Part shown: piece after piece, positions 1 to 64,000 of the stretch
Position numbering within the stretch: position 1 is the first letter of the stretch
Layout: each line of letters opens with the position of its first letter
Source of the DNA: Leucothrix mucor DSM 2157
Lineage (GTDB): Bacteria; Pseudomonadota; Gammaproteobacteria; Thiotrichales; Thiotrichaceae
NCBI RefSeq assembly: GCF_000419525.1
Contig: NZ_ATTE01000001.1
Location: 2,934,501-2,998,500 of the forward strand
DNA: 64,000 nt
Direction: 5' to 3'
Notes under the pieces: generated by a model
Told to the model about the DNA's origin: nothing
Database searches by the model: none
What the model saw: the letters and a program-made list of their open reading frames with translations, nothing else
Program-made: the position numbers and the translations under genes

Positions 1-1
1 G

Positions 2-367
2 CGTAGTGATCAATTGGGTTTGGTGATTATGTTTCACGCGGAATATTGCGAGTATTGCAAACGGCTAGAGGCGGATTTATTGCAACCGATGCTGCGCAGT
101 GGCGACTATGACGATAAGGTATTAATCCGCAAAATTCAGATTGATGGCGCGTACGATATGGTCAATTTTAATGGTCAGAAAATCGCCGCCAGCCAGCTAG
201 CCACACTCTATGATGCCTCAATGACGCCGACCTTGGTGTTTGTCGATGCTAATGGCGCTGAGCAAGCGAAGAAGCTATTAGGCTATACCTCACCGGACTT
301 TTTCGGTGCGTATTTAGACCGTGCAATCGGGCAACTGCACGCGGCAGTGATTAAGCCGTCTCAATAA
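2..367 (+). CDS. Thioredoxin-fold protein, 5' end missing
   Basis: The frame is already open at the window edge (codons from position 2 read R-S-D-Q-L-G), so the gene begins to the left; the TTG at 14 is an internal codon. The visible part carries a CxxC redox motif (A-E-Y-C-E-Y-C-K) followed about 50 residues later by a Thr-Pro-Thr cis-proline loop, as in thioredoxin-related proteins of the SoxW/DsbD-C type. A role in disulfide reduction is inferred from the fold. Whether it has a signal peptide cannot be judged. Its 3' end overlaps the convergent phosphoesterase gene by 17 bp. Confidence 0.8.
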   Translation, partial: RSDQLGLVIMFHAEYCEYCKRLEADLLQPMLRSGDYDDKVLIRKIQIDGAYDMVNFNGQKIAASQLATLYDASMTPTLVFVDANGAEQAKKLLGYTSPDFFGAYLDRAIGQLHAAVIKPSQ

Positions 368-1100
368 TCAATTGGTCGTTAAACGCGGTACCCTTTTCCT
401 TAGGATAGCCTCGCGGATTACAAATCACCCGACATTCTCCAATCATATAATCACTCAGATTATGGCAATGACCATGCAACCAATAATCCGGCTGCCAGCG
501 ATCGATAAAGCCCTCTAAATTTGATAAAAAAGCCGCTGTCATTTCATCGTCACTATAGCATTCTGCGGAAGATTTCAGGCTTGGGCCATGATGGCTTATT
601 ACGACATTGCTTGTTGCCTTGGAGCTTTCCAGGCTTTGAGCCAGCCAGTTTAGTGAGTCGGTATGGATTTGCTGGGTGATATCGGGCGTCAGGTATTTGG
701 CGCTGGGGTCATACCAAATGACTTTATAATCCGGCATCGCATATTGGGCCATGGCCTTGCCAGTCCACTCTTTGCCGTAGAGTTTAAAATCAGTCCACAA
801 GGTCGCGCCATGAAAGGCGACGCCATCTAGCTCTAAAGACTCATTCTCCAGAAAATGGACATTGCTGCCTGCAGCCGCTGCCCGAAGCTCGGCCTGTAGC
901 GTGGGATAAGCTTGGTTGTAGTATTCATGATTTCCCGCCACGTAGATCACAGGAATATCCAGCCCCAGAGAAACCGCCCATTCGACGCCTTTAGTGCCGA
1001 CATGAATATCACCCGCCAGCACTAACACATCTGCTGCTGCGTAATTGGCCTCAAACTCTGCAAATTCTAAATGCAGGTCGCTCTGAAGCTGGATTTTCAT
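351..1100 (-). CDS. Calcineurin-like metallophosphoesterase
   Basis: A 249-residue metallophosphoesterase with the whole family motif set: S-D-L-H-L-E at the N-terminus, G-D-I-H near residue 31, G-N-H-E near 57, S-H-H-G-P about 170 and H-G-H-C-H about 210. These supply the two-metal site that hydrolyses phosphomono- or diesters; the substrate is not evident. No signal peptide, so cytoplasmic. It starts 8 bp after the TOPRIM gene, and its Shine-Dalgarno (TTAGGAG) overlaps that gene's TAG stop, which suggests translational coupling and membership in the SMC/TOPRIM operon upstream. It could instead be an unrelated housekeeping passenger. Family assignment is firm; a role in defence is inference. 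Confidence 0.9.
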   Translation of the reverse strand: MKIQLQSDLHLEFAEFEANYAAADVLVLAGDIHVGTKGVEWAVSLGLDIPVIYVAGNHEYYNQAYPTLQAELRAAAAGSNVHFLENESLELDGVAFHGATLWTDFKLYGKEWTGKAMAQYAMPDYKVIWYDPSAKYLTPDITQQIHTDSLNWLAQSLESSKATSNVVISHHGPSLKSSAECYSDDEMTAAFLSNLEGFIDRWQPDYWLHGHCHNLSDYMIGECRVICNPRGYPKEKGTAFNDQLIIETA

Positions 1101-1108
1101 GGGGTCTC

Positions 1109-1951
1109 CTAACGGTTTGTTTCGATGAAATACTCTTGCGGCAATCCTACACCATGCTCGCGAATTAGCGGCCAGTATTTAAGGATATCAGGGTGGTTAC
1201 TATTATTTAGCGTTATCTGCCAAGTTCCCAGCTGTTTTTGATAGCGCTCATGATTTTTACATTGCTTGAGAGCGGCTAGCAACTGATCGTCAGGCGGGGC
1301 AATTAATTTCCCAAAGCAAGGTAAACTCTGTGCAATACCTAAACCAGCCGGATCAAAATCACCAAAATAAAACACGGGCACTTGCATCGCCTCTAAGAGC
1401 GACATAACCCATTTTTGATTATATTCATCTCCCCCTCTGAAGATGACTAGCGGGTTATCTGCATACTGGGTGATATCAAAATTTATTTTGTGAATATTCT
1501 CAAATGCTTCCCAGTTCTCAACAGCCATAATGCTGCGGTGTTGACAGTTATCCAACAACCACTGCCAGTTCACATCCAGACTACTGCCATCAGGCAGCGT
1601 TAACCTTTCAATGCCAAGTAACAAAGCTTGTGCAGGTAGAGCCTTCACAGCAATCCGATCTTCACGAACAGGACGGGTAGTTAGTTTTTCATTGCTCCCC
1701 AGCTTTGAAGCTTCAGCTCGGGTTAGGTCATTAAATTGCCCTGCTTTAACTTTATCAGGATCAACACCCTCACCTTGAATCAGTAGACTCTTGATCAGAG
1801 CTTTATCCTTCTCTGAAAACTCAATCTGAGTACCAACTAAACACCCAAGCCCATAAGTTTTGCTAAAGCCTTTTAGCATAGCCGTTGCTTGAACGCGGCT
1901 CTCTTCACTTTGAACTAACTTCAATAGTCGATTTATTAAACGCCTTTCCAT
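1109..1951 (-). CDS. jetD: TOPRIM nuclease-like subunit of a Wadjet/Mks system (JetD/MksG-like)
   Basis: The 280-residue protein ends in a TOPRIM-like half: a glutamate in A-V-E-N (E145) and a D-F-D-P-A-G motif (D198, D200) at the spacing of the metal-binding E and DxD of topoisomerase VI A-type TOPRIM domains. In Wadjet (JetABCD) and MksBEFG systems this subunit cuts plasmid DNA extruded by the SMC motor. Here it is the last of four tightly packed genes and its start overlaps the previous gene by 16 bp. It is shorter than typical JetD proteins (which I recall as about 380 residues), so the N-terminal region may be a different or reduced version. The TOPRIM motifs were seen directly; the JetD role comes from the motifs plus operon context. 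Confidence 0.75.
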   Translation of the reverse strand: MERRLINRLLKLVQSEESRVQATAMLKGFSKTYGLGCLVGTQIEFSEKDKALIKSLLIQGEGVDPDKVKAGQFNDLTRAEASKLGSNEKLTTRPVREDRIAVKALPAQALLLGIERLTLPDGSSLDVNWQWLLDNCQHRSIMAVENWEAFENIHKINFDITQYADNPLVIFRGGDEYNQKWVMSLLEAMQVPVFYFGDFDPAGLGIAQSLPCFGKLIAPPDDQLLAALKQCKNHERYQKQLGTWQITLNNSNHPDILKYWPLIREHGVGLPQEYFIETNR

Positions 1952-3177
1952 ACAGAAATATCCGAAACAGTAATGTTCCCGGACAGCCCATAGGCCGCCG
2001 GGGCCTCCATGCGCTCAACCTGTAACTTGCGCCAACGCGCATTGGTACTCACATTTAACATCTGCGTGGCATGCAGTACATACAACAACCACATTTCATC
2101 TTTCAGCGAAGAAAACTCCTCATGTTGCTGTTTCCACTGAAGCGCCGAAAGCGGCTTGGCCGACTCAATCGCCGCCCCTACATAATGATGAAAAGCCAGT
2201 TGAACAGGGTTCGGCTTGATTGTCACCGTGGCTTTATCATGACCTTCACCGACCAAACTTCCCGCTTTACGCTCACGATCAATGGTCATAGGAGCAGGCG
2301 GAATACTTTGCGCCACTTCTACCAATGCTTCTCTGGTACGGTTTTCACTTAAATCCGGATGGATTTTTAAGCGCAAGCCATCAAATCGCGCCGACCACGC
2401 TGGCAGTTCCAGCAGGTCTTCGGCATCCGGCACCTGATAATCCCGATTCTTATTCAAGAAATGGGCAAAGTTACGAATGCGGCGCGCCTCAGGCTCCACT
2501 TGGCGCAAGCGATATAAATAGTTTTTCAGTGTGCTAGTAATATCCAGCAAGGAAGCGCGCCACTCCGGCAACATATTTTGCAGCTGATATTGGTAAACAC
2601 CAAATAGCGGTACCAACAAATCCGAGCTACTTAACTGCTCGTTCAGACCATCCTGCTGTAATGCCCGTAGTGCATCACTAATTTTCTCTGCCTGATGAAT
2701 GTAGTACTCATTTTGCCGACGCTTTTCATCTAAGGTACTGACATTCGCAAAGCGGTTTTCAGTGAGGGTACGCAGAAACAGCAGCATCGAATCAATCCCT
2801 TCGCGCAGCTCAAACACGCCAGACTCGAAGTCGTTTTCATAGGTATCGCGATCTTCCGCGCGATTTTGATGACAGGCTTCTAAATACTCATCAACCAGAT
2901 GTTCCAGCCGGTTAATTTGCTCGCCAAAGTTTCCACTCAGTGCATAGTTACGCTGGCGCTGAAACACTTCATCTAAATGGCGGCTAAGGCTCGGACTTAA
3001 ACGATATTCATCCTGCACATACGGCAGCAATACCCGATGCTGCTGCAAACGGCGAATAGCCCGCTGATTTTCAGAATCGAGGTGTACGCCATTATTATGG
3101 TAAGCCTCTGAAATCAGCTGCTTATGGTTATGCAGCACATTCAGATAAGCAACAATGCTATCGGCATCCTGACTCAC
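1936..3177 (-). CDS. jetA: Kleisin-like condensin subunit (JetA/MksF-like)
   Basis: A 413-residue, strongly helical soluble protein with no recognisable enzymatic motif. Size, predicted winged-helix-like N-terminus (residues 1-70) and long helical middle (about 75-260) fit the kleisin subunit JetA/MksF, which bridges the heads of the SMC-like ATPase. The assignment rests mainly on context: it overlaps the MksE/JetB-like gene by 4 bp (ATGA) and precedes the TOPRIM gene, in an operon headed by an SMC-like ATPase. The C-terminal third (residues 290-413) is more polar and ends in a stretch rich in aromatic residues. I could not identify it from sequence similarity alone, so confidence is moderate. 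Confidence 0.65.
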   Translation of the reverse strand: MSQDADSIVAYLNVLHNHKQLISEAYHNNGVHLDSENQRAIRRLQQHRVLLPYVQDEYRLSPSLSRHLDEVFQRQRNYALSGNFGEQINRLEHLVDEYLEACHQNRAEDRDTYENDFESGVFELREGIDSMLLFLRTLTENRFANVSTLDEKRRQNEYYIHQAEKISDALRALQQDGLNEQLSSSDLLVPLFGVYQYQLQNMLPEWRASLLDITSTLKNYLYRLRQVEPEARRIRNFAHFLNKNRDYQVPDAEDLLELPAWSARFDGLRLKIHPDLSENRTREALVEVAQSIPPAPMTIDRERKAGSLVGEGHDKATVTIKPNPVQLAFHHYVGAAIESAKPLSALQWKQQHEEFSSLKDEMWLLYVLHATQMLNVSTNARWRKLQVERMEAPAAYGLSGNITVSDISVWKGV

Positions 3178-3806
3178 AGCAAATCACCTGCCTGATTCAA
3201 CTCGGGCTCTTCATCAATATCAGTGACAGATTCGTGCTCCATCAGGAACTCAATGGCTTCTAGAATGTATTCAACTTTGCCGGTCATGCGGTAAATTTCA
3301 CGTTCGGCATTGGCCAAGGTCAGATAGCCGTGATCTTTAAAATAACTCAGCACTTTATTGAGCCGCTGATGATCCGTGCCATCGGAAGATTTACCCTTAA
3401 TCTGGTTTAGCAGCGACTGCAGCTCATTGCGAAAACTAGGGTTAGCATCAATCACGCTCATGAGTTTATTCACCTCAATCACCGCGCCGACTTCCAACAT
3501 ATCATCACGCTCCAGCGCGCGCATCAGTAGCTCTAAAAAGCTTACCACCGGCCGCAAGGTATGCTTGATTTGGCGGAAGGTTTCCTTTGCCGCTTTTTTC
3601 TCATCCGCCTCAGTATCGATATGTGCACAGAAAAACGCACCACCATGGCGAGTGGTACTCAGTTTTAAGCCCATCTGCTCTAAATAGGCATCGATCTGCG
3701 CATAATTGTCAGTATCACTTAAAAAAGAGAAACCATCCTGATGCGACACCGGACAAATAAACTCGCCACCCAATAACTCGGGTAAAATCTGCTTAAACAT
3801 ACTCAC
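3174..3806 (-). CDS. jetB: Small condensin accessory subunit (JetB/MksE-like)
   Basis: A 210-residue protein with the look of MksE/JetB subunits: N-terminal segment ending in I-D-A-Y-L-E-Q-M-G-L near residue 45, a G-G-A-F-F strand at about 55, and a C-terminal winged-helix-like part (A-E-R-E-I-Y-R-M-T-G near 165) with an acidic tail. In these systems two copies bind the kleisin and shape the DNA clamp. Start codon overlaps the ATPase gene by 4 bp (ATGA), and its own stop overlaps the kleisin-like gene by 4 bp, a sign of stoichiometric translation. Two candidate starts exist (Met1 and Met3). Confidence 0.7.
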   Translation of the reverse strand: MSMFKQILPELLGGEFICPVSHQDGFSFLSDTDNYAQIDAYLEQMGLKLSTTRHGGAFFCAHIDTEADEKKAAKETFRQIKHTLRPVVSFLELLMRALERDDMLEVGAVIEVNKLMSVIDANPSFRNELQSLLNQIKGKSSDGTDHQRLNKVLSYFKDHGYLTLANAEREIYRMTGKVEYILEAIEFLMEHESVTDIDEEPELNQAGDLL

Positions 3807-6800
3807 GCCATCTCCCCAAGTTCAATTTTCACTTCGGCCAAACGACGGTCTGGCTCTACGGTAAATCGATTTTTAAACAAGGAAAGCGTATCGGGATCAG
3901 GATCTGGGAACGCTGAAACCAATGTGATGTTATTGCGTTTAAGCAAGGCCATTAGCTGTGGCACATTTCCGCTATCCAAGTCTTTCAACTCGTCCAGCGC
4001 CCACACAATATTGACCGGCGCATTGCGGCGAATGCGATTAATAAAGGCGATAAAAATCGTCACCAGTATCAAATACGACAAGCCATTGGAGGAAATCCCC
4101 TCCAGATCAGACGCTTTACGGAAAGTACGGCGATTGCCATTTTCCACCACTTCACCCTGAATACGGATTAGGTGTTTCAGGTCGGCACGAATGCCAGACT
4201 TCACTTCCCAATGCTCCAACAAGCGCTCTAAAGTTTGTGCAAATTCCGGCGGTGGCAGCTCATTGCTGAGCGCATCTAACCAATGACGATTAGTTTCAGC
4301 AATATCACAAATGGCATTCCAGTATTTCAGCTCTTTAATAGTGGAAATCACTTCCACACTCACTTCGCTAATGCTTTCAAACGTTAGACTGGTATCCAGG
4401 TGCGTTTGCAACTCGCGGTTAAATTGCAGCACTTTGCGATGAAAATCTTCCATCGTATGGTGAAATGCGGAGATATCACTGGCGATGGTTTTGGCTTCAG
4501 TCAGCAAAATACGCTGATACTTAAAGTGTTCCTCATCGAACCAGCTTTTCAACGGTGCAATCCATTTGCGGCTAGACTGCATATTTTCATTATTATGGCT
4601 CTGGAAGAATTGCTCCGGTGGCGTATCAATATGCACACGGAAACCACGCTGCATGGCAGTCACCAGCTGATGAATTTCCCGGTTTAACTTGCTTGCCTGA
4701 TCGCTGTATTGATTGGCTTGAGCAGTGAGCATATCCAACGTCCAAGTGACATCATACTCCGGCGCTTCAAGTTGCGGGTATTGGCTCATGCCGTCCAGAT
4801 GCTGACGCACCAAGCGTTGCTGTTCATACAGAGCTTCTAAGTTTTTATTTAGCTCGCTCATTTGCTGCATAAAGATCGCATGCTGCGCTTTCCAGGCGGC
4901 ATCAGCTTCGTTAACCGCCGTTTGGTGTCCCTGCTCTATCTTGCGCGACTCTTCTGCGCGAGCGCGGAATGTGTCCATCTGTGGCCACTCATTACGACAC
5001 CATAACTGCCACTGCTGTACCGCTTCAGTGATCTGGTCAATCTTGGCCAATGATTGATTAATGGCCTTTCGCTCATCTTCAAGCTTTTGTACACGCTCAG
5101 AGTCCACACCCTCGGCTTGCAGGGCGAGATGGCGCTCAGAATCCAACTGAGAAATCGCCACCTGCTGACGCGCCTGTGCATCAGCTAGCTGTGTTTTTAA
5201 CTTAGCCTGTACCTCATCGCGCTTCGCTAAACGCGCTTTGCGGGATTGCTGGTATTGATTCTGGCGAGTCTGGCGCTCATTTTTTGCCTGTTGCTCAAAC
5301 GCCGCCAAACGCTGACGACCGGTGCTCAGTTGCTGCTTAGACTCAACCACCGCAGCTTCGGCGTGTTGCTTGGCCAAAGCCCGACTCTCAGCCACTTGAC
5401 GCTGCGCCGCTTGTACCTCTGTTTGCACTTGCTGAATACGATGATCGCATTGCTGCAAGGCTTGGCGCTGCGCCTGGTAATTCGACTCAGCCTTCTTGCG
5501 GTCCACGCCAGCCTGCTGCAGATTTTGCTCGGCTTTTTCTAGCTGCTGCTTCAGCATATCCAGACGCGCTTCAGCCTCTTCAATAGCTTTAGCTGCCGCT
5601 GAGTGATCCGCTAAAGGATGTGCCTGTAACTTCTCCAGCTCCAACGACACGCCATAAATACTTTGCGTCTGCTCCAGCAATGCAGGCGATAAATCTTTCT
5701 GCGTTAAAATATCACCACGAATCACCTTGGCAATATCAACAGTCCAGTCCGGCCGCTCATTACGCAGAAAGTGCAGCAAGGTACCGGCTTCAGGCGCATA
5801 AAATCGCTCAATCTCAATGCGCTTTTGCTTTGCATTCTCCAGCTCAGATTGCGCATGATTTAGCAAACGCTCCTGCTCTTGAAAGGCTTGCTGCGCGCTT
5901 TGATAAACACGGCTCAGCTCACTGGCTTTTTCTTCCTGAAGTGACTTATGCTGATGCGCCGCATCTAAGGCTTCGCGCTTATTCGCCAGCAAAGCTTCCA
6001 GCGATGCATCAGGCATTGGATTAGATACTGCCTGCTCATTTCGAGCATTTAATTGCAGGGCTTTTTCGATCGCCTCCTGCAACTTTTGCCGAGCCGGAGT
6101 CAATGCTTCATCCGCCGTCTGCTCAGCCTGCTGATACTGTGACTCCAGCGCCACCAAGTCAGCTTCCGAGCTTCCAGCCTCAGCCATTAGCTGTTCCTGA
6201 ACTTGCTCGCGGATGTCATTAAATTTTTCTTTTTCATCCTGCTTATGGCGTTCGTAGCGATTAAAGATTTCGCTTTGTTTACCCAGCAGCGTTTCACGTC
6301 GGTCTTCCAGATTTTTACGCTCTGAACGTAGCTGTGGCGCTTGCTCTACCAGCTCCGCCTGCTGCTGGATCTTTTGGCGATCATAAGCATCCGATTGCGA
6401 TTGTAAATCAGCCACTTTTTTCTCAGCTGACTCCGCATCATTCTTAGCCTGCGTGCGCTGTTCGATTAAGCGGGTACGCTCCACATCATAAGCATCTTTA
6501 GCGCCATTACCGGTGACCTCAAGCTCACGTTTAGCCGCCAGCTTTTCCTCTATTGCTGCATCCTGATGATTGGCTAAGCTTTGGTATTTTGCGCGAATTT
6601 CACCTAAGGATTGCTCGACTACCTGCAGCTTATTATCCGCTGCTTCCGCCTGCTCCATTTTCGGAGCCAGCGCCATAACTTCGCGGTACGACTTAAAATG
6701 CCGTGGCCAGTCTTCGATTTTACGACGATCTCCAGACAGCGATAAATCACCGTCCTGCAAAGCCACGCAATCCACCGTCATGCTTTGCAAATCTTCAAAA

Positions 6801-7900
6801 TTCGTTTTACGGCGGAACATGCCGCTTACAATTTTTTCGATTTGTCCTAAGGGATGATTAATGGAGGTGCAGGCGTAATCTGCAGTCAGTGCCCGAAGGT
6901 ATTTTTGGCGCTGACGGTCACGCGTGCCGCTGCCAACGGCCTGAATAATCGCGCGGTATTCGGTAAGGGATTCAATCTGTTTTTCGCTGTAATGGTAGCC
7001 AGATAACTTCAGATGACGGACTAAATCCTGCGCCTGCACAATTTTGCCATCTTCCGTAATAAACTGATTCAGCTCAAAGCCATGGCGCACAAAGCGATAG
7101 AAAACGCGCTCGCCACTGCTATCCGCATACGCCACAACTAAGCGCTGCTCGCCGGCTTCACGCTGGTATTCAAAGATAATATAGGAAGTAGAACGTGGCA
7201 GGTAATAGCCAATAAAGGAATCGCGACCCGCTTGTGCGGTGACAATCCGGTTCGGGCTTTCCCCGTAGAACAGCATCAGGAGTTGGAGTAGTGAGGTTTT
7301 GCCGCGACCGTTACGGCCGGTCAGTACACTACCGCCATCAACCGGCATTTCAACAATGCGGCCAGTGCTCAAGGAGTCGACCAGAATCATACGCTGCAAA
7401 CCGAAACTACGGTCAACTGCTGGTGCATTAGCCGCTTGATCTGATTCAGACTCAGGCAAGTCCAATATGAGCTCTGGCTCGGCAGGTGACTCAAGCTCTA
7501 GCGAAAGCTCAGTCGATGGCTTGGCTTCTAGTACTAATTCAGAGGCATCTACCTCAACACCAATGGGCGGCTCTGGCTTGACGGGAGCAATAGGAGACTC
7601 TGCCTCACCATCTGCAGTTAGCACTAGCTCAACAGCATCAGGCTTAGCTTTCTCATCAGTACTCACTTTGCGCTTAGCTTTTGAGGGTTTAGCCTTCAGC
7701 TTTTCAGCCGGTGCTGGCTCAAGCAACGCAAACTCTTCGGCAAATAGCTCAATCGTATCAGGGTCCTTATGAACTTCCGCCGCCTCGTCTTCAGTCGATA
7801 CTTCGGGTTCTGCGTCCTCTGCTTCCAACGTTGCCGTTGGGGGTAATTCTATTTCAGCTACTAAGCCCGATGAGAATATATCGGTCTGAAACTCTGCCAT
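3803..7900 (-). CDS. jetC: SMC-like ATPase of a Wadjet/MksB system with long N-terminal extension
   Basis: A 1365-residue ATPase with split ATP-binding halves: Walker A G-R-N-G-R-G-K-T at residues 195-202, a signature-like S-S-N-G-L-S-Y near 1270 and Walker B I-V-W-A-L-D-E with D1303/E1304. Between them lies a very long Gln/Glu/Ala-rich coiled coil interrupted by a small hinge-like region (about residues 690-740). This is the architecture of JetC/MksB loop-extruding motors rather than of SMC proper. Residues 1 to about 165, before the conserved F-G-L-Q-R-M start of the ATPase, are an acidic Pro/Ala/Glu/Lys-rich extension not expected in the family. It heads the operon; the preceding gene ends 72 bp upstream. 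Confidence 0.85.
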   Translation of the reverse strand: MAEFQTDIFSSGLVAEIELPPTATLEAEDAEPEVSTEDEAAEVHKDPDTIELFAEEFALLEPAPAEKLKAKPSKAKRKVSTDEKAKPDAVELVLTADGEAESPIAPVKPEPPIGVEVDASELVLEAKPSTELSLELESPAEPELILDLPESESDQAANAPAVDRSFGLQRMILVDSLSTGRIVEMPVDGGSVLTGRNGRGKTSLLQLLMLFYGESPNRIVTAQAGRDSFIGYYLPRSTSYIIFEYQREAGEQRLVVAYADSSGERVFYRFVRHGFELNQFITEDGKIVQAQDLVRHLKLSGYHYSEKQIESLTEYRAIIQAVGSGTRDRQRQKYLRALTADYACTSINHPLGQIEKIVSGMFRRKTNFEDLQSMTVDCVALQDGDLSLSGDRRKIEDWPRHFKSYREVMALAPKMEQAEAADNKLQVVEQSLGEIRAKYQSLANHQDAAIEEKLAAKRELEVTGNGAKDAYDVERTRLIEQRTQAKNDAESAEKKVADLQSQSDAYDRQKIQQQAELVEQAPQLRSERKNLEDRRETLLGKQSEIFNRYERHKQDEKEKFNDIREQVQEQLMAEAGSSEADLVALESQYQQAEQTADEALTPARQKLQEAIEKALQLNARNEQAVSNPMPDASLEALLANKREALDAAHQHKSLQEEKASELSRVYQSAQQAFQEQERLLNHAQSELENAKQKRIEIERFYAPEAGTLLHFLRNERPDWTVDIAKVIRGDILTQKDLSPALLEQTQSIYGVSLELEKLQAHPLADHSAAAKAIEEAEARLDMLKQQLEKAEQNLQQAGVDRKKAESNYQAQRQALQQCDHRIQQVQTEVQAAQRQVAESRALAKQHAEAAVVESKQQLSTGRQRLAAFEQQAKNERQTRQNQYQQSRKARLAKRDEVQAKLKTQLADAQARQQVAISQLDSERHLALQAEGVDSERVQKLEDERKAINQSLAKIDQITEAVQQWQLWCRNEWPQMDTFRARAEESRKIEQGHQTAVNEADAAWKAQHAIFMQQMSELNKNLEALYEQQRLVRQHLDGMSQYPQLEAPEYDVTWTLDMLTAQANQYSDQASKLNREIHQLVTAMQRGFRVHIDTPPEQFFQSHNNENMQSSRKWIAPLKSWFDEEHFKYQRILLTEAKTIASDISAFHHTMEDFHRKVLQFNRELQTHLDTSLTFESISEVSVEVISTIKELKYWNAICDIAETNRHWLDALSNELPPPEFAQTLERLLEHWEVKSGIRADLKHLIRIQGEVVENGNRRTFRKASDLEGISSNGLSYLILVTIFIAFINRIRRNAPVNIVWALDELKDLDSGNVPQLMALLKRNNITLVSAFPDPDPDTLSLFKNRFTVEPDRRLAEVKIELGEMA

Positions 7901-7972
7901 TTACCTGTCCTGTTTAAAATATTTCTCCAAGCCGCAGCATTTTACTCTGATGACAGGCTCACGTGTAAATAT

Positions 7973-9091
7973 TTAACAGCAGACTTCTAAATGAGATGGC
8001 TGATCTTGCCAACAAATGGTTTTTAATTGCCCGCCTTTAGCTTGGTACATCATTGCATCAGCTTCTTCTAACAAACCAGTCACACTAAACCCGACCTCAC
8101 TCGCTTTCGCACCGCCCGAACTCACACGTACTGGTATTTGAATATCGCCATATTGATAAGGTGCTTTTAAGGCTTCAATCAAACGCGCATGGTAACGATC
8201 AACCCGATGCTGATTTTCGGTATGACACAGCCATAGGAATTCATCACCACCGACCCTGCCCACCAAACCAATTTCTGATAACTGCTCAGTAAACTGTTTT
8301 GCTAAATAAATCAGTATCTCATCGCCCGCCATATGGCCATGAGTATCATTGACTTGTTTAAACTTGTTCAAGTCAAAAGCAACCAAGGTGCATGGTGTTT
8401 TCGAGCGACAATATTCTTTGATCTTACCCATAATATGATCACGGCTGGCCACACCAGTCAGCGAATCATGATCCAGCATAAACTGATGAATCGCACGCTC
8501 GCGCATTACGAAGTACAACGAAGAACCAAGATAAACAATAAATGCCAAGACAACTGAGGAGAGCAATGACAACGCTTTTAATAACTTACCCCAGGCAGCA
8601 TGTGAATACTCACCATCCGCATCCGTCACCTCATGAATGAGATACTGGTTCATATTATTGCTGTCTTGCTTGAGTATGCTGGCCCACCTTAGTAAGCGTT
8701 GCGGGTCAATTTCACTGGTGTAAAGATCCGGCTCCATCGCCTTAACATGTTCAAACACGCTGGAGACTAAAAAGTACAAACCTTGAACCTGCCCCAGCAT
8801 ATCGTCTTTTTCCAAGCTATTTAAGCTCACCGGCAAGCGGCTCCACAACACATCGTAGCGCAGTTGCAGGGATTTCAAATCATTCGCACCCGCCACATAC
8901 AACTGCGTTTCATATTGCGTCGCTTCCAGCTCCGCAATAAGGTGCCCTAAGCTCCATAAGGACTCCCGCTTATAGTTTTCCAGCAAAAAATAGGTCGACA
9001 CTAAATTGAGTGCCGACAAATAAATTGCTACGAGCAATACCGGCGCGAGAAGCCAGTGAATCCATTTGCTCTTAATACCTAGGTTGTTCAT
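7973..9091 (-). CDS. Membrane-bound diguanylate cyclase (GGDEF)
   Basis: A 372-residue protein with an N-terminal membrane helix (about 13-35), a roughly 135-residue periplasmic region, a second helix (about 170-192) and a GGDEF domain starting near D-H-D-S-L-T-G. The catalytic G-G-D-E-F motif is intact at about residue 281, so synthesis of c-di-GMP is expected. The inhibitory RxxD site five residues before GGDEF is absent (S-E-I-G instead), so product inhibition through that site is unlikely. The gene follows a periplasmic SUOX-fold-like protein by 4 bp, which suggests that protein supplies the sensory input (inference). Confidence 0.92.
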   Translation of the reverse strand: MNNLGIKSKWIHWLLAPVLLVAIYLSALNLVSTYFLLENYKRESLWSLGHLIAELEATQYETQLYVAGANDLKSLQLRYDVLWSRLPVSLNSLEKDDMLGQVQGLYFLVSSVFEHVKAMEPDLYTSEIDPQRLLRWASILKQDSNNMNQYLIHEVTDADGEYSHAAWGKLLKALSLLSSVVLAFIVYLGSSLYFVMRERAIHQFMLDHDSLTGVASRDHIMGKIKEYCRSKTPCTLVAFDLNKFKQVNDTHGHMAGDEILIYLAKQFTEQLSEIGLVGRVGGDEFLWLCHTENQHRVDRYHARLIEALKAPYQYGDIQIPVRVSSGGAKASEVGFSVTGLLEEADAMMYQAKGGQLKTICWQDQPSHLEVCC

Positions 9092-9095
9092 AGCA

Positions 9096-9695
9096 CTACT
9101 TAGTTTCCAGAATCTTGATGTGCGAAAGCTGCCAAACCAGAGCCTCGTCCAAACTACGCTCCGGAACGCTGGTATGCTTATCGAATGGAATCATGACCCA
9201 GATCGGACCTTTATTACGAATCGTCAAACGCTCACCATTCATGCTTAATGCAAGTACCGGCTCATATTGCTTAATCTTGTCAAAATCCAGATCAACCTGA
9301 TAATCGTTGATCGCTTTTAACTTCAGTTTGCTAGCTTTAGGACATACCTGATTCAAGACATCCTGCAACAAAGGGCCTGAAAACTCGTCCGCCTCTTTAC
9401 TCCAGGTGTGATGGGTTTTAAATGTTTGCTGCGGTAATGACAACAACGCGGTGTCGCTCAAGTTAAACGCTAACGGGCAACCAATCCCCTCGACTGACTC
9501 CATCTTTAACAATGCGTCATCCGGGTTGGCCGTCGTTACAAGATTCACCGTGGTTTTTGGCTCACTGGTGTCAATACTGACTTCGATAGGGTCATCGATT
9601 TGGGTAGGAATTAGCGACTTGCTGAAATAAAAACCAGCCAGCACTAATACAAGACCTAAAACTAATGTTAATACACACGACTTTCCACATTTCAT
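9096..9695 (-). CDS. Exported protein with a sulfite-oxidase-like (molybdopterin-binding fold) domain
   Basis: A 199-residue protein with an N-terminal hydrophobic signal/anchor (about residues 8-26). The remainder has the strand pattern of small SUOX-fold proteins: F-N-L-S-D near 78, F-S-G-P-L-L-Q-D-V-L near 105, A-I-N-D-Y-Q-V near 128, and N-K-G-P-I-W-V-M-I-P near 161. Such proteins are annotated as molybdopterin-dependent oxidoreductases but often lack a cofactor. Two cysteines are present (in G-I-G-C-P and Q-V-C-P); neither sits in an obvious sulfite oxidase cofactor motif. It forms an operon with the diguanylate cyclase 4 bp downstream, so a ligand-sensing role is plausible. Family call is moderate; function unknown. 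Confidence 0.7.
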   Translation of the reverse strand: MKCGKSCVLTLVLGLVLVLAGFYFSKSLIPTQIDDPIEVSIDTSEPKTTVNLVTTANPDDALLKMESVEGIGCPLAFNLSDTALLSLPQQTFKTHHTWSKEADEFSGPLLQDVLNQVCPKASKLKLKAINDYQVDLDFDKIKQYEPVLALSMNGERLTIRNKGPIWVMIPFDKHTSVPERSLDEALVWQLSHIKILETK

Positions 9696-9840
9696 TAAAT
9701 AAATCCCTTTAAATTAAGTTTAGGACATAAAACACCGCTCATCATGACATTCAATAGCTGACATACACCTGAACGGGTTACTCGCTTTCCGCTGCCTCAG
9801 GCGTTAGCATGAAGCCTATTTTTAGCAACGGCCCAAAGTA

Positions 9841-11328
9841 ATGTCTAACGCTCCTCTTTTTAACTTTGACAATAGCTATGCTCGTTTATCAGATTCATTT
9901 TATGCCCTTGTACCGCCAACCCCGGCGATGTCCCCTGAGCTAATCCAGTTCAACCAACCACTCGCCGAGTCGCTAGGGGTTGATTTTAGCGCGCTATCAA
10001 GCGAAGAAATGGCACTTATTTTCGGTGGAAATACCATTCCGGAAGATGCTGAACCTCTGGCCATGGCGTACGCTGGCCACCAATTTGGTAACTTAAACCC
10101 ACAACTGGGCGATGGCCGAGCCGTATTGCTGGGCGAAACCATTGGCAAAGATGGTTTGCGTTACGATATTCAGCTTAAGGGTCCAGGCCGCACCCCGTTC
10201 TCCCGGAGCGGCGATGGCCGTGCAGCACTTGGCCCGATATTGCGTGAATACTTGCTCAGTGAGTCCATGGCAACCCTGAATGTGCCCACTACTCGCGCCT
10301 TAGCCGCCGTCACCAGCGGCGAATTTATAATGCGTGAACGCATGGTGCCGGGTGCGATCATTACCCGCATATCCCGCAGTTTTGTGCGCGTAGGAACCTT
10401 TCAGTTTTTCGCGATACGGGATAATCCCGAAGCGCTAAAAGAATTAGCCGACTATGTGATCGCTCGCAACTACCCTGAACTAGAGGGCAACGACGCACCT
10501 TATCTGGCTCTGCTTAATGCAGTCATTAAACGCCAAGCCAGCTTAATCGCTCGCTGGATGCAGCTCGGCTTTATCCACGGCGTCATGAATACCGACAATA
10601 TGTCGATTGCCGGTGAAACCATCGACTATGGCCCCTGCGCATTTATCGACGAATACCATCCTGAAAAGGTATTCAGCTCGATTGACCGTGAAGGCCGCTA
10701 CGCCTATCAAAACCAACCCGCTGCCGGACACTGGGATTTATGCCGACTGGCCGAAGCCCTGATGCCTTTGCTGGATGAAGATCGCGAGGAAGCAGCCAAG
10801 CTGGCTCAAACCGCGATTAATGAATTCCCGCCACTGTATACCGCCTACTGGCTCACAGGCATGTGCAATAAACTTGGCCTGACTGAAGTACAAGATGGCG
10901 ACAAGGAACTCGTGGAAGACCTGCTGGAACGTATGGCCACTAACAAAGCCGACTTCACGCTAACTTTCCGACACCTCTCTGATGCCTTAAGTGGCAGTGA
11001 TGAGCGAGATCAGCCAATTCGGGACTTGTTTACCAATGCGGCCGACTTTGATGGCTGGGCAGTGAAATGGCGGATACGTTTACAGCAAGAGACTCGTAAC
11101 GACAGCGAGCGGCAACAGGCAATGTATCAGGTGAACCCTATCTACATTCCCCGCAATCATTTGGTAGAAGCCGTGATTCGCGCCGCTGAAGATAATCAGG
11201 ACTTTGGGCCATTTTATGAGCTACTAAAAGTATTAGAGCAGCCCTTTAGCCAGCAGGAAAACCGGGAGCAGTATGCCTTGCCGCCAAAACCTGAACAGGA
11301 AGTATTACGCACCTTTTGCGGCACCTGA
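9841..11328 (+). CDS. selO: Protein adenylyltransferase SelO (YdiU family)
   Basis: A 495-residue pseudokinase-fold enzyme that transfers AMP from ATP to Ser/Thr/Tyr of target proteins, linked in E. coli to redox stress. Family hallmarks are visible: A-Y-A-G-H-Q-F-G near residue 79, L-G-D-G-R-A-V-L-L-G near 92, G-P-G-R-T-P-F-S-R-S-G-D-G-R-A-A-L near 115-131, and the metal-binding N-T-D-N-M-S-I with D-Y-G-P-C near 252-266. The C-terminus ends F-C-G-T, placing a cysteine third from the end as in bacterial homologues where eukaryotes use selenocysteine. Length matches E. coli YdiU (478). It appears monocistronic. No clear Shine-Dalgarno precedes the ATG. Confidence 0.95.
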   Translation: MSNAPLFNFDNSYARLSDSFYALVPPTPAMSPELIQFNQPLAESLGVDFSALSSEEMALIFGGNTIPEDAEPLAMAYAGHQFGNLNPQLGDGRAVLLGETIGKDGLRYDIQLKGPGRTPFSRSGDGRAALGPILREYLLSESMATLNVPTTRALAAVTSGEFIMRERMVPGAIITRISRSFVRVGTFQFFAIRDNPEALKELADYVIARNYPELEGNDAPYLALLNAVIKRQASLIARWMQLGFIHGVMNTDNMSIAGETIDYGPCAFIDEYHPEKVFSSIDREGRYAYQNQPAAGHWDLCRLAEALMPLLDEDREEAAKLAQTAINEFPPLYTAYWLTGMCNKLGLTEVQDGDKELVEDLLERMATNKADFTLTFRHLSDALSGSDERDQPIRDLFTNAADFDGWAVKWRIRLQQETRNDSERQQAMYQVNPIYIPRNHLVEAVIRAAEDNQDFGPFYELLKVLEQPFSQQENREQYALPPKPEQEVLRTFCGT

Positions 11329-11365
11329 TTAACACCTAAGGTGTGCAGCAATCACGATTAGGTAA

Positions 11366-11391
11366 GCGATCACTGTTTATCTGATGATCGC
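11366..11391 (+). other. Inverted repeat downstream of selO
   Basis: A perfect 7-bp stem GCGATCA/TGATCGC with a 12-nt loop, about 38 bp after the selO stop. A smaller palindrome (ACACCTAAGGTGT, 11332-11344) lies just before it. No U-tract follows, so this is not a typical intrinsic terminator; it may protect the selO mRNA 3' end or act as a protein-binding site. Confidence 0.35.
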
Positions 11392-11460
11392 TCGTGAGCT
11401 TTGACAATGATCAAGCCAGCTCACATGATAGAGGAGCGTTAATCACCGGAGGAAGTTGCG

Positions 11461-11964
11461 ATGCGCTGTCAAAGTACTGCGGGAAAAATATGCCTGGCTG
11501 TCTCAGTGTTTTTTGTCCTTACAGCCCTGCTGGTCCCTTTTACCACCGATGCCAATTGGTTAGATGGCATGCTTGGTTTACTAATGTTTGCAGCACTGGC
11601 GGGTTTACCCGGTTGGCTACTGTGCTCTCGTGACAATCGCCAGCGACAAGATGTCGACCAACTATTCAAAGGCTTTATTCGAAGCCGCGATAGCTTTTAC
11701 ATGCCTGATCTGGCCGAGGCTGTTGGCTTGCATGAAATCGAGACCCGCCGCAAAGTGCTCAAGCTCATTCAAAATGATTCGTTGGATCTGATTTATGACT
11801 CCGATGCCGACTGCTATATCCGCCGCAGTAAAGTCACCGTGCAGCAAATCATTGAAGAATGCCCTTCTTGTGGCAGTAAGATCGCCGCCAGCAAATACAT
11901 TGGCCATCAGGATGTAAACTGCCCGTACTGCGGCAACTCCTTACCGCAAGAATCGAATCATTAA
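11461..11964 (+). CDS. Membrane protein with winged-helix-like and zinc-ribbon domains
   Basis: A 167-residue protein I do not recognise by name. It has two hydrophobic helices (about residues 10-27 and 35-54), then a soluble region resembling a winged helix (about 60-118: F-Y-M-P-D-L-A-E-A-V-G followed by a K-V-L-K-L-I helix and a D-S-D-A-D-C-Y-I-R wing), and a C-terminal rubredoxin-type zinc ribbon with C-P-S-C-G and C-P-Y-C-G knuckles. The layout suggests a membrane-tethered nucleic-acid- or protein-binding adaptor. A GGAGG-like site (CGGAGGAAG) 5-6 nt before the ATG supports the start. It stands alone between selO and queF. Confidence 0.7.
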   Translation: MRCQSTAGKICLAVSVFFVLTALLVPFTTDANWLDGMLGLLMFAALAGLPGWLLCSRDNRQRQDVDQLFKGFIRSRDSFYMPDLAEAVGLHEIETRRKVLKLIQNDSLDLIYDSDADCYIRRSKVTVQQIIEECPSCGSKIAASKYIGHQDVNCPYCGNSLPQESNH

Positions 11965-12130
11965 GCGCCTGCAAATAAGCTAAACCCGATGCGGACTCTG
12001 TGGTATAAATCCCGCCCATTTTAATGCGGCTATCTGTAATAGCCTCTGTCATTGCATCAGGTTGATTTGATTTCGAGCGCGCCATGCGCAGTACTTCAGA
12101 TTGCCTGCTAGCTTTCAAAGGAATACGAGT

Positions 12131-12595
12131 ATGAGCGACAATATTTACCAAAATCTGGAACAACTGGGCGGCCAAACCAAACTGCCAGACAGCCCTGAAA
12201 CGGCTATTTTAGAAAGCGTACAAAACCCACAGGCAGATGTGGATTATGTGGTGCGCTTTACTGCGCCGGAATTTACTTCGCTATGCCCAATGACCGCTCA
12301 GCCAGACTTTGCCCATCTGGTGATTGATTACATTCCGGATCAGTTATTGGTAGAGAGTAAATCGCTGAAATTGTTTTTGGGTTCGTTTCGTAACCATGGT
12401 GCATTTCATGAAGATTGTACTGTGAGTATTGCCCGTCGCCTGATTGATGAGATTAAACCGAAATGGCTACGCATTGGTGGCTATTGGTATCCACGCGGAG
12501 GGATTCCGATTGATGTGTTTTATGCCTTTGGGGAAGTGCCGAAAGGCGTTTGGCTGCCAGAACAAGGCGTTGCTGGGTATCGTGGGCGGGGTTAA
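12131..12595 (+). CDS. queF: NADPH-dependent 7-cyano-7-deazaguanine reductase QueF (short type)
   Basis: Reduces preQ0 to preQ1 in queuosine tRNA modification. The 154-residue protein is the unimodular (Bacillus-type) form: catalytic Cys52 in T-S-L-C-P-M-T and Asp59, E-S-K-S-L-K-L near 78-84, and F-H-E-D-C near 97-101. The start is set at the ATG at 12131, which has AAAGGA 8 nt upstream and gives the usual family N-terminus; a TTG at 12101 would only add ten residues. No other queuosine gene is adjacent. I see no preQ1 riboswitch in the leader. Confidence 0.95.
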
Positions 12596-12607
12596 ATTTA
12601 ACCACAT

Positions 12608-12635
12608 TTGAGGCTGGGAGTTATGCCAGCCTCAA
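12608..12635. terminator. Stem-loop after queF
   Basis: A perfect 10-bp stem (TTGAGGCTGG / CCAGCCTCAA) with an 8-nt loop begins 12 bp after the queF stop and lies between convergent genes. There is no long T-run on either side, so it is a weak or Rho-assisted terminator or an mRNA-stabilising hairpin for both queF and the opposing channel gene. Confidence 0.5.
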
Positions 12636-12657
12636 GACCATCAAGGCGTATGCCTGC

Positions 12658-13107
12658 TTATTCCTCAATCTGTGGCACCCACAGGCGCTGCATCTCAATA
12701 AACATAAAGGAAGCGGTCCAGGAAATCAGTACCAAGCCGGCCAACGATTCAAGTCCGGCTAAAAAGCGCACGTCTCCAATCGGCTCGATATCGCCAAAGC
12801 CCAGAGAGGTGTAGGTGGTAAACGAGAAGTAGCTACAATCCATTAAGCTACCACTGAAAACACCGGGAGGCCCTCCCCTAAGCTCTCCGAAAGCCTTATC
12901 CTGAATCATATAGAAATACGCAAAAGCAAACAGCCATACTTCCATGACATGTGCGATTAAAGCACCAAAGACAGCCACTAAAATACGTAGCCTTGGCTTG
13001 AGAAAACTCAGCCGAGGAATCAAGCGTGAGAGGCGGTACAGCATTTCATAATGTACCAACACCGCAGCCGCCACTAACACACTATTAATAAGAAAAAGTT
13101 TGATCAT
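12658..13107 (-). CDS. Two-pore-helix ion channel protein (Ion_trans_2 type)
   Basis: A 149-residue membrane protein with three hydrophobic segments (about 3-20, 42-70, 116-138) and a pore loop carrying T-T-Y-T-S-L-G-F-G-D at about 96-105. The G-F-G-D filter resembles the GYGD of K+ channels with Phe for Tyr, as in several bacterial KcsA-like and Kch-like channels. There is no cytoplasmic regulatory (RCK) domain. Transport of K+ across the inner membrane is inferred. It lies 58 bp downstream of the MscS gene on the same strand, in a cluster of ion/osmotic membrane proteins. Confidence 0.8.
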   Translation of the reverse strand: MIKLFLINSVLVAAAVLVHYEMLYRLSRLIPRLSFLKPRLRILVAVFGALIAHVMEVWLFAFAYFYMIQDKAFGELRGGPPGVFSGSLMDCSYFSFTTYTSLGFGDIEPIGDVRFLAGLESLAGLVLISWTASFMFIEMQRLWVPQIEE

Positions 13108-13165
13108 CCAATAAGGCTAACACTCAGCCAAGGCAAATCAAATATCTCTTAGGTAAGCGGTGTAG

Positions 13166-14641
13166 CTACTCTTTTTTCGCTTCTTCGTTGAGTAGGTTTT
13201 CGCCCTCACCTTCGTGGTTTTCTTTGGCTTGCTCTTCGATGACTTTGTTTTCCACGGTGCGGTCTGGCGTCACATCCTGCACATCGCGAATATCATCTTC
13301 ATCGGCCACCGGAGTGACCGCCACCTTTGGCTGCTCAACCGGCTTGATGATTGGCTTACTTGCTTGGCTTGATTGACTTGGCTCTGCCGGTACCACAGAG
13401 GCCGCGCTAACCAAATTACTCACCTGCCCATCGGCTTGCATTAAGCGCAAGGTATAGGTTGGGTCTGGCATCACAATATTGGCTTCATCGTAAGCTTGTT
13501 TCACAGCGCGAATGGTTTCACTGCGCACTTTAGCGTAGCTGTATTGCACCTGATTAACCCATGCATAAATGCGGATAATGACATTAGAATCGCCTAATTC
13601 CTGAATAACCACCAGTGGCTTGGGGTCGTCCAGAACACCTTCGGTGGCTTTCAACACCTTCATGGCTAACACTTGCGCTTCCAGCAAATCCTGCTCGGTA
13701 TCAATCCCTACATCAAACTGGAAACGACGCTCTTCATGACGCGTAAAGTTAGTGATTACCGCTTTAAATACTGTCGCATTAGGAATACGAATATGATTAC
13801 CATCGGGCGAAATCAGAATCGTGGCTCGTGAGGTTAGACGTAAAACGTTACCCTGATTGCCGTCAATACTCACAAAATCATTCACCTGAAACGGGTTTCT
13901 TAAGCTCAATAAAATACTGGCAATGTAGTTTTCAACCGTATCGCGAACCGCAAAACCAACCGCCAAACCGACGATACCCGCCGCACCCAGAATGGTGCCA
14001 ATCAACGCTGTGGCATCGAGCAACACCAACGCAAGCACGATACCCAAAACAATAAAAATCAGGTGCGTGATCTGGCCTAGCAAATTCGCAATAAAATGGT
14101 TCGGAGTAATGTGTTTATAAAACTCACGATTCGATATCCAACGACCACCTAACCAAAATATCACCAGCACTAATACCGCAATCAAAAATAGAGGCAGGCT
14201 GGAGGCCGTTTGCTTAGTTAAGGCCCAGAGTTTATCCGTGGTATTTTTCAGGCGAAGCTGCAGGCTGCGATTGACCGTTAACTCATTCTCAACCTCGACT
14301 ACGCCCTCAACCTGACTGGCTAATTGCAGCGCTTTGGTTTCTGTTTTGCTGGAATCCACTTCACCAGATAGCGTGATAACGCCTTTGTTTACCGCAATGC
14401 TGATGCCCGATAGAGAGTCCAGCTCAATAAAAATCTCGCGTAAACGCGTTCGGATTTTAAAGTCACTTTGGATTGAGCTATCAGTAGTGATAACTTTATC
14501 GGTGGTGGTCGGGGCTTCGCTGGCCGCTCCGGTCAGCAGTTCGGTCAACTGGTCGGCCTGAGCCATCGGGGTCAGCCCAAGCATGACCGCAAATAATAGC
14601 CATCTCAGCCGACCCATGAGTCTGTCACTTCTCGCTTCCAT
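13166..14641 (-). CDS. MscS-type mechanosensitive channel with N-terminal BON domain
   Basis: With the start at 14641 the protein has 491 residues: a signal peptide ending near A-Q-A-D, a BON domain (about residues 60-130, S-I-Q-S-D-F-K-I-R with G-V-I-T-L-S-G-E-V), three or four membrane helices (about 150-270) and the MscS beta domain (N-P-F-Q-V-N-D-F-V-S-I near 295). MscS channels release solutes on hypo-osmotic shock; the periplasmic BON domain probably contacts phospholipid or the envelope. The start was chosen because a perfect AAGGAGG lies 9 nt upstream of this ATG; it overlaps the AI-2E transporter gene by 17 bp. The C-terminus (about 430-491) is a low-complexity Glu/Lys/Val tail. Confidence 0.92.
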   Translation of the reverse strand: MEARSDRLMGRLRWLLFAVMLGLTPMAQADQLTELLTGAASEAPTTTDKVITTDSSIQSDFKIRTRLREIFIELDSLSGISIAVNKGVITLSGEVDSSKTETKALQLASQVEGVVEVENELTVNRSLQLRLKNTTDKLWALTKQTASSLPLFLIAVLVLVIFWLGGRWISNREFYKHITPNHFIANLLGQITHLIFIVLGIVLALVLLDATALIGTILGAAGIVGLAVGFAVRDTVENYIASILLSLRNPFQVNDFVSIDGNQGNVLRLTSRATILISPDGNHIRIPNATVFKAVITNFTRHEERRFQFDVGIDTEQDLLEAQVLAMKVLKATEGVLDDPKPLVVIQELGDSNVIIRIYAWVNQVQYSYAKVRSETIRAVKQAYDEANIVMPDPTYTLRLMQADGQVSNLVSAASVVPAEPSQSSQASKPIIKPVEQPKVAVTPVADEDDIRDVQDVTPDRTVENKVIEEQAKENHEGEGENLLNEEAKKE

Positions 14642-15674
14642 GCGTACCTGCCTCCTTACGTTGATCAAAAATGATTTTCGCGATTACCAATAATGGCACG
14701 GCCATAAAAATACCTGCCATGCCCCACAACCAGCCCCAGATCAGCACAAACAAAAAGACAATGACTGGGTTAATCGTGAACATTCGCCCAATAAACATGG
14801 GCTGTATAAACTGCCCTTCCAGTAGGTTTAGCAGCAATAACATAGCTGGCGGCAATAAAATCTGTCCTAAACTATCAAAGGTAATTAATGATACTAATGC
14901 CACTATGCCTAAATTAATGGCTGGCCCTACATAGGGTATATAGTTTAAAAAGGCGGCTGATGCGCCCCATACCAATGGCGTTGGCATATCAAGAAGCCAC
15001 ATAACACCCGCAATCACTAATCCCAATACCGTATTAATCACGGTAATGAGTAACAAATAGCGACTGACTTTAGATTGCACGTCGGTCGCGATTTGCGCAA
15101 TATTGGCTTTATAGCCTTGATCCCGAAAAAACAAACCAATCTTTATGGTGAGCGAATGGCCAAAAGCTAATAAAAAATACAACAACACAACAAATGAAAG
15201 CACACCTATTAAAAAGGCCTGCGTACCATTTAATAAGGCATAGAAAATATTGGGGCCTTTAACCACCACGTCCGGCGCTTTTTTCTTACCTTCATCCATC
15301 GAGGTAATTTCTTGCACCGTTTCGGTTGTTTTCTGCATGGTCTCGATGGAGTCTTTAAATGGCGACAGCTTTTTCTCAATCTGCTGTACTTCCGTCGGCA
15401 GGCGATCTATCCACACACCGACGGGGTCAGACAGGTAATTTAGCAAGCCGACGATTAAGCCGGAGACCAGCAAGATTACAATCGCGCTGCCCAGTGAGCG
15501 AGGTATGTAAAACCGCTTGAGCCAGCTCACCAGCGGCGACAATAACAGCGCAATTAAGATCGCTAAAAAGATCGGGATAAATATGGACTTAGCCAGATAG
15601 AGTGTCGCCATCAGGCTGATAATAAACAGTCCCCACAACGGAATTTTCAAACTCTTAAGCCGCTCTTGTTGCAT
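14625..15674 (-). CDS. AI-2E family transporter (PerM/TqsA-like permease)
   Basis: A 349-residue inner-membrane protein of the UPF0118/AI-2E exporter family. Hydrophobic segments occur near 12-30, 31-50, 63-82, 150-175, 208-235, 240-260, 265-300 and 305-335, with the family's central soluble loop (about 90-145, rich in Lys/Glu/Thr). Typical motifs include P-L-V-W-G near 233, the N-Y-I-P-Y-V-G-P turn near 243 and the C-terminal I-F-M-A-V-P segment. Members export autoinducer-2 or act as Na+/H+ antiporters; the substrate here is unknown. It lies 40 bp downstream of nhaA and overlaps the next gene, so it probably belongs to one operon with them. Confidence 0.9.
   Translation of the reverse strand: MQQERLKSLKIPLWGLFIISLMATLYLAKSIFIPIFLAILIALLLSPLVSWLKRFYIPRSLGSAIVILLVSGLIVGLLNYLSDPVGVWIDRLPTEVQQIEKKLSPFKDSIETMQKTTETVQEITSMDEGKKKAPDVVVKGPNIFYALLNGTQAFLIGVLSFVVLLYFLLAFGHSLTIKIGLFFRDQGYKANIAQIATDVQSKVSRYLLLITVINTVLGLVIAGVMWLLDMPTPLVWGASAAFLNYIPYVGPAINLGIVALVSLITFDSLGQILLPPAMLLLLNLLEGQFIQPMFIGRMFTINPVIVFLFVLIWGWLWGMAGIFMAVPLLVIAKIIFDQRKEAGTHGSEK
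14651..14657 (-). promoter_or_regulatory. Shine-Dalgarno site deciding the mscS start
   Basis: AAGGAGG on the minus strand, 9 nt before the ATG at 14641 and inside the 3' end of the upstream transporter gene. It argues against the longer start at 14668 and for translational coupling. Confidence 0.75.
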
Positions 15675-15714
15675 GAAAGCACCATCCCTACATTAAGACC
15701 TGAGGTACGTAAGC

Positions 15715-17094
15715 TTAGGACAAGCTACGCTTATTCAGCACTAACAGCAGTGAAATACCTGCTAAACCGGCAATGCTGGTAGCCAGCATGATACTCGCTT
15801 TTGCTTCCGTCAGTAACTCAGTCGCGCTCTCAAAACTTAAGGTGGCTACAAAGATGGACATGGTAAATCCTATACCGGCCAGCATACCCACGGCTAACAA
15901 ATGCCACATGGTGACATTCTCCGGCAAAGTACCCCAGCCGAGCTTCAGGTTAAGCCAGGTCATAAACACAATCCCTAAGGGCTTACCCACAACCAGCCCG
16001 AGAATAATGCCATGCGCCAAACTGGAGGTTTCCATCGCTTGCAAGGTCGACATACTCAGTATGATGCCCGCATTGAGAAAGGCGAATAGCGGCACGATTA
16101 GCAAACTCACCGGACGCTCCATAAAGTTTTCCCAGCTGCGCAGCGGCGTTCGGGTGTCTTTGGCCTGCTGCTCGACGGACTCTAAAATACGGTCTTTTTT
16201 ACCGCTACCCAGAATGTGATGCTCTGGGTTTTCTTTATCAATCTCTTCCATTTCGGAGGCGGCTTGTTGCAGTTTTTCAGCGGTTTTATGGGGATGTGCT
16301 CGCGGTCTTGCCGGGATTGCAAAAGCAGCTAATACACCCGCAATGGTTGCGTGCACTCCTGATTGCAACACCACGTACCACAGCGCAATACCTAGTAATA
16401 AATAGAGCATTGAACTGCGAATACCTAAGCGGTTAATTGCCATCAAGGTTGCTAATACTCCGGCGGCTAACCACAAGTAATCGGTTTGCAAGGTGTCGGT
16501 GTAGAACAAGGCTATAACAATGATCGCACCGATGTCATCGACAATCGCCAGCGCCACCAAAAACACTTTTAGCTCTGACGGTATGCGAGAGCCCAGTACG
16601 ACTAATGCACCTAAGGCAAAGGCTGCATCGGTTGCCATAGGGATTCCCCAACCACTTACCGTTTCTTCGCCCAAGTTGAAGCCAATATAAATGAGCGCCG
16701 GAAACACCATGCCGCCAATCGCCGCCATCACGACCGTGCTGGACTGGCTAAAGGTTTGCAATTCACCCGCGATAAATTCGCGCTTGATCTCCAAACCCAA
16801 CAAGAAAAAGAACAGCACCATCAAGCCATCATTGACCCAATGGTGCAGTGTTTTACTGAGCTCAAAATCCTGTACAAAAAAGCCGATCTTTACCTCTTCC
16901 AGCGCAGCATATAGCGGCTGAAACGAGGTATTGGCCAGAATCAATGCCAGCAAGGTCGCGCCTAATAGTAGCATCGCGCCAGTGGTTTGATTATGGATGA
17001 AACGGCTAAAGGGCTTACCTACCTCTTCGAACCGTTTCTCCAGCGGTTGCTGCACATCAAGACTATCTGTCTGTTTGGAATTTTGTTCACTCAT
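15715..17094 (-). CDS. nhaA: Na+/H+ antiporter NhaA
   Basis: A 459-residue antiporter that exchanges cytoplasmic Na+ (or Li+) for protons, giving salt and alkaline pH tolerance. The ion-binding pair is visible in A-L-A-I-V-D-D-I-G-A (about residue 185), with the upstream M-A-T-D-A-A-F-A-L-G stretch and the G-L-E-I-K-R-E-F motif near 100. A 65-residue polar insert between the helical halves (about 265-330) makes it longer than E. coli NhaA (388). It follows a 60-residue membrane protein by 9 bp and precedes the AI-2E transporter. Confidence 0.95.
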   Translation of the reverse strand: MSEQNSKQTDSLDVQQPLEKRFEEVGKPFSRFIHNQTTGAMLLLGATLLALILANTSFQPLYAALEEVKIGFFVQDFELSKTLHHWVNDGLMVLFFFLLGLEIKREFIAGELQTFSQSSTVVMAAIGGMVFPALIYIGFNLGEETVSGWGIPMATDAAFALGALVVLGSRIPSELKVFLVALAIVDDIGAIIVIALFYTDTLQTDYLWLAAGVLATLMAINRLGIRSSMLYLLLGIALWYVVLQSGVHATIAGVLAAFAIPARPRAHPHKTAEKLQQAASEMEEIDKENPEHHILGSGKKDRILESVEQQAKDTRTPLRSWENFMERPVSLLIVPLFAFLNAGIILSMSTLQAMETSSLAHGIILGLVVGKPLGIVFMTWLNLKLGWGTLPENVTMWHLLAVGMLAGIGFTMSIFVATLSFESATELLTEAKASIMLATSIAGLAGISLLLVLNKRSLS

Positions 17095-17103
17095 AGGGAC
17101 GGT

Positions 17104-17286
17104 TTACCCTCCCTTTGGGCCTGCAAAAAACCACAGCAGCAAACCAATCAATGGTAATAACAGAATAATCACAACCCAGATCGCTTTACTTCCGGTACTG
17201 GCGCCGCTTTGAACGACTTTGATAATGGCTAAAACATCGAGAACCAAAATAATAAGTCCAAATATACCGCCTACTTCAATACCCAT
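17104..17286 (-). CDS. Small PLDc_N-type membrane protein
   Basis: A 60-residue protein with two membrane helices (about 6-24 and 33-53) and the family's W-F-A-G-P-K-G-G C-terminus, as in the PLDc_N (phospholipase D nuclease N-terminal) domain that also occurs as a stand-alone peptide. The I-K-V-V-Q-S-G turn between helices is typical. Function unknown. It is the first gene of the presumed nhaA operon, 9 bp upstream. Confidence 0.8.
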   Translation of the reverse strand: MGIEVGGIFGLIILVLDVLAIIKVVQSGASTGSKAIWVVIILLLPLIGLLLWFFAGPKGG

Positions 17287-17704
17287 GGTACTTCTCCCTG
17301 ATACGTTGTTGACTAATTAGAATTGCGAATGATATTTAATTTTACACTCAACTAAACAGTTCATTCTTTAGCTGTTTAGCGAGTCAAAAAGACTTGGATT
17401 TTATGTAGCCTGGAAAATGGCTATGCGCTAGTTAGATAGCGATATGATGTGAAACTAAATCTATTAAGCATCTTGTAAACCTTTCCATCAACATAATCCA
17501 GCGATTAAAAAGTTAAACCGTTCTTAGTGACTTATATTTCTTACGTGAAGACAATCAAAAGTGGATTCAATTGTTGCAAATTATATTTTCTAGCTACATT
17601 AACCTGATATTTGACAAGGATAACTATTTTTAAAATCCAAACTCTTCTTTAAGCTTAAATCATGGCTGCGCTATAATGCTGCATCGCCCAATAGAGAACA
17701 AAAA
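17287..17704. other. 418-bp AT-rich intergenic region between nhaA cluster and sbcD
   Basis: No credible gene is seen. It separates two divergent transcription units and should hold both promoters. Visible elements: an 8-bp inverted repeat CTAAACAG/CTGTTTAG (17352-17359 and 17372-17379), closer to the membrane-protein operon, and a perfect TATAAT at 17672-17677, 28 bp before the sbcD ATG, with only a weak -35. Confidence 0.6.
17672..17677 (+). promoter_or_regulatory. Candidate -10 box for sbcDC
   Basis: A perfect TATAAT in CGCTATAATGC, 28 bp upstream of the sbcD start. No good TTGACA lies 16-18 bp upstream, so only the -10 is called. Confidence 0.45.
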
Positions 17705-19021
17705 ATGCACATTCTACATACCTCCGATTGGCATCTGGGCCAGCACTTCATCAGCAAAAGCCGTGCCGCCGAGCATCAGGCATTTATCGACTGGCTGTTA
17801 CAACAGGTCACCGAGCAGCAGATCGATGCGGTAATTATTGCTGGTGATGTGTTCGACACCGGCACGCCACCAAGCTATGCCCGCAAGCTGTACAACTATT
17901 TCGTGGTTGAAATGAGTAAGCGGGAATGCCAATTGGTTGTATTGGGTGGCAACCATGACTCGGTCTCTACGCTGGATGAATCCAAAAGCTTGCTGGCCTA
18001 CTTAAACACGCATGTGATTGCCAATGTGCAAGGTGATTTGAGTGAGCAGATTCTGGTATTGAATGATAAGACTGGCGCGCCGGGAGCGATTTTGTGTGCG
18101 ATTCCCTTCATTCGTCCGAGAGATGTCATGACAAGTCAGGCTGGGGAATCGGGTGCTGATAAGCAGCAAGCATTAGGGCAAGCAATCGCTGCGCATTATC
18201 AGGCATTGTATGAATTGGCACAGCAAAAGCAGGTGGAGTTTGAAAAGCCTTTGCCGATTATTGCCACTGGCCATTTAACCGCGATGGGGGTGAAAACCTC
18301 CGACTCGGTCCGAGATATTTATATTGGTACCTTGGAAGCGTTTCCGGCTAGTGCTTTTCCGCCTGCTGATTATATCGCGCTAGGGCATATTCATCGCCCG
18401 CAAGTGGTCGCTAAATCTGAACATATTCGTTATTGCGGCTCCCCTATTCCTTTGAGCTTTGATGAGCTGGGTAGTCAGAAACAAGTGCTGATGGTGGAGT
18501 TTTCAGAGGGTAAATTGCAGCGCGTTGAGCCATTGCTAGTTCCAAGATTTCAGCCTATGCAGGTGATTAAGGGAGACCTGAGCCAGATTGAAGCGCAGTT
18601 ATTGGCATTAGATAATTCGGGTGATAAACCCAATACAAAGGCATTGGACGATTCGAGCGATAAATCTAGTACCAAAGCCTCGGATAAGAATTTAGATAAT
18701 AGCGCAGACAATCTACCTGTATGGCTCTGCATTGAAGTAGAAACTCAGGATTATCTCAGCGATTTGCAGGAACGCATTCAAGCTATGACAGCGGATATGA
18801 ATGTTGAAGTACTGCAACTGAAACGTGCCCGTAGCGGCAAAGCGGTACGCACTGAGCAGCAGGAAAAAGAAACCTTGGCAGAGCTAACGGTTGAAGATGT
18901 TTTTGAGCGGCGATTGGCGTTGGAAAACTTTGAAACAGAAGCAGAGCAACAACGCTTGGGTCGGCTTAGAGAGTCCTTTAAGCAAATTACCGAAGAAGTC
19001 AGAACGGGGAGTGAGTTATGA
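17705..19021 (+). CDS. sbcD: Exonuclease SbcCD subunit D (Mre11-like nuclease)
   Basis: The 438-residue nuclease subunit of the SbcCD complex, which trims double-strand ends and cleaves DNA hairpins. The Mn2+ phosphoesterase motifs are intact: T-S-D-W-H-L-G (residues 7-13), G-D-V-F-D-T-G near 49, G-G-N-H-D-S near 82, G-H-L-T-A near 192 and L-G-H-I-H-R-P near 228. A low-complexity insert at about 302-336 contains a 12-residue repeat, between the nuclease and capping regions. The stop overlaps the sbcC start by 4 bp (ATGA), so the two are co-translated. Confidence 0.96.
   Translation: MHILHTSDWHLGQHFISKSRAAEHQAFIDWLLQQVTEQQIDAVIIAGDVFDTGTPPSYARKLYNYFVVEMSKRECQLVVLGGNHDSVSTLDESKSLLAYLNTHVIANVQGDLSEQILVLNDKTGAPGAILCAIPFIRPRDVMTSQAGESGADKQQALGQAIAAHYQALYELAQQKQVEFEKPLPIIATGHLTAMGVKTSDSVRDIYIGTLEAFPASAFPPADYIALGHIHRPQVVAKSEHIRYCGSPIPLSFDELGSQKQVLMVEFSEGKLQRVEPLLVPRFQPMQVIKGDLSQIEAQLLALDNSGDKPNTKALDDSSDKSSTKASDKNLDNSADNLPVWLCIEVETQDYLSDLQERIQAMTADMNVEVLQLKRARSGKAVRTEQQEKETLAELTVEDVFERRLALENFETEAEQQRLGRLRESFKQITEEVRTGSEL
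18608..18712 (+). repeat. 36-bp imperfect tandem repeat within sbcD
   Basis: Two full 36-bp units (18608-18643 and 18644-18679) encode L-D-N-S-G-D-K-P-N-T-K-A and L-D-D-S-S-D-K-S-S-T-K-A. After a 12-bp spacer a partial third unit (18692-18712) encodes L-D-N-S-A-D-N. The repeat is in frame and adds a flexible Asp/Ser/Lys-rich linker. Confidence 0.8.
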
Positions 19022-22000
19022 AAATCCTCAGTTTGCGCTTTAAGAATATCAACTCGTTGAAAGGCGAATGGAAAATTGATTTCACCGCTTCACCATTTTC
19101 TGAGAATGGGCTATTTGCGATTATCGGCCCTACAGGTGCGGGCAAAACCACAATTTTAGATGCGATTTGTTTGGCGCTGTACCACTGCACGCCACGCTTG
19201 AAAATAATTTCCAGTTCAACCAATGAGCTAATGACCCGCGGCACTGCAGACTGCTTAGCCGAGGTCGAGTTTGAAGTAAAAGGCATCGGCTATCGTGCGT
19301 TTTGGAGCCAACGCCGCTCTCGCGACAAGGTGGACGGCAATTTGCAGGCAGCCCAAGTGCAGCTGGCTCAGTTATCTGATGACAGTATTCTGACCGACAA
19401 AATTGGTGAAAAGAACCAGTTGGTACAATCTATTACCGGACTCGACTTTGCCCGTTTTACTAAGTCGATGATGCTGTCACAAGGGCAGTTTGCCGCGTTT
19501 TTAAATGCAGATACCAATGATCGCGCTGAGTTGCTTGAAGAGCTAACTGGTACCGAAATTTATGGTTTGATTTCAGAAAAAGTCCATGAGCATTATACCG
19601 AGCGAAAGCAGGCTTTGGCGCGCTTGGAGGCTAAGGCTGAAGGCGTGGAGCTGCTGGGTGATGAGCAAGTACAAGCGCTTGGTGAGCAGCAAGCTGAGTT
19701 GGCAACACAAGAGCAGCTAAGCACCAAGCAGCTCAATGACTGGCAGACTCATCGCGAATGGTGGATGCAGTTTAATCAGGCTCAAGAATCACTAGCGCGC
19801 AGCTCTCAACAATTTAATGACGCACAAGCTGAGCAGGTAGCCGCCAGCGATGATCTCGCGCGTTTGGCGCAAAGTGAACCTGCTGAAAAACTGCGGGGTT
19901 TATTTACGCGCCAGCAAGAAACCGCTGCCAACCTGAGCAAAGCCGCTACCGAGCTAGGGCAACTCACTCAAGCAATTGAGGCTGGTGAAAAAGATTTCCA
20001 GCAACATGAGAAAGCCGTTAAGCAATCAGCACAGACATTTGCTGAAGCAGAGCAAGCACATCAAGCGCTAGAAACGCTGTTAAATGATGTGGTCGTCCCG
20101 CTTGATGCACGCTGTAAAAGCCTCTCGGAAAAAGCACAAACGATTGATGCTCAGTCTAAAAAACTGGCTGAGCAACAGCTGGCTAATGCCCAAGTCGTTA
20201 AAAGAAAACAAGCCGAGAAACAGAGTGGCCTCAAGCAGCTGACACAGTTAGAGGAATATAAACAAAGCCACGCACACGATGCAGCATTACTTGAGAATCT
20301 GGGACTGTGGGAATCGCAGTTTGCAGAACTGCATAAGCTAGCAGGCCAGCATGAGCGCTATCAGTTGGAGTATAAGCAGATTGTTAGCGAACAAAAGCAA
20401 GCAGAGCATTTACAGCAACAACAGCAAACCGAATTAACCGCCCGCAACGAAGCCTTAGAGCAAAATAAGCAACTCGTCTCCACCGCTGAAGCTGCTTTAA
20501 ATACTATTCTAGCAGGTCAGAACCTTGCCGACTTAGAGCAACAATACCGACAACTGACGGAACAGCAAAGCAGCCAGGTTCAGCTGCAGCAGCTAGCTGA
20601 ACGATATGCTAAAAACCAACAGGATTACACTAAGGCTCTAAGTGCTCGCGACACTCTGGGCGGTACCACTAAAGACTTAGAGCAACAGCTCCAAGCTTTG
20701 CAGTCCCAACTTCAAATTAGTAAGACTCACCTAAAAGACTTAGAAACTTTAGTCGCTCAGGAGCAACGCATTAATAGCCTGACGGCTGAACGCGATCGTC
20801 TTCAAGCAGATACCCCCTGCCCGTTATGCGGGTCAAAATCACACCCATTGATTGAACGTTACCAGCAGCTGGATATTTCCGAAACGGAAACACGGCTGCA
20901 ACAAGGTAAACAAGCACTAGCTGGCCTAGAGCGCAAGATTCAACACACCACAACCGAGCTAACTAAGGCGCAAACCCAAGCCGAAGGTTTGGATCAGCAG
21001 CTAGCCTCACTCAAAGCCGCATTAACTAACGATCAGTCTCAGTGGGATATCGCACTGCAGAAACTGGAGTTAAAACTGGCCATTGATGATAGCGTCGCGC
21101 TGGAAGACTATCTAAAAACTGCCGACACAACGCGCCATATTCTCAGTCAGAAACTGGAACAGATTAAGCAGCTAAGCACTCAGCAACAAGCCGCACAAAC
21201 GGCGCTAACTCAAGCTCAACAGCAACACGATAAACTCACTCATCAAATTGCATTAAACCAGCAAAGCAGTGACACGCTGCAGCAACGACTGGCGCAAACA
21301 TTGCAATCTGGCCAGCAAGCCAAAGCAGAGCGAGAGGCGCTCACAGACTCCATTGAAAACCGTTTGACCGCGTTTAATCTCACTCTGCCAGATATAAACC
21401 AGCATATACAATGGCTGGCAGAAAAGCGTCAGGCAGCCAGTGATTGGCAAGCCAATGAACAGCAGCTCACCAGTACCCAACAAGCAATTAACTTGCTGGT
21501 TGAAACACTGAAAAACCTTGAAGCGAAGCAAGCTGAATTAGCTGAAAGCCAAGCATTACTGAATGATCAACAAACTACGCTTACCGCAGAATTAAGCGAT
21601 GCGCAAAAGCAACGCTTCGAGGCATTTGGAGATAAAGATATTGGTGAAGCGCGCAAGAAATCACAGGACGCTAAACAGTTAGCCAACGAACAGCAGCAAA
21701 CCACTCAAGCTGCTTTTCAAGCGGCTCACGCACAGCTACAAGGTTTAAAAGGCCAACTAAGCGCGGCCAAACAGCAGCAAACCACCCTGCAACAGACTTT
21801 ACAGGAACAGAAGCAACTTTGGGATCAGCAACTATCTGTCAGCCCATTTGCTGATCAACAAACCTTTGAAGCCGCTCTGCTTTCAGAGCAAGAACGCGAA
21901 ACGTTACAACAGCTAAAACAACACATTGAAACTCAACTGGAGCGCAGCAAGGCGTTAAAAGAACAAGCAGAACAACACTTATCTAGCTTACAGAGCAGCG

Positions 22001-22713
22001 CTCAACAGCAAAGCTTTGCTGAAATACCGTTGGAACAAGTACAAGAAAAAATCGCAGACCTAAGCGCGCAGCTAAAACAAATCAATGTGCAACAAGGTGA
22101 TATCCAAGGCCAACTCACTAACGATGCATTACGCCGCAGCCAACAAACCAGCCTGCATGACGAAATCGCAAAGGCCAAAGAACAGTTTGATGATATCGCG
22201 TATCTGCACTCCTTAATCGGCTCTCAAAAAGGTGACAAATTCCGCCGCTTTGCTCAGGGTTTAACACTGGACCATTTAGTGTATTTAGCCAATCAGCAAT
22301 TGGATCGCTTGGATGGTCGCTACTTGCTGCAACGTAAAGCGGGCGAAGCGCTAGAACTACAGGTAATGGACACTTGGCAAGCGGATAATCTACGCGACAC
22401 CAAAACCTTATCTGGTGGTGAAAGCTTTTTAGTAAGCCTCGCATTGGCATTGGCACTATCTGATCTCGTCAGCCACAAAACCAGTATCGACTCGCTATTT
22501 TTGGATGAAGGCTTCGGCACTTTAGATAGTGAAACGCTGGATGCCGCTCTTGATACGCTGGATAGCTTAAACGCCTCCGGCAAAATGATTGGCGTGATCA
22601 GCCATGTGGAAGCCATGAAAGAACGCATTCCAGTGCAAATTCGGGTGCGCAAAATGAACGGCCTTGGCGTCAGTGAATTGGAGTCACAGTTTAAAGTGGT
22701 GACTCCGACGTAG
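19018..22713 (+). CDS. sbcC: Exonuclease SbcCD subunit C (Rad50-like ATPase)
   Basis: The 1231-residue ATPase partner of SbcD. Walker A is G-P-T-G-A-G-K-T near residue 37, the zinc hook is C-P-L-C at 601-604, the signature is T-L-S-G-G-E-S near 1128 and Walker B is L-F-L-D-E-G-F-G-T-L-D near 1160. Two very long Gln-rich coiled coils (about 190-590 and 620-1060) flank the hook. Length is similar to Gram-negative SbcC (about 1050-1250). The 3' end overlaps the convergent AraC-type gene by 23 bp. Confidence 0.96.
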   Translation: MKILSLRFKNINSLKGEWKIDFTASPFSENGLFAIIGPTGAGKTTILDAICLALYHCTPRLKIISSSTNELMTRGTADCLAEVEFEVKGIGYRAFWSQRRSRDKVDGNLQAAQVQLAQLSDDSILTDKIGEKNQLVQSITGLDFARFTKSMMLSQGQFAAFLNADTNDRAELLEELTGTEIYGLISEKVHEHYTERKQALARLEAKAEGVELLGDEQVQALGEQQAELATQEQLSTKQLNDWQTHREWWMQFNQAQESLARSSQQFNDAQAEQVAASDDLARLAQSEPAEKLRGLFTRQQETAANLSKAATELGQLTQAIEAGEKDFQQHEKAVKQSAQTFAEAEQAHQALETLLNDVVVPLDARCKSLSEKAQTIDAQSKKLAEQQLANAQVVKRKQAEKQSGLKQLTQLEEYKQSHAHDAALLENLGLWESQFAELHKLAGQHERYQLEYKQIVSEQKQAEHLQQQQQTELTARNEALEQNKQLVSTAEAALNTILAGQNLADLEQQYRQLTEQQSSQVQLQQLAERYAKNQQDYTKALSARDTLGGTTKDLEQQLQALQSQLQISKTHLKDLETLVAQEQRINSLTAERDRLQADTPCPLCGSKSHPLIERYQQLDISETETRLQQGKQALAGLERKIQHTTTELTKAQTQAEGLDQQLASLKAALTNDQSQWDIALQKLELKLAIDDSVALEDYLKTADTTRHILSQKLEQIKQLSTQQQAAQTALTQAQQQHDKLTHQIALNQQSSDTLQQRLAQTLQSGQQAKAEREALTDSIENRLTAFNLTLPDINQHIQWLAEKRQAASDWQANEQQLTSTQQAINLLVETLKNLEAKQAELAESQALLNDQQTTLTAELSDAQKQRFEAFGDKDIGEARKKSQDAKQLANEQQQTTQAAFQAAHAQLQGLKGQLSAAKQQQTTLQQTLQEQKQLWDQQLSVSPFADQQTFEAALLSEQERETLQQLKQHIETQLERSKALKEQAEQHLSSLQSSAQQQSFAEIPLEQVQEKIADLSAQLKQINVQQGDIQGQLTNDALRRSQQTSLHDEIAKAKEQFDDIAYLHSLIGSQKGDKFRRFAQGLTLDHLVYLANQQLDRLDGRYLLQRKAGEALELQVMDTWQADNLRDTKTLSGGESFLVSLALALALSDLVSHKTSIDSLFLDEGFGTLDSETLDAALDTLDSLNASGKMIGVISHVEAMKERIPVQIRVRKMNGLGVSELESQFKVVTPT

Positions 22714-23560
22714 CGGCGCTCTGCTTGCGTAATGCACCAGGCGGCTTGCCAATAATTTTACGAAATGCGCGCCGAAATGCGGCCTCATTTTGATAACCCA
22801 GTTTTTCGCTGATTTGAGCGATGGACTGGGTGGTTGCCGACAGCCATTCACTGGCTAAACGCATGCGCCATGAGCTTAAATATTCACCCGGCGGATAGCC
22901 CACAACTTCATGAAAACGCGTGCTGAATGCGGTGCGTGACATGCCTGCTTCCTGCGCTAAGGTCTGCACTGTCCACGGGATTTCAGGGTGATCATGCATG
23001 GCCGTTAGCGAGCGCCCTAAACGCACATCACCCAAACCACCGATAACGCCCTGACTCAGCACCATATTCCCCATTAAAAACCGCAGCAATTTAACCAGTA
23101 ATACTTCAGCCAGACGCGCCAAAACCAAGGCATTGCCACAACGTTGGCTCTGCGACTCGGCAATCATCAATTCCACTAACGGGCGAAGCTCTCCGGACTC
23201 GTCAGTATCGGCTTGCAGCACAATCATTTCCGGCAGAGTTTCCAGCAATGGGTTGAGATGTGCGGAGCCAAATTGCAGTTGGATATGCACAAACTCAGTA
23301 CCTTGCTCACCCGCTTTTAACTGGTGCTCACCACCACCCGGCAGCCAGATCACATCATAAGCATCCAGCTCGGTAGCCGTTTCATTCTCGGTTGCAATAC
23401 TCAAGGAACCTTTAGCGATTAAATACAGGTCCGCTACCGGCTGATGGCTGTAGCTACAGGCCTTATTTTCCGACAGTTCACGGTACATTACCTGCTGAAT
23501 GGAAGGACTGAAGTGATTAAGTAAAGTTGAAAGGCGATCCATGTTTTGTACCATCTGCAT
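22691..23560 (-). CDS. AraC-family transcriptional regulator with cupin sensor domain
   Basis: About 289 residues: an N-terminal cupin-like domain of the AraC cupin_6 type (about 15-190) and a C-terminal AraC DNA-binding domain (about 195-285) with both helix-turn-helix units (T-L-A-Q-E-A-G-M-S-R-T-A-F and I-A-Q-I-S-E-K-L-G-Y). Several starts are possible: TTG 23563, ATG 23560, 23554 and 23542; none has a strong Shine-Dalgarno. It lies divergent from a peroxiredoxin-like gene 93 bp away, the usual arrangement of a regulator and its target (inference). Confidence 0.9.
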   Translation of the reverse strand: MQMVQNMDRLSTLLNHFSPSIQQVMYRELSENKACSYSHQPVADLYLIAKGSLSIATENETATELDAYDVIWLPGGGEHQLKAGEQGTEFVHIQLQFGSAHLNPLLETLPEMIVLQADTDESGELRPLVELMIAESQSQRCGNALVLARLAEVLLVKLLRFLMGNMVLSQGVIGGLGDVRLGRSLTAMHDHPEIPWTVQTLAQEAGMSRTAFSTRFHEVVGYPPGEYLSSWRMRLASEWLSATTQSIAQISEKLGYQNEAAFRRAFRKIIGKPPGALRKQSAATSESPL

Positions 23561-23653
23561 CAAATAGCGAATGATTAGAATACCATTAATTCACAAAGCA
23601 TCGATACAATGGCTCCACTAAAAATATTCACAATCTCACACAGGAGCGACATC

Positions 23654-24184
23654 ATGATTGTTTTAAAACCTCGTGAAGCAATGCCAGCATTAAACCTAAC
23701 GACTTTAGATGGCCCTTGGTCTTTGCAAGAACAAACACCTAAGAACTTCACCATGATGGTGTTTTACCGTGGTCTTCATTGCCCACTTTGCCGCACTTAT
23801 TTGAAAGAACTGCAGAAATTGGCAGGCGATTTTGCTGAAATGGGGATCTCTATTCTGGTCGGCAGCAGCGATACTAAAGAGCGCGCAGAACAAGCTCGCA
23901 CTGAATGGGAAATCCCTGATTTACAAATGGCTTATGGCTTAAGCATTGAAGATGCACGCGCATTGGGTTTACATCGCTCAGCAGGTCGCGGCGTAACCTC
24001 TATCGGCATTGAAGAGCCGGCAGAATTCAGCGAACCAGGCTTCTTTATCTGCAAGCCAGATCACACACTGTACTTCTCAAATATCAGCACGATGCCATTT
24101 GCCCGCCCTCACTTCCGTGAGATTTTGGGTTCTATGGATTTTGCACTGAAAAATGATTATCCAGCACGTGGTGAATTGAGCTAA
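23654..24184 (+). CDS. Peroxiredoxin-like (AhpC/TSA) protein
   Basis: A 176-residue thioredoxin-fold protein with F-Y-R-G-L-H-C-P-L-C (Cys43/Cys46), the CxxC version of the AhpC/TSA active site. It probably reduces a peroxide or acts as a thiol oxidoreductase; the substrate is unknown. The start is placed at the ATG at 23654, which has AGGAG 7 nt upstream; an upstream TTG at 23609 is less likely. No signal peptide. A strong hairpin terminator follows. Divergent AraC regulator next door. Confidence 0.88.
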   Translation: MIVLKPREAMPALNLTTLDGPWSLQEQTPKNFTMMVFYRGLHCPLCRTYLKELQKLAGDFAEMGISILVGSSDTKERAEQARTEWEIPDLQMAYGLSIEDARALGLHRSAGRGVTSIGIEEPAEFSEPGFFICKPDHTLYFSNISTMPFARPHFREILGSMDFALKNDYPARGELS

Positions 24185-24204
24185 ACACTTAGCACTCTTC
24201 ATTG

Positions 24205-24242
24205 AAAAACAGTCGCCACCTTAGCTAGGGGCGACTGTTTTT
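24205..24242. terminator. Bidirectional intrinsic terminator
   Basis: A 13-bp stem AAAAACAGTCGCC / GGCGACTGTTTTT with a 12-nt loop between the convergent peroxiredoxin-like and dehydrogenase genes. Flanking A and T runs make it work on both strands. Confidence 0.85.
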
Positions 24243-24250
24243 AATTCCGC

Positions 24251-25210
24251 TTAGCGCTTCACCACTACTTCGTAACCAGCTTCTTCCGGTTCATCATCCG
24301 TCATTTCTGCCGGGAATCCGGGTGCACGAATATCCAATCCCGTTGCCTCTTCTAAGCGTTTAATAATATTGGGCGATAACTCCCTCGAACCAAACCGCGC
24401 TTCGCCATCTTTGAAGATATCAATCATTAACGGTGCGATTTCCAGTGGCACATTATTGCGCTTGGCGATTTCGTAAAATAAGCCGATGTCTTTACTTACC
24501 AAGTCCATAGTGAAACTGATATCGCGGCTACCATTTAAGATCACCTGACTTTCAGTTTCATGCACAAAAGAGTTACCTGAGGAAATACGGATGGCTTCAT
24601 ACGTAGTGGCCAGATCCATGCCTGCGGCTTTGGAAGTGACCAAGGCTTCGCACAGAGTAAGCAAATTGGCGGTAGCAAGATAGTTAGTCATCACCTTTAA
24701 AACCGAGGCCGAGCCTAAACGACCCGTGTGCAATACTCGTCGACCCAGCACGGTTAAGATCGGCAACATGCGCTCAAACGTTTCCCGTTCACAACCTGCC
24801 AGAATAGCAATATTGCCAGTTTCCGCTCGATGACAACCGCCGGACACCGGACAATCGACAGGCTCTGCTCCAACGGCTTTCACTTTCTCACCCAAGCGCA
24901 ATACTTCAGCTTCATCGGTGGTACTCATTTCTGCCCAGATTTTACCGGCACTTAAACCCGCTAGAATGCCATCCTCGGCTTCCATCACCATGGCACTGGC
25001 CGCAGGACTAGGCAAACAGGTAATGATAATGTCTACGGCTTCGGCCATCGCTTTTGGGCTTTCTCCCCAATGTGCGCCCTTATCCAGAAACGACTGTGCC
25101 AGCTCGCGATTCAGATCTCGTACGGTCACCTCTATGCCGTTACGTAATAAACTCCCTGCTAGTTTTCCACCGATATTGCCCAGCCCGATAAAGCCAACAC
25201 TTGGTTTCAT
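24251..25210 (-). CDS. NAD(P)-dependent 3-hydroxyisobutyrate dehydrogenase-like enzyme
   Basis: A 319-residue beta-hydroxyacid dehydrogenase. The N-terminal Rossmann motif is G-F-I-G-L-G-N-I-G-G (residues 6-15). The substrate loop D-C-P-V-S-G-G near 118 and the catalytic lysine in V-L-K-V-M-T-N near 167 match the family (3-hydroxyisobutyrate, tartronate semialdehyde or glyoxylate reductases). The exact substrate cannot be read from the sequence. It is longer than typical members (about 290-300) by a C-terminal acidic tail ending V-V-V-K-R. No obvious pathway partners are adjacent. Confidence 0.88.
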   Translation of the reverse strand: MKPSVGFIGLGNIGGKLAGSLLRNGIEVTVRDLNRELAQSFLDKGAHWGESPKAMAEAVDIIITCLPSPAASAMVMEAEDGILAGLSAGKIWAEMSTTDEAEVLRLGEKVKAVGAEPVDCPVSGGCHRAETGNIAILAGCERETFERMLPILTVLGRRVLHTGRLGSASVLKVMTNYLATANLLTLCEALVTSKAAGMDLATTYEAIRISSGNSFVHETESQVILNGSRDISFTMDLVSKDIGLFYEIAKRNNVPLEIAPLMIDIFKDGEARFGSRELSPNIIKRLEEATGLDIRAPGFPAEMTDDEPEEAGYEVVVKR

Positions 25211-25319
25211 TGCCGTTCCTCAGTTTGATTGTGTGATTCCTGAGTATTTGATAAATAGGCAGCCCCGACAAACAGCTATAAATTAGCCTGAGACATCAAA
25301 ATATTTAACACGACTAACT

Positions 25320-26069
25320 CTAGCTTTCTTGTTTAAGCGTTTGTGAACGGTAATTGGCAATAGCGCTGCGGGATAAATCATAGTGGTAGGCCATTTGAGC
25401 TTGGGTGTACCGATGCTCGGTGGCAACCGGGCAAGCCTGTCTCGCTAAACAATTTGAATGGCATTGGCTGCCTTCGCTGAGGCGGTAATCGGCGCAAGCG
25501 CTTAAATCGGGCATGCGTTTTGCGCTAAGTGCTGAAGCCGGACAAGCACTAATACAAGCCTGAGTTTCACACTCTGCACAGATGGTATTAGCTGTGGCCG
25601 GGACTGTTTTATTGCTTCGATTTTCTGGTGTTTCCAGCTCTGCATCCAGCCACCATAAAGCACGATAGGCGCTCCACAGGCCATACTCGGCATGAATTCC
25701 CATACCTAGCGGAGATGGGCTATGCCAGCCCAGCACTCGGCCGAGTGCCATTAGATTCACAGGGCAGTGATCATCCGGAAATAAGCACTGCCGTGTGGTA
25801 TTTGGAAGGTAAGCTTGAAGCGCTTGTTCGCTAATCTTTGCACTAAATTGATCAACGGGGTCAGAGCCTTGCGGCCACGCACTGGAAATCGCCTTCCAAA
25901 AAGCAGTTCCCGCATGACCGATCAGTAGCAAACTGCCACCTTGAAAAGCAGGTTTATCAAGCCAGACTGAATCAGGCAAATCAGCAATAGCCACCAACTC
26001 ACATAGCACTAAGCCGTGATCAGCTAATTGTGCTTTGAGTGACTCCATTGACTCTGGCTTCAATACCAT
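25320..26069 (-). CDS. Fe-S cluster protein, QueG/MMACHC-like, function unknown
   Basis: A 249-residue cytoplasmic protein. The N-terminal half contains L-F-P-D-D-H-C-P and S-P-L-G-M-G-I-H-A-E-Y-G-L-W, segments like those of QueG/MMACHC-type corrinoid-binding folds. The C-terminal part has a ferredoxin-like cluster C-A-E-C-x4-C-x3-C-P (about 165-180) and a second cysteine set (C-A-D-Y..., C-H-S-N-C, Q-A-C-P), enough for one or two [4Fe-4S] clusters. It is too short and lacks the rest of epoxyqueuosine reductase. The ending Y-H-Y-D-L-S-R-S-A resembles a helix-turn-helix. A GGGGAAG site 4 nt before the ATG supports the start. Confidence 0.6.
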   Translation of the reverse strand: MVLKPESMESLKAQLADHGLVLCELVAIADLPDSVWLDKPAFQGGSLLLIGHAGTAFWKAISSAWPQGSDPVDQFSAKISEQALQAYLPNTTRQCLFPDDHCPVNLMALGRVLGWHSPSPLGMGIHAEYGLWSAYRALWWLDAELETPENRSNKTVPATANTICAECETQACISACPASALSAKRMPDLSACADYRLSEGSQCHSNCLARQACPVATEHRYTQAQMAYHYDLSRSAIANYRSQTLKQES

Positions 26070-26185
26070 AACTTCCCCAGTTGGCTATTGATCATACTGA
26101 AAATAACCATGGCCACATCAACCACAGCATGACTCTTCAAACCTATTGAACATAGCTCGACATAATGCATCGCTGTTAAAGCAGC

Positions 26186-26617
26186 TTACTTGGCAAACAA
26201 CTGCCCTAAATCAGCAAAAGCCTTAAACTCCAGCGCATTACCAGAGGGATCTAAAAAGAATAAGGTCGACTGCTCTCCGGTTTCACCTTTAAAGCGCGTA
26301 TATGGCTCAATAACAAAGGTCACTTGCCCTTGTAAACGATCTGCCAGCGCCTGCCAATCAGCTTGTGTGAGCACTACGCCAAAGTGAGGAACCGGCACAC
26401 CTTTACCATCCACACCATTATAATGCAGTGGCACTTTGCCCTCTGCGCCGAGGTTTGGATTCAAATGTGTGACCAGCTGATGACCGTACATATTCCAATC
26501 AATCCAATCCTCACTGCTGCGTCCTTCGCTAAAGCCCATGACTTCACCATAAAAAGTCCGCGACTCCGCAATATCGCGCACGGGCACTGCCAGATGAAAT
26601 GGTCGTAATTCACTCAT
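26186..26617 (-). CDS. VOC-family (glyoxalase/dioxygenase-like) protein
   Basis: A 143-residue vicinal-oxygen-chelate protein: paired beta-alpha-beta modules beginning F-H-L-A-V-P-V-R-D (His8) and V-P-H-F-G-V-V near 76, ending with the metal-ligand glutamate in G-N-A-L-E-F-K near 130. Such proteins act as glyoxalases, dioxygenases or antibiotic-binding proteins; which applies here is unknown. It starts 171 bp from the divergent acyltransferase gene. Confidence 0.88.
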
Positions 26618-26788
26618 TGATTTAGCCTCAAAATAGTCTTAGTTTTGGCATCATACACCTGTAACACTCCGTTCGTCATGGCCATTCATCCTTTGACATT
26701 AGCGCCGATTTACCAAGACGAGACTATCCGTAGACTAAGCCTATTAATGAATAAAAATCAGCCCCGACTTGGAGATAGACTTCAGATT

Positions 26789-27943
26789 ATGCCAACTGAA
26801 TATCGCGAGATTAGCGTTATCAATCAGCTTAGTGACTTTGCTGCGATGCGCGATGAATGGAATCAACTTAATCAGCGCTCAGAAAAAGGAACCATCTTCT
26901 CATCATGGGAGTGGCTCTATAGCTGGTGGGAAATCTATCAGGATCAAGGAAATCGTGAATTATTCATCCTGAGTTTGCGCAAAGATGGCGAGCTGATTGC
27001 CTTGGCACCGTTTCAAATACTCAATCATCCGAAAAAGTACTTCCCCTGCTCCAAGCAATTAATTTTGATTGGCACTGGTGAAACGGATGGCGGCTTGGTG
27101 CTTTCGGAATATCTGGATTTAATTATCGAGCCAGGCGCGGTGTCACATGCCGTGAGCACATTCACTAATTATCTGATGGATAAGCAATCTCAATGGCAGG
27201 GTTCGTTATTTCAGCAGCTATTGGATGATTCTTATTTGTCATTGCTATTCGGCGGTCAGAATTTGTCGATCCAAGCAGAAAGCAAGCCTAATGGTTTTCG
27301 CACACTGATTGATCTGCCCGAGACCTACAAAGACTACCTGATGAGTTTGCAGAAAAAGAAGCGTAATAACATTACGCGTATGCTGACTCGCCTGCAAAAA
27401 GAGCAAGACTATGTGGTGGATAATTTAAGTGATGGTTTAGATCCTGAGAAAGCCATTACCGAATTGGCTGATCTAAATCGCGAGCGTCGTGAGAATTTAC
27501 AGCAACCCAGTGCCTTTCATCAGCCAAATTTTGAAGCCTTTCACCGCTTGGTGGTTAAGCGATTACTGCCCACTAATCAGGTACAAATCCGCATTTTACG
27601 TATTGAAGGTAAGCCGGTAGCGGCTTTATATACCTTGATTGATGGCGCTACCATGCACGCTTACCAAAGTGGCTTTGAGGCTGAGCTTGGCCATCGCTAT
27701 GCGCTGCTGACCATGATGATTACTCAGGAAATTTCTCACTGCATTGATGATCCGCGCCTAAAGCGTTTTAACTTTATGTATTCTGCGGATGAGAATTCCT
27801 ACAAGTTACGCTATTCAGCCTATACTGAGCCGATGTTTGATCAGTCTTACTTTCCTAAGAATGTTCGAACCTCACTGCATAATTTGGTGCATGGCCCGGT
27901 TAAGCAAACCATTAAACAGATTCTTAAAAAGAACGCAGCCTGA
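26789..27943 (+). CDS. GNAT/FemAB-like acyltransferase (CelD/BcsL type)
   Basis: About 384 residues in the Acetyltransf_6 (CelD/BcsL, FemAB-like) family: F-S-S-W-E-W-L-Y-S-W-W-E near 35, a K-K-R-N-N-I-T-R-M segment near 195, and a second GNAT half with V-A-A-L-Y-T-L near 275 and Y-Q-S-G-F-E near 290, followed by L-K-R-F-N-F. Members acylate polysaccharides or peptidoglycan/lipid precursors; the substrate is unknown. Starts at TTG 26645, ATG 26678 and 26747 are open in frame, but homology begins just after the ATG at 26789, which has GGAGA about 13 nt upstream. It is soluble and has no signal peptide. Confidence 0.82.
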   Translation: MPTEYREISVINQLSDFAAMRDEWNQLNQRSEKGTIFSSWEWLYSWWEIYQDQGNRELFILSLRKDGELIALAPFQILNHPKKYFPCSKQLILIGTGETDGGLVLSEYLDLIIEPGAVSHAVSTFTNYLMDKQSQWQGSLFQQLLDDSYLSLLFGGQNLSIQAESKPNGFRTLIDLPETYKDYLMSLQKKKRNNITRMLTRLQKEQDYVVDNLSDGLDPEKAITELADLNRERRENLQQPSAFHQPNFEAFHRLVVKRLLPTNQVQIRILRIEGKPVAALYTLIDGATMHAYQSGFEAELGHRYALLTMMITQEISHCIDDPRLKRFNFMYSADENSYKLRYSAYTEPMFDQSYFPKNVRTSLHNLVHGPVKQTIKQILKKNAA

Positions 27944-27958
27944 GGAATTTCCTCAGGC
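27938..27958. terminator. Stem-loop overlapping the acyltransferase stop
   Basis: An 8-bp inverted repeat GCCTGAGG/CCTCAGGC with a 5-nt loop spans the TGA stop. It is between convergent genes and has no T-run, so it is at best a weak terminator. Confidence 0.4.
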
Positions 27959-27990
27959 CTTGGTCTTATCAATCGAAATACAGTCGCCGC

Positions 27991-28962
27991 TTAATCTGCA
28001 AATGAGAAAGCGGGCAACGTAGTTTCACTGCGTTCCGAGATACCTTGCGGATGCTGCGGATCAACTTGTAAATTAGATTGATAGCTCGCTGTTCGGCTGC
28101 CCGGCTTCAAAAACTTCAGCCGCTTCAGCACGTAGTAACTAAACGATTTAACTTCTGCAATAATACCCACACACTCGATTGAACGCTTTTTAACCCCCAG
28201 TGGCTTTAGGATGTAATGATTAAAACCATGCACACCTATTTGCCGACGGCTTTCTCGTGAGCCATAGCTGGTGGTTAGCGATACATTAAAATCTACATTT
28301 TCCACCCGGTGCGGCGAATGCTGCGGCCAACTCACCACTTCACCCGGCTGTAATTCATGGGCAAAAGCGTACTGATCAAAGCTGCGCTCATACGGCACAT
28401 TTTCATGACGTGATTCGCCAATGATCTCTTCGACATAGGTTTGCGGTGCGAAGCGATCGTCCCGTGCAGGATACACCCACACCCGCTTGCGCCCTTTCAA
28501 GTGCCACAACATATTGGCATCCGCATCGACATGGCAGTAAACCTGCACACCCGGCGATGAAATCAATAACGCACTAAACGACGCTTTGGCATTACTAATG
28601 TGATTACAATTGCCATTAATGACTCGATACATCTGCGTAATCAAATCGGCATATTCACCATTGTACTGATCAATTTTAATGACATTGACCCACATACGCC
28701 CTTTCTTCAGCGCTTCTAAAATCTCTTTTCCACTGCAATCAGCAATGTGTACCGGCGTCCAATCCTGATGGCGCTCCGGATTATCGCCCATGGTGTAACA
28801 CTGCAGCCATTTGCGCGGATAGTTATCCAGCAGAGCTTCCAGCGCTGCATCGCTAAACAGGTCTAACTCATGAAATTGGTGTTGTGAAATTTGCGGAATT
28901 TTGCCGAAATTCTGGTACTCACTGTCACTCCAGTTAATACAATCGGAATAATGTGCTGGCAT
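27991..28962 (-). CDS. JmjC/cupin-like putative Fe(II)/2-oxoglutarate oxygenase, paralogue A
   Basis: A 323-residue protein of the cupin_8/JmjC-like type. The double-stranded beta-helix carries Y-C-H-V-D (His144, Asp146), then W-H-L-K-G-R-K-R-V-W, and a distal P-Q-H-S-P-H-R (His215 or His218), the HxD...H iron-binding pattern. Target (protein, tRNA or lipid) unknown. The start at 28962 is preferred to the TTG at 28980: it makes this protein exactly as long as its paralogue at 30934-31905, with which it aligns from residue 1 without gaps (32 of the first 50 residues identical). Convergent with the acyltransferase and divergent from the ClC gene. Confidence 0.82.
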   Translation of the reverse strand: MPAHYSDCINWSDSEYQNFGKIPQISQHQFHELDLFSDAALEALLDNYPRKWLQCYTMGDNPERHQDWTPVHIADCSGKEILEALKKGRMWVNVIKIDQYNGEYADLITQMYRVINGNCNHISNAKASFSALLISSPGVQVYCHVDADANMLWHLKGRKRVWVYPARDDRFAPQTYVEEIIGESRHENVPYERSFDQYAFAHELQPGEVVSWPQHSPHRVENVDFNVSLTTSYGSRESRRQIGVHGFNHYILKPLGVKKRSIECVGIIAEVKSFSYYVLKRLKFLKPGSRTASYQSNLQVDPQHPQGISERSETTLPAFSFAD

Positions 28963-29167
28963 CGTCAAGTCTCTTATCAATTTTGATTGTTTGGCTAATT
29001 ATTGAGTGTTCTAATATGGCTTAGGCTATGCTTGAGAAGTGCTAGCCGGCAATCATTCAACGATTAATGGTTGAAACACCACGCGCAGCGGAAAACTTCC
29101 TGCGCCGGCGCATTTATATGCTTCATTGATGATACAAAAATGACAAAAAGAGCTTAAACTCAAAGCT

Positions 29168-30928
29168 ATGGTGATACTCAGAAAAGCAAAAGCATGGTGG
29201 CTCCAGTGGCTGGAAAGCGAACGCATTCATCTGGCCCGTCCGGATGCGGCCATGCACATGGCAATGGTCGGACTGATTACCGGCTTTCTTTCTGGTGGCG
29301 TGATTATTATCTTCCGCCTTGTGGTCGAAACCATTCAAGAACACATGCTGCCGGGGCAAGGCTCTGAGAACTACGAAGCCTTACCCATCTTCTGGCACTT
29401 CTTCCTGCCGGTAATTGGTGGTGTATTATTGGCGCTACTCTTTTATCATTATTCTAAAAATCTCCGCGTATTTGGCATTGCCAAGGTCATCGACCGGCTG
29501 ACCTATCACCAAGGTTACTTCACCGTTCGCGGCTTTTTATTGCAATTTTTTGGCGCGGCGATTGCCATTATTTTTGGCCATTCTGTAGGCCGTGAAGGCC
29601 CCCACGTTTACCTTGGCGCGTCGATCAGTAGTTTGTTTGCGCAAGTGTTTTCACTACCCAATAACAGTATTCGAACCATGGTGGCCTGCGGGGCTGCCGC
29701 TGGTGTATCGGCCTCCTTCAACACCCCTTTAGCAGGCGTCATTTTTGCGCTGGAAGTGGTGATGATGGAGTTCAGTATGGCTAGCTTCATTCCAATTATG
29801 TTGGCCTCGGTGGTCGCAACCACTTTATCCAATGCCGTGTTTGGAATACAGCCCGCTTTCTTAGTACCGGAAATGAGCCTTAACTCATTGAAGCAATTGC
29901 CTATTATTTTGATACTCGGCATCAGCATCGGAACTGTGGCCGCCTTATTCAACCACATGCTAGAAAATGTCTCCAAGCATAGCCGTAATATTGATATCTG
30001 GTGGAAGCTGTGTGCGGCGGGTGTGATTACAGGGCTGTGCGCATTAGCCGAACCCCGAATCATGGGCATTGGCTATGACTCGCTGACCGAGCTCATGCAA
30101 TCGCCACTCTCCTTTTCAATTACAGCATTGATTAGCCTGATCTTTTTCAAGCTAGTGGCGACCAGCTTTTGTGTGGGCTTAGGAGTTCCGGCGGGGATGA
30201 TTGGTCCGGCCTTTATTATTGGTGGGGCTATCGGCGCCATTGCCGGTATTTTTGTTAGCTTTACCGAGGGCTGGACTCACACGGATATTGGTTTTTATGC
30301 GCTGCTAGGTATGGGTGCAATGGTCGGTGCATCGCTCCAAGCCCCGCTGGCCGCACTCACCGCAATTATCGAGCTCACTTATAACCCCGGCGTGGTCATG
30401 CCCGGCATGTTGACGATTGTGGCGGCACAACTGACCTCTCGGGTAATTTTCAAGAAGCAATCCCTGTTTATTACCATGCTACGGACTGCCGATCAGGATT
30501 ATCAAATTAACCCCATTTCGCTCACCTTGCGGCGAATTGGCATTGCCAGTATGTTGAAAAAGGATTTCACCCGCACCGATCGGGTGATCAATCGGGTGCT
30601 GGCAGAAGAGCTGGTCAAGAGTGATTTACGTTGGGTCATTATCAGCAGTGATGGCAAACCCAGTTTAGTCATTCCTTGTATCGATATTGCAAAGTATCTG
30701 ACCTTGACTACCGAAGAGTCAGACACGATTGATCTAATCGAAATACCCGCTCAACGTTTACAATTAGAGCCGATCTCGCTGCAAAGTAATTTACATGAAG
30801 CGCATGTGAAATTTCGCAATGGGGCCGAGGCGCTGTACGTTGTTTTCAAAGAGAAAAGCTGCTCAGACCACGACCGCATTTACGGTATTTTAGTCCCTGA
30901 AATGGTGACTTCGGCGTATCGTATTTAA
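29168..30928 (+). CDS. ClC-family chloride channel/transporter
   Basis: A 586-residue protein with about 12 hydrophobic segments between residues 35 and 430 and the ClC motif G-R-E-G-P-H (about 143), whose glutamate is the gate. The second selectivity region is G-V-P-A-G-M-I-G-P-A-F near 340. The first motif, normally G-S-G-I-P, reads V-F-G-I-A here, so the anion-coordinating Ser is missing; relatives I recall with this pattern form a separate bacterial subfamily. The C-terminal 150 residues are soluble and CBS-like. It sits between two paralogous oxygenase-like genes, divergent from one and convergent with the other (5-bp gap). Confidence 0.92.
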   Translation: MVILRKAKAWWLQWLESERIHLARPDAAMHMAMVGLITGFLSGGVIIIFRLVVETIQEHMLPGQGSENYEALPIFWHFFLPVIGGVLLALLFYHYSKNLRVFGIAKVIDRLTYHQGYFTVRGFLLQFFGAAIAIIFGHSVGREGPHVYLGASISSLFAQVFSLPNNSIRTMVACGAAAGVSASFNTPLAGVIFALEVVMMEFSMASFIPIMLASVVATTLSNAVFGIQPAFLVPEMSLNSLKQLPIILILGISIGTVAALFNHMLENVSKHSRNIDIWWKLCAAGVITGLCALAEPRIMGIGYDSLTELMQSPLSFSITALISLIFFKLVATSFCVGLGVPAGMIGPAFIIGGAIGAIAGIFVSFTEGWTHTDIGFYALLGMGAMVGASLQAPLAALTAIIELTYNPGVVMPGMLTIVAAQLTSRVIFKKQSLFITMLRTADQDYQINPISLTLRRIGIASMLKKDFTRTDRVINRVLAEELVKSDLRWVIISSDGKPSLVIPCIDIAKYLTLTTEESDTIDLIEIPAQRLQLEPISLQSNLHEAHVKFRNGAEALYVVFKEKSCSDHDRIYGILVPEMVTSAYRI

Positions 30929-30933
30929 GCGAT

Positions 30934-31905
30934 TTATTCGGCTACAGCAAAGGCTGTCGGGGTACTTTCTTTTCTCACCGACATGCCTTCGGGGTGCTTA
31001 GCGTCTAACTCCAAGTCTGACACATAACTGGCGGTGCGCTTACCTCGCTTGATCAGGCGTAAGCGGTGCATTGCGCGATAGCTAAATTCTTTTAGCGCCG
31101 GCACCATTCCATCTAAATCCATTGAGCGCTGCTTAATGCCCAAAGGCTTTAGAATGTGATGGTTCGCACCATGCACACTGAGTTGACGGCGGCTTTCAGA
31201 AGAACCATAACTGGTGGTTAGCGACACATTCAAGTCCACATTTTCAACCCGATGCGGGGAATGTTGTGGCCAACTAATGGCCTCACCGGGTAGTAGCTCA
31301 TGGCTAAAAGCATGATCATCAAACCAACGCTCGTATGGAATATCTTCGTGACGCTCTTCGCCCACAATTTCTTCGATATAGGTTTGCGGGGTAAATCGTT
31401 CATCACGCGCAGGCCAAACCCATAAACGCTTGCGACCTTTTAGGTGCCACAACATATTGGCATCCGCATCAATATGGCAATACACCTGAATGCCCGGCGA
31501 TGACAGGATCAATGCGCTAAAGGCTGACTTGGCATTAGTAATATGCTCGCAACCAGCATTAATCACCTTATACATGTCAGCAATCAGCTCAGTGTATTCA
31601 CCCGAGTAACGATCGATATGAATGGCATTAATCCACATCCGGCCTTTTTTTAGGGCCTCCAAAATCTCAGCACCCGAGCTATCGGCGATATGTACAGCTT
31701 TCCAGTCGCTATGATTTTCAGGATCAAAGCCCATGGTGTAGCACTGCAGCCATTTACGCGGATAATTATCTAATAAGGTAATCAGCGTCTCATCACTGAA
31801 TAAATCCAGTTCGTGATAGCCATGCTTGGAAACTTGAGGGACTTTTCCGAAGTTTTGGAATTCTTGCGAATTCCACTGAATGCAGTCAGTGTATTTTTTA
31901 GCCAT
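30934..31905 (-). CDS. JmjC/cupin-like putative Fe(II)/2-oxoglutarate oxygenase, paralogue B
   Basis: A 323-residue homologue of the protein encoded at 27991-28962, co-linear over its full length. The iron-site pattern is conserved: Y-C-H-I-D (His144, Asp146) and P-Q-H-S-P-H-R (His215/His218). The conserved W-P-Q-H and V-S-L-T-T-S-Y-G-S segments mark the second half of the barrel. A diverged C-terminal region (about 250-323) may set target choice. The gene is transcribed alone; its 3' end abuts the ClC gene. The two copies look like an old tandem duplication into which, or around which, the ClC gene came to lie (inference). Confidence 0.82.
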   Translation of the reverse strand: MAKKYTDCIQWNSQEFQNFGKVPQVSKHGYHELDLFSDETLITLLDNYPRKWLQCYTMGFDPENHSDWKAVHIADSSGAEILEALKKGRMWINAIHIDRYSGEYTELIADMYKVINAGCEHITNAKSAFSALILSSPGIQVYCHIDADANMLWHLKGRKRLWVWPARDERFTPQTYIEEIVGEERHEDIPYERWFDDHAFSHELLPGEAISWPQHSPHRVENVDLNVSLTTSYGSSESRRQLSVHGANHHILKPLGIKQRSMDLDGMVPALKEFSYRAMHRLRLIKRGKRTASYVSDLELDAKHPEGMSVRKESTPTAFAVAE

Positions 31906-32004
31906 AGGTCAAACTCGAAGCTATTTTAATTATTAGTGAGTAGATCTCGAATCAGATCAACTGCTTAGCTTTTGAGTATAAAGCCCGACCTTGGGCATCA
32001 ACAG

Positions 32005-32787
32005 TTATTTATGGATTAGTGGTGTTTCAGATTTTGCTTGTGACTCGGCTAAAACCTGCTGTGCGGATGCCTGTATTTGAGCCGCCAATTCTTTACGCGT
32101 TAGCGCTTCTGAAGTAGCAACCGGTTGCATGAAATACACATGTGCAGTGAGATTGCGACTACCCAATAAGCCCCAGAGATTTTGCACTAAGGTTTGCTTG
32201 CCAATAAAGGCCGCTAACTCACTAGTGTGACCATCACTATTATCATCGGTGTAATGAATCACGATGGGCTGCACAGGTGCTTCACACGCAATTGCAGCGC
32301 CAAACAGACGCGGGTAAAAGAAGCCAATCCCTTGCCCATCGGTTGTGGTGCCTTCGGGGAATATCAGGATGTGATCCTGCTGCTGCAAACCTTCAACAAT
32401 CGCAGCACTCGCTGCTTCAGCCGCAGAATGATTACCACGGCGAATAAATAAGGTATTAAGCTGCTCTGCCGCCCAGCCGATTAGAGGCCAGTTTCGAACC
32501 TCAGATTTAGATAGAAAGCGTGGGGTACAAACACTGGCGATAACAGGAATATCGACCCAGGAAACATGATTGGAAACCAGTAAGACAGGGCCAGTAATCG
32601 CAGCACCCTGCTCTATGACTAGTGTAATACCAACCAATTTACAGGAGCGCTGATACCAGCGTTGTACTTGTAGCACAAAGGCAGGGTCTTTCGGCTTACG
32701 GCCTAATAAACGAACCTGCACCACAATCAAGCCGACGCCATACAACAGATGCAGGATCAGCAACAGTATCTTAACTAGTTTAATCAT
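32005..32787 (-). CDS. 1-acyl-sn-glycerol-3-phosphate acyltransferase-like (PlsC family)
   Basis: A 260-residue membrane-associated acyltransferase. One N-terminal helix (about 5-25) precedes the catalytic N-H-V-S-W-V-D (HX4D, about 73-79), then F-I-R-R-G near 115 and F-P-E-G-T-T-T-D-G near 144, the substrate-binding block of PlsC enzymes. It may acylate lysophosphatidate or another lysolipid. It is the third gene of an operon with the cyclophilin and lpxH genes (gaps of 7 and 10 bp). Whether it is the main PlsC or a specialised paralogue is open. Confidence 0.88.
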   Translation of the reverse strand: MIKLVKILLLILHLLYGVGLIVVQVRLLGRKPKDPAFVLQVQRWYQRSCKLVGITLVIEQGAAITGPVLLVSNHVSWVDIPVIASVCTPRFLSKSEVRNWPLIGWAAEQLNTLFIRRGNHSAAEAASAAIVEGLQQQDHILIFPEGTTTDGQGIGFFYPRLFGAAIACEAPVQPIVIHYTDDNSDGHTSELAAFIGKQTLVQNLWGLLGSRNLTAHVYFMQPVATSEALTRKELAAQIQASAQQVLAESQAKSETPLIHK

Positions 32788-32797
32788 AAACGCCGGT

Positions 32798-33532
32798 TTA
32801 GCTCAGAAAGAACTGACCCTGAGAAACCCGCAGACTGCTCACTTGATCATACCAATCACCAAGCACAATGCGCTTGGCAGGCTCACCATCCAATTCAAAC
32901 TCATGAATTGCCGGACGATGGGTGTGGCCATGAATCAATTGTGTAACGCCCGCTTCGCGCATTGCGCTCTCCACGGCGGCTTGATTCACATCCATAATTT
33001 CTTCAGACTTTTCTTTCACTTTTTGCAGGCTGGCTTCACGAATACGCGCTGCTTCAACCTGTCGTCCCGGAATATCTAATGCCAGAAACTGTTTACGCAA
33101 ATCTTCGTTATAGAACATCTTGCGCAGCTCCTGGTATTCCAGATCATCCGTGCATAAGGTGTCGCCATGCATGACTAGCGTTGGAACGCCCTGCAAGTCG
33201 ATTACCTGCTTTTCTGGTAATAGCTGACAATCCGTCATATCAGCAAACTGCTCGCCAATCAGGAAGTCCCGATTGCCGTGGGTGAAGTAAAGCTCGGTGC
33301 CGCTGTCTGACAGCTGGCGCATACCATTTAATAATGGCAGCACCAGCTGACCGGCTGGCGTATCGACAATGTCATCGCCAATCCAGTATTCAAACAGGTC
33401 ACCTAGAATATACAGCGAGTCGGCCTGACCTCGGATCTCCCCCAGAAACTGCATAAAAGCCTGCACAATGTGCGGACGCTTCATGTCCAAGTGTAAATCC
33501 GAAATAAACCAAGTGCTCTGCTGCATACTCAT
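32798..33532 (-). CDS. lpxH: UDP-2,3-diacylglucosamine diphosphatase LpxH
   Basis: A 244-residue enzyme of lipid A synthesis that cleaves UDP-2,3-diacylglucosamine to lipid X and UMP at the inner membrane. Metal-binding motifs are complete: F-I-S-D-L-H-L-D (about 9-16), G-D-L-F-E-Y-W-I-G-D-D near 45, T-H-G-N-R-D-F near 84, M-H-G-D-T near 121 and H-G-H-T-H-R-P near 202. Length matches E. coli LpxH (240). It sits between a cyclophilin gene and a PlsC-like acyltransferase; the cyclophilin-lpxH pair also occurs in other gammaproteobacteria. Confidence 0.96.
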   Translation of the reverse strand: MSMQQSTWFISDLHLDMKRPHIVQAFMQFLGEIRGQADSLYILGDLFEYWIGDDIVDTPAGQLVLPLLNGMRQLSDSGTELYFTHGNRDFLIGEQFADMTDCQLLPEKQVIDLQGVPTLVMHGDTLCTDDLEYQELRKMFYNEDLRKQFLALDIPGRQVEAARIREASLQKVKEKSEEIMDVNQAAVESAMREAGVTQLIHGHTHRPAIHEFELDGEPAKRIVLGDWYDQVSSLRVSQGQFFLS

Positions 33533-33539
33533 ATTGTCA

Positions 33540-34175
33540 TTACTCTACGATTGTCATACTGTCGATAGTGATTGTCTCAACTGGCACATCACCGTGGTAG
33601 CCTTTGTTTCCAGTCTGAACTTTAGCAATCGCGTCAACCACGTCCATGCCATCAGTCACTTTACCAAATACAGCATAGCCCCAGCCAGATGCTGATTCGC
33701 TAGTGTGGTTCAGGAAGTCATTGTCTTTCAAGTTAATGAAGAACTGTGAAGAAGCAGAATGTGGGTCATTAGTACGCGCCATTGCCAACGTACCACGGTC
33801 GTTTTTCAGGCCGTTGTTTGCTTCGTTCTTAACCGGAGGACGCTTGTCCGCTTTTTCACTCATGTCAGCGTTCATACCGCCACCCTGAACCATGAAGTTA
33901 GGGATTACACGGTGGAAGATCACACCATCATAAAAACCATCTTCAATATAAGCTTTGACATTAGCAACCGTTAAAGGGGCTTTCTCAGCGTCTAATTCCA
34001 GCATGATAGTGCCTTTGCTGGTTACCATTTTAACATTAGTCATCGATTTTTTAACTCCGGAAGTTTCAGATTCAGCGGTTGCCGTTTCAGGCGTTGCCGC
34101 TGGTGTTTCTGTTTTTGCCTGACACCCTGCCAGTAAAACGAAAAAGGCTAAAAAGCCTACCAGAAAGCGCTTCAT
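33540..34175 (-). CDS. Lipoprotein cyclophilin-type peptidyl-prolyl isomerase
   Basis: A 211-residue PPIase with a lipoprotein signal (L-L-A-G-C near residue 17) and a Thr/Glu/Ala linker, so probably tethered in the periplasm rather than cytoplasmic like PpiB. Cyclophilin motifs are present: I-F-H-R-V-I near 85 with the catalytic Arg, Q-G-G-G near 96 and S-S-Q-F-F-I-N near 140. It catalyses cis-trans isomerisation of prolyl bonds. The start is set at 34175, where AGGG lies about 9 nt upstream; five more codons upstream are open. First gene of the ppi-lpxH-plsC operon, divergent from cysS. Confidence 0.93.
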
Positions 34176-34290
34176 ATTATAACCCTGCATTATTTTTTGC
34201 GTTTAAAGCGCGCATCATAGCGGATTCATAACGGCTCTGCTACTATGCGGCCTAACCCTTTTTACCCTATGACCGGTACGCAAAATCGCT

Positions 34291-35676
34291 ATGTTACGAA
34301 TCTATAACAGCCTGACAAATCAGAAAGAAACCTTTAAACCCATCGTTGAAGGCGAGGTAAAACTCTACGTCTGTGGTATGACTGTTTACGATTATTGTCA
34401 CCTTGGCCATGCTCGTGTATTGGTTGCTTTTGATGTGGTTTATCGCTTCCTGAAAGCCCGTGGATATGATGTGACTTATGTACGTAATATCACCGATATT
34501 GACGACAAGATCATCGCACGTGCTAATGAGAACAACGAAGAATTTTTGGCTCTCACCGAGCGCTTTATCGATGCCATGCATGAAGATGAGCGCGCGCTGG
34601 GCGTATTGCCGCCAACTTTCGAGCCAAAAGCCACTGACAATATTCCTCAAATCATCGCTATGATTGAAACCCTGATTGAAAAAGGCCATGCCTATCAGGG
34701 TAGCACTGGCGATGTATATTATGACGTTTCCAGCTTCCCGGAATATGGCAAATTATCAGGTCGTAAGATCGAAGACTTACGCGCTGGCGAACGCATTGCA
34801 GTCGATAACGCAAAACGCGACCCACTGGATTTTGTATTATGGAAGCCGGCTAAGCCAGATGAGCCATCCTGGGAATCCCCTTGGGGCAATGGCCGTCCGG
34901 GCTGGCATATCGAATGTTCAGCCATGTCGATGGATTTGTTAGGTAATAACTTTGATATTCATGGCGGCGGACACGACCTGCAATTCCCGCATCATGAAAA
35001 TGAGATTGCACAAAGTGAAGCTTGCTCGGGTGAGCATTTCGCTAACTTCTGGATGCATAACGGCTTTATCCGGATTGATGATGAAAAAATGTCTAAATCA
35101 TTAGGCAACTTCTTTACCATTCGCGATGTACTGAAAAGCTATTCTGCAGAAGCCGTGCGTTACTTCTTGTTATCTAGCCACTACCGTAGCCCGCTGAACT
35201 ACAGCACAGAGTCGTTAGATGGCGCGATTGCCGGGTTGGATCGCCTGTACAACACGCTACGTAGCTTGCCTGAAGCCGAAGCTGTTCGCTGGAGTGCTTA
35301 TGAAGATAAGTTTTACGCCGCGATGGATGATGACTTTAATACACCAGAAGCATTGGCTTCGTTGTTTGACCTTGCTCGCGATGTAAACAAAACAGCCAAT
35401 AAAGAAGGCCCTGAAGCCGCTGCGCCAATGGGTGCTTTGCTGAAGAAGCTGGGTGGCATTCTGGGATTGTTGCAGTTGGAGCCTGATGAATGGCTACAGC
35501 GCGATGATAGTGGTGATGGCTTAGATGTTGCAGCGATTGAAGCTAAGATTCAGGCACGTATTGAAGCTAAGGCGAATAAAGATTGGGCTCAGGCAGATGC
35601 AATTCGTGATGAGTTGAAGGCCGCTGGCGTTACGCTGGAAGATCAGGGGCCTGAGACTACTTGGCGTCGCGATTAA
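34291..35676 (+). CDS. cysS: Cysteinyl-tRNA synthetase
   Basis: The 461-residue class I synthetase charging tRNA-Cys. The HIGH motif reads H-L-G-H (about 36-39) after Y-V-C-G-M-T-V-Y-D; Zn ligands are Cys28 and the cysteine in W-H-I-E-C-S near 210 plus H-H-E near 236; K-M-S-K-S lies near 268. Length equals that of E. coli CysRS (461). A candidate -10 TACTAT lies around 34240 in the gap to the divergent cyclophilin gene. Confidence 0.97.
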
Positions 35677-35708
35677 TTACGCGCCAACCTTAGAACTGGA
35701 TATTTACG

Positions 35709-35742
35709 CGGCAAGCAGGGATATATTTTGTTTGCCGCGATA
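35709..35742 (+). other. Inverted repeat after cysS
   Basis: GCGGCAA / TTGCCGC arms spaced by about 17 nt, 33 bp after the cysS stop. No U-run follows at once, so it may be a Rho-dependent or processed 3' end. Confidence 0.35.
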
Positions 35743-35876
35743 TTCGCTTAAAGCAGCTCACCGCAACAATCACCTTCCTCAGAATACTTGCTAATTTTCG
35801 ACACACCGTAGAAAAAGAATGACTATTTTCGATGCGCCTTAAAACAGTAATAAATCGGGGATAAAACGAATCAAGT

Positions 35877-36788
35877 TTACGAGTCGCCGCTCACGCTCTC
35901 GAAATATCCTGCAGGAAACTCAAAATACCGTATTAACTCCCGCTCGGCATTAACGATTACAAAACAGGTTGGAGACTTTTCAGTAGAGACCTTAGTAAAG
36001 TCAGAATCTACTGCCACCTCATATTTCTCAATATCCCGCACACTAAACTCCGATAACCATTGCGGCTTATTAATAGCCAAGTATTGGCTATTTGATGGCA
36101 CAAACTCTAAGTCGTTATCACTGACAAACCCTGCAACATCCTCTCCCCAAACCCCACGTAAATGATTTGGATTGATGCCATTTGGACCGCGTGTACCACT
36201 CTCCTGTTCCGGATAAAACAAGCGCCCCTTCACACAACAACAGCGTTGATCAATCGTTTGCGGCATTAGCTCTGGATACAAAACACTCAACTGCGTTTGA
36301 TGTTGTTTCAGGTGATCAATTTTTTTACCTAGGCAATCCTTTAGGTTAGGGCCAAACCAGTAGTATTGACTGGCTTGCGGCGTGAGCCCCATATAGAACT
36401 TCACTGACACCTCAAGATGAATAACCGCATCACTTCGCAAATCACGCACAATGAAGTCCAATTCGCCTAAAGTTCGCCCATCATGATGCAATTGGAGATT
36501 ACGCGTTAAAATTTGGTAGTTGGGGCTAATCGTAAGCCAGTAGCCAATCAATGCTTCAAAGCGATGCCCAAGCGCCCTACTCTTTAGTTGACTTAGTACG
36601 CCTAACAAGGGCTGCGGATTCTGATCTAAAGCCATTAAAGCGGGCAGGCAAGCTTGATACTCTTGGGCGCAATGATCATCGTCACACCAATTCACGCCAT
36701 CGAAGTCACCACAGACCAAAGGCGGGCTGGCAATAACCCAAGCCAAGTCTCTCACGATGCGATGCTTAAATCGCAATACATCAAGCAC
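35877..36788 (-). CDS. DUF1853 family protein
   Basis: A 303-residue soluble protein of the DUF1853 family, widespread in gammaproteobacteria and of unknown function. Recognisable features are D-L-A-W-V-I-A-S-P-P near 13, a nuclease-like core G-E-L-D-F-I-V-R-D near 107 followed by H-L-E-V-S-V-K-F-Y near 123, and G-P-N-L-K-D-C-L-G-K-K near 147. The E-L-D...E-V-K pattern resembles PD-(D/E)xK nucleases (inference). Its start overlaps the upstream DUF1461 gene by 8 bp, so the two are co-transcribed. Confidence 0.85.
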   Translation of the reverse strand: MLDVLRFKHRIVRDLAWVIASPPLVCGDFDGVNWCDDDHCAQEYQACLPALMALDQNPQPLLGVLSQLKSRALGHRFEALIGYWLTISPNYQILTRNLQLHHDGRTLGELDFIVRDLRSDAVIHLEVSVKFYMGLTPQASQYYWFGPNLKDCLGKKIDHLKQHQTQLSVLYPELMPQTIDQRCCCVKGRLFYPEQESGTRGPNGINPNHLRGVWGEDVAGFVSDNDLEFVPSNSQYLAINKPQWLSEFSVRDIEKYEVAVDSDFTKVSTEKSPTCFVIVNAERELIRYFEFPAGYFESVSGDS

Positions 36789-37536
36789 GGGCTGTGTGAC
36801 TATGCTTGGCCAACACCCGTTGGATTAACCACATCATCACAATAAATATTGGCAATGCCAAAACGACGAGCAAGATGGCAATGTAAGCAAACAAATCAGG
36901 CGCCTTCATCATCGTACTCATCAGCGACTCTTCATAAAAGAAAAACCACTTATGCTCGACGGGAAATGCCCAGACGTGCAGTTGATAGAAGACTTTATGT
37001 GGCCCAATCAAAAAGATAATCGCAGTAATAGCCAGCAAGACAATTATCGCCGTTAGCAGGATTGAGCGAAATGATGGCATGGCTTGACGGCTGCGATAAA
37101 GCCAAATCAGTAAACCAATAAAGATAACTGACAACACCAACAGTAACAAACGCATTCGGTCAATCAAGGTAGCCACGTCTTCGAGGTGTAGAACCTCATC
37201 GTGCGTTAGTAAGCTATCGATGCGCTGGTTTTTCGGTGTGTGGTACGCCAGTTCAGCAAGCCCTTCACCGTGCTGATGGATGGAGGTAACAATTTCAGCG
37301 AACAAGCGAAAGCGCTCTTGCTCATCGGTCTGCTGAAAGTCTTGCTTATGGATATTTTTGGGCGCGTAGGTCGCGATATGCTGGTCGATATTGATCGCAC
37401 TGTACAGCTGCTGATAGCCAAAATTCAGTGGCGTCAGCAATATCCAGCTAACGCCAAGCGCCAAACAAAAGCTGATAAAGGTAAGGCACAGCCATCGCAA
37501 TCTTCCGCGTGACTGTGCCTGAGATTTAGCCGTCAT
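36781..37536 (-). CDS. DUF1461 integral membrane protein
   Basis: A 251-residue membrane protein with four to five helices (about 15-35, 128-147, 158-180, 215-240) and a periplasmic loop bearing I-D-S-L-L-T-H-D-E-V-L-H-L-E-D-V near 107, the signature of the DUF1461/TIGR01906 family. Another conserved patch is H-V-W-A-F-P near 188. Function unknown. It overlaps the DUF1853 gene by 8 bp. It may act with it at the membrane, but there is no direct evidence. Confidence 0.82.
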   Translation of the reverse strand: MTAKSQAQSRGRLRWLCLTFISFCLALGVSWILLTPLNFGYQQLYSAINIDQHIATYAPKNIHKQDFQQTDEQERFRLFAEIVTSIHQHGEGLAELAYHTPKNQRIDSLLTHDEVLHLEDVATLIDRMRLLLLVLSVIFIGLLIWLYRSRQAMPSFRSILLTAIIVLLAITAIIFLIGPHKVFYQLHVWAFPVEHKWFFFYEESLMSTMMKAPDLFAYIAILLVVLALPIFIVMMWLIQRVLAKHSHTARA

Positions 37537-37595
37537 AATCTACCCAATTAGTATCGTATGCGGCTAAGTTTAGCATTGCTCTGAGTTAAATACTG

Positions 37596-40500
37596 CTAGT
37601 TATCAATGCGCACCTCATACCTAACCGAGCCGCTATGACCGCCTAATAATGGGCCGGTAAACTCCCAACGCACAGCATCAAAACTCTCAACTGGTACACA
37701 GTTCATACCACTAGGAATAGGAGTCACACACTTAGCAGAGTTAGCTTCTAAACTTGTATAAGCCGGAGTCCGGTCATTCACCTGTAACTCTGTGAGCGGG
37801 CCAGTGCCGGTATTGCTGTAGTAGATCCGATAGATCAATACATCACCAGGGTCCGCCTGATTCACGGTCTCAGTTTCAGCAGTTCCCTTCGACTTATTCT
37901 GCACACTTTTGCGAAGCTCAAGCCGTGAAGGCCCAACTGCCGGAGTGACAGGCGTCGCAGCAACAGCTGGTTGCGCAGGCGTTGCATCAATCGCTGGTGT
38001 CGCTGGCGTAGTTGGTGTGGCATCTACCGCAGGCGTTACAGGCTGGGCTGGAGCAGCATCGACTGCTGGCGTTGCCGGTAAAGCGGGGGCAACAGACTGT
38101 GCAGCAGTTGTTACATCCGTTACTGTCAAAGCAATACTGCCTAAAGCACTGCCACCAAACTGATACGTCGCAGTGGTAGTTACCCGATAACGGTCACCCG
38201 CAGCCACATTAGATGGCGCATATACCTTATCAATAATACAAACCGAGTCACCGGCATCAACATCAATTCCAGTCGTGCTTAGAGCCATCTGCCCTTCGGC
38301 GCCATTTAGCACACCGTCGCAGTTGCTATCGCGATACAACAAACTAGCCCAGCCCACACTTTTGTTAATGTCGCTCGTGCGATCAAAAGATACTGTTCCA
38401 GCAGCCTGTGTTTTAAACTGGTGCGCATAGAACACAACATTGCCCGGTAAAATTTCACCGGTATGATCAGGCTCAAACACTGGCTTGCGCACATCACCAA
38501 AATCTAATCCGGTGAATTCGGTTGCAGCCGTCGCGGTAAAGCTAATGGCGTCATTACTGGAACTATAGCTGCCGCTGGTATTGCCTACCTCAGCACCCGT
38601 CGTTACATAGCCATTTGGGTCATATTCACGCACTTCAACATTTGTCGCCGTTCCGGGCACGTATAATACATAGCTACCATCGGTTGCTGTGCGAGTCGTA
38701 TCATAGACCGTTCCACTGCCATCACTGGCAACTACCTTCACACCACCAATACCCTTCTCGCCACCATCCTGCTTTTCGTTGGCTGACGTACCGCTGGATA
38801 AGCCGTTATCATCGAACACCGTACCGCGAATGATAATGCCGTTGTAGTCACCAAAGTCCTGACGCCTAACATGCGTTTCATACACATTGATATTGCGAGT
38901 ATTACTCGTGGTTGAAGTGTAAGTGTCAGGGTCACCCGTTGTCGGTGGGCAAGTCGCGTAACCAAAAGGTGCATCTGACTGGTCTGACTCGAAGATCTGA
39001 TAAGAGCCAGTCATGACTTTATCAAACTTATAAAAGCCATTCGCATCAGTATCCACACTACGGCATCGCTTATCACCCCATGGCGCACCATAGAGAACAA
39101 CCGTTACATTGGGAATACCTACTTCTGTGCGCTCGCGTAGACCATTATTATTGGCATCATTCCATACGGTTCCGGTGACTTCATAGGTATCTGGAACCAA
39201 GCCCATATCTAAGGTTAGGTTGGAAAAGTCATCGCCCGTAGGGTCAGTAATAAATGCAACGTTGTCTCCCAACGGCTCGTTACCCAAGGGAATACCACCA
39301 GGCACTGGTGGCGTTGCTGACAAGGTCACTGTGCCGGTACGAACACCATCGACTGCCGGCGTACCGGTTGAGTAAGCGTGTTGATCGACCCCTTCATCAT
39401 TATCATCGTCGGCTGCGGTTAGCAACTGTGAGGTCGTCCAGTGCTCAAGCAACGCACCATCCTGAAACTCAGTCGCCGGAATTTCGACATAATAGTCACC
39501 AGAGTCCAGCACATTAAAGACATAGCGCGCAGTTTTTTCTAAACCAATCGTCGTAGATCTGACCAGAGTACCATCGGCTTTTCTCAGGTTAACAACCACA
39601 CCATCAGGCGCGGTATAATCCACTTCCGGATCGTACTTACCATCATCATCAATATCTGCGAAGACAAAGTCACCAAGAGAATATGATGCGATCTGTACCG
39701 TTGCATTACCGGACTGGAAGAACTGTGCCGCCGGCAAGGTAGAAGAATCTAATGAGAATCGGTTGGTATAGACATCGCCAGACTTATTAGCACCTGTGGA
39801 GTCAGGATCAACACTATCACCGGCTTTTAATACCAATTTAGTATTCATACCTTGGCGTGGATTGCCGTCCTTCTCCAAAGGATAGTTTGACATAAACTTA
39901 ACAGCCGTCACATCAGCAAACTCTGTAGGACAGTCACTAGTATTGAAATCCGACTCCAGACACCAGTTCGACGTATTGCTATCCGGGTCGACATCAATGG
40001 TAGTGGGATCATCGATTGAGTAATACCAAGTACCAATCGGGTCTTCCCCGCCCGTCACTGACGTATCAGGTACTGAGCCATCTAGCCACGCAGTAGTCGG
40101 TGCTTGCACCAGCTCAAGAACGCCGTTAAAACTTGATGGTGGACTGCGCTCTAAAATGCCATCGCCATTAAACGGTAGAATATCAATCGCTACCGGGTTA
40201 TTGATTCTTATCGCTGCCGAGAAGTTAGACCAAGACATGGTATAGACCTGCTCATCATTTCGATCATCCAATGGAACATCTACGGTTTTCGAAACCTGAA
40301 TCTCACCAACTTGCTCAAGACTGATCGTGTGAGTATCGGAACGGGCGGCTAAGGATGAGAGTACATTGTCAGCACGAATTTCAGCATAATTGATCACTGC
40401 GGTTCCATGGTCTGCCAACGGGTCACTGTCTGTACAGATGATACGAGGAGGTATGACAGTATTGGCCCTTAAATCGCCCAACTCCCATATAAGGCGCGTG

Positions 40501-42944
40501 TAACCGGGTGCTGCATTACCGTCTTTATCCGTATTGTATTGTACCTGCCCAGCGGGTGTGCCACCTTCATAAGCGACCGTACAGCTGTGGTTATAGCTGG
40601 CACTAGGCGGCAACACATCAATTATTTTTAGATTTTCAGCAATACTGGGTTCGGCTAATGTTGACTGCACTGCAGTATCAACCTGCCAAATGATCTGCTT
40701 ACCTGCAAGTGTTGAAGTTGTATTAGCTGGTGCGGCATAAGGCGAGATGCTATGTGAGTCCAATACCATTTTCAAACGAGTTAACGTTACCCGATCACCA
40801 TCCACAGAGCCCGTCTCAGGCGAAGGCTCATAGCTCCTTGTTAACCAGTTTCGTGACCACTCATCAGATCGAAAATTACCAAAGTTAGCTAGCACCGTTC
40901 CAACTGGAATAATGTCACCATCGTGAGGCCCGCCGTTAAAACGATCACGTGCTTTAAGTGGTGTGATAAAGCGAATTTGATGACTGGGTTCAAATGCTTG
41001 TGTTGTATCAGTCATTCGAGCACGGGCAGCGTTAACACCATCGATCCCACCGGGGACTTGTGTTGGGTCGGTATACCACTGACCATCGGAAGGACTTGCA
41101 TCATCACAACGAGCTGCCGATTGTTTTGCCCATGTTCCATTATAGCGACCAGTGGCGACATCATAATCATACCCCACAACCCCATCACCATTGAGCGGGT
41201 CATCTCCACTCAAATCTATATTTGCATATTCGATGGTGTAATCACGATAATCATGCCCTCCAGGCGCGTAAGTCCCCATGAAGGCATAAGAGCCTGGCGT
41301 AGAAGTTCGAGTGGCCGCAACATCACCGCGCTCAGTAAGCTGCTGTGTGGTGTTATCAAAGATATCGCAGGCAATCGGGTTATAGAATGGTACGGTTCCT
41401 TGGTTATAAACAAGTATCCAACCAGCATAAGTCTGACCAGACTCCAGCTCACCATCACCAGAGTGGTAGTTGGAAGTTCCTGAGTAAGCATAACTAAGCA
41501 CTCGTTGATCAGTGTACTTTAGATTGCGCTTGCTGAAATTACCTTTGGGTACCAGCTGAAACAAGGCAGGACCAAGCTGATTGTTGCTCCTCTCGCCGTC
41601 AATTAAATTACCGTTATATCCTGGCTCTTTAAGACCACCATAGTTTTCAACGCCTGATGGACTAGTTGGATCAAAATCTTTCAGTAAGCTCGATAGCCAA
41701 ACTTCACCAGTATTATTACCTAGAATACCATCAGTTAAATCGACAGACCGGAAAGGAATCCAGATTTGTACTCGATGATTCATGACATAGTACGGCCCTG
41801 CTGTCAGATCAGTTCCTCCAACTGTTCTGGAGGGGTAGTGAGTACCCGACAAGTCAACATCATCGATTGTTACTGTAAATGATTTGGAGGTTGGGTCCGC
41901 ATCATCACGTTCGTATGTACAAGTTCCGGAATCCAAAACATGTTCAGAGTCTGGGCGATCAGTACGAATACTCATGCTCCCCCAAGTCTCTGTCCCCCAG
42001 CCGGATGGATTGGAAGTACATTGCGTGACGTAAAATTCTAAATCATAGTCAGGACCTGCAGAAGAGCCTGTAGTTGCTTTAAACACGTCTTTAAAAACGA
42101 TTTCTTGCTCTATTGCTTCGATACCTGTGCGACGACCTGCGGCCATGCGGATCTGCATATACCCGTAAAACCCAAGTTCTGGGCCATTCCCTGTACCTAG
42201 ATCACGCTTACCAACAGAGGAGTTCAGCATTGCCTGAGTAGAACTTACGGAATGAATCAAATCATAAGCTGGTGCTGCCGAGATCATGATCGGGCGATCA
42301 TCCACAAAGGTGTTTACCTTTGCATTCTCATCCCCATCTTCATCCAATGAGTAAACGCGCTGAGTGGTAGTATAACTTGAGCCATTTTCCGAGAGCCCCG
42401 AAGCCTTAACACCCACACTAAAGATGCGCCCCTGCCCCTCAATAAACTCACCCAAGTTACACGTTAAAGTAGAACTCCCATCTGCATTGGCCACAATAGA
42501 CGAGGGAGGGTTGGTTCCACCGCCGGCATCTTCACGGCAAGCCGTGGGCAACGTATCAAAAGTAACAACTGCAATTGGTCCTGGCCCAGCCGAAGGATAA
42601 ATAGTCTGCTCAATAACGACATCGGTAAGCACAGGATCACCTGCGAGAATGGAATCATCGCCGCCATTTACCGAGACCGACCAGTTATGTGTTACCAAAT
42701 CCTGAGTACGAACGACTCGGTTTGTTTCACCGCAATCCGCGCCAAGCAGATCTGTATCGCTGGCGGAAGCGCAAGGAAGAGGATCCCCTAACGCGTCATA
42801 AACTGAACTACCAAAGGGCTCGGTACCATCGTTTACGCCGCCATCTAAAGGGCCAAAGACAATTTCTGGCTCTGCGGCTAGTCCTATACTCGCTGATCCA
42901 GACAACATTATGCAGACCAAGAGCTTGGTCAGTCGCTTATGCAT
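37596..42944 (-). CDS. Giant secreted protein with SdrD B-like and DUF11 domains
   Basis: A 1782-residue protein with a Sec signal peptide (residues 1-24, cleavage likely after L-A-A). Residues 25-1080 form a long series of beta-rich, DUF11-like segments (for example G-K-Q-I-I-W-Q-V-D near 730). Then come three SdrD B-like domains starting near 1083 (S-L-G-D-F-V-F-A-D), 1251 (V-T-G-T-V-W-N-D-A-N-N-N-G) and 1368 (G-T-V-F-D-D-N), with Ca2+-binding Asp loops. A Pro/Ala/Thr-Val-Asp repeat (about 1620-1670) precedes a C-terminal DUF11 domain. There is no LPXTG, autotransporter barrel or RTX signal, so how it is displayed is unclear. No secretion partner adjoins. Probable surface or matrix adhesin. 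Confidence 0.85.
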   Translation of the reverse strand: MHKRLTKLLVCIMLSGSASIGLAAEPEIVFGPLDGGVNDGTEPFGSSVYDALGDPLPCASASDTDLLGADCGETNRVVRTQDLVTHNWSVSVNGGDDSILAGDPVLTDVVIEQTIYPSAGPGPIAVVTFDTLPTACREDAGGGTNPPSSIVANADGSSTLTCNLGEFIEGQGRIFSVGVKASGLSENGSSYTTTQRVYSLDEDGDENAKVNTFVDDRPIMISAAPAYDLIHSVSSTQAMLNSSVGKRDLGTGNGPELGFYGYMQIRMAAGRRTGIEAIEQEIVFKDVFKATTGSSAGPDYDLEFYVTQCTSNPSGWGTETWGSMSIRTDRPDSEHVLDSGTCTYERDDADPTSKSFTVTIDDVDLSGTHYPSRTVGGTDLTAGPYYVMNHRVQIWIPFRSVDLTDGILGNNTGEVWLSSLLKDFDPTSPSGVENYGGLKEPGYNGNLIDGERSNNQLGPALFQLVPKGNFSKRNLKYTDQRVLSYAYSGTSNYHSGDGELESGQTYAGWILVYNQGTVPFYNPIACDIFDNTTQQLTERGDVAATRTSTPGSYAFMGTYAPGGHDYRDYTIEYANIDLSGDDPLNGDGVVGYDYDVATGRYNGTWAKQSAARCDDASPSDGQWYTDPTQVPGGIDGVNAARARMTDTTQAFEPSHQIRFITPLKARDRFNGGPHDGDIIPVGTVLANFGNFRSDEWSRNWLTRSYEPSPETGSVDGDRVTLTRLKMVLDSHSISPYAAPANTTSTLAGKQIIWQVDTAVQSTLAEPSIAENLKIIDVLPPSASYNHSCTVAYEGGTPAGQVQYNTDKDGNAAPGYTRLIWELGDLRANTVIPPRIICTDSDPLADHGTAVINYAEIRADNVLSSLAARSDTHTISLEQVGEIQVSKTVDVPLDDRNDEQVYTMSWSNFSAAIRINNPVAIDILPFNGDGILERSPPSSFNGVLELVQAPTTAWLDGSVPDTSVTGGEDPIGTWYYSIDDPTTIDVDPDSNTSNWCLESDFNTSDCPTEFADVTAVKFMSNYPLEKDGNPRQGMNTKLVLKAGDSVDPDSTGANKSGDVYTNRFSLDSSTLPAAQFFQSGNATVQIASYSLGDFVFADIDDDGKYDPEVDYTAPDGVVVNLRKADGTLVRSTTIGLEKTARYVFNVLDSGDYYVEIPATEFQDGALLEHWTTSQLLTAADDDNDEGVDQHAYSTGTPAVDGVRTGTVTLSATPPVPGGIPLGNEPLGDNVAFITDPTGDDFSNLTLDMGLVPDTYEVTGTVWNDANNNGLRERTEVGIPNVTVVLYGAPWGDKRCRSVDTDANGFYKFDKVMTGSYQIFESDQSDAPFGYATCPPTTGDPDTYTSTTSNTRNINVYETHVRRQDFGDYNGIIIRGTVFDDNGLSSGTSANEKQDGGEKGIGGVKVVASDGSGTVYDTTRTATDGSYVLYVPGTATNVEVREYDPNGYVTTGAEVGNTSGSYSSSNDAISFTATAATEFTGLDFGDVRKPVFEPDHTGEILPGNVVFYAHQFKTQAAGTVSFDRTSDINKSVGWASLLYRDSNCDGVLNGAEGQMALSTTGIDVDAGDSVCIIDKVYAPSNVAAGDRYRVTTTATYQFGGSALGSIALTVTDVTTAAQSVAPALPATPAVDAAPAQPVTPAVDATPTTPATPAIDATPAQPAVAATPVTPAVGPSRLELRKSVQNKSKGTAETETVNQADPGDVLIYRIYYSNTGTGPLTELQVNDRTPAYTSLEANSAKCVTPIPSGMNCVPVESFDAVRWEFTGPLLGGHSGSVRYEVRIDN
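37932..38090 (-). repeat. Pro/Ala/Thr-rich minisatellite in the giant protein gene
   Basis: Imperfect repeats encode alternating A-T-P-A-V-D-A, A-P-A-Q-P and V-T-P-A-V blocks over about 50 residues. The DNA is a run of related GCTGGCGT/ACAGGC words. It probably forms an extended stalk before the C-terminal DUF11 domain. Limits are approximate. Confidence 0.65.
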
Positions 42945-43061
42945 AGTAACCTCTTGTTTTTATTATTTAGTTGATTGCATGCATAAAAATTAACATGCTA
43001 GCGCATACAGTCAAATTACGCTTAATCGCACTACAATAAAGGTTAGCTACTGAATAAAAAC

Positions 43062-44105
43062 TTAATCGAAAAAGTCACTCAACCGGCTAATAAGCCGTGT
43101 CATATAGGCTGAATCATCGGATTTATGTCCAGAAATATCTTTAACTGTTTGATGAAGTGCCTGAACGACCTGAGCCATTCGCTCATAGTTTAAGGGCAAG
43201 GTTTCGGCATTACTCGCCTCTGGTGCACGCAGTGACAAGAGGTCGGAAATTTGCAGCGCAGGATAGTCATTCAACCAGAAATTAACGTGATCAGAGCCTG
43301 AGACCATGGGGAAGTTTTCAGGCGCACTTAAAGACTCCACTAGCAAGTCAGGCACCCTTCTGAAGCTCTGCTTAACTGAACGAGTCACCATGAAGTCTTC
43401 AAGACGACTCGTGAGACTGATGAAATTACCAACATCAGGGTACAACATCTTCATGAATGAAAAAGGGTAACGCTGTGAGTGAATCTCATCACGGTAATAG
43501 CCAACACTTTGCAGGGCAATCATCAGCTTCACTGGCACGTTACGTTTCTTAAGTGCTTGGGAATGGTGGTAACTTCCCATGTCTAACGTGCCATTAGCGG
43601 CAATACCGGCAGAGGCATATGCCATTAACTGAACCCGTACAGGAAGCTCGTCAGCATGCTCTGAAAGCATCCGTGCAGCTTCCAGCATGACAGCCACACC
43701 ACTAGGGTTCCATTGATCACGTAAAGGACTCGTTGGCGGGAGGTACTGAACTCCTATGACAATACGCTCAGCCGTTTTAGGCCCAAGCATTAAACTGACA
43801 TTATTATAATAGCCACTCATGGTCGTGAATGGCTGGAGCTGTGGGCTTCCTAATCGGGCAAAGTAATTATAGATGTAATTATCAGGCGTTAATGACTCAC
43901 CTGACTGCTCGGAGGAGGCAACAATACGACGCAAATTAATGACGTGATTTTGTAGATTCTGCTGATTGGCAACCGGCAGTTTTTCGATTTCATTAACCGG
44001 CAGCAGTGGCTGGGTAATGAAAAACCACAACAACAGGCACACGACGGCAATCGCTATTAACCAGTCTGATAACCGGGCAATCATCTTATTGAGCATGGAT
44101 GCCAA
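43062..44105 (-). CDS. M28-peptidase-like membrane protein lacking most metal ligands
   Basis: A 347-residue protein with one N-terminal membrane helix (about 15-32) and a periplasmic domain with the M28 aminopeptidase fold. The family landmarks can be followed but are altered: G-A-H-Y-D reads G-V-Q-Y-L (Gln120), the D-N/D-x-S-G motif reads W-N-P-S-G, the catalytic E-E reads S-A-G, and L-D-M-x-G reads L-Q-S-V-G. Only the last histidine (G-S-D-H-V-N-F-W) remains. It should not bind two zinc ions, so a binding or structural role is likely. It is preceded by the rpsT terminator and followed by the giant secreted protein gene on the same strand (117 bp away). Confidence 0.72.
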   Translation of the reverse strand: MASMLNKMIARLSDWLIAIAVVCLLLWFFITQPLLPVNEIEKLPVANQQNLQNHVINLRRIVASSEQSGESLTPDNYIYNYFARLGSPQLQPFTTMSGYYNNVSLMLGPKTAERIVIGVQYLPPTSPLRDQWNPSGVAVMLEAARMLSEHADELPVRVQLMAYASAGIAANGTLDMGSYHHSQALKKRNVPVKLMIALQSVGYYRDEIHSQRYPFSFMKMLYPDVGNFISLTSRLEDFMVTRSVKQSFRRVPDLLVESLSAPENFPMVSGSDHVNFWLNDYPALQISDLLSLRAPEASNAETLPLNYERMAQVVQALHQTVKDISGHKSDDSAYMTRLISRLSDFFD

Positions 44106-44180
44106 ACCTTTCTCGAGTTAGCGCCTGCTAGTTATTATTACTTTGTTGAGGCGATGCTGTTATGCATAAATTTCTGACAC

Positions 44181-44209
44181 AAAAAAACCGGCTAGGTGCC
44201 GGCTTTTTC
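44181..44209 (-). terminator. Intrinsic terminator of rpsT
   Basis: On the minus strand GCCGGC-ACCTA-GCCGG followed by TTTTTTT, 20 bp beyond the rpsT stop. Separates rpsT from the M28-like gene. Confidence 0.85.
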
Positions 44210-44228
44210 AATTCAACACACTAAATAA

Positions 44229-44489
44229 TTATAGTGCGCGAATGCGAGAATTCAAACGACTCTTATGACGAGCAGCTTTATTCTTGTGAAGCAGGCCTTT
44301 GGTAACGCCTGAGTCGATAGCTGGTACTGCTGCTGTGTATGCTGCAGTAGCGGCTTCTTTATCACCAGATTCAATGGCTACAATAACTCGTTTGATCTGA
44401 GTACGCATTGTAGTTGTGTAGTGTTTCTTGTGTACACGACGCTCTTCTGAAAGGCGTACGCGTTTTTTTGCAGATTTGATATTAGGCAA
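44229..44489 (-). CDS. rpsT: 30S ribosomal protein S20
   Basis: The 86-residue S20 protein, which binds 16S rRNA in the 30S body. Typical N-terminus M-P-N-I-K-S-A-K-K-R and C-terminus A-A-R-H-K-S-R-L-N, Lys/Arg-rich throughout. Length equals that of E. coli S20 (87). Monocistronic, with its own terminator. Confidence 0.98.
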   Translation of the reverse strand: MPNIKSAKKRVRLSEERRVHKKHYTTTMRTQIKRVIVAIESGDKEAATAAYTAAVPAIDSGVTKGLLHKNKAARHKSRLNSRIRAL

Positions 44490-44587
44490 AACTATTCTCC
44501 CACCCGGGCTCCTAAAATAAGACGCGTAGTATGCCGCTTCTATTGAGCAACGGCAAGATGAAATTTCATCTTTTTTACGAATCTAAA

Positions 44588-44629
44588 TAAAAACACCGAC
44601 AATATTAAATATTGCCGGTGTTTTTGAAT
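44588..44629 (-). terminator. groEL transcription terminator
   Basis: A long stem AACACCG-CAATATT / AATATTGCCGGTGTT with flanking A and T runs, about 60-100 bp beyond the groEL stop. A second hairpin (GGAGG-TATTC / GAATA-CCTCC, 44634-44664) precedes it. Because of its symmetry it can act on both strands. Confidence 0.8.
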
Positions 44630-44691
44630 CTTTGGAGGCTATTCCCAACCGAGAATAACCTCCTTAGCTGTCAGAATGACAAGCTACATGA

Positions 44692-46350
<1,659 letters not shown>

Positions 46351-46425
46351 TTACCTCTAAAAAACTTTAATGCTAAATCGTCGCTAACTGAGCAGGCTCA
46401 ACGAGCAACGGTCCAATAAATTTAT

Positions 46426-46716
46426 TTATGCTTCGATTACAGCCAGGATGTCATCTTCTTTCATCATCAGTAACTCTTCGCCGTCAACTTTGATAGTTGT
46501 GCCAGCATACTGACCGAATAACACCTTATCGCCCACTTTTACATCCATAGCGCGCACGTCGCCAGAATCAGTGATTTTGCCGTTACCCGCTGCAATAACT
46601 TCGCCACGGTTTGGCTTCTCTGTTGCACTATCAGGGATGATGATACCGCCGGCACTAGTACGTTCTTCTTCCATGCGACGTATCACAACGCGATCATGCA
46701 AAGGACGAATATTCAT
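46426..46716 (-). CDS. groS: Co-chaperonin GroES
   Basis: The 96-residue GroES lid protein: [10 protein letters not shown] start, mobile loop about 17-32 ([10 protein letters not shown]) and D-D-I-L-A-V-I-E-A end. First gene of the groESL operon. Confidence 0.98.
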
Positions 46717-46793
46717 GTTTTCACTCCATCAATTAGGGTTATAGATTTAAGACAAACGAAATGCTTTTAGCACTCCATGCTTGTGACTGCTAA

Positions 46794-46822
46794 TAATAGG
46801 GACGCACTTGAGCTTCTTCAAG
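46794..46822 (-). promoter_or_regulatory. Sigma-32 (heat-shock) type promoter for groESL
   Basis: On the minus strand a -35 CTTGAA (46822-46817) and, 15 nt on, CCCTATTA (46801-46794), close to the sigma-32 consensus CTTGAA...CCCCATNTA. It lies 77 bp before the groES start, between fxsA and groES. The T-rich stretch upstream (A-rich on the plus strand, around 46832-46852) could serve as an UP-like element or as the fxsA terminator. Confidence 0.75.
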
Positions 46823-46848
46823 AGAACCCAACTAAAAAAAATTAAAAT

Positions 46849-47331
46849 TTAATCTCGATCGATGCGTGCATCAGATTTACGACTGTATTCACCTTCATAC
46901 ACATCACCATCCGTCGGACCTGTTTGCTGGCCAGAAGCATTAAAACTTCCACCCATTACTGCAGCCCCACTGATCACGGAGCGCTTTATCATTTGCTCAA
47001 CAAGGAAGCGACGAGAGAACGGAAGCAGGCACAGAAAGCCCATGGTGTCGGTAACAAAACCAGGCGTCATCAACATCACTCCACCAACCAACAAGATAAT
47101 GCCTTCCAGCATTTCTTTTGCAGGCATAACACCCGCGGCTAGATTAGATTGAAATCGGGAAAGAGTTGAAAGCCCCTGCTGACGTAGCAAGTAGGCACCA
47201 ATCACTGCAGTCGCAATGACTAGAAGAATGGTCGGTATGGCACCAATCAGCGAGCCAACCTGTATTAACAGGTAGATTTCAATGATCGGAACAACCAGAA
47301 AGAAAAAAGCAAATATCGGAAATGTGCGCAC
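46849..47331 (-). CDS. fxsA: FxsA family membrane protein
   Basis: A 160-residue inner-membrane protein with three to four helices (about 5-22, 28-47, 75-97) and the family's P-G-F-V-T-D near 89 and L-L-P-F-S-R near 102. FxsA relieves F-factor exclusion of phage T7 in E. coli; its normal role is unclear. The polar C-terminus (125-160) is typical. It lies directly upstream of groESL, a neighbourhood also seen in other gammaproteobacteria. Confidence 0.92.
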   Translation of the reverse strand: MRTFPIFAFFFLVVPIIEIYLLIQVGSLIGAIPTILLVIATAVIGAYLLRQQGLSTLSRFQSNLAAGVMPAKEMLEGIILLVGGVMLMTPGFVTDTMGFLCLLPFSRRFLVEQMIKRSVISGAAVMGGSFNASGQQTGPTDGDVYEGEYSRKSDARIDRD

Positions 47332-47428
47332 GGCAGTGCCCTAAAATCAGTAATTATGAATCTTTATAATGATTCCATAGTTACTGATTTCAAGGCTCAT
47401 GGGTAAATTCTATTGCAGAACTGAGCGC

Positions 47429-49402
47429 TCAACTGGCTTCAGCAAGATAAACTTCTTCAAAAGCAATTGGCTTGCCACAGTGATACCCTTGAGCATAATC
47501 TACGCCCATTCGCTTCAATAATTGGCGGGTAATATCATTTTCAACAGACTCGGCAATAATGCTTAACTCCATTACCTGCCCTACTTTGTTGATTGCATCG
47601 ACCATGGCAGCATCCACACGATTTTTACTCATGCTGCGAATAAAGCTGCCGTCTATTTTAAGGTAACTAACTGGCAAATCACGCAAGTAACTTAATGATG
47701 AGATCCCACTACCAAAATCATCTAGCGAGCCAGAAGCACCAATAGCCGCCAGTTCACTTAACAAGGCTTGAGCACGCATAAAGTTAGCCAGTACGATTGA
47801 TTCTGAAATCTCAAAACACAACATCGATGCTGGAACGCCTCGATCTTCCAGTACCGCAGAAACAAATCCTACAAAGCTATCGTCGTTAACACTCTCGGCC
47901 GATAGGTTAATGGTAAACACCTGCTTAAATGCACTGTTTTGTACGAACTTACCTGCGGCAATGCTATTAATTGTCTTATTGACTACCCAGCGATCTAAGC
48001 TTGCCATTAAACTCAGGCGCTGTGCTGCAGGCATAAAGCTACCAGGCGCCAATATTTCGCCCTGATGGGATAGCCTAATTAATACTTCATACTGACACTC
48101 TAGACTCTCAGCATCCGATTCTATTTGTAGTGGCACAATTGGCTGGACGTATAACAGGAAGTTATCGTGATTGAGCGCACCTTTAAGCACGGCCTCCCAA
48201 TTCTCCCCACTATCCTGCTTATCATTTTTAGATGACTCATCTTCAGGATCTTTTACGTAAAGTTGATTACGGCCGCTTTTCTTAGCCATGTAACAAGCTT
48301 CATCAGCGCTTAGCATTAAACTACCCATATCAGTAATACGGGAACCAAAATCAAATTCCACAGCACCCAAACTCACGCCCACTTGAAAGGTATTCTGGTG
48401 CCAAGTGAATCGATAGTTTTGAATATCCTGCAAAATTCGACCCAAAATTATTTTGGCCCGATTAATTCCACAATTTGTCAGCAGTATTGCAAACTCATCA
48501 CCACCGGTTCTTGCCAGGCGGTCAGTACTTCGTACGCGCTTAGCAAACAGATCCGCGACCTGTTTCAATAATTCATCACCCGCAGCATGACCGCAAACAT
48601 CATTCACTGTTTTGAAGTGATCTAGGTCCATATAACAAAGCACATTGACGTTTTTATTCTCTTCACCATCAACCAGCGCCTTCTCTAGAAACTCCTGAAA
48701 ACTCTTTCGGTTATATAGCCCAGTCATTGAATCACGAGATGCCTGATTATAAAGCTCTTCCATCGCGGCACGATCATCAGTCACATCTTGAATAATCAGT
48801 GCCACATAATCGATATCGCCTTCTTCATTTTGGATGGGAGCCGTTTTAATCTTTACGTACTTGACCTCTGAGCGCTTACTCATCAGCTTGATGTCATGAA
48901 GGTCAAATACGCTATCGCGCTTCGAGAACTGCTCCATAACAATTTGTTTTAAGGTTGCAGCACCCTTCCCTCCTTGCACATTAACAACGTCTTCGATAGA
49001 GCAACCTTGCGCATCGGCAAGCTGCCAACCGGTCAGCGACATCGCCATTTCATTCAGATATTCGACTTCAAGCTGTTTATTAATACGAATAACGCCACCG
49101 ACAGCAGCGCCTAAAACGGCTTCGGTATTCTTAAAGGATAATCGGGAGGCCTCATGGGTGAGCCCCATAATATCCTGACTGCGCATGGAGTCAGATTTGA
49201 TTTTGTAAAATGCAATGCCGAGAGTGACTGCGATCAACAATAGCGCTGATTGCACCATGGGTAAGTAAACCTGAACTCCGGATATCCTATTTATATCTAA
49301 CAATTGCCAGCCTGAAAGCAGCACACTAAGTACTACTAGAAGAACCAGCGTCATAACAGGCATGACATTATTTTGCTCAGATTGGACATTTCGGAGTTTC
49401 AT
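47429..49402 (-). CDS. Membrane PAS-GGDEF-EAL c-di-GMP enzyme
   Basis: A 657-residue protein with two N-terminal helices (about 14-32 and 45-67), a PAS domain (about 88-210), a GGDEF domain (about 225-385) and an EAL domain (about 405-655). GGDEF is intact (T-G-G-D-E-F) with an inhibitory R-S-T-D site five residues before it. The EAL signature reads E-V-L, but the metal-binding residues remain: I-N-L-S, F-E-I-S-E, D-D-F-G, L-K-I-D, A-E-S-V-E and Q-G-Y-H. It may make and break c-di-GMP, with the balance set by the PAS signal. Transcribed alone. Confidence 0.93.
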   Translation of the reverse strand: MKLRNVQSEQNNVMPVMTLVLLVVLSVLLSGWQLLDINRISGVQVYLPMVQSALLLIAVTLGIAFYKIKSDSMRSQDIMGLTHEASRLSFKNTEAVLGAAVGGVIRINKQLEVEYLNEMAMSLTGWQLADAQGCSIEDVVNVQGGKGAATLKQIVMEQFSKRDSVFDLHDIKLMSKRSEVKYVKIKTAPIQNEEGDIDYVALIIQDVTDDRAAMEELYNQASRDSMTGLYNRKSFQEFLEKALVDGEENKNVNVLCYMDLDHFKTVNDVCGHAAGDELLKQVADLFAKRVRSTDRLARTGGDEFAILLTNCGINRAKIILGRILQDIQNYRFTWHQNTFQVGVSLGAVEFDFGSRITDMGSLMLSADEACYMAKKSGRNQLYVKDPEDESSKNDKQDSGENWEAVLKGALNHDNFLLYVQPIVPLQIESDAESLECQYEVLIRLSHQGEILAPGSFMPAAQRLSLMASLDRWVVNKTINSIAAGKFVQNSAFKQVFTINLSAESVNDDSFVGFVSAVLEDRGVPASMLCFEISESIVLANFMRAQALLSELAAIGASGSLDDFGSGISSLSYLRDLPVSYLKIDGSFIRSMSKNRVDAAMVDAINKVGQVMELSIIAESVENDITRQLLKRMGVDYAQGYHCGKPIAFEEVYLAEAS

Positions 49403-49723
49403 AACTATGTTTTTCTTATTTTTTTAGTTACTCCAACCCTACCGATTTAAGTGGAATTTTACTACGTTTTTCTCAAGGATTCCGACGAGCTGCCAGCGAC
49501 AACCCTCTTCTGCAAACAAACTTCAATATCAAACTTATCCTCAAGGTGATTAGACAGAATTAATTCAATTACTATAGCAAATAATAAGAACAGTACAAAC
49601 TGACAGGGCTATTTAGCCAAAACAATAATAATAGACCCATTTCAAATAAGTCACTTGACTTTAATTAGCATGTATTTATAAATTAAGACTCTATTTACCA
49701 ACCATTCAAGTATTAAATTAAAT
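49403..49723. other. 321-bp AT-rich intergenic region upstream of the H-NS-like gene
   Basis: No open frame or RNA gene is evident. The right half (49620-49720) is especially A+T-rich. It separates the divergent c-di-GMP enzyme and H-NS-like gene. AT-rich DNA next to an H-NS gene could allow autoregulation (inference). Confidence 0.5.
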
Positions 49724-50041
49724 ATGAGCACTATTGATTACTCTACATTAAGTCACTCACAACTCGTTCAAATGCTGAAAGAGATCCCAGTTGAAATTAA
49801 AAAGCGTGAGAAAGTTGCAAAGCGTGATTTAATTCGCAAGATCGAGCAATTAGCAGAAGAGTCCGGCTTTAGCCTTGATGAAGTAATGGCGACTACTAGC
49901 AAGCCAAGCACTAAAAAAGCGGCGCCTAAATATGCTAACCCAGAAAATGCAGAGCAAACATGGACTGGCCGCGGAAGAAAGCCACACTGGGTTCTCGATG
50001 CGTTAGAAACAGGTAAAACACTGGAAGATCTTGCTATCTAA
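49724..50041 (+). CDS. H-NS family histone-like nucleoid protein
   Basis: A 105-residue H-NS-type protein. The N-terminal helical oligomerisation part (residues 10-50: Q-M-L-K-E-I-P-V-E-I-K-K-R-E) precedes a linker and the C-terminal DNA-binding domain with W-T-G-R-G-R-K-P-H-W-V (about 82-92), the AT-hook-like loop of the family. It probably silences AT-rich genes and bridges DNA. It is shorter than E. coli H-NS (137) and closer to the short proteobacterial forms. No strong Shine-Dalgarno before the ATG. Confidence 0.9.
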   Translation: MSTIDYSTLSHSQLVQMLKEIPVEIKKREKVAKRDLIRKIEQLAEESGFSLDEVMATTSKPSTKKAAPKYANPENAEQTWTGRGRKPHWVLDALETGKTLEDLAI

Positions 50042-50090
50042 GTAATCTACCAGCAAGACAACACCGCTCAAAATAGCTTCAAGCAAAGAC

Positions 50091-50153
50091 TTGCTGGCAA
50101 TGAACACGTTGCCAGCAAATGCGGCGCTGACTACAAACCGCTGTAGCCAGCGC
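50091..50153 (+). other. Two tandem stem-loops after the H-NS-like gene
   Basis: Stem 1 is a perfect 10-bp repeat TTGCTGGCAA/TTGCCAGCAA (50091-50100, 50109-50118; 8-nt loop). Stem 2 is GCGCTGACTACA/TGTAGCCAGCGC (50124-50135, 50142-50153; one mismatch, 6-nt loop). No U-tract follows. They could stabilise the upstream mRNA, form a Rho-assisted end, or belong to a small RNA. A TATAAT occurs at 50167-50172. Confidence 0.6.
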
Positions 50154-50324
50154 GACGGGGTTTCACTATAATCACTGTCTAAAATATAACAAAGTGTGGA
50201 TTTTTAACACGTCAGGCATCCAAGCCGTAGCGCTTATCGTAAAGGATAGCAACGCGGATAAATAACTGACTCATCCACCAATAATCGAAAACAATGGACT
50301 GTATCCCTACAGGATTTGTAAGAC

Positions 50325-52805
50325 ATGATAAAAGCAATACTCGCGGTACTCTTCGTACTTATGTCTCCCAGCTTTGCGGCGGCTGCCACAGTCGAACCGT
50401 TACGCCCTAGTGAAGCCTTCAAGCTCTCTACCGAAGTTATAGACGAAAACACCATTCGCGCGACTTGGGATATCACTGAAGGTTACTATCTTTATCGAGA
50501 CAAGGTCGACTTCGTTAGCGAGACCGAATCGGTAACCGTTAACGACTACAACAAACCTGCCGGCAAGCAAAAAAAAGATCCAACTTTCGGCGATGTTGAA
50601 ATTTATCGTGGACAAGTAAGCTTTAATCTTCTGCTGGACCGCCAAAATCCTGACGCACAAATATTAAAGTTACTTAATAAATCACAAGGTTGCGCTGACC
50701 TTGGTATTTGTTACCCACCTCAAAAACAAACCATAGAAATTAAACTTCCGGAAAAAGAAGTTACGGTCGATGCGATTGCTTCTATCTCAGGAATAACCAA
50801 CACTCCGGATAAGCCATTCTTTTTAGCAGATCAAGCTGAGCCAACCGGCATTAGCTCAATTAGTGGCATAACAGGTATTGCTGATATTACCGGAGGCAGT
50901 GCCAATACCGCTGACGAATTATTACCTCCCGACGAAGCTTTTCGATTTGATATTGCAGCCCTGGATGGCCAAACGCTGACCGCACGCTGGAATGTAACTC
51001 CGGGTCATTACCTATATCAAAATAAAATGAAGTTTTCGATCGTCGATGCACCAAGTGGCGTCACTCTCAGCGAACCAGACTTACCTGAAGGTCATGGCTA
51101 TGACGACCCCTACTTTGGCTATGTTGTTACATACGAAGAAGATGTTGAAATAAAAGTCCCTGTAAACGGCATTAGCAATAAACTAACCATTAAAACGGAA
51201 TACCAAGGCTGCTCTAAAGTCGCAGGCATCTGTTATCCACCTCAATTCAAAACTGAGATTGTCGATTTATCATCATTTAATCCAGTTGCAGATTCAGCTC
51301 CTGATGCAGAGATAACAAAAGAAGCACCTCAAAGCGAAAGCACTTCATTAACTACTGCAACTACTGCAACTACTGCAACTACTGCAACTACTGCAACTAC
51401 TGCAACTACTGCAACTACTGCAACTACTGCAACTACTGCAACTACTGCAGTTTCGACACCACCTGAGTCAGAGCAAAGCACGCTAAATGATATATTAAAG
51501 AATAAAGGTATATTTACCATCATCGGCGCTTTCTTCGTTGCAGGACTGCTTTTAACATTCACTCCCTGTGTGTTCCCAATGATTCCAATCTTGTCTGGTA
51601 TTATCACCGGCCAAAGCGGAACGCCATCACGCGGCAAATCTTTCTTACTGTCATTAGCCTATGTAGTACCGATGGCATTAACCTATGCCCTGGCTGGCGT
51701 TATTGCCGGATACACAGGTGCTAATCTACAAATTGCCTTGCAAAACCCTTGGGTTATTAGCATTTTTGCCCTGCTGTTTGTCGCGTTGTCATTCTCCATG
51801 TTTGGCTTCTACGAATTGCAAATGCCAAGCGCCATTCAAAACCGACTAAATTCAATCAGCAACGGCCAACGTGGTGGCAGCCTAGTTGGCGCGGGCATTA
51901 TGGGCGTGCTATCTGCGCTAATCGTTGGCCCTTGCGTCACTGCCCCATTAATTGCAGCGCTGACTTACATCGCCAATACTAAAGATCTCGTTTTAGGCGG
52001 AGTCTCATTGTTTATGCTGGGCATGGGAATGGGCGTCCCACTCTTATTAATAGGTATCACGGCAGGTAGCGTTCTACCCAGAGCTGGCGCATGGATGGAT
52101 ACCGTTAAGCACATCTTCGGTGTATTGATGCTGGGCTTAGCCATCTGGATGCTTGACCGTATTGTTGCCCCTCAGATTACATTACTACTAACCGGTATTT
52201 TGCTAATAGGCAGTGCAATCTACTTGGGAGCAACTGATACGCTGACAGAATCTTCGGGCAATATGAAGCGCTTATGGAAGAGTTGCGGACTGGTATCTCT
52301 ATTATTAGGCGCAATCCTGATTATTGGCGCGGCTTCTGGCAGCAAAAGCTACTTCTCACCATTAGCTGGATTGACGGCAGCCAATGCCACCAACAACACA
52401 CAGCCAACACCAAACCAAACAGCCCACACCAGTGGCGTACAGTTTAAGCGCATTAAAAACCTCTCTGATCTTCAGACGACCTTAGATCAAGCTGCCGCAT
52501 CTCAGAAACCAGTGATGTTTGATTTCTACGCCTACTGGTGCCTACCCTGTCGCGCAATGGAAGAAGAGGTATTTAACAATGCAGGAACCGCTAAGTTACT
52601 GGGCGATACGATTGTGATCCAAGCCGATGTCACTGCGGTAGACGATGAAGATACCGAGCTCATGAAAGCCATGGGTGTGATTGGTCCACCACAAATTCTG
52701 TTCTACGATCGCAATGGCAAGGAAAACAAACCCTATCGCGTTGTTGGAGAAATGGACCTTGAAACCTTCCAGTCGCATGTAAAACAGTTCCTAACCACAC
52801 TGTAA
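50325..52805 (+). CDS. dsbD: Thiol:disulfide interchange protein DsbD with two N-terminal domains
   Basis: An 826-residue version of DsbD, which carries electrons from cytoplasmic thioredoxin to periplasmic DsbC/CcmG-like partners. After a signal peptide (1-20) there are two nDsbD domains: residues about 25-145 with Cys123/Cys129 (G-C-A-D-L-G-I-C-Y-P-P) and about 200-330 with Cys296/Cys303 (G-C-S-K-V-A-G-I-C-Y-P-P). A Thr-Thr-Ala repeat (343-375) precedes eight membrane helices with the redox pair in T-P-C-V-F-P-M and G-P-C-V-T-A. The C-terminal thioredoxin domain has C-L-P-C (739-742). E. coli DsbD has one nDsbD domain and 565 residues. Confidence 0.93.
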   Translation: MIKAILAVLFVLMSPSFAAAATVEPLRPSEAFKLSTEVIDENTIRATWDITEGYYLYRDKVDFVSETESVTVNDYNKPAGKQKKDPTFGDVEIYRGQVSFNLLLDRQNPDAQILKLLNKSQGCADLGICYPPQKQTIEIKLPEKEVTVDAIASISGITNTPDKPFFLADQAEPTGISSISGITGIADITGGSANTADELLPPDEAFRFDIAALDGQTLTARWNVTPGHYLYQNKMKFSIVDAPSGVTLSEPDLPEGHGYDDPYFGYVVTYEEDVEIKVPVNGISNKLTIKTEYQGCSKVAGICYPPQFKTEIVDLSSFNPVADSAPDAEITKEAPQSESTSLTTATTATTATTATTATTATTATTATTATTATTAVSTPPESEQSTLNDILKNKGIFTIIGAFFVAGLLLTFTPCVFPMIPILSGIITGQSGTPSRGKSFLLSLAYVVPMALTYALAGVIAGYTGANLQIALQNPWVISIFALLFVALSFSMFGFYELQMPSAIQNRLNSISNGQRGGSLVGAGIMGVLSALIVGPCVTAPLIAALTYIANTKDLVLGGVSLFMLGMGMGVPLLLIGITAGSVLPRAGAWMDTVKHIFGVLMLGLAIWMLDRIVAPQITLLLTGILLIGSAIYLGATDTLTESSGNMKRLWKSCGLVSLLLGAILIIGAASGSKSYFSPLAGLTAANATNNTQPTPNQTAHTSGVQFKRIKNLSDLQTTLDQAAASQKPVMFDFYAYWCLPCRAMEEEVFNNAGTAKLLGDTIVIQADVTAVDDEDTELMKAMGVIGPPQILFYDRNGKENKPYRVVGEMDLETFQSHVKQFLTTL
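51351..51449 (+). repeat. Tandem repeat of 11 x 9 bp in dsbD
   Basis: Eleven perfect copies of ACTACTGCA, in frame, encode (Thr-Thr-Ala)x11 between the second N-terminal domain and the membrane domain. The perfect repetition suggests recent expansion and length variation between strains. A change by whole units keeps the frame, so this would alter linker length rather than switch the gene off. Confidence 0.95.
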
Positions 52806-52882
52806 GGTTTGATTAGCAAAAATAACTGCGATACATCTTGCATATACTATAGGCACCCCCTATAATCCGTCCCTCATTCTGG

Positions 52883-52959
<77 letters not shown>

Positions 52960-53033
52960 ATTTTACGAATGAATATTTTAAGAACTTTTGTTACAGATCT
53001 TGATACCTTCACAGGTCTGTATCACAATAAAAA

Positions 53034-53057
53034 GGCCCCGATAATCGGGGCTTTTTT
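53034..53057 (+). terminator. Terminator/attenuator between tRNA-Met and rimP
   Basis: GCCCCG-ATAAT-CGGGGC followed by TTTTTT, ending 30 bp before the rimP ATG. It would end tRNA transcripts while part of transcription reads into the operon. A weaker stem (TACAGATC/GGTCTGTA, about 52992-53022) overlaps upstream. Confidence 0.85.
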
Positions 53058-53087
53058 ATTATCTGCACTACGGGATAGAAAACAAGC

Positions 53088-53531
53088 ATGCAAGAGCAAT
53101 TAGATCAGCTGATCAGGTCCGTTGTCACCGGCTTAGGCTTCCAAGTTTGGGGCTACGAATACCGTCCACAGTCTGAAAGCGCCCTGCTACGTATCTTTAT
53201 TGAAAATGAAGGTGGCGTATCCATCGACAACTGCACTCAAGTAAGCCGCCAAATTGGTGCCGCTTTAGATGTAGATGATCTGATTCCAGTTGCCTACATA
53301 TTAGAAGTATCTTCACCCGGCATTGATCGGGTACTTTTTAGCCCGGAACAATATAATGCGTATATCGGTGAGACGGTCAAGATTCGCACCCGTACACCGG
53401 TAGAAAGCCGCCGCAACTTTCGCGGCACACTAGAAAGTGTAAGCGACACCCATGTAACCATCAGTGTCGACAATGAACAGTTTGAAATACCATTTGACGT
53501 TGTAGACCGGGCCCGCCTGGTAATGGCATAA
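53088..53531 (+). CDS. rimP: Ribosome maturation factor RimP
   Basis: A 147-residue protein needed for 30S assembly. Conserved segments are R-I-F-I-E near 41, S-I-D-N-C-T-Q-V-S-R near 54, Y-I-L-E-V-S-S-P-G-I-D-R near 83 and the C-terminal SH3-like strand I-P-F-D. Length matches E. coli RimP (150). First protein gene after metY. Confidence 0.96.
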   Translation: MQEQLDQLIRSVVTGLGFQVWGYEYRPQSESALLRIFIENEGGVSIDNCTQVSRQIGAALDVDDLIPVAYILEVSSPGIDRVLFSPEQYNAYIGETVKIRTRTPVESRRNFRGTLESVSDTHVTISVDNEQFEIPFDVVDRARLVMA

Positions 53532-53572
53532 CAAATCAATAAAATGCCCGCCGTATTTTTAAGGAAGGACTC

Positions 53573-55114
53573 ATGAGCAAAGAAATACTATATGTTGTTG
53601 ACGCTGTCTCGAACGAGAAAAATGTTGACCCTGACATTATTTTCGATGCGGTAGAAACTGCGCTAGCAACAGCCACGCGTAAGCGTTTTGGCATGGGAAT
53701 GGACGTGCGTGTCAGTATCAACCGGATTACCGGTGACTACGACACCTTCCGACGCTGGCAGGTGGTTGACGATGAAGATCCTGAATTTGAATCTCCAGAA
53801 AGCCAAATTCTTCTAAGCTATGCAAAAGACAAAGGTCTTGATGCTGAAATCGGCGACTACATAGAAGAGCAGATTGATTCTGTTGAGTTTGGACGCATTG
53901 CAGCACAAACCGCTAAGCAAGTGATTGTACAGCGCGTTCGTCAGGCAGAGCGTGAGCGCATCGTTGAAGCATTCCTTGATCGTGTAGGCCAATTAGTACT
54001 CGGTACTGTGAAGCGTACCGATCGTCGCGGCATTGTTCTGGATATGGGCGATAACGCTGAAGCAATTATTCCTCGTGAAGAAATGATTCCACGCGAGAAT
54101 GCTCGTGTTGGTGACCGTATGCGTGGTCTATTGAAAGAGATTCGCGAAGATGTCCGCGGCCCTCAGATGATTGTTAGCCGTACTGACAACAATTTCCTGA
54201 TTGAGCTATTGAAGCTTGAAGTTCCGGAAATTGGTCAGGAGCTGATTGATATTATGGGCGCTGCCCGCGATCCTGGTTCACGCGCTAAAATTGCCGTTCG
54301 CGCCAATGTGCCGAACCTAGACCCTATCGGTGCGTGTGTTGGTATGCGTGGTTCACGTATCCAGACAGTCACCAATGAATTAAGTAATGAGCGCGTTGAT
54401 ATTATCCCTTGGGATGATGACGTTGCTCGCTTCACTATTAATGCCATGCAACCTGCTACCGTCACCTCAATTGTCGTTGATGAAGATGCTCGCAGCATGG
54501 ATATTGGTGTTGAGCCTGACAAACTATCGCAAGCCATTGGTAAAGGTGGACAGAATGTTCGCTTAGCTAGCGAGCTGACAGGTTGGACACTCAATGTAAT
54601 GAGTGAAGATGACGCAGAGAAAAAAGTCCAGCAGGAAACGATTGCAATTATCGAAATGTTTGCTGAGCAATTGGATGTCGATGAGGAAGTTGCTACCATT
54701 CTTCACGAAGAAGGGTTCACCACTCTAGACGAAGTTGCTTACGTACCGAAAGAAGAAATGATTGAAATTGCTGAGTTCGACGAAGAAATTGTCGAAGAGC
54801 TAAGGTCTCGTGCACGTAATGCATTATTGGCACTGGCAATTTCTGGTGGTAATGGCAAACCTGCAAAAGACCTGCTTGAAATGGATGGCATGAATGATGA
54901 AATGGCTCATAAACTGGCTAAAGCCGGAATATGCACCATGGAAGATCTTGCCGAGCAATCTATCGATGAACTCACTGTCATTGATGGCATTGATGAGACA
55001 TTGGCAGGTGAATTAATTATGACAGCACGCGCACCGTGGTTCGCCGATGAGACCCCCTCGGACGATAACGCGATAACAGAAGACACAGCCGCCAAGACTG
55101 AGTCCAATGTTTAA
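53573..55114 (+). CDS. nusA: Transcription termination/antitermination protein NusA
   Basis: The 513-residue NusA binds RNA polymerase and controls pausing, termination and antitermination. An N-terminal polymerase-binding domain (1-125), S1 domain (about 135-200), two KH domains (about 200-345; G-S-R-I-Q and G-K-G-G-Q-N-V-R loops) and two acidic C-terminal helix-hairpin repeats (about 360-495) are visible. The double C-terminal repeat is that of gammaproteobacterial NusA. Second protein gene of the operon, 41 bp after rimP, with AAGGAAGG before the ATG. Confidence 0.97.
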
Positions 55115-55134
55115 GGCGACAGGAGAAATACATT

Positions 55135-58100
55135 ATGTCAGAAATATCAGTACAAAAATTAGCCGAAACAATCGGTGCTCCGGTCGAGACCTTGTTGCGG
55201 CAGATGAAAGAAGCAGGGATAAACGTCAAGGGTGCTGATGACAGCATCACTGATCGTCAAAAACTTGATTTGCTTGAGCACATTCGCCAAGCAACAGGTT
55301 CATCCTCTGATGGCAAGATCACTTTAAAGAAGCGCTCAAACAATGAGCTAAAGCTTGGTGGCTCTGCCGGTAAAAGCGGTCGCACTGTGAATGTGGAAGT
55401 GCGTCGTAAGAAGACTATTGTCCGCAATGATCTGAATAAGCCAGCACCTGCTCCGGAAGCTCCGACTCCAGAAGTAGTAGAAGCAGCACCTGTTGCACCA
55501 ACACCTCCTCCAGTAGCGCCGACTCCTCCGGTAGCTGAAGCCCCTTCAGGCTCTAGCCGTACAGAAGAGCTAGGCAAGCAACTGGAAGCGGAGCGTCAGG
55601 CTCGTGAAAGCGCGATTCTTGAGCAACGCCGCCAGCAAGCAGACAAGCAAGCTAGAAAAGTACAGAAAGCCGCTGATGCAGCCGAAGCCAAAGCAGCCCC
55701 AGCGGTTGAAGCTCCAGCTACCCCTGCACCAGTAGAGCAAAGCGCTCCGGCAGCTAAGGCGCCAGAGGCTCCTAAACAAGCACCTGCAGCTAAGCCAGCA
55801 GAAGCCACAGCACCAAAAGCGCCAGCTCAGGAAGCTAAAAAGCCTGAACCGGTAGCGACTAAGCCTGCTGAACCAGCACAGAAAGAAGAAAAGAAATCAG
55901 AAGAGGCACCAAAACCAACATTGATGGTTAATAAGACAAAACCAGAAGACAAAGTAGACGCAGCCGGTTTACCGATTGAGCCAAAAGCTCGTCGTGCAGC
56001 CGTTGCGGCAAAAGCCCGAGCAGAAGCGGCAGCAATCTTTAAGAAGCGCCCTTCCCGCGCTAAAGTTGTTCCACCTCCAGCCCCGGCAGCACCTGCGAAG
56101 GCGGCAGAGCCAGCGGCTAAAGCAGCTCCGGCAGCAAAGCCAGCTGAAGCAGCAAAGGCAGCTCCAGCAGCAGACAAGGGCAAGAAAAAGCCATTCCAGG
56201 GACGCGGTGGACCATCGACTCCTTTGCATATCAAAAACAATGGCGGCCAGAACAACGGACGTCGTGGTGATGATCGTCGTAAAGGTGGCAAAGGTAAGCG
56301 AGGCAATCAGCGTCGCACTGCAACCGTTGACCAGTCGAATGAGCATGGTTTTGAAATGCCAACTGCACCCGTTGTGCGCGAAGTAGAAATTCCAGAGACT
56401 ATTATCGTTTCTGAATTAGCGCAGAAAATGGCTGTAAAAGGCGGCGACATTATTCGTACCATGATGGGCATGGGCGTAATGGCTACCATCAATCAGGCAC
56501 TGGATCAGGACACAGCGATTCTTATCGTTGAGGAAATGGGCCATAAAGGTGTTCCTGGTAAGGCTGTCGATGAGGAAAGCCAAGTTGCTGACCTGATTGA
56601 GAATATTGGTGACTATGAGCTTCACTCACGTCCACCAGTCGTTACCATCATGGGTCACGTTGACCACGGTAAAACATCGTTGCTGGATTACATTCGTACA
56701 ACTCGCGTTGCCTCTGGCGAAGCGGGTGGTATTACGCAGCACATTGGTGCATATCACGTTGAGACGCCTAACGGTATCGTGTCGTTCCTGGATACACCAG
56801 GCCACGCCGCCTTTACCTCAATGCGTGCACGTGGTGCCAAAGCAACTGACGTTGTTATCCTAGTTGTTGCAGCTGATGATGGTGTAATGCCTCAGACTCG
56901 TGAAGCCATTGAGCACACTCGTTCAGCGGGTGTTCCAATGATCGTTGCGATCAACAAAATTGATAAGCCAGACGCTGATGCTGAGCGCGTTAAAACAGAA
57001 CTCTCCAACTTTGGCGTTATCGCTGAAGAGTGGGGCGGCGAAGATATCTTCGTGAGTGTTTCTGCCAAAACTGGTCAAGGTATCACCGAGCTTTTAGACT
57101 CCATTCTACTGGTTTCTGAAGTACTTGAGCTTAAGGCTCGTACTGAAGGCCCTGCACAAGGTTTGGTTATTGAGTCACGCCTTGAGAAAGGTCGTGGTGC
57201 AGTATCAACGGTTCTTGTTCAGCAAGGTACTTTGAAGCGCGGCGACATTGTGCTGGCAGGTTCTGAGTACGGTCGTATCCGTGCAATGCTGGATGAAGAC
57301 GGAAAGAGCATCAACGAAGCGGGTCCATCGATCCCAGTTGAGATTCTTGGTTTGTCTGGTACCGCATCTTCCGGTGAGCCAGTAATGGTGATGGAAAATG
57401 AGCGCAAGGCGAAAGAGATTTCTACCATGCGTCATAACAAAGAACGTGAAACCCGTTTTGCTGCTCAACAAGCTGCGAAATTGGATGAGATGTTCTCTAA
57501 GATGCGCGATGGTGAGAAATCCACTCTGAATGTACTGTTGAAAGCAGACGTTCACGGAAGTCTGGAAGCGATTAAGCAGTCTCTGGCGGGCATTTCAACT
57601 GATGAAGTTGCTGTGAAAATGATCGGCTCTGGCGTTGGTGGTATCAGTGAAACGGATGTTGCACTGGCTCAAGCCTCTGAAGCGATTATGATCGGCTTTA
57701 ACGTTCGTGCTGATGCAAGTGCGCGTCGTTTAGCGTCTGAAGCAGGTATTGAGATTCGCTACTACAGCATCATCTATGAGCTAATCGATGACGTTCGTGA
57801 TGCGCTGAGTGGCTTGTTGAAACCTGAGCTACGCGAAGAGATGACCGGCCTTGCTGAAGTACGTGGCGTATTTAAAGGCTCTGGCTTTGGTAATATCGCT
57901 GGTTGCTTGGTTACAGAAGGTGTTGTTAAGCGCGGCAATCCGATTCGTGTACTCCGTGATAACGTCGTTATTTATGAGGGTGAGCTGGAATCTCTACGCC
58001 GCCATCAGGATGACGTATCTGAAGTACGTATGGGTACTGAGTGTGGTATCGGTGTGAAGAACTACGATGATGTTCGCGCTGGCGACCAGATCGAAATCTA

Positions 58101-58137
58101 CACACGTACCGTTATTCAACGTACTCTGGACAAGTAA
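55135..58137 (+). CDS. infB: Translation initiation factor IF-2
   Basis: The 1000-residue GTPase that brings initiator tRNA to the 30S subunit. An IF2_N domain (1-52) is followed by an Ala/Pro/Lys/Glu-rich linker (about 100-400), a second IF2_N region near 420, and the G domain with G-H-V-D-H-G-K-T at about 508, D-T-P-G-H near 553 and N-K-I-D near 607. Domains II-IV follow to the end. The long linker makes it larger than E. coli IF2 (890). The stop codon is immediately followed by the rbfA ATG. Confidence 0.97.
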
Positions 58138-58512
58138 ATGCCACACGATTATTCACGTACTGACCGGATTGCCGAGCAGATTAAGCGCGAATTAGCACAG
58201 TTGATTCGCACTCATGTCAAAGACCCTCGGGTTGGCATGGTTGCGATCCTTGATGTAAAGGTCACTAAAGACCTTTCTCAAGCAAAAGTGTTCTTCGATA
58301 TGCTGGATGCCGATTCTCACAGTGATTGTGAGAAAGGCCTAAATAATGCGGCAGGTTTTTTACGCCGTGAGTTAGGTCGCACCATACAGCTACGCGCTAC
58401 CCCTGCTCTGAAATTCATTTATGATGATACCGAGCTTAAGGCAAACCAGTTATCACACCTTATCGATCAGGCTGTTGCCTCCGATCGTAAAGAAGATGGC
58501 GACCAAGACTAA
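58138..58512 (+). CDS. rbfA: Ribosome-binding factor A
   Basis: A 124-residue KH-like protein for 16S 5'-end maturation and cold adaptation. The motif I-R-x-H-V-K-D-P-R-V-G near 22-32 and L-R-A-T-P-A-L-K-F near 80 fit RbfA. Starts right after the infB stop (TAAATG), consistent with coupling. Confidence 0.96.
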   Translation: MPHDYSRTDRIAEQIKRELAQLIRTHVKDPRVGMVAILDVKVTKDLSQAKVFFDMLDADSHSDCEKGLNNAAGFLRRELGRTIQLRATPALKFIYDDTELKANQLSHLIDQAVASDRKEDGDQD

Positions 58513-58520
58513 ATTGCTGA

Positions 58521-59429
58521 ATGCCTAGACCAAAAAAAGGAAACCCGCTTGATGGGATACTGCTGTTAGACAAGCCATTAGGCATGAGCTCTAACGCAGC
58601 CCTACAGCGGGCTAAAGGCCTGTATAAGGCCCGTAAAGCCGGACATACCGGAAGCTTGGACCCCCTCGCTTCTGGTGTACTTCCGATCTGCTTTGGCGAG
58701 GCCACTAAAGTCTCCGCCTTTCTACTAAGTTCCGATAAGCGCTACCGCACTGTTGCTCAGCTGGGTCAAATCAGCAGCACCGGTGATATGGAAGGCGAAA
58801 TCCTCGAAACCAACCCCGTTCCGGCACTGGATAGTGCTGCGATTGAAGCGGTATTGGCGCAATTTCGCGGACCCATCGAACAAATTCCTCCAATGCACTC
58901 TGCACTCAAACATGAGGGCACGCCTTTATATAAGCTAGCCCGTCAGGGTATTAGCATTGAGCGCAAAGTACGTCATGTCACTATCTACGAACTCACCGTT
59001 ATTGAGTCTAGTGATACGACACTGACATTAGATGTACTGTGCAGCAAAGGGACTTATATTCGTACCTTAGTTGAAGATATCGGTAATGCACTCGGTTGTG
59101 GCGCGTTTGTCGCTGAACTTCGTCGTACTGAAGTCTCTCCTTTTGGAGAATATCCAATCTACACCTTAGAACAGCTAACGGCTTTAGCTGAAACGGGTGG
59201 TTTGATGGATATTCTACTGCCGGTTGATACCGCTATTGCGCACTGGCCAAGCCTAAATCTAAATGCCGAAGAAACCCAACGCCTATGCAATGGCTTACGG
59301 GTTGAGCGCGATGATGTACCAGAAGCAGAAGGGATTCGTTTGTATGATCCTGAGAACCGCTTTATTGGTACCGGACAACGCCACGAAAGCGGCATGCTAG
59401 CGGCAAAACGGCTACTCAGAACCGATTAA
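58521..59429 (+). CDS. truB: tRNA pseudouridine-55 synthase TruB
   Basis: A 302-residue enzyme that makes pseudouridine 55 in the T-loop of tRNAs. The catalytic Asp47 is in G-S-L-D-P-L-A-S-G; the Y-R-T-V-A-Q-L-G, C-S-K-G-T-Y-I-R-T-L and G-A-F-V-A-E-L-R-R-T motifs follow. The C-terminal PUA-like region is present (about 240-302). Starts 8 bp after rbfA. Confidence 0.97.
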   Translation: MPRPKKGNPLDGILLLDKPLGMSSNAALQRAKGLYKARKAGHTGSLDPLASGVLPICFGEATKVSAFLLSSDKRYRTVAQLGQISSTGDMEGEILETNPVPALDSAAIEAVLAQFRGPIEQIPPMHSALKHEGTPLYKLARQGISIERKVRHVTIYELTVIESSDTTLTLDVLCSKGTYIRTLVEDIGNALGCGAFVAELRRTEVSPFGEYPIYTLEQLTALAETGGLMDILLPVDTAIAHWPSLNLNAEETQRLCNGLRVERDDVPEAEGIRLYDPENRFIGTGQRHESGMLAAKRLLRTD

Positions 59430-59469
59430 AAACGCGCGTCATGTATTTAATCATGCTCACAAAGCATGG

Positions 59470-59475
59470 TATGAT
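59470..59475 (+). promoter_or_regulatory. Possible -10 box upstream of rpsO
   Basis: TATGAT in GGTATGATGCG, 110 bp before rpsO, with a poor -35 (TTAATC) 17 bp upstream. In E. coli rpsO has its own promoter after truB, so this is where one would be expected. Confidence 0.3.
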
Positions 59476-59584
59476 GCGCCGCTGACCCCGCTGCTTGGTA
59501 TTAATTCTAGTCAATTACCTCTAGGCTTCGGGATTTTAAAACCGATTCACTGATTGGTGAATCATATGTATGGAATAAAAGACT

Positions 59585-59854
59585 ATGTCTTTAAGTGCAG
59601 AAATTAAAGCAGCAATCGTTGCTGAATACGCGGTAAAAGAAGGTGATACTGGTTCTTGTGAAGTACAGGTTGCATTGCTAACCGCTAACATCAAGCACCT
59701 GACTGAACACTTCAAAGAGCACAAGCATGACCACCACTCACGTCGTGGTTTGCTGAGAATGGTTAACCAGCGTCGTAAGCTGCTGGACTACCTGAACGGT
59801 AAAGACTCTGGCCGTTACCAAGAACTGATCAAGCGTCTAGGTCTGCGTCGCTAA
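59585..59854 (+). CDS. rpsO: 30S ribosomal protein S15
   Basis: The 89-residue S15, a primary 16S rRNA binding protein. Typical features: [10 protein letters not shown] near 20, D-H-H-S-R-R-G-L near 49 and the C-terminal K-R-L-G-L-R-R. Length equals E. coli S15 (89). Confidence 0.98.
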
Positions 59855-59864
59855 GTCAAGTCTG

Positions 59865-59892
59865 AAAAACACCGCTCTCAGGCGGTGTTTTT
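59865..59892 (+). terminator. Terminator/attenuator between rpsO and pnp
   Basis: An 11-bp stem AAAAACACCGC/GCGGTGTTTTT with a 6-nt loop and T-run, 10 bp after the rpsO stop. Read-through would supply pnp mRNA. Confidence 0.85.
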
Positions 59893-59923
59893 CATTGCAC
59901 CACCGTTTTATATAAGTCGTCAC

Positions 59924-59984
59924 GCAGGAAGGTTGTTCAAAAGTACTTGCGAATACTATCCACGAGTGTTTTTGAACAGCCTGC
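59924..59984 (+). promoter_or_regulatory. Long hairpin in the pnp leader, possible RNase III site
   Basis: Arms 59924-59943 (GCAGG..GGTTGTTCAAAA) and 59969-59984 (TTTTTGAACAGCCTGC) pair with a 2-nt bulge. The inner part (about 59943-59968) can extend the stem with G-U pairs. In E. coli a pnp leader stem is cut by RNase III and then destabilised by PNPase itself, and this element occupies the same place, 30 bp before the start codon. Confidence 0.65.
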
Positions 59985-60013
59985 CGGTGACTCAAAATGA
60001 TAAAGGAAAAAAT

Positions 60014-62140
60014 ATGTTTTCTGTTGTAACGACAACATTCCAGTATGGTGAGCATACTGTTGAGTTAGAAATGGGCGAGATCGCTCGTCAGGCAAGTGCT
60101 GCAGTTAAAGTTGATATGGGCGGCACCGTTGCTCTGGTTAGCGTTGTAGGAAAAAAGAACGCTGACTCTGGTCGTGACTTCTTCCCTCTGACGGTTAACT
60201 ATCAGGAAAAAGTATACGCCGCTGGTAAGATCCCTGGTGGATTCTTCAAGCGCGAAGGTCGTCCAAGCGAAGCAGAGACTCTGACTGCACGTTTGATTGA
60301 CCGCCCTATTCGTCCGTTATTCCCTGCTGGCTTCATGAATGAAGTTCAGGTAATCGTGACAATCGTTTCGATCAACCCTGAAGTTGATCCTGCTATCGCC
60401 GCAATGCTGGGTACTTCAGCAGCACTTGCCGCGTCTGGTATTCCGTTTGCTGGCCCAATTGGTGCGGCTCAAATCGGTTTCATCGATGGCGCATACGTAT
60501 TAAACCCTAGCAAAACTCAACTGACAGAATCTTCATTGGATTTGATGGTAGCTGGTACTGCTGGTGCGGTTCTGATGGTTGAGTCAGAAGCAAAAGAATT
60601 GTCTGAAGAAGTTATGCTTGGCGCAGTGGTATTTGGTCATGACCAAATGCAAAGCGCGATTGCTGCAATCAAAGAATTCGCTTCAGAAGTTGGCACCCCA
60701 GCTTGGGATTGGACAGCACCTGAAAAAGATACTGCACTTGAAGCTAAAGTTGCTGAAATCGGTGAAGCTGATTTATTAGCCGCTTTCCAAACTGCTGACA
60801 AGATGGAGCGTCAGAACTTAGTTTCTGCTGCTCTGGACAAAATTATTGCTCAACTGATTCCTGAAAATGCGGGCGAAGATGCACCCTCTTTAGATGCAAT
60901 CAAAGGTGCTTTCAAAGGTCTTGAGAAGAAAGTTGTTCGTGGCCGCGTAATCGCAGGCGAGCCTCGTATTGATGGTCGTGACACAACAACTGTTCGTGAT
61001 ATCGACGTTCGCGTTGGTGTACTGCCAAGGACTCATGGTTCTGCACTGTTCACCCGTGGAGAGACTCAGGCGCTAGTGGTAACGACTCTGGGTACTGCAC
61101 GTGACGCTCAGATCATTGATGCACTGAGCGGCGAGTACAAAGATCACTTCTTGTTCCACTACAACTTTCCTCCGTACTGCGTCGGTGAAACTGGTTTTGT
61201 TGGCTCTCCAAAGCGTCGCGAAATCGGCCACGGTCGCTTGGCGAAGCGCGGTGTGTTAGCGGTTATGCCAGATCAGGAAGAATTCCCATACACGATTCGT
61301 GTTGTATCTGAGATCACAGAATCTAATGGTTCAAGCTCAATGGCTTCTGTTTGTGGTTCTTCTCTGGCACTGATGGACGCTGGTGTTCCAATCAAGTCAC
61401 CGGTTGCTGGTATCGCAATGGGCTTGGTTAAAGAAGGCGACGACTACGCAGTTCTGACTGATATCTTAGGTGATGAAGATCACTTGGGCGACATGGACTT
61501 TAAAGTGGCTGGTACTCGTTCTGGTATCAACGCACTACAGATGGATATCAAGATTGACGGTATCACTCGTGAAATCATGCAGAAGGCATTGGATCAAGCG
61601 CACGGTGCACGTCTGCACATTCTGGATGAGATGGAGAAAGCAATCTCCAGACCTCGCGAAGAGTTGTCTGAATACGCACCACGTTATGTCACGATGAAAA
61701 TCAACTCTGACAAAATCCGTGAAGTTATCGGTAAAGGCGGCGAGACTATTCGCAGCATTACTGAGCAGACTGGCACTCAGATTGATATCTCTGACGACGG
61801 CACCATCAAGATTGCAGCAGTAGATGGCGTTGCAGCTAACAAAGCGAAGGCGATGATCGAAGCGATCACTGCTGAAGCAGAAGTTGGCAAGATTTACGAA
61901 GGTACGGTTGCTAAGATCATGGACTTCGGTGCATTCGTAACAATTCTGCCGGGCAAAGATGGCTTGGTTCACATCTCACAGATCAGCGATGAGCGTGTTG
62001 AAGATGTAAACGCACACCTGAAGGAAGGTCAAAAAGTACGTGTTAAGCTGCTAGAGATCGATCGTCAAGGTCGTATGCGCTTGAGCATGAAAGAAGCAAA
62101 AGATGCTGATGCAGCGCCAGCTGAGACCGCTGCTGAGTAA
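60014..62140 (+). CDS. pnp: Polyribonucleotide nucleotidyltransferase (PNPase)
   Basis: A 708-residue 3'-5' phosphorolytic exoribonuclease and degradosome partner. It has two RNase PH domains (about 10-145 and 310-540), a KH domain (about 550-615; [10 protein letters not shown]) and an S1 domain (about 620-690; [10 protein letters not shown]). The start is the ATG at 60014 with AAAGGA 6 nt upstream; the frame upstream is open but crosses the leader hairpin. E. coli PNPase is 711 residues. Confidence 0.97.
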
Positions 62141-62183
62141 GTTTTCACTACTTAGCACCTGTTCTCACTGAGCATCAGGAAAG

Positions 62184-62214
62184 AAGGTCTCTTTAATCGG
62201 AGGCCTTTTTTTTT
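62184..62214 (+). terminator. pnp terminator
   Basis: AAGGTCTC / GGAGGCCTT stem (one G-U pair, 7-nt loop) followed by nine Ts, 44 bp after the pnp stop. It closes the metY-pnp transcription unit. Confidence 0.85.
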
Positions 62215-62309
62215 GCATCCATAACGGATTAAACTACGTTAATACTAATAGATAGAACGTTCAGCGAAGGATTGGTTAATAATAGTAACCTCTCTGAAAC
62301 TGATTAACC

Positions 62310-62864
62310 ATGGACCTTCTGATGGAAGATAACTTTGCGGCATTACTAAGCCAATGTGCACGACAAGACCAAGCTGCTTTTAAAAAGCTGTATCAAGAAG
62401 CATCGCCTAAGCTTTATAGCCTAGCTCTACGCTTGATGCAGAAGCCTGAACTAGCAGAAGACGTGCTACAGGAAGCCTTTATAAAGATCTGGCAAAAAGC
62501 CGATAGTTATAATGCCCAAAAAGGTTTGGCCCTAACATGGATGGCAACCATTACCCGTAACAAAGCGCTGGATAAAATGCGCAGCCTGAAATTAAAATCG
62601 GCTGAAACAGAAATCCAGTACGAAGGCCTCGACTTTGCTTCGGAAGACCTTGAGCCTGAGCATCAGGAAGGCTTAAGCCAAGAGATGCAACGGTTACGGG
62701 AATGCCTGAAGCAGTTACAGCCATCGCAACGGGAATGTATTTTGCTGTCTTATTATTATGGCCATACCCATCAGGAGTTATCCGAAAAACTGAATACCCC
62801 GCTCGGAACAGTTAAAGCCTGGATTCGAAGAGGGCTGGAGACACTAAAACCATGTCTGAGTTAA
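62310..62864 (+). CDS. ECF-type RNA polymerase sigma factor
   Basis: A 184-residue sigma-70 family extracytoplasmic sigma factor. Region 2 is seen in A-E-D-V-L-Q-E-A-F-I-K-I-W (about 48-60) with W-M-A-T-I-T-R-N-K-A-L-D near 76-87; region 4 is a helix-turn-helix (H-Q-E-L-S-E-K-L-N-T-P-L-G-T-V-K-A-W, about 152-169). The start may be Met1 or Met5 (62322). The stop overlaps the anti-sigma gene by 13 bp. Confidence 0.93.
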   Translation: MDLLMEDNFAALLSQCARQDQAAFKKLYQEASPKLYSLALRLMQKPELAEDVLQEAFIKIWQKADSYNAQKGLALTWMATITRNKALDKMRSLKLKSAETEIQYEGLDFASEDLEPEHQEGLSQEMQRLRECLKQLQPSQRECILLSYYYGHTHQELSEKLNTPLGTVKAWIRRGLETLKPCLS

Positions 62865-63577
62865 ACCGTTATCAGAATCCGGATGTATTCGAAAAACTTG
62901 CCATGTCCTATGCTGCCGGAACACTGCATGGACGGGCGCGAACACGCTTCGAAGCGTTGATGGAGCAGCATTTTTATTTGCAAGCGACTGTCTCTGCTTA
63001 CGAAAGCAAATTTGGTAATTTGGTCGAGCTATTACCCAGCGAAAAACCATCTGACCGCGTTTGGAAAGAAATTGAAGCCAGCATTTTAAGCAGCTTACCC
63101 GCACAGGAAGCCTCTAAGGCCGAGCGTAGCAGTTGGTTTGGCTGGTTAAAGCAAGGCTATGCCTATGCCGCTTTAGCCGTCGTAGTCGCTATTTTGGTGG
63201 TGGTCAACCCACTTTCAACGGGCAGAGACGCGATTGCTTATGCTGCAGTTTTGGAAAGTGCTGATAACACGCCAATGGCGATTACCCGTATCACACAGGA
63301 CGACTTGACGTTATCAGTTGATCTGATGAAGGATATCCCGTTAGAAGACGGCGATGTACTGAAGCTGTGGTGCCGCTCTAAAACAGGTGGCAAACCGGTA
63401 TTTATGGGTGAGCTATCAAAAGGCTCTCGCACCTTGATTAAGATGGATAAAGCAGAGTTTGATCACCTGAAAATGGTTGGCTCGCTGGAAATCACATCTG
63501 AGTCTACCGTAAAAGCCAATGGCCCGCACACTGCGATCCTCAAAGGCAGCCTAACCACTGTCACGGAAAATAAATAA
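62852..63577 (+). CDS. Anti-sigma factor (RskA-like membrane protein)
   Basis: A 241-residue protein with a cytoplasmic sigma-binding part (1-95, A-G-T-L-H-G-R-A-R-T-R-F near 22), one membrane helix (about 107-125) and a periplasmic domain (130-241) of the RskA C-terminal type (L-W-C-R-S-K near 172). No H-x3-C-x2-C zinc motif is seen, so release is probably by proteolysis or ligand rather than zinc redox (inference). Overlap with the sigma gene indicates coupled translation. The signal is unknown. Confidence 0.88.
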   Translation: MSELNRYQNPDVFEKLAMSYAAGTLHGRARTRFEALMEQHFYLQATVSAYESKFGNLVELLPSEKPSDRVWKEIEASILSSLPAQEASKAERSSWFGWLKQGYAYAALAVVVAILVVVNPLSTGRDAIAYAAVLESADNTPMAITRITQDDLTLSVDLMKDIPLEDGDVLKLWCRSKTGGKPVFMGELSKGSRTLIKMDKAEFDHLKMVGSLEITSESTVKANGPHTAILKGSLTTVTENK

Positions 63578-63590
63578 CAGATTCCTTTTT

Positions 63591-64000
63591 ATGAGTCATT
63601 ACTTTTTAACATGCCTGAGACCTGTGCGCTCAGGCATGATTTTATTTAGCACCCTATTCTTACTGGCTTGCGGCACGGTCGCACACTCCACCTCCTATCG
63701 TGTTTCGATGGAGCCGGATGACCTGAAAAGCTCGCAGTATATGCAACTGAAGCTGGAAGGCAGCTTAGGTATTAGTGGCGCTAAGGTAAATGATTTAGAC
63801 GTGACTGAGTTATCCGACTTAGCTTGGGATGCCGATGAGAAGCTCCTATACGCAATTTCAGACCGTGGATACCTGTACACCATACGCTTGAGCATCAACA
63901 ATAACAAACTGACTAAAGCCGATATCATTTCTGCGACGACGCTTAAGGGTAAGAACAAGCAACCCGTTCGGGGACGTGATCAAGACTCCGAAGGCATGAC
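63591..64000 (+). CDS. Phytase-like (esterase-like) lipoprotein, 3' end missing
   Basis: An open frame from the ATG at 63591 runs off the window (136 complete codons). Residues 16-29 form a lipoprotein signal with L-L-A-C-G (Cys27). The following part contains L-S-D-L-A-W-D (about 78-84) and Y-A-I-S-D-R-G-Y-L-Y (about 92-101), the blade motif of the Phytase-like domain (esterase-like activity of phytase family), a beta-propeller. It lies 13 bp after the anti-sigma gene, so it may belong to the regulated operon. Whether it binds phosphate esters is unknown. Confidence 0.8.
   Translation, partial: MSHYFLTCLRPVRSGMILFSTLFLLACGTVAHSTSYRVSMEPDDLKSSQYMQLKLEGSLGISGAKVNDLDVTELSDLAWDADEKLLYAISDRGYLYTIRLSINNNKLTKADIISATTLKGKNKQPVRGRDQDSEGM

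Follow-up and report, generated by a model that had tools for sequence, protein, structure and literature searches.

A DsbD with two alpha heads in Leucothrix mucor

The window, the whole stretch of 64,000 nucleotides of L. mucor DNA that was analysed, carries a gene for an 826-residue DsbD on the forward strand (50325..52805; all features of the gene given below lie on this strand). The gene product matched the whole-protein model NCBIfam PRK00293 (DsbD) with 659.1 bits against a cut-off of 330, and it is the only DsbD_TM match of the genome. Its hydrophobic N-terminus, MIKAILAVLFVLMSPSFAAAA, was judged by eye to be a likely signal peptide (50325..50387). This is followed by a distal DsbD-alpha head (head 1; residues 23-139, 50391..50741) with Cys 123/129 and the cap-loop region DPTFG, a likely disordered inter-head linker (50742..50912; 59 aa by the head model that was built in this analysis) and a proximal DsbD-alpha head (head 2; residues 197-311, 50913..51257) with Cys 296/303 and the cap-loop region DPYFG. 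The linker from head 2 to the membrane part contains a perfect 9-bp tandem repeat of 11.1 copies, read as (Thr-Thr-Ala)n (51350..51449). The DsbD_TM membrane part with Cys 415 and Cys 537 (51513..52166; Pfam DsbD_TM over residues 397-614, 322.4 bits) precedes a thioredoxin-like gamma domain with CLPC at 739/742 (52434..52784), which was aligned by phmmer with E. coli cDsbD (2fwe over residues 700-820, E 1.5e-25; 1uc7 over residues 704-820).

A sequence-only reading of this DNA had placed a DsbD with two N-terminal redox domains, each with a cysteine pair, at 50325-51349. The start of that range is correct, but its end falls inside the gene, where the 9-bp repeat begins. The cysteine pairs and their spacings had been read correctly: the translated ORF has cysteines at 123, 129, 296, 303, 415, 537, 654, 739 and 742, and the head pairs are CADLGIC (123/129, spacing 6) and CSKVAGIC (296/303, spacing 7). 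In a whole-genome search, Pfam DsbD_N (cut-off 25 bits) matched head 1 with 98.8 bits (E 8.1e-28) and head 2 with 103.6 bits (E 2.6e-29), both far beyond chance, and phmmer aligned residues 197-316, which span head 2, with the E. coli nDsbD chain 3pfu (E 6e-15). With an alpha head and its cysteine pair present twice, DsbD_TM with two cysteines, a C-terminal CXXC domain of thioredoxin fold and the whole-protein match, the protein is, as far as its sequence tells, an ordinary DsbD core (membrane part plus thioredoxin-like CLPC domain) with two DsbD-alpha heads. The membrane cysteines 415/537 and the gamma cysteines 739/742 were invariant among 45 aligned proteins.

Predicted fold of the heads and length of the linkers

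We predicted the structure of both heads with AlphaFold2, using an alignment of 44 relatives. The mean pLDDT was 87.8 and the head blocks were mostly above 93; block means ranged from 80 to 98 in head 1 and from 89 to 98 in head 2, and were 46-58 in the piece between the heads. The strand order was identical in head 1 and head 2, and a full-length model (residues 20-826, mean pLDDT 81.0) contained the same heads. Both heads are thus predicted with high confidence as intact domains. By VIA-align, head 1 was superimposed on nine nDsbD entries with Z 16.0-16.9 and an rmsd of 1.5-2.1 A, and on an NMR entry with Z 13.1; the nDsbD rows of this comparison all fall on head 1, and head 2 was assigned by Pfam, by phmmer and by its predicted order of strands. 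A chain with tandem heads was not found in the PDB, where the sequence matches to the heads were chains of 125-151 residues named DsbD.

In the models, long linkers of low confidence lie on both sides of head 2. The window protein has 102 aa between head 2 and the TPC of its membrane part, against a median of 63 in 88 two-headed frames. The repeat in this linker has 100% matches across its copies, which suggests a recent expansion, and a run of at least five identical residue triplets was present in no other frame of the relatives' locus set. A change in copy number would preserve the frame and alter the length of the linker.

Two-headed DsbD are common in the family and the class, and three heads occur

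The head model, applied to loci L001-L142, yielded 109 two-headed frames (a number that counts the window twice and includes some near copies), 31 one-headed and two three-headed frames; in the wider locus set it found nothing in L217, L218, L223, L225 and L226, where Pfam matched. In the window's family, an open frame with two or more heads was present in 50 of the 60 sampled genomes, the window's own included; five had single-head frames only and five were without a match; in this count, the second head of G058 and one of the three heads of G049 are cut by contig ends. Among 82 genomes of the class Gammaproteobacteria (own included, one genome per family save two), 29 were two-headed in one frame, 46 had matches without such a frame and seven had no match. 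In the 46 'single-headed' genomes, DsbD_N matched but never twice in one frame; among them are G070, whose sole match is weak (29 bits, in an 829-aa frame that is perhaps ScsB-like), and G127, which has two separate single-head genes. The statement that a usual DsbD has one head therefore holds for E. coli and, among the 75 class genomes that bear DsbD_N, for 46 but not for the other 29. In a sample of 120 genomes of the phylum, DsbD_N matched in 62, and the two-headed frames, those of G191, G277, G068 and the window's own genome, were confined to the window's class.

Two-headed relatives were found in records named Leucothrix, Cocleimonas, Sedimenticola, Sulfuricella, Thiomicrospira, Methylobacter and Lysobacteraceae. 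This spread through family and class rules out an oddity of the L. mucor genome alone. The two-headed DsbD of Leucothrix arctica (L033) has the same architecture, with 58% identity in the best segment and both cysteine pairs kept, but lacks the 9-bp linker repeat of the window protein. A Thiomargarita record (L108, 865 aa) and the family genome G053 (L144, 1001 aa) encode three-headed forms with a cysteine pair in every head, and G049 (L146) is a third such case, cut by a contig end. The two complete three-headed proteins share with the window form a first head of the distal type described below and differ from it by the third head.

Some genomes have extra single-headed frames of ~630-700 aa beside their two-headed DsbD (G013:C98, L224; G007:C29; G055:C1, L227; G001:C25, L228). 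None was present in the L. mucor genome in the Pfam DsbD_N search. DsbD_N was also seen in short frames near DsbE/TlpA-like matches (G125:C97:63021-63377, 221 aa; G126:C1:232672-233022, 223 aa), with no DsbD core in the frame.

Both cysteine pairs are kept

The cysteine pair was seen in all 109 distal heads and in all but one of the 109 proximal heads; the exception (L014) is cut by a contig end. After reduction to 72 non-redundant two-headed proteins (<70% identity), both cysteines were 100% kept in both heads. The two N-terminal redox domains of the sequence-only reading are thus borne out by sequence, conservation and structure prediction alike. The different spacing of the two pairs is ruled out as a sign of different function: among 31 single heads, 15 have a spacing of 6 and 16 a spacing of 7.

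In E. coli nDsbD, the cap-loop region is D68-E69-F70-Y71-G72; F70 packs on the disulfide and the cap loops shield the cysteines (excerpts of PMC7347389). In the 72 two-headed proteins, the positions of D68 and G72 were 99-100% kept in distal and proximal heads, and the position of Y71 (column 65) was F in 92% of the distal and 88% of the proximal heads. The F70 position was variable, with F in 53% of the distal and 25% of the proximal heads.

Two old head types

In a tree of 170 heads, built by a quick method from few columns, one starred branch (SH-aLRT 97) united 64 of the 72 distal heads with two heads of three-headed proteins and two single heads. The proximal and the remaining single heads lay outside this branch and were poorly resolved. 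Profiles of the distal and proximal types, applied to held-out heads whose relatives remained in the training set, were right for 70 of 72 distal and 67 of 72 proximal heads. On 20 further two-headed proteins without close similarity to the training set, the calls were correct for all 20 distal heads and for 14 of the 20 proximal heads, and in 19 of the 20 the distal head scored more distal than its partner. Scores within 5 bits of zero were obtained for 21 of 44 single heads and for 5 of the 40 heads of these further proteins.

The head types differed in 23 of 116 columns beyond a label-swap null (95% point of the maximum over 300 within-protein swaps, with kinship still included). Several of these columns lie beside the active site and others do not; they include the residue 3 before the first cysteine and three residues between the pair. 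The strongest differences were in columns 72, 41-42, 97 and 102. Column 72 (E. coli R78) was R in 71% of the distal and H in 40% of the proximal heads, column 97 (E. coli Y100) was S in 57% versus Y in 82%, and column 102 (E. coli D105, between the cysteines) was D in 89% of the distal heads versus E in 44%, D in 26% and K in 12% of the proximal heads.

The three-headed protein of G053 has a distal-type head 1, and its heads 2 and 3 are of the proximal type and 43% identical to each other. In L108, head 1 is of the distal type and heads 2 and 3 (46% identical) score clearly as neither type. Both heads of L023 group together and with the single head of L031 in the 170-head tree, and a re-duplication or conversion of a head is the likely origin. 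Thiobacillus thioparus (L099) has a single head that falls among the distal heads, which would fit a loss of the proximal head. It seems that an old duplication gave rise to two head types that mostly stayed distinct, and that losses, gains and one or more re-duplications (L023) followed. In a tree of the DsbD core, head number changes 19 times, of which at least 3-4 are forced; its backbone is weak, it was used just for the frequency of head-number change, and six rows with short or odd cores were left out.

Candidate partners

The L. mucor genome has one DsbC_N match, six DSBA matches and nine matches to TIGR00385 (DsbE/TlpA-like), one of which passes the cut-off. In the 75 class genomes with DsbD_N, the median number of DsbE/TlpA-like matches was 9 in the 29 two-headed versus 5 in the 46 other genomes (Mann-Whitney p 4.4e-7). 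Two-headed genomes are also larger (median 3.1 versus 2.45 Mb, p 4e-4). The surplus was seen per Mb (p 0.002), in a subset of 2.4-4.6 Mb with DsbC_N (medians 10 versus 6 in 22 two-headed versus 23 other genomes, p 4.5e-4) and in a regression with genome size (+3.62 matches in two-headed genomes, s.e. 0.70). It is inseparable from kinship, because only three independent pairs on starred branches are available; this pair analysis left out L171 (G068, on a branch of ~8-10) and L212. DsbC_N was present in 28 of 29 two-headed versus 35 of 46 other class genomes (p 0.02), and the number of DSBA matches did not differ in the 75 genomes (means 3.03 versus 2.72, p 0.34).

A TlpA-like frame, called by a motif, lay no more than 250 bases from the end of the DsbD frame in 17 of the 30 two-headed rows and in 13 of the 42 single-headed rows. 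In the window no such frame adjoins dsbD, and the next features are a tRNA-Met gene (52883-52959) and rimP. A dedicated partner gene next to dsbD, as found in many relatives, is absent from the window.

Probable parallel outlets and other readings

In DsbD, electrons are passed from the gamma domain to the head and from the head to the partners (part of PMC3961690). The window protein has two complete heads; both cysteine pairs are strictly kept among its relatives, and the divergence of the two head types is lasting. The flow of electrons in the window protein, a parallel rather than a serial order of the heads and their choice of partners are inferred. We favour, with a probability of roughly 60%, an electron hub with the reductase head present twice, as parallel outlets on one gamma domain that serve partly different partners. 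Electrons from cytoplasmic thioredoxin would reach the gamma CLPC (739/742) by way of the membrane pair 415/537, and the gamma CLPC would reduce either head. Each head, on its long linker, would then be a separate outlet to periplasmic thioredoxin-fold proteins, and the partners of the two heads, among them DsbC, CcmG and other TlpA-like proteins, would be partly different. Two parallel outlets are the simplest working, since both heads are intact and the long linkers are likely disordered. Partly different partners are suggested over pure dosage by the separation of the head types, and the long-kept type difference together with the DsbE/TlpA-like surplus (which is not separable from kinship) makes two partners for two heads, as proposed in the sequence-only reading, likelier.

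A less probable but serious alternative is that the two heads are equivalent and increase the rate or capacity of one outlet to the same partners. A larger number of thioredoxin-fold clients would mean more load, three-headed forms occur in the same family and in the Thiomargarita record, and the heads of L023 are near neighbours in the head tree. The distal type is, however, still recognisable across families, and the heads differ in several residues next to the active site, neither of which favours equivalent heads. The linear order along the chain and the long linkers would also allow a serial relay, from the gamma domain to head 2, from there to head 1 and on to the partners, which would have a longer reach. 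We consider this improbable. In its cysteine pair and conserved motif, head 1 does not differ from heads that interact directly with the gamma domain, and we know of no precedent for electron exchange between two Ig-fold heads. Shielding of the cysteines by cap loops, as in E. coli nDsbD (excerpts of PMC7347389), likewise argues against a relay.

By analogy with ScsB, one head might be a scaffold or cap. ScsB has a tandem Ig-fold N-terminus in which one domain is without redox work, and the N-terminal ScsB structure 6c29 of Proteus mirabilis aligns with head 1 (Z 10.8 over 109 residues). The alpha-beta-gamma layout is shared as well: ScsB has an N-terminal alpha, a membrane beta and a C-terminal gamma domain (part of PMC8900818). 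A redox-inactive head is nevertheless very improbable in view of the two pairs kept in 72 of 72 non-redundant two-headed relatives. Unlike in ScsB, both N-terminal domains of the window protein match DsbD_N and retain a cysteine pair, and head 1 is closer to nDsbD (Z 16-17) than to 6c29, so that a ScsB-like N-terminus was not found in head 1.

Some observations weigh against the parallel outlets with partly different partners that we favour. The DsbE/TlpA-like surplus is inseparable from kinship and goes along with larger genomes, and no TlpA-like frame adjoins dsbD in the window. At the position of E. coli F70, which is variable in the relatives, head 1 of the window protein has T and head 2 has Y. 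Five of 72 proximal heads in the held-out test and six of 20 in the further proteins were not called proximal, and the similarity of the L023 heads is as expected of copies made anew. Head number switches often, which indicates that a second head is not indispensable. Beyond the two outlets, DsbD might be a modular hub in which the number of heads (one to three) is tuned to the periplasmic clients, the distal head being dedicated to the TlpA/CcmG-like thioredoxins, which are numerous in two-headed genomes, and the proximal head keeping the DsbC work; this extension is speculative and we regard it as rather unlikely. A single head that serves several partners is hard to dissect. Proteins whose head has become two lasting types in the course of evolution are natural pairs for this question; two-headed forms are present in 29 of the 75 DsbD_N-bearing class genomes.

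Relation to known DsbD

E. coli DsbD (b4136) shares the alpha head, the membrane part and the gamma domain with the window protein and has one head by the head model, versus two. The sequence-only reading had allowed for the form being already well described; in titles and the starts of abstracts, among the matches listed, no two-headed DsbD was named, and most subscription papers lie outside this scope. The architecture appears to be present but unremarked in sequence databases, and we file the two-headed protein as a variant form of DsbD that is new as to description.

The genes around dsbD in the window are an H-NS-like gene, a GGDEF/EAL gene, tRNA-Met, rimP and nusA. groEL and fxsA (44692-50325) lie a few kb from dsbD, and dsbD is near both genes in E. 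coli, too. Between dsbD and fxsA, E. coli has cutA, dcuA and aspA; the window has the GGDEF/EAL and H-NS-like genes instead.
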